A DNA stretch of 38,383 nt from Deltaproteobacteria bacterium (GCA_018645085.1 JABGPG010000171.1:1-38383); one strand, 5' to 3'; shown: positions 1-38,383, counted from the stretch's first letter. Numbers and translations are program-made. Notes: generated from the letters alone by a model not told the origin.

Positions 1-1375
1 CAATGATCTCCCCGCAGTTTATATCCATATCTTCATCCATTCGATTAAACATAGGAGAATTGGTGGCTAACTTGAGGCAGGGAACTGGCTTACAGCCAAA
101 AACAGAACCTCTTCCAGTTGTGAAACATACTACGTTTGCTCCAGAAGCAACTTGTCCAGTCACTGAAACTGGATCATAACCTGGGGAATCCATGAAAACC
201 AAACCTTTTGTCTTTGCCGGTTCTGCATAGTTAATTACGTCCATTAACTTTGAAGTTCCTCCTTTTGAGACTGCACCCAAAGATTTTTCCAGGATAGTAC
301 TTATCCCGCCGGCTTTATTTCCTGGAGAGGGGTTATTGTTTAATGAACCATGATGTATTTCCACATAATTTTCCCACCAGTGAATTAAATTCATAAGTTT
401 TTTACCAACCTCCGGTGTTACAGCTCTTTGAATGAGTAAATGTTCTGCACCATATATTTCCGGAGTTTCACTCAAAATCGCAGTACCCCCATGTTCTACG
501 ACTAAGTCTGCTGCTGCACCCAAAGCCGGATTTGCGCTAATTCCGGAGTAAGCATCAGAACCCCCGCATTCTAATCCTATACACAGATGTTTTGCGGAAA
601 CATTTTCTCTCTGTAAATCCTTTAATCCCTCCAATAACTTTTGAACTATTGTGACACCCTTTTCAATTGTTTTTCTTGTTCCTTCATTATCTTGTATGAC
701 AAGTGTACGGAGATGATGTTTTTCATTGGGATCTATTTTTTTAATCAGAGCGGAAACTTGGTTCACTTCACATCCCAAACCGATGATTAATATCCCGGCA
801 AAATTTGGATGTTCTGCATAACCAGTCAAAACCCGCTGAAGCAAAGCAAGCCCCTCTCCTTCGATTGACATCCCACAACCACTGTCATGAGTCAAGGCAA
901 TGACTCCATCAGCATTCGGGAAAGTCACCATAATGTCTTCTTTGAAATTATCAGCAATCCTTTGACATACTGTAGCAGAACAGTTGACTGTGCTCAGAAT
1001 TCCGACATAGTTCCTGGTTCCCACCTTCCCATTTGCTCGCAAATAACCCTTAAAGGTTGCCGTTTCTCCTGAACACAGGCTTTTGGATACTGTTTTGTTT
1101 GCGGAGTTATTGTTAGTTAAGTCGGTTTCCGGAAGTCTTTCAAAGGAACGCAGCTCAATATTGTGAGTATGAACATGGTCTCCGGCCTGAATTGTCTGAG
1201 AAGCAAATCCGATTGTCTGGTTATATTTCCGGACGGGCTCCCCTTTTCGAATTTCAACCAAAGCTATTTTGTGCCCGGCGGGAATGTTTTCTTGTGCAAC
1301 GACGTTTTCAAAAGAACAGTTCTCTTTTATTTTCGTCAAGGCTAAGCCCACATTATCTTTTGGATGTAAACGCAT
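1..1375 (-). CDS. Altronate/galactarate dehydratase family (UxaA-like), 3' end cut off
   Basis: I translated this frame directly; it stays open to base 1, so the C-terminus (perhaps 40 residues) lies outside the window. The N-terminal part resembles the SAF domain of UxaA (residues about 10-85). It is followed by the large UxaA/GarD catalytic domain with motifs GKVGTRNYVG, LTHDSGCGM, LGCEVNQ, GLECGGSDAYSG and the late DMDINCG. Family members are iron-dependent lyases that dehydrate sugar acids to 2-keto-3-deoxy acids in the cytoplasm. The ATG at 1375 lies 22 bases after the upstream permease stop; an in-frame GTG at 1384 is the alternative. It is probably the last visible gene of the sugar-transport operon. 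The exact substrate (altronate, galactarate or another hexonate) cannot be told from sequence. Confidence 0.88.
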   Translation of the reverse strand, partial: MRLHPKDNVGLALTKIKENCSFENVVAQENIPAGHKIALVEIRKGEPVRKYNQTIGFASQTIQAGDHVHTHNIELRSFERLPETDLTNNNSANKTVSKSLCSGETATFKGYLRANGKVGTRNYVGILSTVNCSATVCQRIADNFKEDIMVTFPNADGVIALTHDSGCGMSIEGEGLALLQRVLTGYAEHPNFAGILIIGLGCEVNQVSALIKKIDPNEKHHLRTLVIQDNEGTRKTIEKGVTIVQKLLEGLKDLQRENVSAKHLCIGLECGGSDAYSGISANPALGAAADLVVEHGGTAILSETPEIYGAEHLLIQRAVTPEVGKKLMNLIHWWENYVEIHHGSLNNNPSPGNKAGGISTILEKSLGAVSKGGTSKLMDVINYAEPAKTKGLVFMDSPGYDPVSVTGQVASGANVVCFTTGRGSVFGCKPVPCLKLATNSPMFNRMDEDMDINCGEII

Positions 1376-1397
1376 TGTGCTCACTTCATCTTTAATA

Positions 1398-2294
1398 TTA
1401 TTTAACTGCACCTGTTGAAAGACCTTTGACAATATAATTTTCAAGGAAAATCCCAATAATAGCCAGTGGTGCAATAGCCGCTGTTGAGAGTGCAGCCATC
1501 GACCACCAGTTGATTCCTTGTGATCCTGTTTGACTTGCCACCATCACTGGTAAAGTTTTTGCGTCGGCACTCGTCAGGAGCGCCGCAAAAAAATATTCGT
1601 TCCAAGTCAACACAAGGCACAGAATGAAAGCCGCAACCATTCCCGGGAAGGAAATCGGCAGTACGATCCGCAGGAATACTCCCCAAACACTTAGTCCGTC
1701 CACTAGCCCCGCTTCTTCAAGTTCAATCGGAATTGTGCTGAATTGATCACGCATTATCCAGATTACTATTGGTAGAACCATGAGTCCATAAAGCATTACC
1801 AAACCAATAGTTGTATCAAGCAATGCCAATTCGCGGTATAGGACCAGAAACGGTAATGCGAGGACCACCGGTGGAAGGATCATCTGAGAAAGGAAGAAAA
1901 AAGAAATGTCCGTATTCTTAACAAAACCTAATTTGTACTCAAAACGACTGAGTCCATAGGCGGCAAGTGAACCCAGCATTACTGCCAGTACGGATGCACT
2001 TACGGAAGTGATGACGCTGTTAAAAAACCTTTTGAGAAATTCTTCGCGGACTGTTGAGATCTCAAAAATGGTGTCCGGAGATAAACCTAATGAGCGGAAA
2101 CCAATCCACTTTGGAGTGAAATCAATCCACGGTATTAAATGCCCTTGCATTACATTGACTGCGGCTTTGAAAGATGTGGTGATGCTCCAATAAATAGGAA
2201 ACAAACACAAAAAGGCCCAAAATAAAAGTGCGCCATAAATCAAGATGCGATAGACGACAAGGTTCACTCCACTAGAATATTCATTTTGCTTCAT
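1398..2294 (-). CDS. Carbohydrate ABC transporter permease, MalG/UgpE type
   Basis: This is an inner-membrane permease of the CUT1 sugar-importer class with about six membrane segments. The EAA loop that contacts the ATPase is visible near residues 193-214 (EEAGLVDGLSVWGVFLRIVL). The frame extends upstream to a TTG at 2312. I prefer the ATG at 2294 because it overlaps the stop of the preceding permease gene as ATGA, the usual sign of translational coupling. The protein is then 298 residues, normal for MalG/UgpE. It pairs with the permease at 2291-3382 and the binding protein at 3514-5178. The matching ATP-binding subunit is not present in the window. Confidence 0.92.
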   Translation of the reverse strand: MKQNEYSSGVNLVVYRILIYGALLFWAFLCLFPIYWSITTSFKAAVNVMQGHLIPWIDFTPKWIGFRSLGLSPDTIFEISTVREEFLKRFFNSVITSVSASVLAVMLGSLAAYGLSRFEYKLGFVKNTDISFFFLSQMILPPVVLALPFLVLYRELALLDTTIGLVMLYGLMVLPIVIWIMRDQFSTIPIELEEAGLVDGLSVWGVFLRIVLPISFPGMVAAFILCLVLTWNEYFFAALLTSADAKTLPVMVASQTGSQGINWWSMAALSTAAIAPLAIIGIFLENYIVKGLSTGAVK

Positions 2295-3382
2295 GTAACT
2301 TTTTGCATCCAACGGTTAAGAAAGTTTAAGAAGGCCGTCATCAAAATGACAATCATAATCAAATAAACAACAGCCATCATTGTTCCATATCCCACATTTG
2401 AACGGTCACGATACTCCCGGAAAATAAAACTGGTTACAGTATCAGTTGCGCCTCCCGGCCCTCCGGAAGTGACATTAATGACGATGTCTGCTAGTTTCAA
2501 TTTAAAAATAATCCTGATTACAGTTGCCGTGACACTGACGGGAAGCATTAGCGGAAAGGTGATTTTCCAGAAATGCTGCCAGTTGTTCGCTCCATCAATC
2601 CTTGCGGCTTCATTGACTTCTTTGGGTAATGCCTGCAATCCTGCGAGTAACATGATCATCATGAACGGAATAAAAGTCCACGCATCCAAGATCATGATAC
2701 TCAAGCGTGCGATTTCCGGTGTTGAAAAGAATGCTGGATTTTCCCAACCTAATTGGCGTGCAAGGGTAGCTGCCGGGCCAAAACGGTATTCCATAAGTGA
2801 CTTGCCTAACATCCAACTGACTGCAACCGGACTTAGCATTAAAGGCATCAAGAACACTACCCGAAAGAATTTTCTAGCTACGATTTGCGCGTTTAGTAAC
2901 AATGCGAGTCCGAAGGCTATCGCATATTCGAACAGTATTGCAATTAAGTAATAGAGCATGTTCAACATGGAGTTCCAGTAATAGGTGTCTCCAAGCAAAG
3001 CTATGAAATTATCAATTCCATTGAACTTTTGCCCTTCAAATGCGCTAAGATTCCAGTCGTGTAGAGAAATGTACACACTAAAAATGAGAGGAAAAATGAC
3101 CATCGCAATTGTGAAAAGAAAGGCAGGAAGAACAAAAAGTGCCCGTTGGCCTCGCTCGCCTTTTATAAGGGTAATCCCCCAGCATAGAGCAAGTGACCAA
3201 ATCAGGTATGCATAGAGGATAGGACGCCAGTTGTCAAATCCAGCAGTAATGCTGCCGGCTCTATGTAAAGTTTGTGTGATGAAAAGAGCAACTAACAAAA
3301 TAGTAGCAATGAGAATCATTGCCTGTCCGAGGGCTTTCCGTTTAGCAGGAATATGATCCGTGCCGACGTAAGTCGATGTCAT
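2291..3382 (-). CDS. Carbohydrate ABC transporter permease, MalF/UgpA type
   Basis: This is a 363-residue membrane protein and the first permease of a CUT1 sugar importer. It has two extra hydrophobic segments at the N-terminus (about residues 20-37 and 54-73) before the usual six-helix permease core, an arrangement also seen in MalF-like proteins. The EAA loop is at about residues 256-278 (NEAARIDGANNWQHFWKITF). The ATG at 3382 follows a 131-base gap after the binding-protein gene, and that gap holds a stem-loop at 3455-3485. The 3' end overlaps the next permease start by four bases. Substrate is inferred only from context (L-fucose or a related sugar). Confidence 0.92.
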   Translation of the reverse strand: MTSTYVGTDHIPAKRKALGQAMILIATILLVALFITQTLHRAGSITAGFDNWRPILYAYLIWSLALCWGITLIKGERGQRALFVLPAFLFTIAMVIFPLIFSVYISLHDWNLSAFEGQKFNGIDNFIALLGDTYYWNSMLNMLYYLIAILFEYAIAFGLALLLNAQIVARKFFRVVFLMPLMLSPVAVSWMLGKSLMEYRFGPAATLARQLGWENPAFFSTPEIARLSIMILDAWTFIPFMMIMLLAGLQALPKEVNEAARIDGANNWQHFWKITFPLMLPVSVTATVIRIIFKLKLADIVINVTSGGPGGATDTVTSFIFREYRDRSNVGYGTMMAVVYLIMIVILMTAFLNFLNRWMQKVT

Positions 3383-3454
3383 CGTAAGCTAATTTCGACG
3401 TGTATTATGTAAATATTTAAATGTGGTGAAGAATCTTTGAAAGCAAGCAAGCAA

Positions 3455-3485
3455 GACCGACGGCTTTTGCTTCACACCGCCGGTC
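3455..3485 (-). promoter_or_regulatory. Intercistronic stem-loop between binding-protein and permease genes
   Basis: Bases 3455-3463 and 3477-3485 form a nine-pair stem on the minus-strand RNA, including one G-U pair, around a 13-base loop. It lies 28 bases after the stop of the binding-protein gene and upstream of the first permease. The sequence after the stem (TTGCTTGCTTGC) is only moderately T-rich, so a leaky terminator or a 3'-end-protecting hairpin is more likely than a full stop. Such an element would let the binding protein be made in excess over the permeases. Confidence 0.55.
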
Positions 3486-3513
3486 AAACTACTGTCTCCT
3501 GATTTGTCTTTTT

Positions 3514-5178
3514 TTATGACAAACCGAGAGAGGCACGGTAAAGCTCAAGTTGCTTTTTCCGGCCGATCTGATCAGTAAGTTTCTCCCAGGCAGCCGCAAT
3601 GTTATCGGCTCCAGTCTGGGCATCAAACTTTCCTGCAAATATTTTAGACAACTCATCTTCTGCTACACTGTAGTACTGGAAAATTCCAGGAATACGAGGT
3701 TCAATTGCAGCATTAGGATGGTTGTAGGAATTTGACTCAGAGTCCAAATAGGAAGTGATAAATTCCCTGTCATATCCTGCATTGACCCATTCATCAATGT
3801 TGAAGTGACTGTTACGATATGGTTGGAAACCTGACGGATAAGCAGAAGCCCAGAGAGAGATGTCTTTGCCGCCAAGATGAGCAGCAGCACTCCAAGCAGC
3901 CTTACGCTTTTTGGAATTACTGTCCACACGAGCCATGACATATACTCCCCAGCCAATGTAGGCCATATTTGGGGCGTAGTTTGGACCACCGGGCAATGTG
4001 TCCCATTTACCTGTTTGGGAATTATAAACATCGTCTGATCCAGGCAGGATGTCGAAACCTACGACATCACCAACTACAGAACCGTCACTGGTTTTTGCCA
4101 TGGAACCGACATCACCCCACCAGGATAGCATTGATCCAGTTCCTGCAAGAAACTGCTGAAATGCAGTAGTGCCTGGATCGGCGTTCAATTGGTTGGCGGG
4201 TTGTGAAGGCAATACGTCAATTACATCCTGAATTGCCCGAACCCAAGCTGGATTATTCACGCGAGGTTTCATCGTATCTGCGTCAAACAACCACGCCGGA
4301 TCGTTCGGATGCTTGGCATAGGCAGTTGCACGGCTGGCCAGAAAATAGAAACCGAATCCTCCCCAGCCTTTTGCTGGATCAAGATAACCGTATGCATCAC
4401 CTCCAAAGGTTGGATCTTTTTTACCTTTTAGAAATTTGCTTACTTCCTGAACCTGTTGCCAGGTTTGTGGTACACCCCAGGTTCCTTTATGCCCTTCAGC
4501 TTTCCAAGCAGCAGCAAAACCGGCATCTTTAAAATAATCTGCCCGGTAATTGAAGTTGTGACAGTCTCCGTCAATTGAAATTCGATAGGTTTTTCCATTC
4601 CATGTTCCAACGGGAGCTTTAAGATAGTCGACATAGTCATCCATTTCTATTTGTTCCTTGACCCATTCAGGCATTTCTGAGGCAAGTCCCTTTCCACAGA
4701 CGTCTCCTTCGAATGGAGCACCCATTTCCAAAATATCAAAGTCAACGGTTTGGGTAGCAATGGATTGTTGAAGTCGTGCATTGTAATCCGCCTGCGCTAA
4801 ATCAATCCATTTTATTTTTGCACCAGTGTATTTCTCCCAAGGCTTCAGAAATCCTCGGAACAAAAAGTTGTGCAGGTTCTGATTGTTCAGTCCCATGAAG
4901 GTCAACTCAACCCCATCAAACTCACCTTTTGAAACACGCGCCTTAGTCGGATTAAGGCACATTGCTCCGACTTTTTGCCAGTCAGAATCTGTAGGGGATC
5001 CCTTTCCAACTCCTGGAATTTTCAAAATCTCACTTCTTAGATTACTTGCAGCAGAAGCATTCTTGGCGAATAGGCCAAGACTTGCACCCGAACCGGCGGC
5101 AATTACGCTTGCTCCGGCAACAGCCGTAGATGCGTCTTTAACAAATTGGCGACGATTTATTTTTTTTGCTTTGGTCAT
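3514..5178 (-). CDS. Sugar ABC transporter substrate-binding protein with Tat signal
   Basis: This is a 554-residue extracytoplasmic solute-binding protein, inferred to belong to the family-1 sugar binders (MalE/UgpB-like) and expected in the periplasm. The N-terminus is a twin-arginine signal: NRRQFVKDAS at residues 8-17, then a hydrophobic Ala/Gly-rich stretch and an Ala-rich cleavage region near ASA at residues 41-43. No lipobox is seen. The mature protein is longer than the roughly 400 residues usual for CUT1 binders. A strong Shine-Dalgarno (AAAAGGAG) lies just before the ATG at 5178. Two sugar permeases follow, and inverted repeats lie upstream. Export in folded form could mean a cofactor or tightly folded protein. 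L-fucose as ligand is inference from neighbours. Confidence 0.9.
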   Translation of the reverse strand: MTKAKKINRRQFVKDASTAVAGASVIAAGSGASLGLFAKNASAASNLRSEILKIPGVGKGSPTDSDWQKVGAMCLNPTKARVSKGEFDGVELTFMGLNNQNLHNFLFRGFLKPWEKYTGAKIKWIDLAQADYNARLQQSIATQTVDFDILEMGAPFEGDVCGKGLASEMPEWVKEQIEMDDYVDYLKAPVGTWNGKTYRISIDGDCHNFNYRADYFKDAGFAAAWKAEGHKGTWGVPQTWQQVQEVSKFLKGKKDPTFGGDAYGYLDPAKGWGGFGFYFLASRATAYAKHPNDPAWLFDADTMKPRVNNPAWVRAIQDVIDVLPSQPANQLNADPGTTAFQQFLAGTGSMLSWWGDVGSMAKTSDGSVVGDVVGFDILPGSDDVYNSQTGKWDTLPGGPNYAPNMAYIGWGVYVMARVDSNSKKRKAAWSAAAHLGGKDISLWASAYPSGFQPYRNSHFNIDEWVNAGYDREFITSYLDSESNSYNHPNAAIEPRIPGIFQYYSVAEDELSKIFAGKFDAQTGADNIAAAWEKLTDQIGRKKQLELYRASLGLS

Positions 5179-5241
5179 GATTCTCCTTTTAGGATATAAT
5201 TAACAATCACTTGCAACACTGAATAGAACATTTTTCTTTAT

Positions 5242-5293
5242 GCAATATTATTGCGCAACTGTTTGCGTTACACCACTCCTGCGTATTTCGCAG
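5242..5293. promoter_or_regulatory. Cluster of three inverted repeats upstream of the sugar-binding protein gene
   Basis: Three short inverted repeats sit end to end, 64 to 115 bases before the binding-protein start. They are GCAATATTATTGC (5242-5254), CGCAA-ctgt-TTGCG (5254-5267) and CTGCG-tattt-CGCAG (5279-5293). The first two share the base at 5254. The recurring GCAA/TTGC half-site suggests an operator for a dimeric regulator, possibly the DeoR protein at 7328-8101 or one outside the window. I could not identify a convincing -35/-10 pair around them. Confidence 0.45.
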
Positions 5294-5298
5294 AAATG

Positions 5299-5320
5299 AA
5301 AAAAACGGACATACTGTGCC
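5299..5320 (-). terminator. Weak candidate terminator downstream of the M29 gene
   Basis: On the minus strand a short hairpin (GGcACA-gta-TGTCC, five pairs with one bulge) is followed directly by G and seven T residues. It lies about 80 bases after the M29 gene stop and upstream of the repeats at 5242-5293, so it would separate the M29 transcript from the transporter transcript. The stem is short, so efficiency is doubtful. Confidence 0.35.
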
Positions 5321-5400
5321 CGATAAAACCCATAGTCGGGTTAAAAAATACAAAAGTATTCAATTTTCTCTCAAATTATAAAAATGAATTGTCTAACATA

Positions 5401-6471
5401 CTAAAACAAAAACATACCTTTTTCTAAGACTTTTTTACCGTCCAGATAAAGTGCACCTTCTTCACGCAAATCTTTAATAAGATCCCAATGAAAAGCAGAT
5501 TTGTTGATTCCCCCACATTCAGGGTATGCACGTCCAAGTGCAATGTGAACTGTACCTCCTATCTTTTCATCAAAGAGTAAATCGTAACAGTACCTGCTGA
5601 TACTGTAGTTTGTACCCACACCAAATTCGCCTATTCTCTTGGCACCTGCATCCATACCAATTAAATCCAAAAGCAGTTTCTGATTCTTGTCGGCAGTTGC
5701 TTCAACTACCTCACCTTTTGAGAATTGTAAGCGGATACCTTCGATAAACTGTCCGGCAAAAACTGCAGGAAATTCGAAAGAAATGCTTCCCTCAGCACTG
5801 TCATCGGTCGGTGCTGTATAAATTTCACCTCCGGGCATGTTGATATGTCCGTCGTCAATCTGATAGCTTCTTCCCTTCGTATTTAAGCTCAGGTCAGTAC
5901 CATTGCCGACAATCCGGATTTGTTCAGTTGTTTGCATTTTTTTCCGGATGGAGTCGTAACGATTGCTTTCTTCTTGCCAGTCGAGCAACGTTGCGTTAAA
6001 GAAGAACTCCATCATTTCGTCTGTACTAAATCCGGCCTGTTGAGCAAAAGATGTGTTAGGAACTCTAACTAGAACCCAACGGGTCTTTTCTGTACGTAAG
6101 GCTGAAATTTTACCCAAGGCCCGCCGGAAGGCTGTTATACGTTCGGCTGCTATATCATTCAGTTCATGTGGATTACTTGCACCTCGTAGTCCGATGTATA
6201 CGTCTGCCCACTCCATCCCCTTTCTTTGAAGCTCATGTTCATTATCAAACAGGTTTGGATCTCCTTCAAGCATCAAGTCCCGTTGTAGCAAGGTGGACTG
6301 AAATTCAATATGTGGATGAGCACCAACCTTAACTGCCGCAGCATGAACTGCACGCGCTAACGGCCATGTATCTGTTTCCATCATAGTGATCAAGACTCGG
6401 TCGCCCTTCCTGGTCGTGGTCGAGTAATTAACCAGGATGTCAGCCAGTTGTTTCCAGCGAGGATCAAGCAT
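5401..6471 (-). CDS. M29-family metallopeptidase (aminopeptidase T-like)
   Basis: This is a 356-residue cytoplasmic protein of the M29 (AmpT/AmpS) family. The dinuclear metal ligands known for the Geobacillus enzyme have counterparts with matching spacing: E216 (MPGGE), E282 (GEFGVG), H309 (HIALG), Y316 (RAYPE), H328 and D330 (HWDLI). The family normally releases N-terminal amino acids from peptides, but relatives also include a ring-cleaving dioxygenase, so substrate is not certain. It sits 20 bases after the BtpA-like gene and upstream of a sugar transporter, an unexpected place for a peptidase. No Shine-Dalgarno is evident before the ATG, so translation may be coupled to the gene before it. 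Confidence 0.9.
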   Translation of the reverse strand: MLDPRWKQLADILVNYSTTTRKGDRVLITMMETDTWPLARAVHAAAVKVGAHPHIEFQSTLLQRDLMLEGDPNLFDNEHELQRKGMEWADVYIGLRGASNPHELNDIAAERITAFRRALGKISALRTEKTRWVLVRVPNTSFAQQAGFSTDEMMEFFFNATLLDWQEESNRYDSIRKKMQTTEQIRIVGNGTDLSLNTKGRSYQIDDGHINMPGGEIYTAPTDDSAEGSISFEFPAVFAGQFIEGIRLQFSKGEVVEATADKNQKLLLDLIGMDAGAKRIGEFGVGTNYSISRYCYDLLFDEKIGGTVHIALGRAYPECGGINKSAFHWDLIKDLREEGALYLDGKKVLEKGMFLF

Positions 6472-6491
6472 AATAAATAGATTTTGAAAAA

Positions 6492-7292
6492 TTAGCGTAA
6501 AGTTTCAACTTTCTCCATAAATTTTTGAACTCGATCAGGGTCAACAGAGTTCCATGTGTCGCCATCATACTTGAGGTGCGAACCAATCACGCAACCATCA
6601 GTTACCGAAAAAAGCTCAGCTACGGTGTCGATGTTCACCCCGGTGTTAGCTAGTAATGGGGTCTCAGGAAGAGCTTCCCTGGCTTCCCGTAATTCTGTCT
6701 GGTCTACGCCCATACCGGTCATAGGCCCAGAAACACAAACCACATCAGCCTTGGAAGAGAAGACCGCACTCTTTGCCTTAACGGCCAAAGGTCGTGTATC
6801 AAGCGAGGTGGCAAATTCAGCATTAATATTAAAAATCATTTGCAGGTCAGAACGACCTTGTGAGGATCGTAACCTCGCTGCACCGGCACAATCGGGTGTC
6901 CAAAGTCCCATGTCAGAGGCATAGACACCAGTAAATATTTCACGTGCGAAATTCGCATCTGTCGCAACTGCCAAAGCCACGGTAGCGACTGGATCCCACA
7001 AATAATTAACTCCGAATGGAATCTTTATCATTGATTTAACTTGCCCAATAACAGAAGCGAGAGCCGCTAAACCTTCAGGTGGAGCCTTGAGAACATAAGG
7101 TCTGTCAAACTCATTGCCAAACATTACGGCATCTACTCCTCCAGACTGAAGTGCTTCAAGATCAGCTACTACAGAATCTAAAATCTTATTCATTCCTGTT
7201 GCAGAATCGTAATCTGGAGAACCGGGTAAAGCAGGTACATGGACCATTGCTATCACTGTTTTTCTACCCAGTTTTATTGTTGAATCAAACAC
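6492..7292 (-). CDS. BtpA/SgcQ family TIM-barrel protein
   Basis: The 266-residue protein matches the BtpA/SgcQ family: an early MVHVPALPGSPDY segment, GVDAVMFGNEFDRPY, the GVNYLWDP strand, a VCVSGPMTGMGVD segment and a late LLANTGVNIDTVAE with CVIGSHLK. These fit alternating strands and helices of a phosphate-binding-type TIM barrel. BtpA was named for photosystem I biogenesis in cyanobacteria, while SgcQ lies in an E. coli sugar operon; no general catalytic activity is established. Here it lies between a DeoR regulator (35 bases upstream) and the M29 gene (20 bases downstream), so a role in sugar metabolism, perhaps as lyase or aldolase on a phosphorylated intermediate, is my inference. Confidence 0.85.
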   Translation of the reverse strand: MFDSTIKLGRKTVIAMVHVPALPGSPDYDSATGMNKILDSVVADLEALQSGGVDAVMFGNEFDRPYVLKAPPEGLAALASVIGQVKSMIKIPFGVNYLWDPVATVALAVATDANFAREIFTGVYASDMGLWTPDCAGAARLRSSQGRSDLQMIFNINAEFATSLDTRPLAVKAKSAVFSSKADVVCVSGPMTGMGVDQTELREAREALPETPLLANTGVNIDTVAELFSVTDGCVIGSHLKYDGDTWNSVDPDRVQKFMEKVETLR

Positions 7293-7327
7293 TGCTTCCT
7301 CTGTTATTTACTAACTGTTATTTTGAA

Positions 7328-8101
7328 TTATTTGGCGATGAGTACTTTAATTCCCTTCTCCTCCAAACTATTAATGTATGAAGAGTCCGCTTCAGAATCT
7401 GTAATCAAGATGTCAATTTGTTCCAGTGAAATCACTTTTGAAAAAGTCACATTTCCCAGTTTTGTTGAATCCGCTAATACAATCGATTGTTTGGAGTTTT
7501 CTATGATGCTTTTCTTGACTTGGGCATCTTCGGTATTATACTCTGTAAGTCCTGCTTTCAGGTCTATTCCACCAGCACCAATGAAAGCTTTATCTACATT
7601 GAACTCGTTAATGGTATTCTCTGATATTGGACCAACTATTGACATTTCTCCAACTCTAACAACACCGCCGGTCACTATTAGCTTAATAAGCGAATTTCCA
7701 GCAAGCTCCATTGCATGTTCCAGACTTGGCGTGATTACAGTCAGGTTTTTTCGTTTCTTTAGTAATTGAGCTAACTCTCTTGTGCTTGAACCAACATCTA
7801 GAATTAGTGTGTTGCCTTCAGTTATTAATTCATTGGCCACCTTGGCAATAGCCTGTTTTGCACCGGTCCTTAATCCTTTTCGTGAAAAATATGGGGGTTC
7901 ATAGCCTCTGCTAATGTTACTGACTGCTCCACCATGAACTCTCAGCAATAATCCATCTTTTGCAAGTTCATCCAGATCACGAGTGATTGTCATTCGTGAT
8001 TTACCAAGTTTTTTAGCAAGTTCTGAAATCTTTATCCCACCTGTCTTTTTAAGGGTTTCAAGGATAAATTGCTTGCGGCTGTTGGCGACTAAATGTTTCA
8101 T
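7328..8101 (-). CDS. DeoR/GlpR-family transcriptional regulator
   Basis: This is a 257-residue regulator. Residues about 5-60 form the DeoR winged helix-turn-helix (ISELAKKLGKSRMTITRDLD, then LLLRVHGGAV). The remainder is the DeoR sensor domain, with the family signatures LDVGSSTRELAQLL, VTGGVVRVGEMS, FIGAGGIDLKAGLT and VLADSTKLG. Proteins of this class usually repress sugar catabolic operons until a phosphorylated sugar binds. It is embedded between the kinase gene and the BtpA-like gene, so the kinase product is a plausible ligand. The ATG at 8101 lies only ten bases after a good -10 element (promoter at 8111-8139) and lacks a clear ribosome binding site. Confidence 0.93.
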   Translation of the reverse strand: MKHLVANSRKQFILETLKKTGGIKISELAKKLGKSRMTITRDLDELAKDGLLLRVHGGAVSNISRGYEPPYFSRKGLRTGAKQAIAKVANELITEGNTLILDVGSSTRELAQLLKKRKNLTVITPSLEHAMELAGNSLIKLIVTGGVVRVGEMSIVGPISENTINEFNVDKAFIGAGGIDLKAGLTEYNTEDAQVKKSIIENSKQSIVLADSTKLGNVTFSKVISLEQIDILITDSEADSSYINSLEEKGIKVLIAK

Positions 8102-8110
8102 AATGTGACA

Positions 8111-8139
8111 AAGATAAGATTTTTATGTTAAATTGTCAA
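8111..8139 (-). promoter_or_regulatory. Sigma70-type promoter for the DeoR gene
   Basis: On the minus strand TTGACA (8134-8139, a perfect -35) is separated by 17 bases from TATCTT (8111-8116, four of six -10 matches). A start point about seven bases downstream would fall near 8104, only a few bases before the ATG at 8101, giving an almost leaderless message. A run of seven G on the same strand (8156-8162) lies upstream of the -35 box. Confidence 0.6.
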
Positions 8140-8266
8140 ATATAAAAACATATATCCCCCCCATTTATAGTATGAAGAATTTCTTATATGGATGTAAGCT
8201 ATTGAAAATAAATAAAAATTGTAAGTTAATCTTAAAGTAATATTATTCTTGTAATCAGCTCAAACA

Positions 8267-9772
8267 TTATTCTGTCAGTTTTTGTCGAATATTTTTTAAT
8301 TCTTCATAACTTGCTTTATATGTTTCGTAAAACGGCTGGTACTCTTCATGAATCTTTTGATCGGGTTCAATCACACGGTCAATTTGCACCATCTGCTCTA
8401 CTGCTTTTGGAATATCTTCGTAAAATCCGGCTCCTACAGCGGCAAGTATAGCGCAGCCCAACAAAGGAGCATCTGGATTTTTGGTAAGTGTCAATGGTAA
8501 ATTTGAAACATTTGCGTGTATTTGAAGCCACAATTCTGAGCGTGTTGCACCTCCGGAAACTACCACGCTCTCCGGAAAAAATCCGTTACTGCGCATGGTC
8601 TCTAAAATCAACTCGCTGCCGAAAGCAACGCCTTCAATTGTTGCCCTAAAAAGATGCCCACGGTCATGTTTGAGGGTCAGTCCATGAAAAGCTCCACGAG
8701 ACCTTGGATCGGTGTGTGGAGTCCGATTTCCCTGAAAATGTTCTTGCACTATCAGCCCCTCTGATCCAGGTGGAAGTTTCAAGGCTTCACGATTTAGTGC
8801 CTCATAGTCTGGTTCTCCAAACAAGTTCTTCAGCCAGTTCACGACAGATCCGGTTGATGTTTGACCGCCCTCCACTGTGTAAAGTCCTGGTAAAAGCGCA
8901 TCTGCATAGGTACCCCAAATTCCAGTTCCATGAAAAGGTTTTTCGCTTAATCCAAGTTGTAGATGAGATGAGCCGGTAATGAAAGCAAGGCTCCCTGGTT
9001 TGACTACTCCCAATCCAATCATGCCTATTTGTGCGTCCGCCCCTCCTTGCACAACAGGCAAATCAGCATGCAAACCAAGATGTTCTGCTGCAGTTGGAGT
9101 CAAGCCACCGACCACCTCGCCAAGCCTAAGTACTTTCTCCGGCCACTTTTCGGAGAGTTCTTCCAACTCCAGTTTTTCCAGCAATGTTTCTGGGACTCCG
9201 TTTTTGGAATAATCGCAATGCCAGCGGGCTGACACATTGTTGATACTTGCTGTTAGACGACCAGTGAGGTGAAAATTAATGTAATCCTGATACTCGCAAA
9301 TCGTGACTGCCTGTTTAAAAAGTTCCGGCTCTTTCTGCTTGATCCAAAGGGCTTTTGGAATCATCCATTCTGCGGAAACAGGGCCATTGCCATTGCTGTT
9401 GATTCGCAAGGCTTCGTCCTTGGTCTCAACCATTTGTTCTGCTTGTTCGGCACTGCGAACATCCATCCAAATAAGTGCTGGACGGAGAGGATTTCCATTC
9501 TTGTCAAGTGCCACAACGCTGCAACAAGTCGTGTCCACTGCCATAGCCGCGATTTGTTCGGTGCCTATTCCTGAATCCTGAATCACTTTCCGTACTGACT
9601 TACCAAGAGCATTCCACCAGTCTTGAGGGTCTTGTTCTGCCCAACTTGGAGCAGGAAACTGAGTTGGGTATGTCGTAGAAGCATAGGCGAGTGGACTTCC
9701 GGATGTATCAAAGATTCCGGCACGAAGACCTTCAGTCCCTCCATCAACCCCAAGCAGATATTTCTTATTCAT
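8267..9772 (-). CDS. FGGY-family carbohydrate kinase
   Basis: This is a 501-residue sugar kinase of the FGGY family with the hexokinase/actin fold. The N-terminal phosphate loop is LLGVDGGTEGLRAG (residues 6-19). WMDVRSAEQA, EYQDYINFHLTGR and VVQGGADAQIGMIGLG mark the first domain, followed by ITGSSHLQLG and the C-terminal VVSGGATRSELW and LLGCAILAAVGAG. The frame is open back to 9841, but that would overlap the SDR gene by 62 bases; the ATG at 9772, eight bases after the SDR stop, starts exactly at the family's conserved beginning. It would phosphorylate a ketose or polyol. A kinase is not needed in the oxidative fucose route, so it may serve a second branch. Confidence 0.92.
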   Translation of the reverse strand: MNKKYLLGVDGGTEGLRAGIFDTSGSPLAYASTTYPTQFPAPSWAEQDPQDWWNALGKSVRKVIQDSGIGTEQIAAMAVDTTCCSVVALDKNGNPLRPALIWMDVRSAEQAEQMVETKDEALRINSNGNGPVSAEWMIPKALWIKQKEPELFKQAVTICEYQDYINFHLTGRLTASINNVSARWHCDYSKNGVPETLLEKLELEELSEKWPEKVLRLGEVVGGLTPTAAEHLGLHADLPVVQGGADAQIGMIGLGVVKPGSLAFITGSSHLQLGLSEKPFHGTGIWGTYADALLPGLYTVEGGQTSTGSVVNWLKNLFGEPDYEALNREALKLPPGSEGLIVQEHFQGNRTPHTDPRSRGAFHGLTLKHDRGHLFRATIEGVAFGSELILETMRSNGFFPESVVVSGGATRSELWLQIHANVSNLPLTLTKNPDAPLLGCAILAAVGAGFYEDIPKAVEQMVQIDRVIEPDQKIHEEYQPFYETYKASYEELKNIRQKLTE

Positions 9773-9779
9773 TGCGGAA

Positions 9780-10568
9780 TCACCATTTTTTGTGGTCATG
9801 ACCAACTGCCCTGTCGAAATGAGTGTAACCTCCATCCACAAAGACTAATTGCCCAGTGGTATGGGAAGAACCATCAGAAGCCAGAAAGACAATTGTTTGG
9901 GCTATTTCCTTAGGTGTCGTAAGTCTCTGTGCAAACGGAACGAGGTCAGCAACAGCTTTTTTAGCGGTTTCCGGATTAGTTTGGATTTGGAAAAATTTTT
10001 CGTATTGATCAGTGAGACATTCCGCGGGAATAACACAATTGACGCGGATTTTATCTGGAGCCAAAGCTACCGCCCATTCTCTGGTAAGTCCACTGATTGC
10101 CCCCTTTGCGGCGGCATAAGCGGAAGTATTGCCCTGTCCTGTAACTGAAACTTTTGAGCCAAGATTAAGAATACATCCCTGTCCTATACGAAGTTGAGGC
10201 AGTGCATAATGCGTCATTGCATAAACATGCAGAAGATTATTTTGCACAGAAATCATAAAATCTTCAGGAGGAGCATCAAGACCTAAACCGTCATTAAATC
10301 CGGCATTATTCACCAGAACATCCAAGCCACCGAACACAGAAACCGTTTGCTCGATTGCTTTTTTACATGCTTCGGTATTTGTAAGATCAGCCTCAATATA
10401 CCGGACTCTGGAGCCTAAGGCTTTCTCCAAAGCCATCCCAGTTTCTGCATCCCGGTCAACCAACACCACTTTACAATCCTCCGCCGAAAATGCCTCGACA
10501 GTTGCGGCACCGATGCCTTTTGCTCCGCCTGTAACGAGTACAATTTTATCTCTTAGTCCTAAGTCCAT
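9780..10568 (-). CDS. SDR oxidoreductase, probable L-fucose dehydrogenase
   Basis: This 262-residue short-chain dehydrogenase has the NAD(P)-binding TGGAKGIG at residues 13-20, NNAG at 87-90 and the catalytic S138, Y151 and K155 (YAAAK). From memory, the segments VTGQGNTSAYAAAKGA, LTREWAVAL, VIPAE and the ending FVDGGYTHFDRA resemble the SDR-type L-fucose dehydrogenases of Burkholderia. The reaction would oxidise L-fucose at C1 to the lactone. The alternative is 2-keto-3-deoxy-L-fuconate dehydrogenase, which is also an SDR in the Xanthomonas fucose cluster. FucU lies 33 bases upstream and the kinase starts eight bases downstream, so this is an operon member. Confidence 0.88.
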   Translation of the reverse strand: MDLGLRDKIVLVTGGAKGIGAATVEAFSAEDCKVVLVDRDAETGMALEKALGSRVRYIEADLTNTEACKKAIEQTVSVFGGLDVLVNNAGFNDGLGLDAPPEDFMISVQNNLLHVYAMTHYALPQLRIGQGCILNLGSKVSVTGQGNTSAYAAAKGAISGLTREWAVALAPDKIRVNCVIPAECLTDQYEKFFQIQTNPETAKKAVADLVPFAQRLTTPKEIAQTIVFLASDGSSHTTGQLVFVDGGYTHFDRAVGHDHKKW

Positions 10569-10601
10569 GTATTATTTTTTTTAAGCCAGGTTATTTTTTC
10601 T

Positions 10602-11063
10602 CTACATTACTTTGCCATCCGGAGCAATCACTCCTTTTGTGATCATAAAACAACCATATGGGCGGCGTTCTGCTGTCGCAATTACCGCATAAGTTTTACG
10701 GGACAATTCATAAAAGCTGTGTCGTTCCACGGAATCCATCTTCCATTCTCGATCAGAATTTTCCAAAGCAATTCGATGCAAATCAGTATGTACCTCAAGC
10801 GTGGTTTCGGGTTCTCCCACCACCTGCATGTGCTGAATTGGGGCTTCAATGAAACTATCCAGTGGAAAAACCGAAAATATTGCCTGGGCAATTTCCGGAA
10901 TTCCGGCTCCATCGAACCTAATCACTTCTCCATGAACAGTTGTCGAGGCCACAGAATCGGCAGGGAAATTACTGTCAACAATTGTAAGCACGTCTCCATG
11001 TCCCATAGCACGGAGAATATAAAGCAAGTTTGGATTTAATAAGGGATCAAGATTTTTTAGCAT
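10602..11063 (-). CDS. fucU: L-fucose mutarotase, RbsD/FucU family
   Basis: The protein has 153 residues when started at the ATG at 11063. The frame opens further to 11120, but homology begins with LKNLDPLLNPNLLYIL. The family signature MGHGDVLTIVDSNFPA (residues 20-35) holds the catalytic His22, and RPYGCFMITKGVI (134-146) is the conserved C-terminal edge with the Tyr used in sugar binding. FucU interconverts the alpha and beta anomers of L-fucose in the cytoplasm and so feeds the dehydrogenase encoded just downstream. Its presence, with FucD, is the main reason for calling the cluster a fucose pathway. The related RbsD is shorter and acts on ribose; the NFPA motif fits FucU better. Confidence 0.88.
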   Translation of the reverse strand: MLKNLDPLLNPNLLYILRAMGHGDVLTIVDSNFPADSVASTTVHGEVIRFDGAGIPEIAQAIFSVFPLDSFIEAPIQHMQVVGEPETTLEVHTDLHRIALENSDREWKMDSVERHSFYELSRKTYAVIATAERRPYGCFMITKGVIAPDGKVM

Positions 11064-11166
11064 AATTCTACCAAGGTTTCTGGTTAATGGTTTTAGCCAC
11101 AGATTTTCGCTGAGGCACATGTATATTATTTATCCGTTCTTATTTGTGAAAATCTGCTACCAACTT

Positions 11167-12063
11167 CTAAAGTTGGTAGAGTCGTTCGGCATTTATGCTA
11201 AACAGTTTCTCTTGAACAACAGTAGGACGAGTTGAAACAATTTCCTTAAGTGCTGCGATCCATTGAGACAAACTTGCGCCAAGGGTGCATACTGGCCAAT
11301 CTCCTCCAAACACAACTCGATTTTCTCCAAAGGCCTCAAGGCAGGTATTGACTGTCGGTGCTAGAGTTTCTGCATTCCAGTCGGTTTCCGCACGAGCTAC
11401 TATTCCGGAAATTTTGCAGTAGACGTTTTTAAGTTCTCCCAATTTGAAAATTCCGTTTTGCCAACTTTCCTTGGAGTGTACAAAAGTACTATCAGAACTG
11501 GACGAACCGATTTTACGTTGCCCGTTGATTATGTATGGATCAGCGTTTCCGCAATGGTCAAGAACAAAAGTTGTCTCCGGAACCTGACGGCATAGCTCAA
11601 CCGCATCATGAAGTTCCGCCGGGCGTATGCAGATGTCAAAGAGTAAATTCCTCTTGCCCAAAGCACGAAGGCCCTGCACAAATTCCGGAGTGAGGCAAGA
11701 TTTAGGAGCTTGTTCCGGATTGTGAAGAACTTGCCGCACACCTTTGATAAAAGTGTTGTAGGAATTAGCATCCAGAAATTTAGCAAATCCAGGTTTTCCC
11801 GGATCAGCGGAAACGACCATCCCAAGCATTTCATTAGAATCTGCCTGACAATACAGAGTCATGTCGTCAATCTCTTTCTGCTTGTCATCCGGATGTGTGT
11901 CCACCTCCATATAAATGGTTCGAGTCACGCCGGAATTTTCTGCTGCTTTGAGATAATTCGAAATTTCGAAACTGCGGTTAAGTGTAGGAACACCTTTCAC
12001 CCAGGGTAATTTTAGCCGGTCAAGATTCCAAAGATGTTGGTGTGTGTCAATAATGTCGAGCAT
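11167..12063 (-). CDS. Amidohydrolase-2 family hydrolase, probable L-fuconolactonase
   Basis: This 298-residue TIM-barrel amidohydrolase (COG3618 type) carries DTHQHLW at residues 6-12, KGVRQVLH, VLDHCGNAD, CKISG, FGGDWPV and the C-terminal NAERLY, the standard series for this family. In characterised fucose and rhamnose gene clusters such proteins open the sugar lactone ring to the free acid, here L-fuconolactone to L-fuconate, the substrate of FucD (14647-15945). The gene lies about 100 bases upstream of fucU and downstream of the deacetylase gene on the same strand. 2-pyrone-4,6-dicarboxylate hydrolase is a more distant alternative and does not fit the neighbours. Confidence 0.88.
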   Translation of the reverse strand: MLDIIDTHQHLWNLDRLKLPWVKGVPTLNRSFEISNYLKAAENSGVTRTIYMEVDTHPDDKQKEIDDMTLYCQADSNEMLGMVVSADPGKPGFAKFLDANSYNTFIKGVRQVLHNPEQAPKSCLTPEFVQGLRALGKRNLLFDICIRPAELHDAVELCRQVPETTFVLDHCGNADPYIINGQRKIGSSSSDSTFVHSKESWQNGIFKLGELKNVYCKISGIVARAETDWNAETLAPTVNTCLEAFGENRVVFGGDWPVCTLGASLSQWIAALKEIVSTRPTVVQEKLFSINAERLYQL

Positions 12064-12189
12064 TTATTTTTGAATAGAAATTTTTTTTTACTTCTGTCTG
12101 TTCCTATTTTGCAGGTTATCACACGAAACCATAGAGATCAAAAGAATTAATTGATTATATTGAGAGAAATATACACGACTGGTTGGCAG

Positions 12190-12216
12190 TCCTTTAAGCG
12201 GACCCGGAGTAAAGGA
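12190..12216. other. Possible stem-loop in the gap between deacetylase and lactonase genes
   Basis: Bases 12190-12196 (TCCTTTA) and 12210-12216 (TAAAGGA) are exact inverted repeats around a 13-base loop. They lie in the 201-base gap after the deacetylase stop and about 130 bases before the lactonase start. No T-tract follows on either strand, so it is not a standard terminator; RNA processing or a regulator site is possible. Confidence 0.3.
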
Positions 12217-12264
12217 TAGTAAATTTTATAAATTACGGAGCGCTTTTGATTGTCATTTTGTTCT

Positions 12265-13185
12265 TTAGAGATCAGGTTGAGCAAGAATATTTTTCCATTT
12301 ACGGGCGCATTGTCCTGCCGTAAGAAAAACTGCCTCTTTGGATTTCAGCCAGTCTATTAGCAGTTCAACCTGCTTCAGGCAATACTTCCCGCAGCCTTTT
12401 ACCAGGAATGGGTCCGGCAATACTCCGCCTTCACCAAAATGTATCACACCTTCTGGCATTTCCCAAAACTCCCAGGGATGAAAATAAAAACATAAGACAA
12501 TCGGCTTTTGGCTTTGATCATTCTTTTCCAGATAACTCATGAAGGATTCAATGTGCGGAATAAAAGCAGCTGTGGATTTTGTGCGGTAGAGTGGCCATTG
12601 GTCCTTATCGCGTCCGTATGCATCTTTTGATTCCATCGCCATGTCAGCAAACTGGACAATTTCGATCAAATTTAAACTCCCCTGCTCTGTCCAGTTTTCC
12701 TGGCTGGGATGATATGGAAAAAGTTGTTCATTGTAATAATACATAGGGTAAGTGGCATCACACTCATAACCAAGTGACTCAAGGGCGTTTGTGACATGAG
12801 TTCCACCAAATAATCTCGGACAGCGCCAGGAAACAACTTTGTGACCAACAATATCTTCCACGATATCTGTGGCAAGCTTAATTCTTGGCAGCACTTCTTC
12901 AGGTAAAAGAGGATAAATTCCGGGGATCTCAAATAAACTGTCGCCCAAAGTTTCATGATAAAGAGAGTGAGCTCCTGTCTCATGACCTGCGGATTCCATT
13001 TCCCGTACAATTTCAGGAAAGCGCCGGGCAGCGTCTGCAACCCAGAAGGCTGTCACTGGAATGGATTTTTTGGCAAACAGATTCAGTAGCAGCGGGGTCC
13101 CCTTGGTGACTCCTTCATAAAAAGGCGTCCAACTGCCGATGTCAGTTTCCATATCAATACCAAATACTACCTGTATCTCTCTCAT
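12265..13185 (-). CDS. Cytoplasmic polysaccharide-deacetylase (NodB-fold) family protein
   Basis: The frame shows a NodB-type deacetylase fold: VVFGIDMETD near the start (metal/catalytic Asp), ETGAHSLYHE (the His-x3-His metal pair) and SWRCPRLFGG (the R-x-P motif). FYFHPWEFWEMP near the end supplies a further catalytic-type His. There is no signal peptide, so it acts in the cytoplasm, unlike enzymes working on cell-wall polymers. I place the start at the ATG at 13185 (MREIQVVFG); an ATG at 13194 would add three residues. It leads the fucose operon behind a good promoter at 13246-13274. Removing acetyl or amide groups from imported sugars before oxidation is my inference. Confidence 0.83.
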   Translation of the reverse strand: MREIQVVFGIDMETDIGSWTPFYEGVTKGTPLLLNLFAKKSIPVTAFWVADAARRFPEIVREMESAGHETGAHSLYHETLGDSLFEIPGIYPLLPEEVLPRIKLATDIVEDIVGHKVVSWRCPRLFGGTHVTNALESLGYECDATYPMYYYNEQLFPYHPSQENWTEQGSLNLIEIVQFADMAMESKDAYGRDKDQWPLYRTKSTAAFIPHIESFMSYLEKNDQSQKPIVLCFYFHPWEFWEMPEGVIHFGEGGVLPDPFLVKGCGKYCLKQVELLIDWLKSKEAVFLTAGQCARKWKNILAQPDL

Positions 13186-13194
13186 CCTGCACAT

Positions 13195-13517
13195 CCGTTG
13201 ATGGTTAAATAGAAGCTGTCAATTATAATTTTCAACACAATTTTCACTATATGCAAATTAAGTTAAGCTGGCAATATTTAAATAAAATTAAGGAGCACAA
13301 TTTAAAAAATATGTATTTAACGGTCATTTTACCAGGGGATGCTTTGCAAATATAACACTCTCTTTATTATTTAACTCCTAAATGCTATCCTTAGCTTTGG
13401 CAACTGATCTAGTTCTTTTGGATTGATATTCGACGATTTTCTTCAGTCAGATAAGCTAATCATATTAAACTCTTCTCAATAAAAATAATTTTCCAAAACT
13501 TCCAGAGACAGACTTAA
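13195..13517. other. Divergent intergenic region between deacetylase and aldo/keto reductase genes
   Basis: This 323-base AT-rich region has stops in all frames and no credible gene. It carries the minus-strand promoter at 13246-13274 and an eight-base palindrome TTTGCAAA at 13343-13350 that could be a regulator contact. I saw no convincing plus-strand promoter for the aldo/keto reductase gene and no clear Shine-Dalgarno before its ATG. Confidence 0.6.
13246..13274 (-). promoter_or_regulatory. Sigma70-type promoter for the deacetylase-led fucose operon
   Basis: On the minus strand TTGCCA (13269-13274, five of six consensus bases) is followed after exactly 17 bases by TATAGT (13246-13251, five of six). 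The expected start near 13239 leaves a leader of about 45 to 54 bases before the deacetylase start. This is the best promoter match I found in the window. Confidence 0.65.
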
Positions 13518-14534
13518 ATGAACCCCTTTGAAAAACAGATTCTGGGAAATACCGGAGTAAAAATTCCCATACTTGGATTCGGAGGTGCTCCATTGGGAGA
13601 ATTGTTCGAAAAAGTTGAGCATCGTCAGGCAGTTGAAACCCTCAAAGAAGCCTATGCTGCCGGAATTCGTTATTACGATACTGCGCCATGGTATGGACAT
13701 GGACTGAGTGAACATAGGCTGGGTAATCTGCTTCAGCAAAAGGATCGTCATGACTTTGTCCTATCTTCTAAAGTTGGAAGAGTTTATCGACCTTTCAAAG
13801 GAGATCCAACTCTTTTTGACGGATCACCATGGGTAGGGGGGCTGCCTTTCGATTGGCATTTTGATTATTCCGCAACAGGGCTTGAGCGTTCTTTTATTGA
13901 CAGTACGATGCGGCTCGGATTGAACAGGATTGACCTTCTTGTCATCCATGACCTGGATGCAAGTTACCACGGTAAATCAGTGTCCAAAAAACTGAAGGAG
14001 CTGGAGTCCGGAATGGAATGGCTTAAAAAGCTGAAGAAGTCAGAAGTTATAAGGGGTATTGGAGCAGGCATTAATGATATAGAAATGATTCCGCTTTTTT
14101 TAGAACATTTCGAATTGGATTTTTTCCTGGTTGCCATGCCCTATACCTTGCTGAATCAGGAGCCGCTTGAAGAAATATTTCCTGAATGTGAAAAGCGTGG
14201 TATTGGCATTATTATTGGTTCGCCCTATGCTTCAGGGATTCTGGCTACCGGATCCTGTGAAGAATCCAAATACGGATATACCAATGTCAGTGAGCAGATG
14301 CGGAACAAGGTCCAGTCAATTGAGAAGATCTGTGAAGCACATCGAATTCCAATAAAAGCAGCAGCATTACAGTTCCCTCTGGCTCACCCACTTGTTTCTT
14401 CAGTCATTCCAGGCTCACTGAGTGCTGCTCAGGTTCTGGATAATATTGAAATGCTCAAATGCCCTATACCGTCTGAATTTTGGATTGAACTCAAACAGGC
14501 TGGCTTGTTGCATCCTGAGGCACCGGTAAAATGA
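13518..14534 (+). CDS. Aldo/keto reductase, D-threo-aldose 1-dehydrogenase (L-fucose dehydrogenase) type
   Basis: This 338-residue TIM-barrel aldo/keto reductase carries the catalytic tetrad D54 and Y59 (YYDTAPWYG), K85 (SSKVG) and H144 (IHDL). The pattern GNTGVKIPILGFGGAPLG, GLSEHRLGNLL and the long insertion around residues 90-118 are typical of D-threo-aldose 1-dehydrogenases, which oxidise L-fucose, D-arabinose and L-xylose to lactones with NAD(P). It is transcribed away from the minus-strand fucose operon and converges on fucD. A second, unrelated candidate L-fucose dehydrogenase is the SDR at 9780-10568, so the two may differ in cofactor or substrate. Confidence 0.9.
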   Translation: MNPFEKQILGNTGVKIPILGFGGAPLGELFEKVEHRQAVETLKEAYAAGIRYYDTAPWYGHGLSEHRLGNLLQQKDRHDFVLSSKVGRVYRPFKGDPTLFDGSPWVGGLPFDWHFDYSATGLERSFIDSTMRLGLNRIDLLVIHDLDASYHGKSVSKKLKELESGMEWLKKLKKSEVIRGIGAGINDIEMIPLFLEHFELDFFLVAMPYTLLNQEPLEEIFPECEKRGIGIIIGSPYASGILATGSCEESKYGYTNVSEQMRNKVQSIEKICEAHRIPIKAAALQFPLAHPLVSSVIPGSLSAAQVLDNIEMLKCPIPSEFWIELKQAGLLHPEAPVK

Positions 14535-14646
14535 TCTTAAATGCTATTGTGTCCATTAACATGTGAAATGTAATTATTGCTCCAATTCCAAAGCTTATGT
14601 GAAAAACCTTCAATCAAAGATACCCTCTCTGAAGTAGATAATTTTA

Positions 14647-15945
14647 TTATTTTCTACTTGTCCAAACACTACCATGAGGGAACTCAAATTCCTGCAAACT
14701 ACTTGCTTTCATAGTGATACTGTAGCCCGGATCAAGTGGCGGCATATACCTCCCATTTTTTATTATCACAGGAAACTCAAAGTGTTCATGGAGGTGATCT
14801 ACATATTCAATTACCCTATTTTCCAAACTTCCTGACACACAAATATAATCAAAAATAGAGATGTGCTGAACATACTCACAAAGTCCAACTCCACCCGCAT
14901 GTGGACAAACTGGAACATTAAATTTTGCCGCCATAAACAAGACTGACAAAACCTCGTTTACTCCACCTAGACGACAACTATCAAGCTGACAAAATTGTAA
15001 AGCATTAGACTGAAAAAACTGCTTAAAAATTATACGGTTTTGGCAATGTTCTCCTGTAGCTACGCCAATAGGTGCTATTTGTGCTGAAATTTTTTGATGC
15101 CCAAGAATATCATCTGGACTCGTCGGCTCTTCTATCCACCACGGATCAAACTGAGCCAATATTTTCATATTTTCGATGGCCTCATTTACATCCCAATTTT
15201 GATTTGCATCAAACATAAGCTTATTCTCAGAACCAATTTCATCTCTTACAATTGATGCCCGCCTTATGTCATCTTGAATATTGCTACCCACTTTTATTTT
15301 AAAATGAGTCCAGCCCTTTTTTATTGAATCTCTACACAAAGTTTTGATTTTCTCATCAGAATATCCCAACCAGCCTGCAGAAGTTGTATAGGCAGGATAG
15401 CCTTTTAAACGCATTTCTGCTTCACGTTTCTCCCGTGAAGAAAAATTATCTTCAAGCATTTTGATGGCTTCTTGAGGAGTTATTACATCAGTAATATAAC
15501 GAAAATCAACTGCCCTCACCAACTCCTCAGGCGACATATCAACCAGTAGTTTCCAGAGAGGTTTTCCTTCTATCTTTGCATATAAGTCCCACAGCGCATT
15601 TACAATTGCTGCTGTAGCAAGATGGATCACTCCTTTTTCAGGACCTACCCAGCGAAGTTGTGAATCACCGACAAGTGAACGCCAAAATTCTCCCATATTA
15701 CGAGTAATTTCAACAAAGTCCTTATTTACAAGCATATACTTTAAGGCATGAACAGCAGCTACACACAGCTCATTTCCTCTGCCGATAGTAAAAGTTAGCC
15801 CATTCCCTTTTAACTCAGAATTTGTGATTAGGGTAACGTAAGTAGCGGAATAATCCGGATCCGGATTCATAGCATCGGAACCATCAGATTGACTGGATGT
15901 AGGAAATCGTATATCGCTTACAAGTACATCTATGATTTTTATCAC
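14647..15945 (-). CDS. fucD: L-fuconate dehydratase (enolase superfamily)
   Basis: This 432-residue enzyme of the mandelate-racemase branch of the enolase superfamily removes water from L-fuconate, giving 2-keto-3-deoxy-L-fuconate. The acid/base pair K216/K218 (FKIKVG), Mg ligands D246 (MFDANQNWD), E272 (WIEEPTSPDD) and E299 (ATGEH), the catalytic H349 (CPHAGGVGLCEY) and E380 (RVIEYVDH) lie within two residues of the positions I recall for the Xanthomonas enzyme. YPAYTTSAGWLGY is also typical. The start is GTG at 15945, supported by an AAGGA ribosome site about eight bases upstream. The gene stands alone, just downstream of the peptide permeases on the same strand. Confidence 0.95.
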   Translation of the reverse strand: MIKIIDVLVSDIRFPTSSQSDGSDAMNPDPDYSATYVTLITNSELKGNGLTFTIGRGNELCVAAVHALKYMLVNKDFVEITRNMGEFWRSLVGDSQLRWVGPEKGVIHLATAAIVNALWDLYAKIEGKPLWKLLVDMSPEELVRAVDFRYITDVITPQEAIKMLEDNFSSREKREAEMRLKGYPAYTTSAGWLGYSDEKIKTLCRDSIKKGWTHFKIKVGSNIQDDIRRASIVRDEIGSENKLMFDANQNWDVNEAIENMKILAQFDPWWIEEPTSPDDILGHQKISAQIAPIGVATGEHCQNRIIFKQFFQSNALQFCQLDSCRLGGVNEVLSVLFMAAKFNVPVCPHAGGVGLCEYVQHISIFDYICVSGSLENRVIEYVDHLHEHFEFPVIIKNGRYMPPLDPGYSITMKASSLQEFEFPHGSVWTSRK

Positions 15946-16041
15946 AAAGCTGTTCCTTAAAAATAATTCAAAAATTAAAGCCTATTATGTTGTTGTTGTC
16001 CTTTAAACTTAATCAGGCAATCATGTAAAAACAAATATGAT

Positions 16042-16893
16042 TCAACGCACACGACTCAAACGTGGATCGAGAATATCACGCAAACCGTCGCCTAGCAGAT
16101 TCAAGCCTAGAACTGTGAAGACAATCGCGAGGCCGGGCAGGATTGCGAGTTGAGGCGCAAAAAACATCATCGTCTGCGCTTCACTGAGCATTTTACCCCA
16201 GCTTGGCATAGGAGGTTGTGTGCCGAGTCCAAGGTAACTCAGTCCTGCTTCTGCAAGGATTCCCAAAGCGAATTGAATAGTTATCTGCACGATGAGGACA
16301 CTCCCGATATTTGGTAAGATATGTTCAACCGCAATCCGTACTTCACCTTTACCTGCGGTTCTGGCCGCCAGAATGAATTCACGTTTGTAAACACTCAAAG
16401 CGCTTCCTCTGGTAATTCTGGCAAAAACCGGAATATTGAAAATACCGATTGCCAGCACAGAATTTAGCGTTCCAGGACCATAAACTGCGGAGAGCATAAC
16501 TGCGGTCAACAAGGCCGGAAAGGCAAAAGCAAAGTCATTGAAACGCATCACAGTTTCTTCAACCCATCCGCGTTTTGCTGCGGCCAAAGCTCCCAGCGGA
16601 ACTCCGATTCCTGCTCCGAAACCAATCGCAAAGACCGAAACCAGCATTGAGTTCCAGGCACCTACCATCAACATTGAAAAAACATCGCGTCCAAAATGAT
16701 CAGTTCCCAGCCAATGCTTTGCGGACGCGCTTTCCAACTTGTGAGGTATGTCCAGCAGTTCCACAGGAAAAGGTGTCCAGAACAAGGAAAGCAGTCCGGT
16801 AAACAGCATCATAAAACTGAGAATCAGTCCGATTACAAAACTACGGTGCTGCAAACTGTTCTGCCAGAATTCACTAAGTCTTGATTCATTCAT
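16042..16893 (-). CDS. Peptide/nickel-type ABC transporter permease, DppC family
   Basis: This 283-residue inner-membrane permease has an N-terminal cytoplasmic stretch, one hydrophobic segment (about 18-40), the family linker HWLGTDHFGRDVFSML (residues 60-75) and a five-helix permease core. The ATPase-contact loop REFILAARTAGKG and the following LPNIGSVLIVQ are typical DppC/OppC features, as is the ending LGDGLRDILDPR. Its ATG overlaps the DppB stop by four bases (ATGA). The ATPases that usually follow (DppD/DppF) are absent; the next gene downstream is fucD. Substrate class (di/oligopeptide) is inferred from the linked peptidase and binding protein. Confidence 0.93.
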   Translation of the reverse strand: MNESRLSEFWQNSLQHRSFVIGLILSFMMLFTGLLSLFWTPFPVELLDIPHKLESASAKHWLGTDHFGRDVFSMLMVGAWNSMLVSVFAIGFGAGIGVPLGALAAAKRGWVEETVMRFNDFAFAFPALLTAVMLSAVYGPGTLNSVLAIGIFNIPVFARITRGSALSVYKREFILAARTAGKGEVRIAVEHILPNIGSVLIVQITIQFALGILAEAGLSYLGLGTQPPMPSWGKMLSEAQTMMFFAPQLAILPGLAIVFTVLGLNLLGDGLRDILDPRLSRVR

Positions 16894-17840
16894 GCGCTAC
16901 CTCCACGCAATCTTGGATCAAGCGCCACATAAAACATATCAACCAGGAAATTGACAGTCACTACAGTTGCAGCCAGTAAAATTACAATGTTCTTAACTAC
17001 CACTAAATCCCTTTGCGCAATTGCCTGAAAAAGGAGGCGTCCCAGTCCGGGCAAATAAAAAACATTTTCTATGATGATAGTTCCTGCCAGCAAAAATGAA
17101 AGTTGTAAACCGAGAATTGTCACTACCGGAATGAGAGCATTTCTGACTGCATGTTTCCAAAGTACTGCATTCCTGCTGAGCCCTTTTGCACGTGCAGTGC
17201 GCACAAAATCTTCGCGAACGGTTTCTAAAACTGCAGAACGTGTAACGCGGGCCAAAATTGCGGCCTGAGGCAGGGCCAGAGCAATTGCGGGTAAGGTTAA
17301 AGATTTGAGTGCGGCAGCCAAACCCATTTCCCAACCGGCAAAACCTCCTGCTGAAAACCAGCCCAGTTTGACTGAAAAAAATAAAATCAACAGAATCGCA
17401 AACCAGAAATTTGGAATGGCGACTCCTAATTGAGCAAAGCCCATGATTCCTGTATCAGCGATTCGCTTATGATTTGCGGCAGCAAAAACGCCTAAAGGAA
17501 TGGCCAGAAAAGTCGAAAGCGTAATGGCCAGCAAAGCCAGCGGTAAACTGAGGGAGAGGCGCTCTAAAATCAATGAGGAAACGGGAGTGTCATAAGTGTA
17601 GCTGCGCCCAAAATCACCGCTTAATATGCCGCTGATCCAGCGGAAGTAGCGTTCCGGAGCAGAAAGATCGAGCCCCATTTCTGTCCGGAGGGCAGACAAC
17701 GTGTCCTCCTGCGCACCGATTCCAAGTATGATTGATGCAGGATCACCGGGAAGAATTTCCAGCAGCAAAAAAATTACCAGTGAGGCCACCAGCAAAGTAA
17801 TGAGCAAAGCAAAGAGTCGTTTTGCGAGGAAGAATGTCAT
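16890..17840 (-). CDS. Peptide/nickel-type ABC transporter permease, DppB family
   Basis: This is a 316-residue membrane protein with the DppB/OppB layout: first helix at residues 8-30, ILPGDPASIILG, then RYFRWISGILSGDFGRSY, a hallmark of the periplasmic loop. The permease core contains the EAA-type loop DFVRTARAKGLSRNAVLWKH. It ends with FVDMFYVALDPRLR. It pairs with DppC, whose start overlaps this stop. The 53-base gap to the binding-protein gene upstream contains a strong stem-loop (17856-17883), and no Shine-Dalgarno is evident before the ATG. Confidence 0.93.
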   Translation of the reverse strand: MTFFLAKRLFALLITLLVASLVIFLLLEILPGDPASIILGIGAQEDTLSALRTEMGLDLSAPERYFRWISGILSGDFGRSYTYDTPVSSLILERLSLSLPLALLAITLSTFLAIPLGVFAAANHKRIADTGIMGFAQLGVAIPNFWFAILLILFFSVKLGWFSAGGFAGWEMGLAAALKSLTLPAIALALPQAAILARVTRSAVLETVREDFVRTARAKGLSRNAVLWKHAVRNALIPVVTILGLQLSFLLAGTIIIENVFYLPGLGRLLFQAIAQRDLVVVKNIVILLAATVVTVNFLVDMFYVALDPRLRGGSA

Positions 17841-17855
17841 TTAACTTGGAGGGCT

Positions 17856-17883
17856 GGCGTTCCAGTTATTTTGCTGAAACGCC
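17856..17883 (-). promoter_or_regulatory. Intercistronic stem-loop between binding-protein and DppB genes
   Basis: Bases 17856-17865 and 17874-17883 form a ten-pair stem on the minus-strand RNA with one U-G pair and an eight-base loop (GGCGTTTCAG against CTGGAACGCC). It begins ten bases after the binding-protein stop and ends 15 bases before the DppB ATG. There is no T-tract, so attenuation or protection of the upstream mRNA from 3' decay is more likely than termination. Confidence 0.6.
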
Positions 17884-17893
17884 TTTTGTGTTA

Positions 17894-19387
17894 CTAATTT
17901 TTCCAGCTTACACCGGTCAAATCATTGGCTTGAACGGGGCTGTTTTCCCAGAGTCCCATCACGTTTTTGTTCCAGATTCCGAGCTTCGCCAATTGAAAAA
18001 GATAACCGTTAACAGCATCTTTCGCGAGAATTGCCTGTGCGGCACCCATCAACGCATAACGTTTTTTGGGATCTGCAGTGACATTCAAGTCTGCAATGAC
18101 TGCGTTGAATCCGGCATTCCGGTATTGAAAATAATATTTAGGACGAGTGTAAATTCCAATGTCCATTGGTTCTGTGTGAGAGACAATTGTCAGGTCAAAG
18201 TCTTTATTTTTGAAAACTTGATCTAGCCACTGTGCCCACTCTACAGGAATAATTTCCAATTTGATTCCGACTTTAGCCAATTGCGATGCAACAATTTCTC
18301 CCCCACGTCGTGCATAACTCGGTGGTGGCAATTTGATAGTCGCTTTGAACCCGTTGGGATATCCTGCATCTGCAAGTAGTTGCTTGGCCTTTTCTGTATC
18401 ATGCGGATAAGTTCCGGTCAGATCAACATAAGCAGCATGATGCGGCGCAAAATGAGTTCCGATTGGAGTTCCAAAACCAAACATCGCACCGTCAATTATT
18501 TCCTGTGAGTTAAGCGCATGTGCAATTGCCTGACGAACGCGAAGGTCATCAAAAGGTTTTTGCAGGTTGTTGGTGGAGAGAATTGTTTCACCCTCAGTAC
18601 TGCCGACTTTTACAGTGAAACGAGAATCGCTTTGAAATTGAGCAGCCATTTCCGGAGCAGGAAAGTTGGCAAAAGCATCGACATCACCGGCCATCAAAGA
18701 CGCTACTGCTGCAGCAGGATCCGGAATGATTTTGAAAGTTGCGGATTTCAACGCGGGTTTTTCACCCCAGTAATTCGCGTTTTGTCCCAATTCAATCCGG
18801 TCACCCTTGACCCAGCGTTTGAAAGTAAAAGGCCCGGTACCAACAGGTTTACTTTTGTTTGAAGCTGCACTCGAGGAATCAACCATCACAGCATCGCCCC
18901 AACCCATGTTGAACAGGAAGTTTCCGGTTGGTGTTTTCAAGGTGACAACCACTGTATTTGCACCCTGTGCACTTACGCCTTTAATCGCGGCGAAAAGCGC
19001 TTTCTGAGCATTTGTACTTTTTTCCGATCTGGCACGGTCCAATGAAAAAACGACATCTGCAGAATCAAATGCAGAACCATCATGGAACTTAACTCCGTTG
19101 CGGAGTTTAAATGTGTAAGTCAGTCCGTCTGCGGAAATTTTCCACGACTCCGCCAGCGCGGGTAGTACTTCCGCATTTTGGTTGATCCGAGTCAGTCCCT
19201 CAAAAACGTTGGCGTAAACCACTTCGTCAATCGCAGCCGCTGCTCCAGCGGTAGGGTCAAGATGAGGCGGTTCTAAGACCATGCCCATCGTCAAATGTGT
19301 TTTTCCGGCAAAGGCAGATCCGGCAAAGATCAGTGCGGATCCACTGATCAGCAAAACTTTTGCATATTTTTGAATGATATGTTTCAT
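17894..19387 (-). CDS. Peptide ABC transporter substrate-binding protein (SBP family 5)
   Basis: This 497-residue periplasmic binding protein has a Sec signal peptide (hydrophobic residues about 9-26, cleavage likely after AFA at residue 27). The family-5 signature lies near residues 75-100: LAESWKISADGLTYTFKLRN and the following VKFHDGSAFDSADVVFSLDR. Later segments include PVGTGPFTFKRW and VRQAIAHALN. It would deliver di- or oligopeptides, or a similar ligand, to the DppB/DppC permeases encoded downstream. A P1-family peptidase gene lies 107 bases upstream on the same strand, which fits a peptide-use operon. Confidence 0.93.
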   Translation of the reverse strand: MKHIIQKYAKVLLISGSALIFAGSAFAGKTHLTMGMVLEPPHLDPTAGAAAAIDEVVYANVFEGLTRINQNAEVLPALAESWKISADGLTYTFKLRNGVKFHDGSAFDSADVVFSLDRARSEKSTNAQKALFAAIKGVSAQGANTVVVTLKTPTGNFLFNMGWGDAVMVDSSSAASNKSKPVGTGPFTFKRWVKGDRIELGQNANYWGEKPALKSATFKIIPDPAAAVASLMAGDVDAFANFPAPEMAAQFQSDSRFTVKVGSTEGETILSTNNLQKPFDDLRVRQAIAHALNSQEIIDGAMFGFGTPIGTHFAPHHAAYVDLTGTYPHDTEKAKQLLADAGYPNGFKATIKLPPPSYARRGGEIVASQLAKVGIKLEIIPVEWAQWLDQVFKNKDFDLTIVSHTEPMDIGIYTRPKYYFQYRNAGFNAVIADLNVTADPKKRYALMGAAQAILAKDAVNGYLFQLAKLGIWNKNVMGLWENSPVQANDLTGVSWKN

Positions 19388-19494
19388 AATTTCTCTGGAA
19401 AAATTTAAATATTAAAAAGACCTCCCTGCGGAAGTTGATTAAAAAGAAGAAGGTGTATCATTACAAAAACTTTATTAAATTGCAAATATAATTA

Positions 19495-20610
19495 TTATTG
19501 TACTGAATTCCTATAACCAGGCCAGGCACCTAAAGATTCTGCTGCATAAACACCACGGGCAATTGCCCTAGCTACACAATCCGCGGCCATCATTCCCAAG
19601 CGGGCGATGTCGATCGGCGGCATTTTTGAAAGTGGAATTTTCCCAGTGGCCAAAACGAAGACGGTGTCTCCGTCAAAAGGTGTGTGAACGGGTCGAATAG
19701 CACGTGCAAAACCATCCTGCGCCATAATCGCAACCCGCTGAGCCTGCGCCTTGGTGAGAACAGCATCAGTCGCAACTACGCACAAAGTGGTATTTGTGGA
19801 GACACTATTCGCAAAGGCATCATTTCCTGACTTGTCTCCATTCCCGGGGGAATGTTCCGTATCTTTGAAAGGACTTTCTAAATCAAAATCCAGCGCTAAT
19901 TCGTTGATTTTGTTTATTTCGGATTTTCCACCTTTTGCTGACAAAACTTTTGGTGCACCTCTGCCGCCATATTCTGCGTTTCGTTCAAAAGGCCAGGCCC
20001 AGAAATCCGGTAGTCCAGGTAGAGTTACCGAACCGAATGGACTTACCGCTGCTAAGGCACCCACTGTAAAACCTTTTTCAACAGAATTATCCTGATTTTG
20101 CTGCAGGGAAGCTGTTCCGATACCACCTTTAAGTTTTCCGGCTTTTGCTCCAGTTCCCGCACCGACATTACCCAGCGGACATTCGTAGCCCGCGTTAACC
20201 GCAGCTTTTTTCCCAAACTCAAAATAAGTATGCTCATCCATTGCGGATTTTTCGCCGCCGTTGAGTAAATCAAAGAGAATTGCCGCCGGAACTATAGGTA
20301 CCGAAACATCTTTCGCTACCAGAAACCCGCGTCCTTGTGTTTTTAACCAGGCTGCAACTCCCCCGGCCGCATCCAGTCCCATTGCAGAACCCCCGCTGAG
20401 CACGACAGCGTGTACCTCTTCAACCAGATTTGCCGGATGAAGGGCATCGGTTTCACGTGTTCCAGGGCCTCCTCCCCTGCAATCCACTGCGGCTACCGCT
20501 GCAAAGTCCGGAAGAATTACTGTTGTTCCGCTCATCAATTTCATGTCCTGCGCGTGTCCTACTTTGATGCCGGAAACGTCGGTAATACTGTTTTTTGGTC
20601 CTGGCTGCAT
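19495..20610 (-). CDS. P1/S58-family peptidase (DmpA-like aminopeptidase)
   Basis: This 371-residue protein is a self-processing N-terminal nucleophile peptidase of the DmpA/BapA family. The start (NSITDVSGIKVGHAQ), VDCRGGGPGTRETDAL, VVLSGGSAMGLDAAGGV and GNVGAGTGAKAGKLKGGIG are family motifs. The NTTLCVVATDA segment near residue 278 holds the predicted cleavage site, a Thr becoming the nucleophile of the small subunit. Such enzymes cleave D-amino-acid or beta-peptide N-termini. No signal peptide is visible. It lies 24 bases after the GspL-like gene and ahead of the peptide transporter, so it could process imported peptides. Confidence 0.9.
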   Translation of the reverse strand: MQPGPKNSITDVSGIKVGHAQDMKLMSGTTVILPDFAAVAAVDCRGGGPGTRETDALHPANLVEEVHAVVLSGGSAMGLDAAGGVAAWLKTQGRGFLVAKDVSVPIVPAAILFDLLNGGEKSAMDEHTYFEFGKKAAVNAGYECPLGNVGAGTGAKAGKLKGGIGTASLQQNQDNSVEKGFTVGALAAVSPFGSVTLPGLPDFWAWPFERNAEYGGRGAPKVLSAKGGKSEINKINELALDFDLESPFKDTEHSPGNGDKSGNDAFANSVSTNTTLCVVATDAVLTKAQAQRVAIMAQDGFARAIRPVHTPFDGDTVFVLATGKIPLSKMPPIDIARLGMMAADCVARAIARGVYAAESLGAWPGYRNSVQ

Positions 20611-20634
20611 ATTTTTTATATTTTAGCTGATGGG

Positions 20635-21999
20635 TTATAGTTGTTTGGTGCCTAATGGAGGAGCCAATTTAATTAAGAGGATGAACCTGGTTAGTTCATG
20701 TTTTTTGATCTTTGTTTTCTGCTGCGATTTAAAATGTACACTGTCTGCTTCAGGTATTTTAGACAATTTCAAAAATAGATCAACTGCATCGATTGGTGCT
20801 AATGCCAGTAAGCGCAGGCGCAGGTTTCGTCCTTCAAAATCAAAACCCTCCAACCATGCGCCTTCGATTGATGACAAGAGAGTTTGCAGAGTTTGATGTT
20901 TCCAAAAAGATTCCTCGACCATTTGTTTAGCAAGTTTTTCCAATTCTTCCAAGTGTTTTTCACGAGCGGCGTAAATCAGCGCAGGAGAATTGTTTATGTG
21001 CTGCTCCAACTCCACTTCCAAACTGGACAATTCCTGCTGCAGGACTTTTCTGTGTTTGAGAGTTTCATAATAAAACAATCCTGTGCCTGCAATTACGGCT
21101 AAAATCAAGAGACCAGCCAAAGTCCACCACGAACCAACGAGCCTTAAGCGCCGCCGATTCTTTGGAGCAGCCCACCAGAATCCTGATTTTGGAGAATGGG
21201 CGAGGCCTTTCCATTCGGACAAGACTGTTTCTATGGCAACTGTGTTTTGAATGTCAGCAGGTTCCGGCATTGTTTTTTCTGTTTCAGCTTCAGGATTATC
21301 TTCAACAAAAGCATCTGCCTTTGCTAGAGGAATAAGGCGAAAAGTTTGCGGTTTTGTTTTTTGCGCTAACTGATCCGCGACAAAAAGTTCCTGTGAAACA
21401 TTACTAAAAGACGGTAATTCAATTAATTTCGTGAGCAAGGAATCTGTTTTTTCCAAATAAAAAGATTGTTCCAAACCTTTGAAAATAATAGAGTTTGAGG
21501 AATTATTAAGTAGGATAGGTACGCAGGCGCTAATCAGCGGAACCAGTTCAACAGTTGAAGTGAACTCCTGTTTCAGTAAATTTTTTAAACTCAGACTTTC
21601 TGCAGACAAAGTTGCGCAAAGTAAACCGACACGGTCCGTTTGTGCTTGTTTAAAATAAATGCCTCCTACAGGTAATTCCGTTGATAAGGAGTTAGTTTGC
21701 TTTGCCTGTGTGGAATTTTGAAGCTCGCTTTCCGGAATATCATGAAAGGCAAGCTGCATTTTGGCATATGATTTCAGCTCTTCTGGAGAGAGTGTGATCG
21801 TAGTTTCAAAATGTGTTAGAACCCAGGGAAATTCAAGGAACAAGACAACTTTTGAGGCATTCCACTCATGACAAAGCTCGAGGATCCTTTTTGGAGAAAG
21901 AGGCTTTGCGACAGATTCGAGACAGCGGGTTTTACCGTCGAACCAAAACCAGACAGTCTGTTTTGAAAGAAAAATATAAAGCGTTCTTAGCTGGGACAT
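20635..21999 (-). CDS. GspL/PilN-like bitopic inner-membrane protein
   Basis: No firm family match comes to mind, but the architecture is that of a type II secretion GspL or a fused PilM-PilN protein. Residues 1-285 are a soluble cytoplasmic part with alternating strands and helices. A basic stretch (NRRRLRL) precedes one membrane helix (about 292-311). A coiled coil (about 315-360) then leads to a small periplasmic alpha/beta domain to residue 454. The membrane orientation follows the positive-inside rule. No other type II secretion genes are next to it; a pilin-like gene occurs at 27770-28183. It lies downstream of prpE behind a hairpin and just ahead of the P1 peptidase gene. Confidence 0.6.
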   Translation of the reverse strand: MSQLRTLYIFLSKQTVWFWFDGKTRCLESVAKPLSPKRILELCHEWNASKVVLFLEFPWVLTHFETTITLSPEELKSYAKMQLAFHDIPESELQNSTQAKQTNSLSTELPVGGIYFKQAQTDRVGLLCATLSAESLSLKNLLKQEFTSTVELVPLISACVPILLNNSSNSIIFKGLEQSFYLEKTDSLLTKLIELPSFSNVSQELFVADQLAQKTKPQTFRLIPLAKADAFVEDNPEAETEKTMPEPADIQNTVAIETVLSEWKGLAHSPKSGFWWAAPKNRRRLRLVGSWWTLAGLLILAVIAGTGLFYYETLKHRKVLQQELSSLEVELEQHINNSPALIYAAREKHLEELEKLAKQMVEESFWKHQTLQTLLSSIEGAWLEGFDFEGRNLRLRLLALAPIDAVDLFLKLSKIPEADSVHFKSQQKTKIKKHELTRFILLIKLAPPLGTKQL

Positions 22000-22023
22000 C
22001 CTGGGTCAAAAATATGGTGGGTA

Positions 22024-22051
22024 AAACGCTGACTACGAAAGATCAGCGTTT
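22024..22051 (-). terminator. Candidate terminator downstream of prpE
   Basis: A perfect nine-pair stem (AAACGCTGA at 22024-22032 with TCAGCGTTT at 22043-22051, ten-base loop) lies eight bases after the prpE stop. On the minus strand the stem ends in GCGTTTT, a short four-T run, and a T8 run precedes it. This would end or reduce transcription before the GspL-like gene. Confidence 0.55.
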
Positions 22052-22059
22052 AAAAAAAA

Positions 22060-23979
22060 TCAAGAGGTTGCGTATTGGCCGATTCCGCGTTGCTGCATTA
22101 TTTCACGAATTTCCTCAAGAATCAGAGGATCATCAATAGTAGGCGGAACCGCAACTTCAGTTTCACTGGCCAGTTTCCGAATTGTTTTACGCAGGATTTT
22201 TCCGGAGCGTGTTTTTGGCAAGCGCTTGACGATCCCTGCTTGTTTAAAACAGGCAACTGCGCCAATATTATTACGGATGATCGCAATCAATTCCTCCTGC
22301 ATTTTATCTTGAGAAATCTGCGCGCCGTCCTTGAGCACTACAAATCCAACCGGAACCTGTCCACGCAATTCATCATCAATTCCGGTAACTGCGCATTCTG
22401 CGATGTCCGGATGTCCTGCGATTAATTCCTCCATTTCACCTGTTGAAAGGCGGTGACCGGCAACGTTGATCACATCATCAACTCGCCCCATCACAAAAAT
22501 ATAACCGTCTTCATCCTTAATTCCTTCATCACCGGTAATGTAATATCCAGGATATTGACTTAAATATGACTGCTTGAAACGTTCATCATCATTCCACAAA
22601 GTCGGCAGGCAACTCGGTGGTAAAGGGAGGTGAATTACGATATTGCCGGTTTCACCCGGTTTGCAGGTTTCACCTTCTTCATCCAGCACTTGCACGTTGT
22701 ATCCGGGCATTGGAAAAGTGGGCGAGCCATTTTTCAGCGGCTGCGGTTCAATACCCATAGGATTGGAGCAAATCGCCCAGCCTGTTTCAGTTTGCCACCA
22801 GTGGTCGATTATAGGAATTTCCGGCTGTGAACCGTCAGCTAAAATTTCCTTCAGCCATTCATAAGTTGGCGGATCCAGCCTTTCTCCTGCCAGAAAAAGT
22901 GTCCGCAGCGAACTGATGTCATACTGCTTTTTAAGTTTTGCTTGCGGATCCTCTTTTTTTACTGCCCGGAAAGCGGTGGGTGCAGTGAAAAAAGTATTTA
23001 CCTTATGCTCTTCAATTAAGCGCCAGAATGCACCTGCGTCCGGTGTCCGTACTGGTTTGCCTTCGTAGAGAATGGTAGTACAGCCTTGAATCAGCGGCGC
23101 GTAAACAATGTAAGAATGGCCAACCACCCAGCCGACATCTGAGCCTGCCCAGAAGACATCTCCGGGATCAGTATTGTAGACAGCCTTCATACTGTATTTT
23201 AAGGCAACCGCATGTCCGCCATTGTCGCGGACCACACCTTTGGGAAGTCCTGTAGTTCCGGAAGTGTATAAAATGTATAAGGGATCAGTCGCATCCAGAG
23301 CAACCGGTTCAGCCGGTTCAGCATTATTCAGCAGCTCATTCCAGTCATGATCCTGTCCGGATTGCATTTTTGCTTGAGCTTGCGGACGCTGTAAAACGAC
23401 AGTATTTTCCGGTGGGAATTCTGCAATTTTAAGAGCTTGATCTACCAGTGGTTTGTATTCAATTACTCTGGTAAATTCAATTCCACAACTTGCGGTTACG
23501 AGTACTTTTGGTTTGGCGTCATCAATCCGCACCGCTAGTTCATTTGGTGCAAAACCGCCAAAAACAACTGAGTGAATAGCGCCTAATCTGGCACAAGCGA
23601 GCATCGCAATCGCTGCTTCCGGAACCATCGGCATGTAAATGATGACACGGTCACCTTTTTCCACACCTAAATTTTTGAGTCCGCCTGCGAACTTTGCTAC
23701 TTGGTCACGTAACTCCAGAAAGGTGAATTTCTGCTGAGAGTCTGTTGCAGGAGAATCATAAATCATTGCGAGCTGAGCACCTCGTCCTTCTTCAATGTGT
23801 ACATCCAGTGCGAGATATGACGTGTTTAGTTTTCCACCGGAAAACCAGCGGTAAAACCCATGCTCGTCCTGAGAAAGAATTGTTTCAGGAAATTCATACC
23901 ACTTGATCTGCTCAGCCTGTTCTCTCCAGAAAAGCTCCGGCTGTTCTATAGATTGCTGATATATATCAAGATAACTCAT
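22060..23979 (-). CDS. prpE: Propionyl-CoA synthetase (PrpE/ACSS3-type acyl-CoA synthetase)
   Basis: This 639-residue AMP-forming acyl-CoA synthetase activates a short-chain acid via an acyl-adenylate. The ATP loop YTSGTTGLPKG is followed by VVRDNGGHAVAL, a pattern characteristic of PrpE/ACSS3 rather than of acetyl-CoA synthetase. WWQTETGWAI, YITGDEG and MGRVDDVINVAGHRLSTGEM mark the adenylation core and hinge, and [12 protein letters not shown] carries the catalytic Lys that can be acetylated. The gene lies 66 bases downstream of acsA on the same strand, so the two form a likely co-transcribed pair for propionate and acetate assimilation. Substrate preference cannot be proved from sequence alone. 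Confidence 0.9.
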   Translation of the reverse strand: MSYLDIYQQSIEQPELFWREQAEQIKWYEFPETILSQDEHGFYRWFSGGKLNTSYLALDVHIEEGRGAQLAMIYDSPATDSQQKFTFLELRDQVAKFAGGLKNLGVEKGDRVIIYMPMVPEAAIAMLACARLGAIHSVVFGGFAPNELAVRIDDAKPKVLVTASCGIEFTRVIEYKPLVDQALKIAEFPPENTVVLQRPQAQAKMQSGQDHDWNELLNNAEPAEPVALDATDPLYILYTSGTTGLPKGVVRDNGGHAVALKYSMKAVYNTDPGDVFWAGSDVGWVVGHSYIVYAPLIQGCTTILYEGKPVRTPDAGAFWRLIEEHKVNTFFTAPTAFRAVKKEDPQAKLKKQYDISSLRTLFLAGERLDPPTYEWLKEILADGSQPEIPIIDHWWQTETGWAICSNPMGIEPQPLKNGSPTFPMPGYNVQVLDEEGETCKPGETGNIVIHLPLPPSCLPTLWNDDERFKQSYLSQYPGYYITGDEGIKDEDGYIFVMGRVDDVINVAGHRLSTGEMEELIAGHPDIAECAVTGIDDELRGQVPVGFVVLKDGAQISQDKMQEELIAIIRNNIGAVACFKQAGIVKRLPKTRSGKILRKTIRKLASETEVAVPPTIDDPLILEEIREIMQQRGIGQYATS

Positions 23980-24045
23980 TTTTTTCTCGTTTCAGAATAC
24001 ACGTTTTGAAATTCCTGCTGCAGGTTAATAAACTTTTTTCTAAAT

Positions 24046-25977
24046 TCAAGCAACAGGACAATTGGCAATCAAATCTTCAACAACAGAAGGATCAGCGAGT
24101 GTAGAAGTATCGCCGATACTGTCGATTTCATTTTCCGCAATTTTCCGTAAAATACGACGCATTATTTTTCCGGAGCGTGTTTTCGGCAAGCCGGGTGCCC
24201 ATTGAATTACATCAAAGGTGGCAATCGGTCCTATCTCTTTTCGTACCAGCTGCACCAATTCTTTTTTCAAATCATCAGTTGGTTCAACTCCGGAATTTAA
24301 AGTTACATAAGCGTAAATTCCCTGTCCCTTAATTTCATGGGGAAATCCAACAATTGCTGCTTCTGCCACATTTTCATGCAGCACCACTGCAGATTCAAGT
24401 TCTGCGGTTCCCATCCGGTGTCCTGATACATTCAGCACATCATCAACCCGGCCGGTAATCCAGTAATAACCGTCCTCGTCGCGTCGGCAGCCGTCTCCGG
24501 TAAAATAAAGCCCTTTGTAGGTACTGAAATAAGTTTGAATGAAACGTTCATGATCACCATAAACGGAACGCATTTGTCCGGGCCATGGATGTTTAATACA
24601 CAAATTTCCTTCAGTTGCACCTTCCAGTTCATTACCGTCTGCATCCACGAGGAGCGGTTGAACGCCAAAAAACGGACGGGTTGCGGATCCGGGTTTGGTG
24701 CGTGTTGCTCCCGGCAGCGGAGTTATCATAATTCCGCCGGTTTCTGTCTGCCACCAGGTATCTACTATCGGACAATTCTCGTGTCCAACAACACGGTGAT
24801 ACCAGAGCCAGGCTTCCGGATTTATCGGTTCCCCGACAGTACCAAGCAAACGCAGTGAACTTAAATCACGTTTGTTAACCAGCTCCTCACCTTCTTTGGC
24901 AATTGCGCGAATTGCGGTTGGAGCAGTGTAGAAAATGTTGACTTTGTGTTTGTCGCAAATGTCCCAAAAGCGGCCGAAATCCGGATAATTTGGAACACCT
25001 TCAAACATCAGGGTTGTCGCGCCATTTGCCAGTGGTCCGTAAAGAATATAGCTGTGTCCGGTAACCCAACCGATGTCTGCGGTACACCAGTAAATATCGC
25101 CGTCATGATAATCAAATACGTATTGATGAGTGATTGAAGTGTACACCAAATATCCCGCGGTGGAATGTAAAACGCCTTTTGGTTTGCCTGTGGAACCTGA
25201 AGTGTAAAGAATGAAAAGCGGATCTTCCGCATCCATTTCTTCTGGGGGACAATCCGCAGAGGCGTTTGCCATATCTTCATGATAGAAATAGTCACGACCT
25301 GACTGCATGTTACAGTCATCAGCCGTGTGTTTTACCACGATACAGCTCTCGGTGTCAGTACCCTGCATGGCCTGATCAGCATTCTGCTTGAGTGGAATAC
25401 TCTTTCCTCCACGTACACCGGCATTTGCCGTAATCAGCATTTTCCCGCCGCAATCAATAATTCTATTTTTAAGAGCTTCCGCGCTGAATCCACCAAATAC
25501 CACGGAATGTACCGCACCGATTCTGGTACAAGCGAGACACGCAATTGCCAGTTCCGGAATCATGGGCATATAAATCATCACCCGGTCACCTTTAACGATG
25601 CCGCGACTCTTCATTACATTGGCAAATTTACACACCTCGGTGTGAAGTTCTTTGTAAGTGTAGCTTCTATCAACGTTTGGATCATCCGACTCCCAGATCA
25701 GCGCCTTTTGATCAGCTCTTTTTTCTAAATGACGATCGAGACAATTATAAGAAACATTGAGTTTTCCGCCTTCATACCAACGGATATGACCCTTGGTGAA
25801 GTCCCAGTCGAGGGTGTTGTCCCACTTCTTGAACCAGTCCAACCGCTCTGCCTGTTTGTCCCAAAAGCCTTTGGGATCATTCACAGACTCTTCGTACATT
25901 TTTAAATAGGTCTCATTATCAATCCAAGTATTTTCTTTGGTTGCTGCCGGTACTTCAAAAATTTTATGCTCACTCAT
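24046..25977 (-). CDS. acsA: Acetyl-CoA synthetase, AMP-forming
   Basis: This 643-residue enzyme converts acetate, ATP and CoA to acetyl-CoA. Motifs in order are [27 protein letters not shown] (ATP loop), WWCTADIGW-type substrate segment, [20 protein letters not shown] (acetate pocket), [20 protein letters not shown] and [16 protein letters not shown] with the regulatory, acetylatable Lys. The frame is open to 26031, but the ATG at 25977 is preceded by GGGAGAG and begins the usual MSEHKIF N-terminus, so I use it. Full length for AcsA. It is the first gene of the acsA-prpE unit. Confidence 0.95.
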
Positions 25978-26183
25978 TATTCTCTCCCAAATTTGGAAAT
26001 TAATTTTGCATGTGTCCTGAAACCCCACCATAGCAAAATTTTATTATTATGTCCTTAAAAAAATGCATTTCAACTGCGTTGAATTAGCTAAACAATTAAT
26101 TCACCTTGCACCTTTTTAAGCTTTCTGCGAGTTTTCGACTTATAGGAGGCTGCACAAAATCTGCTGAGGCAGGGAAGGTAGCT

Positions 26184-27743
26184 ATGTCGATGGGGCCTTG
26201 GAAATTGCTGGCAGGATTGCTGTTGATCATCCTGAGTTCAGCTTCGTGCAGTAAGGATTCCTCTGAAGAATATGCAGAAGGTGGAAGCACAGTTGCGCCT
26301 GCTGAGGAATTTACGGTAATATCTACTATACCTGAAGATAACGCTACCAAAGTCTCAGTAAATGCCTCCTTCGTGATTTCATTCAGCCATGAACTTAAGA
26401 CAGGAAGTGTGAATGAAAATAATTTTTCCCTCACTACAAATGGCAGCTCGGTTTCAGTAACAGTCTCTCTTTCGAAAAATATAGTTGTTTTGCTTCCGGC
26501 TTCTTCTTTAAGTGAAGATACTATTTACACGGCATCCGTTTTGAGTGAAGTTCAGGACACATCCGGAAACATTCTGGGACAGGACAACAGTTGGATGTTC
26601 ACCACATTTTCCTCTTCAAGTGGAGATTCAGCCGATAACTCAACAAGTTCAGACGATGAACCTGCGACAGACACTACCAAACCAAGTTTTATCTCAATCA
26701 CTCCTGCAGACAATTCCAGCAGTATTTCGCTAAACACTACAATCAGCGTTATTTTCAGCGAAGCAGTTTCTGCGGAAACTTTAAGTTCAAGCACTTTCAA
26801 ATTATTGGATAACATGAGTAATTCTATCAGTGGCAGTTTCAGTTTAAATGGTTCAACGGTCACTTTCACACCCACTGATAATCTATCGCATTTTCAGGAT
26901 TACCGCGTTTCTTTGACAAGCGGAATTCAGGACACTGCCGGAAATGCGCTTTCTTCGGCAAGCACAACCGGCTTTGAAACTTTGGGTGGTTTGGTGATTA
27001 CTTCTGCTGACAGCAACGGGATGGTTTTGCTCAGCGGAGGAAGATTTCAAATGGGTGCAGATAATCAATCAATTGTAGATGGAGATAATGAAACCGATGA
27101 AACCCCTACTCACACTGTAAAATTAACAGGGCCGTTTTATATCTCTGATCATGAAGTTAGCTCAAGTGAATTCAAAGCATGTGTAGATTCCGGAAGCTGC
27201 AATTACACTTACAGCACAAGCAATGCAAAAAAAACATACGCAGTTTCCGGAAAGGAAAACTATCCGATGAACTATGTTAACTGGATTGAAGCTGTCGAAT
27301 ATGCAGATTGGCTGACGGGTACACGTTCCGGAACTTATCGGCTTTGTACAGAAGCAGAATGGGAATATGCGGTACGTGCCGGAACAACAAGCAAATGGTC
27401 ATGTGGAAATGATACTTGTACAACAAGTATCGCCTGGTACGATAATACCGGTGAGCCGCAGGAAGTGCGGACAAAAAGCGCTAATCAATGGGGCTTGTTT
27501 GACATGCATGGAAATGTCAGGGAGTGGGTTTCAGATAATTACAGTGATGTTTATTACAGTGAAGTTACGGATGGTGTGGTAAATCCGCAAGGCCCCGTAG
27601 CGCCCAGCAGCGGAACAAGACATAGTCAACGTGGAGGTTATTACGGAAGCAAAAAAACTGACATTCGATCAGCGTTTAGACATTCAAGCCCTCAAACGAC
27701 ACATTCCTCAACCGCTGGTTTCAGGGTCTGTGCCGATCCCTGA
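26184..27743 (+). CDS. Lipoprotein with two Big_5 Ig-like domains and an FGE/SUMF1-like domain
   Basis: This is a predicted 519-residue lipoprotein. The signal (hydrophobic residues 8-20) ends in SSAS-C with Cys22 as lipidation site. Residues about 43-142 and 165-268 are two bacterial Ig-like (SbsA/Big_5) domains, each with the 'ATDNS...F..DTAGN' style pattern, joined by a Ser/Asp/Thr-rich linker. Residues about 280-519 form an FGE-sulfatase/SUMF1-type domain (GMVLLSGGRFQMGADN, YPMNYVNWIEAVEYADWL, YRLCTEAEWEYAVRAGT, GLFDMHGNVREWVSD). The two copper-binding cysteines of true formylglycine-generating enzymes are missing from the RGGYYGSKKTDIRSAFR segment, so enzymatic activity is unlikely. The ATG at 26184 is chosen for its GGGAAGG site; the frame opens earlier. 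A surface-exposed adhesive or scaffold role is inference. Confidence 0.8.
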   Translation: MSMGPWKLLAGLLLIILSSASCSKDSSEEYAEGGSTVAPAEEFTVISTIPEDNATKVSVNASFVISFSHELKTGSVNENNFSLTTNGSSVSVTVSLSKNIVVLLPASSLSEDTIYTASVLSEVQDTSGNILGQDNSWMFTTFSSSSGDSADNSTSSDDEPATDTTKPSFISITPADNSSSISLNTTISVIFSEAVSAETLSSSTFKLLDNMSNSISGSFSLNGSTVTFTPTDNLSHFQDYRVSLTSGIQDTAGNALSSASTTGFETLGGLVITSADSNGMVLLSGGRFQMGADNQSIVDGDNETDETPTHTVKLTGPFYISDHEVSSSEFKACVDSGSCNYTYSTSNAKKTYAVSGKENYPMNYVNWIEAVEYADWLTGTRSGTYRLCTEAEWEYAVRAGTTSKWSCGNDTCTTSIAWYDNTGEPQEVRTKSANQWGLFDMHGNVREWVSDNYSDVYYSEVTDGVVNPQGPVAPSSGTRHSQRGGYYGSKKTDIRSAFRHSSPQTTHSSTAGFRVCADP

Positions 27744-27769
27744 TTTTACAAATTATCATTCGAATTACC

Positions 27770-28183
27770 ATGCGAGGATTTTTACTGATTACAGTACTGG
27801 TGCTGACGCTACTGATAGGAGGTGTTATCTTGAGTTTTTTCCAGCAAAGTATCCAGCAGCGTTTTCAAAGCCAGGCTTTTCTGGAATCACAGATTCTTTT
27901 TCAGGAACTGAATGGCGTTGTTGTTCAGGTGCAGAATTATTTACAGAAGTTTACTCCAAACCAATTGCAGGAAAATCCGCCTGTGCTTGAAAGTAGTGTA
28001 TTTGCAGAAGGTTTTAAAAACTGGTCAGGAAATATTAAAACATCCGGAAGCGATTTGCTGATCACTCTGCACGCGCCGAATGATTCAGGAGCTACGGATT
28101 TTCAACTGCTCTTGAGAAATGCAGACAATGCTACAGGAACTGAATTTCTGAAAGCGGACGGTGTGCTGATCCTGGAAAACTGA
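27770..28183 (+). CDS. Small pilin-like/pseudopilin-like protein
   Basis: This 137-residue protein starts with RGFLLITVLVLTLLIGGVIL, a short positive leader followed at once by a hydrophobic helix, then a Gln-rich amphipathic helix (about residues 25-60) and a small soluble domain. This is the layout of minor pilins such as GspK or PilX, which also lack the usual Glu at position 5. Length is well below typical GspK. It starts 27 bases after the lipoprotein stop, so the two are probably co-transcribed. No prepilin peptidase or other pilus genes are adjacent. An ordinary membrane-anchored periplasmic protein is the alternative. Confidence 0.5.
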   Translation: MRGFLLITVLVLTLLIGGVILSFFQQSIQQRFQSQAFLESQILFQELNGVVVQVQNYLQKFTPNQLQENPPVLESSVFAEGFKNWSGNIKTSGSDLLITLHAPNDSGATDFQLLLRNADNATGTEFLKADGVLILEN

Positions 28184-28212
28184 AAATGTGAGGAGAAAAG
28201 ACGGAAGGAGGT

Positions 28213-28252
28213 TGCGGCTCATAAAAGTGAGCCGCATAAAACGCGAGTTTTA
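28213..28252. terminator. Bidirectional terminator-like hairpins between convergent genes
   Basis: A perfect nine-pair stem with six-base loop (28213-28221 with 28228-28236, TGCGGCTCA/TGAGCCGCA) is followed by a second six-pair stem with a GCGA tetraloop (28237-28242 with 28247-28252). They sit between the pilin-like gene (+) and atpE (-), and the second hairpin contains the atpE stop codon. A termination role for both converging transcripts is the simplest reading; T-tracts are short. Confidence 0.6.
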
Positions 28253-28549
28253 GATTTTACCCTGCAACATAAACGCAATCACGAGTGCGTAAATTACCAG
28301 CGACTCAATCAGCGCCAGTCCGATAATCATCGGTGTGAAAATTTTGTCTGTAGCATTTGGGTTACGAGCAATACCTTCCAAAGCTCCGCGCATCGCCAAA
28401 CCTTGACCAATTCCTCCACCAAGAGCTGCAATTCCAATTGCTAAACCTGCACCAAGAGCAATTCCGAATGTAGCCATTTCTCCCATTTCTGCAGCATACA
28501 GAGGGAAACTCGCTGACATAAGCAACGCCAACAATAATAATTTCTTCAT
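28250..28549 (-). CDS. atpE: ATP synthase F0 subunit c
   Basis: This subunit forms the rotor ring of ATP synthase. It has two membrane hairpin helices with the polar loop GIARNP between them, preceded by a Sec-type signal sequence (hydrophobic residues 4-16, likely cleavage after LYAA near residue 20). The ion-binding carboxylate is the Glu of [13 protein letters not shown], with a Ser after it, a Tyr five residues later, and a Gln in GIGQG of helix one. The frame continues upstream to 28597, but the ATG at 28549 has an AAGGAT site and gives a normal 100 residues. It follows atpB by 34 bases. The Gln/Glu-Ser/Tyr set resembles sodium-binding rings, though protons are possible. Confidence 0.95.
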
Positions 28550-28583
28550 GACATCCTTTTTGATGTTAATTAAATCAGCGCAA

Positions 28584-29360
28584 TCAGTGAGCTTCACTCA
28601 TTGCGAGTTCAAAATAAATGGCAGACAGCAACACAAACACAAACGCTTGTAAAACTGACACCAAAATTCCCAATCCCATAAACGGAATGGGTAGGCCGAC
28701 GGCCAAAATTGACGTGAAGATCAAAACTACTTTATGATCTCCTGTCATATTCCCAAACAGCCTGATCGAAAGGGAAAGCGGGCGCACACAATGACTGACG
28801 ATTTCAATCGGCAGCATCAGCGGTGCAAGTAAGGGCATGGGACCCAGAAACTGTTTTATGTAACCGGCTCCATGTTGACGAATACCTAATACATGAGTCA
28901 TTAGAAAAATGATCAAGGCAAAGGCAATGGTAACGTTAAACTGATCTGTCGGTGGGTTAAATCCAGGCACCAGACCGATAAGATTCAGCAATAAAATAAA
29001 TAATCCATATGTGCCAAGTAAGGGAAGAATAGGACGTGCTCCAACTCCATGGCGGATAGTTCCGCTTAAAAAATTCAGAATTGCACTCACTATAACTTCT
29101 GCAAAATTGGAAAAATTGGCTTTGCCTGAAGGTTCCAGTAAATCAGTTTGTCTGAAAGGTCTACCTGCAAAATATGCGAACACAATCAGAAAAAAAGCTA
29201 CTATCAGCAAGTCCAGAAATGGAACTGGATCAATACCGAGATCTACCAGCGGTTGTTCTAATCCGCTAAATAAAAAGTGAGCCCAGGTGAATCCCTCTGC
29301 TGCAAAAGCAGGGGCGGCTGTCAGTAAAAAAACGCTGATTAGTGCAAGTCTCTTGTTCAT
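28584..29360 (-). CDS. atpB: ATP synthase F0 subunit a
   Basis: This 258-residue membrane subunit holds the ion half-channels. The essential Arg is in [15 protein letters not shown] (about residues 197-211). [14 protein letters not shown] and the C-terminal helix [17 protein letters not shown] are also typical. The N-terminus [20 protein letters not shown] looks like a cleavable signal peptide, as in atpE. The gene follows the AtpI-like gene by 22 bases. The F1 genes and the b-subunit gene are not in this window, so the ATP synthase genes are split between loci, as in several deltaproteobacteria. Confidence 0.96.
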
Positions 29361-29382
29361 TCTGTAGTTTTTGTTGAATGAC

Positions 29383-29901
29383 TTATACAGATTTTTGAGG
29401 GTGCATTACCCTGATAAAAGAATAAATAATGACCGCAAGTGCAATATTAGAAAGGCCGATCAACAGACCACCTGGTGATAAATCAAAGTATTGCATTGCG
29501 ACAAACAAAATGCTTACTGAAATCCCGAATTTCGTGAAAGAAAACAGTAAATCAAGTGCTTGTAATTTTTGCTCTTGTAATAGTTTCCGGACAAACTGCA
29601 TAGTCCAAAAATAGTTAAATCCTATAACCCCACATCCTAACAGAACAGACGGCAAAAGGTCAAGGTTAAATATTGCAGTTCCTGCAACTAAAATGAAACT
29701 AGCCACTAAAAGCAGATTTCTGAAAACATATGCCTGCTTGAGTTGACCGTCTACCTTCGTGGGAACTGAGTCTTCAGTAACTTCAGCAAGAGTTGAATTT
29801 TCCTCACTAGCAGTATTCGGGGGCACTTCCCCATCACGTTTATCTTTTGGGTCAACTGACTTTGAGTCAGGATTTGATTTTTCTGCGTCCTCAGGATGCA
29901 T
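29383..29901 (-). CDS. atpI: AtpI-family ATP synthase assembly protein
   Basis: The protein has an acidic, disordered N-terminal stretch (about 55 residues rich in Asp, Glu, Lys, Ser) and four membrane helices: FRNLLLVASFILVAG, LLPSVLLGCGVIGFNYF, TKFGISVSILFVAM and LLIGLSNIALAVIIYSFI. Size, position upstream of atpB and this topology fit AtpI, which helps assemble the c ring. I start at the ATG at 29901, seven bases after the AtpZ stop. The frame is open further (ATGs at 29952 and 29955), which would overlap the AtpZ gene. The charged extension is longer than usual. Weak sequence conservation is normal in this family. Confidence 0.72.
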   Translation of the reverse strand: MHPEDAEKSNPDSKSVDPKDKRDGEVPPNTASEENSTLAEVTEDSVPTKVDGQLKQAYVFRNLLLVASFILVAGTAIFNLDLLPSVLLGCGVIGFNYFWTMQFVRKLLQEQKLQALDLLFSFTKFGISVSILFVAMQYFDLSPGGLLIGLSNIALAVIIYSFIRVMHPQKSV

Positions 29902-29908
29902 ATATTTT

Positions 29909-30163
29909 TCAGGTAGTAGAGTTGTTTGAGTTGTCACGCTCAGTTTCAGCATCATTTTGAACACGTTTTACCAGACGAAAAATGCTCCTGTATCCTGCTA
30001 TTATTCCTGCAATTCCAAAAACCAGAAAAAACCAGGGTTCTGTTTCCAACCACTCGTCAAGCCAGCTTCCTATCAGAAATCCCACTACAACAGACAGACC
30101 AAGCTCCAAACCCATGGAACTGTACATGACCCATTTTGGTCCGGTTTTATGAAGTTTCGTCAT
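29909..30163 (-). CDS. atpZ: AtpZ-family (F0F1-ATPase gene 1) membrane protein
   Basis: This 84-residue protein has two membrane helices: MGLELGLSVVVGFLIGSWLD and WFFLVFGIAGIIAGYRSIFRL. The glycine-rich first helix followed by G-x-W-L-D and the GIAGIIAGYRSIFRLVK segment are characteristic of AtpZ (PF09527), which in other bacteria works with AtpI in magnesium/calcium supply or assembly of ATP synthase. It is the first gene of the atpZ-atpI-atpB-atpE unit. It is divergent from aroC; the 195 bases between the two starts must carry both promoters. Confidence 0.78.
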   Translation of the reverse strand: MTKLHKTGPKWVMYSSMGLELGLSVVVGFLIGSWLDEWLETEPWFFLVFGIAGIIAGYRSIFRLVKRVQNDAETERDNSNNSTT

Positions 30164-30276
30164 TTTGCGGTAAGTGTTTAAATTTTTGCTGTTTCCTGAT
30201 AAATCAAAACGAAAAATATTTCAGCATCAGTTTAGTGTTCATAGCCTGAAATTGCAAGGTTAGGACACCAAGTTTC

Positions 30277-30305
30277 TTGCACCTTGAGCGTTAAATGGTT
30301 ATGCT
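30277..30305 (+). promoter_or_regulatory. Possible promoter for aroC
   Basis: TTGCAC (30277-30282) and TATGCT (30300-30305) are separated by 17 bases on the plus strand and would start transcription about 45 bases before the aroC ATG. The -35 box matches only three of six consensus bases, so this is a tentative call. Confidence 0.3.
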
Positions 30306-30358
30306 GTCAGGACATTAATACGAACAAAACAAGTAGGTTAATCAAAGATAAGCTAAAA

Positions 30359-31438
30359 ATGGGCGACAGTTTTGGACAATTATTTCGAATCACTACCTGG
30401 GGCGAATCCCATGGTGGAGGAGTTGGAGTAGTAATTGACGGCTGCCCTTCAGGACTTCCGCTGAGTGAAGATGATCTGCAATATGAACTTGACAGGAGAC
30501 GTCCCGGGCAAAGCAAAATAACAACACAGCGTAAAGAAAGCGATACTGCGAGGATTCTTTCCGGAGTTTTTGAGGGCCGAACCACAGGTACAGCAATTTC
30601 TGTGATGGTCTCAAATCAAGATGCAAAGTCCCATGCTTATGATCACCTTAAGGATGTGTACAGGCCGAGCCATGCGGATTTTACTTTTGAGCAGAAATAT
30701 GGTTTTAGAGACTGGATGGGGGGCGGCCGTTCGAGTGCACGTGAAACTGTAGGAAGAGTTGCTGCCGGAGCAATTGCAAAAAAACTTCTGCACCACTGGG
30801 ACAAGATTAAGACGATTGCGTGGGTGGAGCAAATCCATGAAATAAAATCTTCTGTAGATAAATATACTGTCAGCGAAAATCAGATTGAAACCAGCATTGT
30901 ACGTTGTCCAGATCCGGAAGCATCCGCAGCGATGATCGAACGTATACATGAAGTTAGGAAGTCCGGAGACAGCGCTGGTGGAATAATCCGTGCGGTTGTC
31001 CGTAATGTACCGGCCGGATTGGGAGAACCGGTATTTGATAAACTGACCGCGGATTTAGCAAAAGCCTTGATGTCTCTCCCTGCTACAAGAGGGGTGGAAT
31101 TTGGTCTTGGTTTCGATTCAGTGACACTCAAAGGATCAGAGCATAACGATGCGTTTGTCATGCGTGAAGGTAATATCCGCACAAGTACAAATCGTTCCGG
31201 AGGAATTCAGGGTGGAATATCCAACGGAGAGGATATTGATTTGAGAATTGCTTTCAAACCTACCGCCACGATAAACTTTGAGCAGGACACTGTCAGCAGA
31301 GATGGCCAGGAAGTGAAACTGAAAGCTAAAGGACGTCATGATCCCTGCGTTTTACCACGTGCGGTGCCAATGGTTGAGGCTATGATTAATCTGGTTTTAG
31401 TGGATCATCATTTGCGTAATCAGAAAACACGAATTTAA
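30359..31438 (+). CDS. aroC: Chorismate synthase
   Basis: This 359-residue enzyme makes chorismate from 5-enolpyruvylshikimate-3-phosphate, the last common step of aromatic amino-acid synthesis, using reduced flavin. Motifs are [16 protein letters not shown] (first signature), [36 protein letters not shown] (second signature), [34 protein letters not shown] (third signature). The frame is open from 30284, but the conserved [10 protein letters not shown] start is the ATG at 30359, giving the family's normal length. It appears to be monocistronic and divergent from the ATP synthase genes. Confidence 0.97.
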
Positions 31439-31551
31439 GGTTTTGTGGGGAGAACATTTTTATTCTGTCTAAGTGTAAAAGTTGGTTCTTTTTTTGCAAA
31501 CTTTTTAAACTACAATCATTTAGGAAAAAATAACAATTAATTATTAGATTG

Positions 31552-31734
31552 ATGCCACCCAAAATTAAAGCCAATAAAGTATCAGCAAAAACAATACGTC
31601 CGGCAAGTTCCAACCGTCTTAATTCCCTTGGAGCAAATTCGGATGATAGATTTCTCAATCCAGGATCTGTAGCTGTGCTGGGAATCCTCCTTTTTTTTGC
31701 CTTCGTAATTGCGCAAATCATTTTCATCAATTGA
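31552..31734 (+). CDS. Possible small C-terminally anchored membrane protein
   Basis: This is a 60-codon frame in the 314-base gap between aroC and the DHH gene. The N-terminal 36 residues are basic and polar; the last 22 (VAVLGILLFFAFVIAQIIFI) form a good membrane helix, the pattern of a tail-anchored small protein. No strong ribosome site precedes the ATG, and no family is recognised. It ends 18 bases before the DHH gene start. The rest of the gap (31439-31551) is AT-rich, with no hairpin or gene seen. Confidence 0.4.
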   Translation: MPPKIKANKVSAKTIRPASSNRLNSLGANSDDRFLNPGSVAVLGILLFFAFVIAQIIFIN

Positions 31735-31752
31735 TGAACCGAACGGGCCGTC

Positions 31753-32703
31753 ATGCCTTACATTGACATCTTCAACGGGGATGCCGATGGGATATGCGCC
31801 CTCCATCAGCTTCGTCTGCAAAATCCTCAAAAAAGCCGCCTTGTCACCGGAGTAAAGCGTGATACACTGTTGTTGCAGCACGCACTTTCTGCACACGACA
31901 GCGTTATTACAGTGCTCGATATTTCATCTCATGCCAACCGTGAGCCTCTCCTGCAGTTACTGAATCAAGCTAACACCGTTCACTATTTTGACCACCATTT
32001 TGCAGGGGAAATAGTAGAATCTCCACTTTTTCACTCACACATAGACACCAGTCCCGGTGTTTGCACCAGCATTTTGGTTGACCGTTATTTAGCAGGCAAA
32101 TATCGTCTCTGGGCCGTAGCTGCTGCTTTTGGTGATAACCTACACGCTTCTGCTTTTCAACTGGCGGAGAGTTTGAAACTTGAACCGAAAAAAACTGCAG
32201 AATTGCGAGAATTGGGGGAGTTAATCAATTACAATGCATATGGTGAAACGCTAGCTGATTTACATTTTTCACCGGAAACTTTATATCTGAGTCTGCATCC
32301 TTTTAGCGATCCTTTTGAATTTATTCAGTCCTCATCAGAGTTGAAACAATTGCGTGAAGGCTTCCGGAGTGACATGCAAAAAGCAGAAGAAAAACAAGCT
32401 TTGAGAAAAAGCTCTGCGGGCAGAATTTTTCAGTTTCCGAATGCCGCCTGGAGCAGACGCGTTTCCGGAGTTTTCAGTAATCAACTTGCACGTGAATCCC
32501 CTGAACAAGCACATGCTTTGTTGGTTGAACGTACAGACGGGACTTTTCTGGTAGGTGTACGTGCCCCGATTGCCAGGCCTTTTGGTGCAGACACATTATG
32601 TCTTAAATTTTCCGGCGGCGGAAGGGTCGCTGCTGCAGGCATAAACCAGTTAGCGCCGGAAGATGTTGAGAGCTTTTTTGCTGCTTTCGAAAAGCAATTT
32701 TAA
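31753..32703 (+). CDS. DHH/DHHA1-family phosphoesterase
   Basis: This 316-residue protein has the manganese-binding motifs of DHH phosphoesterases: FNGDADGICA (residues 7-16, D10 and D12), VLDIS (D56) and YFDHH (D80-H82). An AAFGDN segment (about residues 124-129) supplies the fourth motif. The C-terminal DHHA1 substrate domain ends in GGGRVAAAG (about residues 288-296), where the family usually has GGGH; the substituted His contacts the phosphate. Members include oligoribonucleases, pAp phosphatases and cyclic-dinucleotide hydrolases; the exact substrate is not clear here. No neighbour gives a functional clue. Confidence 0.85.
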   Translation: MPYIDIFNGDADGICALHQLRLQNPQKSRLVTGVKRDTLLLQHALSAHDSVITVLDISSHANREPLLQLLNQANTVHYFDHHFAGEIVESPLFHSHIDTSPGVCTSILVDRYLAGKYRLWAVAAAFGDNLHASAFQLAESLKLEPKKTAELRELGELINYNAYGETLADLHFSPETLYLSLHPFSDPFEFIQSSSELKQLREGFRSDMQKAEEKQALRKSSAGRIFQFPNAAWSRRVSGVFSNQLARESPEQAHALLVERTDGTFLVGVRAPIARPFGADTLCLKFSGGGRVAAAGINQLAPEDVESFFAAFEKQF

Positions 32704-32727
32704 GTTTTCTTACTTTTGGAATAGCAT

Positions 32728-33420
32728 TCAGTTTTTTGGCATTTTATTCTTGTTTGAAATTTCCTCAGCTGTTTTCTGCGCAAGTTCTTTCAAAATTGTT
32801 TCCAGCTTTTCACAAAAAACCGGAACGTCCTCAGGCAGCAGCTTTTTTGGAACGTGAAAAGGCTCTCCGAATGCTTCGATAATTGTTGAAAAAGGCTTGG
32901 GGATTTTGTGTCTGTCCCAACTATTAAGATTCCACTGATGAGCTGCTTCATAGTGCCAGGGTATAATTGGCACACCGGCATATTTAGCAAGCAGGATCAC
33001 ACCGGACTGAATCTTTTCCGGAGGACCAAGCGGGCCGTCCGGAGTAATGGCAACAGAGGTTTTATCCTTAAGTAATTTTATCAGTTGTTTCAAGGCTGGA
33101 ATTCCACCTCTGGTGGTTGAACCCCGCACCGCCTGATAGCCATAGTGAGCAAATACATCATAAATTGCCTGACCGTCATCACTGCTGCTGATTAAAGCGG
33201 TTAGTTCCTGTTTACGCAGCAGCCAGATGCTGAAATATATGTTTTGGTGCCAAGTGGCAACAATCACACTGCCGTACTCCTCCAGAGTTGATTTCAACAC
33301 TTGATGATTTAGGCGTCGTACTCGTGTTGTACTTCCGGTAACTCGAATCAGCACCACTAGTATTCTAGTGATCAGCCAGTGCTGAATACGTTTTTTCCAG
33401 GAAGATTTTGCTGCTTGCAT
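32728..33420 (-). CDS. DUF374 lysophospholipid acyltransferase-like protein
   Basis: This protein of about 230 residues belongs to the DUF374 branch of acyltransferases. Motifs are VATWHQNIYFSIWLL (the His of this position replaces the HX4D motif of other acyltransferases), ISSSDDGQAI, RGSTTRGG, ITPDGPLGPP and IIPWHYEA. One hydrophobic stretch near the N-terminus suggests membrane association. Homologues act in lipid A or related outer-membrane lipid acylation, but the substrate here is unknown. I use the ATG at 33420; an ATG at 33480 would add 20 residues that look unlike the family. It converges with the DHH gene with a 24-base gap. Confidence 0.83.
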   Translation of the reverse strand: MQAAKSSWKKRIQHWLITRILVVLIRVTGSTTRVRRLNHQVLKSTLEEYGSVIVATWHQNIYFSIWLLRKQELTALISSSDDGQAIYDVFAHYGYQAVRGSTTRGGIPALKQLIKLLKDKTSVAITPDGPLGPPEKIQSGVILLAKYAGVPIIPWHYEAAHQWNLNSWDRHKIPKPFSTIIEAFGEPFHVPKKLLPEDVPVFCEKLETILKELAQKTAEEISNKNKMPKN

Positions 33421-33578
33421 GGTGAAAATATTTTTAAGTTGAATGAATGGCAAAGTAACTTTACAATACCACTCTATCATGAACCGTGTCAGCTAAACAA
33501 ATCAGATGAAGGGTTAATTGATTTTGGGGGTTGTTTATTTGCTGTCATATATTTAAAACTTTATAATCTTTATGAGCT

Positions 33579-34106
33579 ATGGGAATGTTTTTTAAAAAAA
33601 AGATAATAGGTCAATATCCTCACGAAGTCTTACGAAAAGACTGGGAAAATGTTATGGACGCTCTTTTCAGGAACACGATTGCTAATAATGCGAAAGGTGT
33701 AGCGATTATCTGCAACACTAACCGTCAAGATCCCACTGATGGAGCAGGTACAGTTCAGCAGGAATTAGTCTATCATATTAGAAAACAACGTATTGATGAG
33801 GTCAGGAAGGGGCTGAAGAAGCTAGACACTGCTCACTTTGAAAACATTTTTAAAAATTATTTTGACAGCTCACAAAAAAGTCTGGATTTTTATCGGATAA
33901 AAAACATACTCGCCAAAGAAATTATCGTTTATCCTCTGGTGCATGGAGAGGACAAAAAAGGTCTGCTTGTCTTCGATCACCCTATTTCAGACAGTAATTC
34001 TGTTCATCTTATGCAGGTAATAAAGGATGTATTAAACAATCCTGAAGTTCAATCAGCACCTCCCTCAGAAGAAGAAGAAGAAGAAGAAAAAGAAGAAAAG
34101 GACTAA
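33579..34106 (+). CDS. Hypothetical protein with acidic C-terminal tail
   Basis: I do not recognise this 175-residue protein. It has a basic N-terminus (FFKKKIIG), mixed helix and strand segments with KGVAIICNT and KGLLVFDHPI strands, and an extremely acidic tail of Glu and Lys encoded by a GAA repeat (34068-34097). There is no signal peptide or membrane helix. It precedes trkH by 41 bases and follows a divergent acyltransferase gene. The two strand-rich segments and the long helix between them would fit a GAF-like sensor fold, but this is a guess. Confidence 0.55.
   Translation: MGMFFKKKIIGQYPHEVLRKDWENVMDALFRNTIANNAKGVAIICNTNRQDPTDGAGTVQQELVYHIRKQRIDEVRKGLKKLDTAHFENIFKNYFDSSQKSLDFYRIKNILAKEIIVYPLVHGEDKKGLLVFDHPISDSNSVHLMQVIKDVLNNPEVQSAPPSEEEEEEEKEEKD
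34068..34097 (+). repeat. GAA trinucleotide repeat encoding a poly-Glu tail
   Basis: Seven consecutive GAA codons (34068-34088), one AAA and two more GAA codons make the end of the hypothetical gene. Slippage here would only change the acidic tail length, in steps of one residue, unless a partial repeat unit is gained or lost. Confidence 0.9.
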
Positions 34107-34147
34107 CTAATTATTGAGTTAAGACCTTGATGAATAGAAAAAAATAA

Positions 34148-35605
34148 ATGCATTTTCGCTCCATAGCATACGTGATAGGGACACTGCTGATAGTCACCAG
34201 CATCGCCATGTTGTTTCCTATTGTCGTCTCCTTAATTTATCAGGAAGGTGATTTAAACGCACTCTTCATTTCTGCAGCAGTGGCTTTAGCTATGGGCCTG
34301 CCTCTTTGGTGGTTTACGCCGAGCAATTACGAATTAAGTTTTCGTGATGCAGTCCTTATCGCGGTTTTCGGCTGGGTGATCATTTCGGCGGTGTCAGCGC
34401 TGCCTTTTATGATCCACGGCTCAATTCCGTCATTCACTGATGCATTTTTCGAAATGATGTCAGGTTACACCACAACTGGCGCTACCATCCTGAATGACAT
34501 AGAGTCTTTGCCACATGGTCTGTTATTCTGGCGCAGTGAAACACATCTTTTGGGAGGCATGGGATTCCTGACTCTGACCTTGATCTTTTTGCCTCACGGA
34601 ATGGCGGGAGTCAGAATTTTCCGTGCAGAATCAAGTCCCGGACAGGTAATCACCAAAGAAAAATTTCTCCCCCGTAACCGTGACGCCATGATTTGGCTCT
34701 GGTCTATCTATCTTGGTTTGAACCTGCTGCAAACCTTGTTGCTTTGGGGCGGAGGGATGTCACTGTTTGATGCTCTTTGTCATGCCTTCGGTACAGTATC
34801 CACGGCTGGTTTTTCTACCAAGAATGCCAGCATTGGCTATTACGGCAGTGTTTATTTTGATTGGGTAATTACGATATTTATGTTCCTGGGTGGAATGACA
34901 TTCATGCTTTTTTACCACATGTTAAAAGGTGAGTGGAATTTGGTTCGTCTCAATACCGAACTACGCTGGTACGCCAGTATCGTTGGATTCTTCTGCGGGA
35001 TTTCAACTTTAATTTTATGGCTAAATGGAAGTTATGACGGATTTTTTGAAGCCCTGCGTTATGCCTCTTTTCAGATAATTTCACTGCTGACCACTACAGG
35101 GTACACTACAGCGGATTATGAGCTTTGGCCGCAGGCGGTACTGATGCTGCTCTACGTTGTCTGCTTCATTGGTGCATGTGCCGGTTCAACTACAAGTGGT
35201 ATAAAAATCGTGCATTTTGTCATCATCTGGAAATACATGGTGACTTCGATCAAGAAAATGTTTTTCCAGCCCAGAACCATCCTGCCGATTCGCCTTAATC
35301 AGCGCGCCATTGATCCATTTGCAATCAACCTCTCAATCTGTTATTTCATTACCAATATTTTCCTGGTCTTTGCGGGCGGGTCAGTGATGGTACTGGTTGA
35401 TTCAATGGATTATCAGACCGCTATGAGTTCAGTAATTTCTGCACTGATGAATATCGGTCCTGGATTTGGGGAGGTCGGTCCTTCAGAAAACTTTTCGCAA
35501 ATATCTGCACCTGGAAAATGGTTCCTCTCCTGGCTGATGCTTGTTGGCAGACTGGAAATGTTTTCTGCTCTTGTGCTGCTCTTTCCTTCTTTCTGGAAAA
35601 GATAA
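34148..35605 (+). CDS. trkH: Potassium uptake protein TrkH
   Basis: This 485-residue inner-membrane channel subunit belongs to the Trk/Ktr K+ uptake system. The four P-loop selectivity motifs are visible: SGYTTTGATIL (first), GTVSTAGFSTKNAS (second), LLTTTGYTTADYE (third) and LMNIGPGFGEVG (fourth), with GGMGFLTLTL between the first and second. About 10-12 hydrophobic segments match the family. The partner TrkA is not in the window. The ending GRLEMFSALVLLFPSFW is typical. It converges on the RelA/SpoT gene with a 52-base gap. Confidence 0.95.
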   Translation: MHFRSIAYVIGTLLIVTSIAMLFPIVVSLIYQEGDLNALFISAAVALAMGLPLWWFTPSNYELSFRDAVLIAVFGWVIISAVSALPFMIHGSIPSFTDAFFEMMSGYTTTGATILNDIESLPHGLLFWRSETHLLGGMGFLTLTLIFLPHGMAGVRIFRAESSPGQVITKEKFLPRNRDAMIWLWSIYLGLNLLQTLLLWGGGMSLFDALCHAFGTVSTAGFSTKNASIGYYGSVYFDWVITIFMFLGGMTFMLFYHMLKGEWNLVRLNTELRWYASIVGFFCGISTLILWLNGSYDGFFEALRYASFQIISLLTTTGYTTADYELWPQAVLMLLYVVCFIGACAGSTTSGIKIVHFVIIWKYMVTSIKKMFFQPRTILPIRLNQRAIDPFAINLSICYFITNIFLVFAGGSVMVLVDSMDYQTAMSSVISALMNIGPGFGEVGPSENFSQISAPGKWFLSWLMLVGRLEMFSALVLLFPSFWKR

Positions 35606-35657
35606 AAGCTGTCTGCTGATAATATTTTAATAACGGATTGTCACAGGACAAACACCT

Positions 35658-37640
35658 TTACTCTTTGCCTTCCCAATATACTTTTACCAGTCTTTCCGGA
35701 CTGAGTTTCTGCAGAAAAGTACATTTTTCTTTATGGATGGTGATTACTCTCTCTTGAGTGAGATAGCCTAGAATGGCCTGGTTTTTCACCGGAGAGCAAC
35801 AGCGTGCGATACGTGTCATCACATTATCCATACCATCCACTATAATCTTTCCACCGGATGTAGCAGGTGTTGTTTTCTTTTTGCTGGTCTTGAGTTTTGT
35901 TTCTGCCGGTTTTTGAGTTTCCGCAGTTGAGCTTGCAGAAGCATCGTTTTGATCATCGACAAACCAGCGTCTAACTTCTTCACAGCGAATAGAACCGTCG
36001 CCTATGCAAAATAAGATGTGGTCAAACTCCTGATTTTTACGCTGACGTGATTCATGTTCCATCCGACCCTCCCTGACCAAGCGGTTCAGGTGGAGACCGT
36101 GATTGCGGAATTCACGCTCCAGTATTTCCAAGCCCTCTTTTCTACGACCTTCTCGACCTCGCTCGTGCAAAGCATGTTTTATCTTATTGCGGGCGTGACG
36201 TGTTTTTACAAATTCGAGCCACTCTTTCCGTGGTTCCTGCCTTGGTGAGGTGAGTATTTCAACTGTATCACCGCTGTGCAGAATGCTGTCAAGACGTGTA
36301 ATGCTCCCATTAGCTTTTGCACCGGTCGTGCGGTTACCAACTTCTGTGTGAATTGCATAAGCGAAATCAACCGGTGTCGCGGTTTGAGGCAACTCCCGGA
36401 TTTCCCTTGCCGGAGTCATGACATAAATATTGTCACTGAACAAATCAATCAGCGGCATCGTTTCGTCATCACTGTCAGCTTTAGTTTTTTCCAGCAGTGT
36501 TTCTTCTATTAGTTCTGCGGTTTTTTCTTTTGGTGCTTGCAGTTTTTCCTTGTAAAGCCAGTGTGCTGCAACCCCATATTCAGCCATCCGGTGCATTTTA
36601 TGAGTCCGGATTTGAATTTCAATTGGTCTTGAATATTCGGGATCATCATCCCGTAAATCTGTGACTGTTGTGTGAAGTGACTGATATCCGTTGGATTTGG
36701 GTTTGACAATGTAGTCCTTGAAACGATCTTTTACTGGAACCCAGTTTTCATGAATGAAACTCAGTGCTGCATAACAATCATCAACATCGTCAACCACCAC
36801 ACGAAATGCGATCAAATCCTGTATGCGGTCAAAATCGTTGTCCACTTTCTCCAGTTTTTGAAAGATCGAATAAAAACGTTTGTAACGTCCCTGAACTTCA
36901 TGGCTTATGCCAGCTTGTTTTAAAATCAGCTGAATTTTTGCTAATATTCTTTCAACATTTTCAGAACGCACACTTCGCTTTCTGGCGATTTTTTTCTTTA
37001 GGAGTTGATATTTTTCATATTCCAGCTGCCGGAATGCGTTGTCTTCCAGCTCGGACTTGATCCAGAAAATTCCTAATCGTCCTGCTAACGCAGCATGCAC
37101 ATGCAGCGCAGTCCAGGCAGTAGCATCTCTCTTTTTTGGAGGAAGAGATTCCAACTGCTCCAATTTCTGCAACTGCAACACCAGAAAAACGGCGAGTAAC
37201 TGCACGTCTGCTAACACAGTCAGCAACATCCGCAGAGTCAGTTCTGCCTGTTCCGGATTTTTGGGACGTTCAGGAAATTGATGTACCTTGAGCATCCGCT
37301 GATAAAGCAAAACAGCTTGTGCAAAAAGTTTTGCGGATTCATCCGGAATATTTTTTTCAAACTCTTTTGGTAAATCTTCTGCTTGCTGATAACGTAAAAA
37401 AAGCAGTGCCGCCAGCAGAGAAGGTGGATTCAAAGAAAGTTGAGTGAGTTTTTGCAGGAGGGAATCCGCGGATTCAGGATCACTTTGCTGTGCATACCAA
37501 TCTTCAAAAATCCTGTTAGCTTCCGGATTTGTTAAATAAATTTCCGGGACAGGAGTCTTTTTGTCAAAGGCAGACTTATCAGTGTCGATTGTCGGTGACA
37601 AAGCGTTTTGTGAAAGTTCAGTTACGGAAAGTTTACTCAT
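35658..37640 (-). CDS. RelA/SpoT homologue with degenerate hydrolase domain and no ACT domain
   Basis: This 660-residue (p)ppGpp synthetase has, in order, a degenerate HD domain (about residues 60-195), a synthetase domain (about 245-355), a TGS domain (404-464), a helical region and a zinc-finger-like domain (598-655) with RCCSP (C614/C615), H636 and C640. In the HD region the usual HD-x-x-ED and ADRLHN elements are replaced (LVLQLQKLEQ), so hydrolase activity should be absent. The synthetase retains GRYKRFYSIFQKL, RFKDYI (306-311), KSNGYQSLHTTV and EIQIRTH. The C-terminus stops right where an ACT domain would begin. It follows the Nudix gene by 22 bases. It presumably makes (p)ppGpp under starvation. 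Confidence 0.92.
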   Translation of the reverse strand: MSKLSVTELSQNALSPTIDTDKSAFDKKTPVPEIYLTNPEANRIFEDWYAQQSDPESADSLLQKLTQLSLNPPSLLAALLFLRYQQAEDLPKEFEKNIPDESAKLFAQAVLLYQRMLKVHQFPERPKNPEQAELTLRMLLTVLADVQLLAVFLVLQLQKLEQLESLPPKKRDATAWTALHVHAALAGRLGIFWIKSELEDNAFRQLEYEKYQLLKKKIARKRSVRSENVERILAKIQLILKQAGISHEVQGRYKRFYSIFQKLEKVDNDFDRIQDLIAFRVVVDDVDDCYAALSFIHENWVPVKDRFKDYIVKPKSNGYQSLHTTVTDLRDDDPEYSRPIEIQIRTHKMHRMAEYGVAAHWLYKEKLQAPKEKTAELIEETLLEKTKADSDDETMPLIDLFSDNIYVMTPAREIRELPQTATPVDFAYAIHTEVGNRTTGAKANGSITRLDSILHSGDTVEILTSPRQEPRKEWLEFVKTRHARNKIKHALHERGREGRRKEGLEILEREFRNHGLHLNRLVREGRMEHESRQRKNQEFDHILFCIGDGSIRCEEVRRWFVDDQNDASASSTAETQKPAETKLKTSKKKTTPATSGGKIIVDGMDNVMTRIARCCSPVKNQAILGYLTQERVITIHKEKCTFLQKLSPERLVKVYWEGKE

Positions 37641-37662
37641 TTGCAGACTTGCTGAAAATTAT

Positions 37663-38262
37663 TTACAAGAGTCCTTGTGCCATGAAATAAGTATAAAGCT
37701 TGACGTCAAATTGAACGTTCTGTTCCGTCTCTTCGTTGAAAAATGTTGAAATTTCTTCCGGATATTTCAGAAAAACCGTAATGAATTCTCCGGGCTCATT
37801 TTTAGCAACAGGCTGTTGATTCTCTGGCAGCATTTCGTCAACCGAAAGATGTGCAAATGAAACTGTTTCAGAAAGAATGCCTGGTGATGAGAACAAGTCC
37901 GGGCTGATTTTTTCGACTATCCCAACATAACCTGTTTCTTCCAAAAGTTCACGTGTCGCGGTTGTTTCAGCATTTTCTCCAGGATCAACCAGACCGGCTG
38001 GAAATTCTAAGATGTAGTTATCCGTAGGCGGTCTAAACTGCCTTATCAAAATATATCTTCCGGAAGGTTTTAACTTTGCGATTATAATTACCGCCGCGGA
38101 ACGGTGTTTACGGTGCAAACCTTCCCAGTTCCGGACTTGTTTTTCGTCATCTTCATAGCTGAATTCAACCAACTCTGACCAGCGTCCGCTGTAGAGCAGT
38201 TGTTCCTTAAGAACACGGCTGGTACCGGCTTTGAATGGTTTGTTGCTTGTAACTTTTGACAT
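37663..38262 (-). CDS. Nudix hydrolase, ADP-ribose pyrophosphatase-like
   Basis: This is a 199-residue Nudix enzyme. The Nudix box, G-x5-E-x7-REUxEExGU, is complete at about residues 90-112 (GLVDPGENAETTATRELLEE followed by TGY). RQFRPPTDNYILEFPAG before the box and FSSPGILSET after it are typical of NudF/ADP-ribose pyrophosphatases, which release AMP and ribose-5-phosphate. I use the ATG at 38262 (MSKVTSNK); the frame continues to 38358 without homology, and no clear ribosome site was found. It lies 22 bases upstream of the RelA/SpoT gene and is probably in the same transcript. The exact nucleoside-diphosphate substrate is uncertain. Confidence 0.9.
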   Translation of the reverse strand: MSKVTSNKPFKAGTSRVLKEQLLYSGRWSELVEFSYEDDEKQVRNWEGLHRKHRSAAVIIIAKLKPSGRYILIRQFRPPTDNYILEFPAGLVDPGENAETTATRELLEETGYVGIVEKISPDLFSSPGILSETVSFAHLSVDEMLPENQQPVAKNEPGEFITVFLKYPEEISTFFNEETEQNVQFDVKLYTYFMAQGLL

Positions 38263-38383
38263 CAATAAGTGAGCAAAAAAATTAAAATACGTGTTTGCAC
38301 TGAAGCTGGTATCCCGTAGTGAGCTGTCTAAAAAGATAGCGGATTTGCCGACAATCACAATCCAATTGTGAAAATGTTTTTGC

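Follow-up and report, generated by a model that had tools for sequence, protein, structure and literature searches.

An SgcQ-type BtpA barrel protein encoded with an FGGY kinase and an M29 metalloprotein in SAR324 bacteria: a candidate phosphorylation-dependent catabolic module

Genes at the SAR324 locus

The window, the whole 38,383-nucleotide stretch of DNA that was analyzed, comes from the marine SAR324 clade. Positions 5401 to 9772 hold the four genes proposed in the initial annotation, an FGGY kinase, a DeoR regulator, a BtpA-like barrel protein, and an M29 metalloprotein; all lie on the minus strand, and each scores above its own Pfam cutoff. Along the transcript, the order is lactonase-FucU-FucDH-FGGY-DeoR-BtpA-M29-SBP-permease-permease. 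The first gene (11167 to 12063, minus strand) encodes an amidohydrolase-2 protein (PF04909) that is fuconolactonase-like, with a score of 114.8 bits against NF052480 that falls under the cutoff of 400. It is followed by a FucU-type mutarotase (10602 to 11120, minus strand; PF05025) and by an L-fucose dehydrogenase of the SDR family (9780 to 10568, minus strand). The dehydrogenase reaches 329 bits for NF052481 (cutoff, 300) and is thus the L-fucose dehydrogenase of the oxidative L-fucose pathway. The FGGY-BtpA-M29 trio itself lies outside that pathway.

If the ATG at 9772 is used, the kinase gene (8267 to 9772, minus strand) begins 7 bp beyond the stop codon of the L-fucose dehydrogenase gene; a longer predicted open reading frame begins at a TTG at 9841. 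Both kinase domains are above cutoff (FGGY_N, 153 bits; FGGY_C, 133 bits). However, the protein is under every NCBIfam equivalog cutoff: the best is XylB (316 bits; cutoff, 380), followed by ribulokinase (292; 428) and L-fuculokinase (145; 471). An identity as L-fuculokinase was rejected on this score. The DeoR-family regulator (7328 to 8101, minus strand; DeoRC and HTH_DeoR) lies between the kinase and BtpA genes. The BtpA protein (6492 to 7292, minus strand; 266 aa) scores 245.7 bits for PF03437 (cutoff, 30) and 248.9 for TIGR00259 (cutoff, 153.4), and it is 50% identical to Escherichia coli SgcQ over 256 aa. The M29-family metallo-aminopeptidase-like protein is of a short type (5401 to 6471, minus strand; 356 aa; PF02073, 213.9 bits; cutoff, 27). 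Downstream are a putative sugar ABC solute-binding protein (3514 to 5178, minus strand), which had no Pfam match but resembles an SBP_bac_1 protein at the SAR324 locus L062, and two ABC sugar permeases (2291 to 3382 and 1398 to 2312, minus strand; both PF00528), whose positions are kept in SAR324 relatives.

Conservation of the neighborhood within and beyond SAR324

The cluster, or a part of it cut by a contig end, recurs in nine other SAR324 genomes, and SAR324-CTD7B is a genome of the same genus with the same cluster. Among 52 genomes of the phylum, nine have both M29 and BtpA, one has M29 only, none has BtpA only, and 42 have neither; in the single M29-only genome, the M29 gene sits at the start of a contig. 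The co-occurrence gives a Fisher P value of about 3e-9 for the phylum sample and 4e-4 within the genus, both of which ignore relatedness. M29 and BtpA have been gained and lost together in SAR324. Because the cluster recurs in nine other genomes and these two genes co-occur, the arrangement is not due to chance. DeoR is part of the operon in some SAR324 clusters only; certain relatives lack it at this position. In another genus of the same family (g4; loci L036/L062 and L038/L039), the trio occurs with MtnK, MtnA, DhaK, DhaL, and a different ABC importer. The S-methyl-5-thioribose kinase (MtnK) and the isomerase (MtnA) are above their cutoffs, and DhaK/DhaL directly follow BtpA in L062. Since these g4 loci have no fucose genes, the trio is detachable from the fucose route.

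A genome scan for relatives of the window BtpA found 536, and the best 80 were examined (5 from SAR324, the rest mostly from Alphaproteobacteria). An FGGY kinase lies within 10 kb in 73 of these 80 loci, and in 56 it is the immediate neighbor on the same strand. In 65 of the 80, an SDR resembling 3AK4 is near BtpA, and in 61 DeoR is; an ABC transporter and often a HAD phosphatase accompany the SDR. These counts ignore kinship among genomes, and, except in annotated records, neighbors were labeled by tblastn against reference proteins. The DeoR-BtpA-FGGY-SDR-ABC set is present on annotated plasmids of Rhizobium, Salipiger, Labrenzia, Shinella, and Thermus, and also in G514 (locus L213), a genome of low GC content from another phylum. 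The annotated alphaproteobacterial and Thermus operons, some with HAD, have the BtpA clade, FGGY, DeoR, and ABC sugar importer in common with the window, and the alphaproteobacterial BtpA proteins are 58 to 64% identical to the window BtpA. A Geminicoccaceae genome encodes, near a BtpA-FGGY pair, a homologue that shares 75% identity with the window solute-binding protein. The alphaproteobacterial and Thermus operons differ from the window in three respects: their FGGY is from a different clade and about 30% identical to that of the window, they have the 3AK4-like SDR, and they have no M29 or M42. Other alphaproteobacterial neighbors (GGT, allophanate hydrolase, amidases, a DMF-amidase-like pair, and a creatininase-like protein) are suggestive only, and we did not count them as evidence.

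None of the 75 mostly alphaproteobacterial non-SAR324 loci among the best 80 has an M29 or M42 gene within 10 kb. The hydrolase is therefore either not obligatory or replaced by other enzymes. A second wide sample yielded the same BtpA loci. Small phylum samples around three genomes (G054, G056, and G057) contained no SgcQ-type BtpA, and none was found in the viral contigs searched. Thus, the neighborhood expected from the initial annotation, FGGY with BtpA and M29, does occur: SAR324 genomes have it both beside and away from fucose genes, and another phylum has it as an operon of just these three genes (described below). Across phyla, the FGGY-BtpA part holds; M29 is not universal, and most FGGY-BtpA loci outside SAR324 lack it.

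We placed the partner kinases of BtpA in a tree together with known E. coli kinases, where they split into three or more FGGY clades. Several branches of that tree are long, and exact placements are unsure. The SAR324 and Rhizobium kinases are 30% identical, although their BtpA proteins are 62% identical. In the same tree, the kinase of the three-gene operon (L170) groups, with unsure placement, with kinases whose genes lack a BtpA neighbor.

The BtpA barrel and its metallo-aminopeptidase partners

We built a tree of 66 BtpA proteins, leaving out L171, whose matched stretch contained a stop. The window BtpA and E. coli SgcQ fall in an SgcQ-type clade of 26 proteins (support, 100/99), and the other 40 are classical BtpA. 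Nearly all SgcQ-type members are encoded beside an FGGY kinase or a PTS; L110 and L125, both from the 80-locus scan, have no FGGY within 10 kb. In the 1.5- to 6-kb stretches read around classical BtpA genes, no FGGY is adjacent. At the classical locus L046, an FGGY lies 3.7 kb away with other genes between, and PfkB adjoins BtpA in a classical subclade (L046 and L058). The window protein also scores 141.7 against NF045918, the equivalog for photosystem I/tetrapyrrole BtpA, for which the cutoff is 400. It shares the Pfam family and, by homology, the barrel fold with cyanobacterial and classical BtpA. However, its active-site face carries other residues: N118E, D155N, K159E, H160F, and GS216-217NT (classical to SgcQ type), all at the C-terminal ends of barrel strands. 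Many residues of this face are near-invariant within the SgcQ clade.

The AF2 model of the window BtpA has a pLDDT of 93.9 and a predicted barrel fold. In Foldseek, it matches phosphate-binding barrels best: GGGPS/PcrB, TrpF, ThiE, KDPGal aldolase, and RPE. The model has the glycine loops after β7 and β8 in common with TrpF, RPE, KDPGal aldolase, and PcrB/GGGPS, and this motif suggests a phosphate site. The likeness to these four is distant (10 to 16% identity; TM of about 0.5 to 0.6 by query length), and none of the matches of this type is a close homologue with a known structure. Unlike class I aldolase-type barrels, BtpA has no catalytic strand lysine; the only conserved lysines are K11, before β1, and K241, after β8. 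We therefore rejected a class I (Schiff-base) aldolase. This leaves the lyase step of the initial annotation unsupported; a metal-dependent cleavage may still occur. The conserved acids E118 and E159 would suit acid-base catalysis.

The M29 protein aligns with PepS, AmpS, and AmpT and has the metal ligands E216, E282, H309, H328, and D330 as well as Y316. The ligand positions follow those known for AmpT/AmpS. The five ligand columns are invariant in the M29 alignment, which bears out the complete ligand set of the initial annotation, and together with the Pfam score they place the protein in the M29 family. The site rests on this alignment because the predicted model, from five close sequences, has a pLDDT of only 42. 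Compared with PepS, AmpS, and AmpT, the window protein is about 50 to 60 residues shorter, and the loop that separates its histidine ligands is shorter too. Generic plasmid M29 proteins of Anoxybacillus, Deinococcus, and Halorussus, at 35 to 37% identity, have no BtpA among their neighbors and are outside this system.

In a different phylum, genome G068 (locus L170) has a compact three-gene operon, BtpA-M29-FGGY. Its M29 is 48% identical to the window M29, whereas generic M29 proteins are 34 to 37% identical. A second genome of that phylum (G140, locus L171) has FGGY-M42-BtpA instead. The sgc operons of E. coli and Salmonella combine SgcQ with the M42 protein SgcX, and a PTS takes the place of FGGY there. 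The E. coli sgcXBCQAER operon thus resembles the window in combining an SgcQ-clade BtpA, a regulator, a sugar-phosphorylating system, and a protein of a metallo-aminopeptidase fold. It differs in using PTS phosphorylation and M42 SgcX where the window has FGGY and M29, and in encoding an RPE-like epimerase, SgcE, with no counterpart in the window.

M29 and M42 are unrelated folds whose common trait is metal-dependent aminopeptidase-type hydrolysis. Their exchange suggests that such hydrolysis is what the pathway needs, on the basis of two M29 and two M42 lineages; outside SAR324, there was one case of M29 beside BtpA, and two lineages had M42. The initial annotation had suggested a non-peptidase substrate for M29. 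The shared trait of M29 and of the M42 folds that occupy its place in sister operons leaves that suggestion unsupported. A NicX-like dioxygenase role, a case known elsewhere, was rejected, as exchange with M42 does not suit it.

A phosphorylation-dependent module and its alternatives

The strongest functional signal here is that BtpA is paired again and again with phosphorylation systems unrelated to one another (FGGY clades, PTS, and PfkB). For the SgcQ type, this recurrence strongly favors the second, phosphorylation-dependent branch put forward in the initial annotation. We propose that the ABC importer would take up a sugar or sugar conjugate, which the FGGY kinase would phosphorylate. The SgcQ-type BtpA would bind the phosphate at its β7 and β8 loops and carry out acid-base chemistry on the kinase product, which may be an isomerization, an epimerization, or a TrpF-like reversal of an N-glycoside or Amadori linkage, and not class I aldol cleavage. 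M29, or M42 in sister operons, would hydrolyze substrates of this same family at an amide or aminoacyl bond, and DeoR would control the gene set. That BtpA belongs to a kinase-coupled module is very probable. That it is a non-Schiff-base enzyme acting on the phosphorylated product is somewhat favored, and cleavage of a substrate amide or aminoacyl bond by M29/M42 is a tentative assignment. For the whole proposal, in which the genes form a catabolic module that depends on phosphorylation, can be separated from the oxidative fucose route, and includes both the BtpA and the M29/M42 steps, we put the chances at even.

A serious rival, though on balance unlikely, is a plain polyol/ketose pathway in which the SDR yields a ketose for phosphorylation by FGGY, BtpA epimerizes or cleaves the resulting ketose phosphate (perhaps with a metal), and M29 is a hitchhiking general aminopeptidase. 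The 3AK4-like SDR near 65 of the best 80 loci, with DeoR, an ABC transporter, and often a HAD phosphatase, fits this pathway, as does the same five-part set in Thermus and G514. DhaK/DhaL straight after BtpA in L062 would suit a dihydroxyacetone product, and most loci have neither M29 nor M42. However, the polyol/ketose pathway leaves unexplained both the M29/M42 alternation in sister operons and the strict co-occurrence of M29 and BtpA in SAR324, and BtpA lacks the conserved strand lysine of a class I aldolase. With a nitrogen-linked sugar as the substrate, the M29/M42 exchange would make sense, and such a substrate agrees with the induction of sgc under nitrogen-containing slow growth, reported in a 2026 transcriptome study that could not assign a function (PMC13343008). 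The sgc mutants have no growth defect, including on 190 Biolog carbon sources (PMC13343008). In one such scheme, sugar-amino acid or sugar-amide conjugates would be the substrates of a widespread pathway. FGGY or PTS would phosphorylate the sugar moiety, SgcQ-type BtpA would act on the C-N bond of the phospho-sugar (with, for instance, TrpF-like reverse-Amadori or deglycase activity), and M29 or M42 peptidase folds would have been recruited independently to trim the amino moiety. We regard this scheme as doubtful. The frequent SDR counts against a nitrogen-linked substrate and points to a nitrogen-free polyol/ketose pathway.

The SgcQ-type BtpA might instead be a chaperone or regulator. A passage in a review describes cyanobacterial BtpA as interacting with and stabilizing glutamyl-tRNA reductase (GluTR) (PMC11449065, citing Skotnicova 2024), and SgcQ has been described with PTS chaperone-like features (PMC13343008). 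The near-invariant active-face residues of the SgcQ clade, a set distinct from that of classical BtpA, and the pairing with unrelated kinases and PTS favor metabolic coupling and make a nonenzymatic role improbable. The genes could also be accessory parts of the oxidative fucose route, being codirectional with the L-fucose dehydrogenase gene that ends 7 bp before the kinase, an association kept in several SAR324 genomes. To our knowledge, however, that route needs no kinase, and with the trio beside MtnK/MtnA/DhaKL instead of fucose genes in g4 and FGGY-BtpA pairs without fucose genes across phyla, an accessory role is very improbable. M29 and FGGY are common families and the SAR324 genomes are related MAGs, so neighbors with no functional link were considered as well; recurrence across phyla with independent kinase clades and an association specific to the SgcQ-type clade make such hitchhiking barely credible.

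Our search of the open-access literature found no paper mentioning both BtpA and FGGY. The kinase-SgcQ pairing across several bacterial phyla points to a real, uncharacterized sugar pathway. It sets the SgcQ-type clade apart from the photosynthetic BtpA, whose name misleads annotation. By tying SgcQ to partner FGGY kinases, it singles out an enzyme that would act just before SgcQ and make the compound on which SgcQ is expected to work; together with the candidate catalytic residues, this offers a concrete way to test the role of SgcQ.

The trio and the M29 gene

The FGGY kinase, SgcQ-type BtpA and M29 protein recur in a SAR324-family genome at a locus without fucose genes (L062). There, MtnK-MtnA-FGGY-BtpA-DhaK-DhaL-M29 form an apparent single operon (L062:6088-13479), in which the BtpA and DhaK genes overlap by a few bases. 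Here the trio is combined with methylthioribose kinase (MtnK) and isomerase (MtnA). In genome G002, the M29 reading frame (C46:916-1974; L022, L035) is interrupted by one TGA and one TAA. Because these stops lie inside the frame, this copy is degraded or mis-assembled. In the window, an Opp-type peptide transporter adjoins an S58 peptidase (16042-20610) upstream of the fucose cluster.

BtpA variants and their neighbors

The BtpA proteins of loci L056 and L232 are about 68% identical to SgcQ. Their genes neighbor those for a sugar-phosphate isomerase, a PIG-L deacetylase, a Gfo/Idh protein and an alpha/beta hydrolase, and FGGY is absent among these neighbors. The L057 BtpA is divergent (38%) and forms a long branch at a basal position within the SgcQ clade of the BtpA tree. 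It is accompanied by FGGY, an SDR, a ribose-type ABC transporter and a HAD protein. Six loci (L080, L092, L094, L106, L129 and L137) encode a dimethylformamidase beta-like protein about 2 to 3 kb from BtpA-FGGY; at several of them it is accompanied by a small partner protein.

The SDR of BtpA-FGGY loci

The Rhizobium-type SDR is conserved at L048, L052, L213 (from another phylum), L231 and most alphaproteobacterial loci. The nearest protein to the Rhizobium-locus SDR was quinuclidinone reductase 3AK4 (365 bits). The BtpA-FGGY-SDR operon may indicate the natural role of this reductase.
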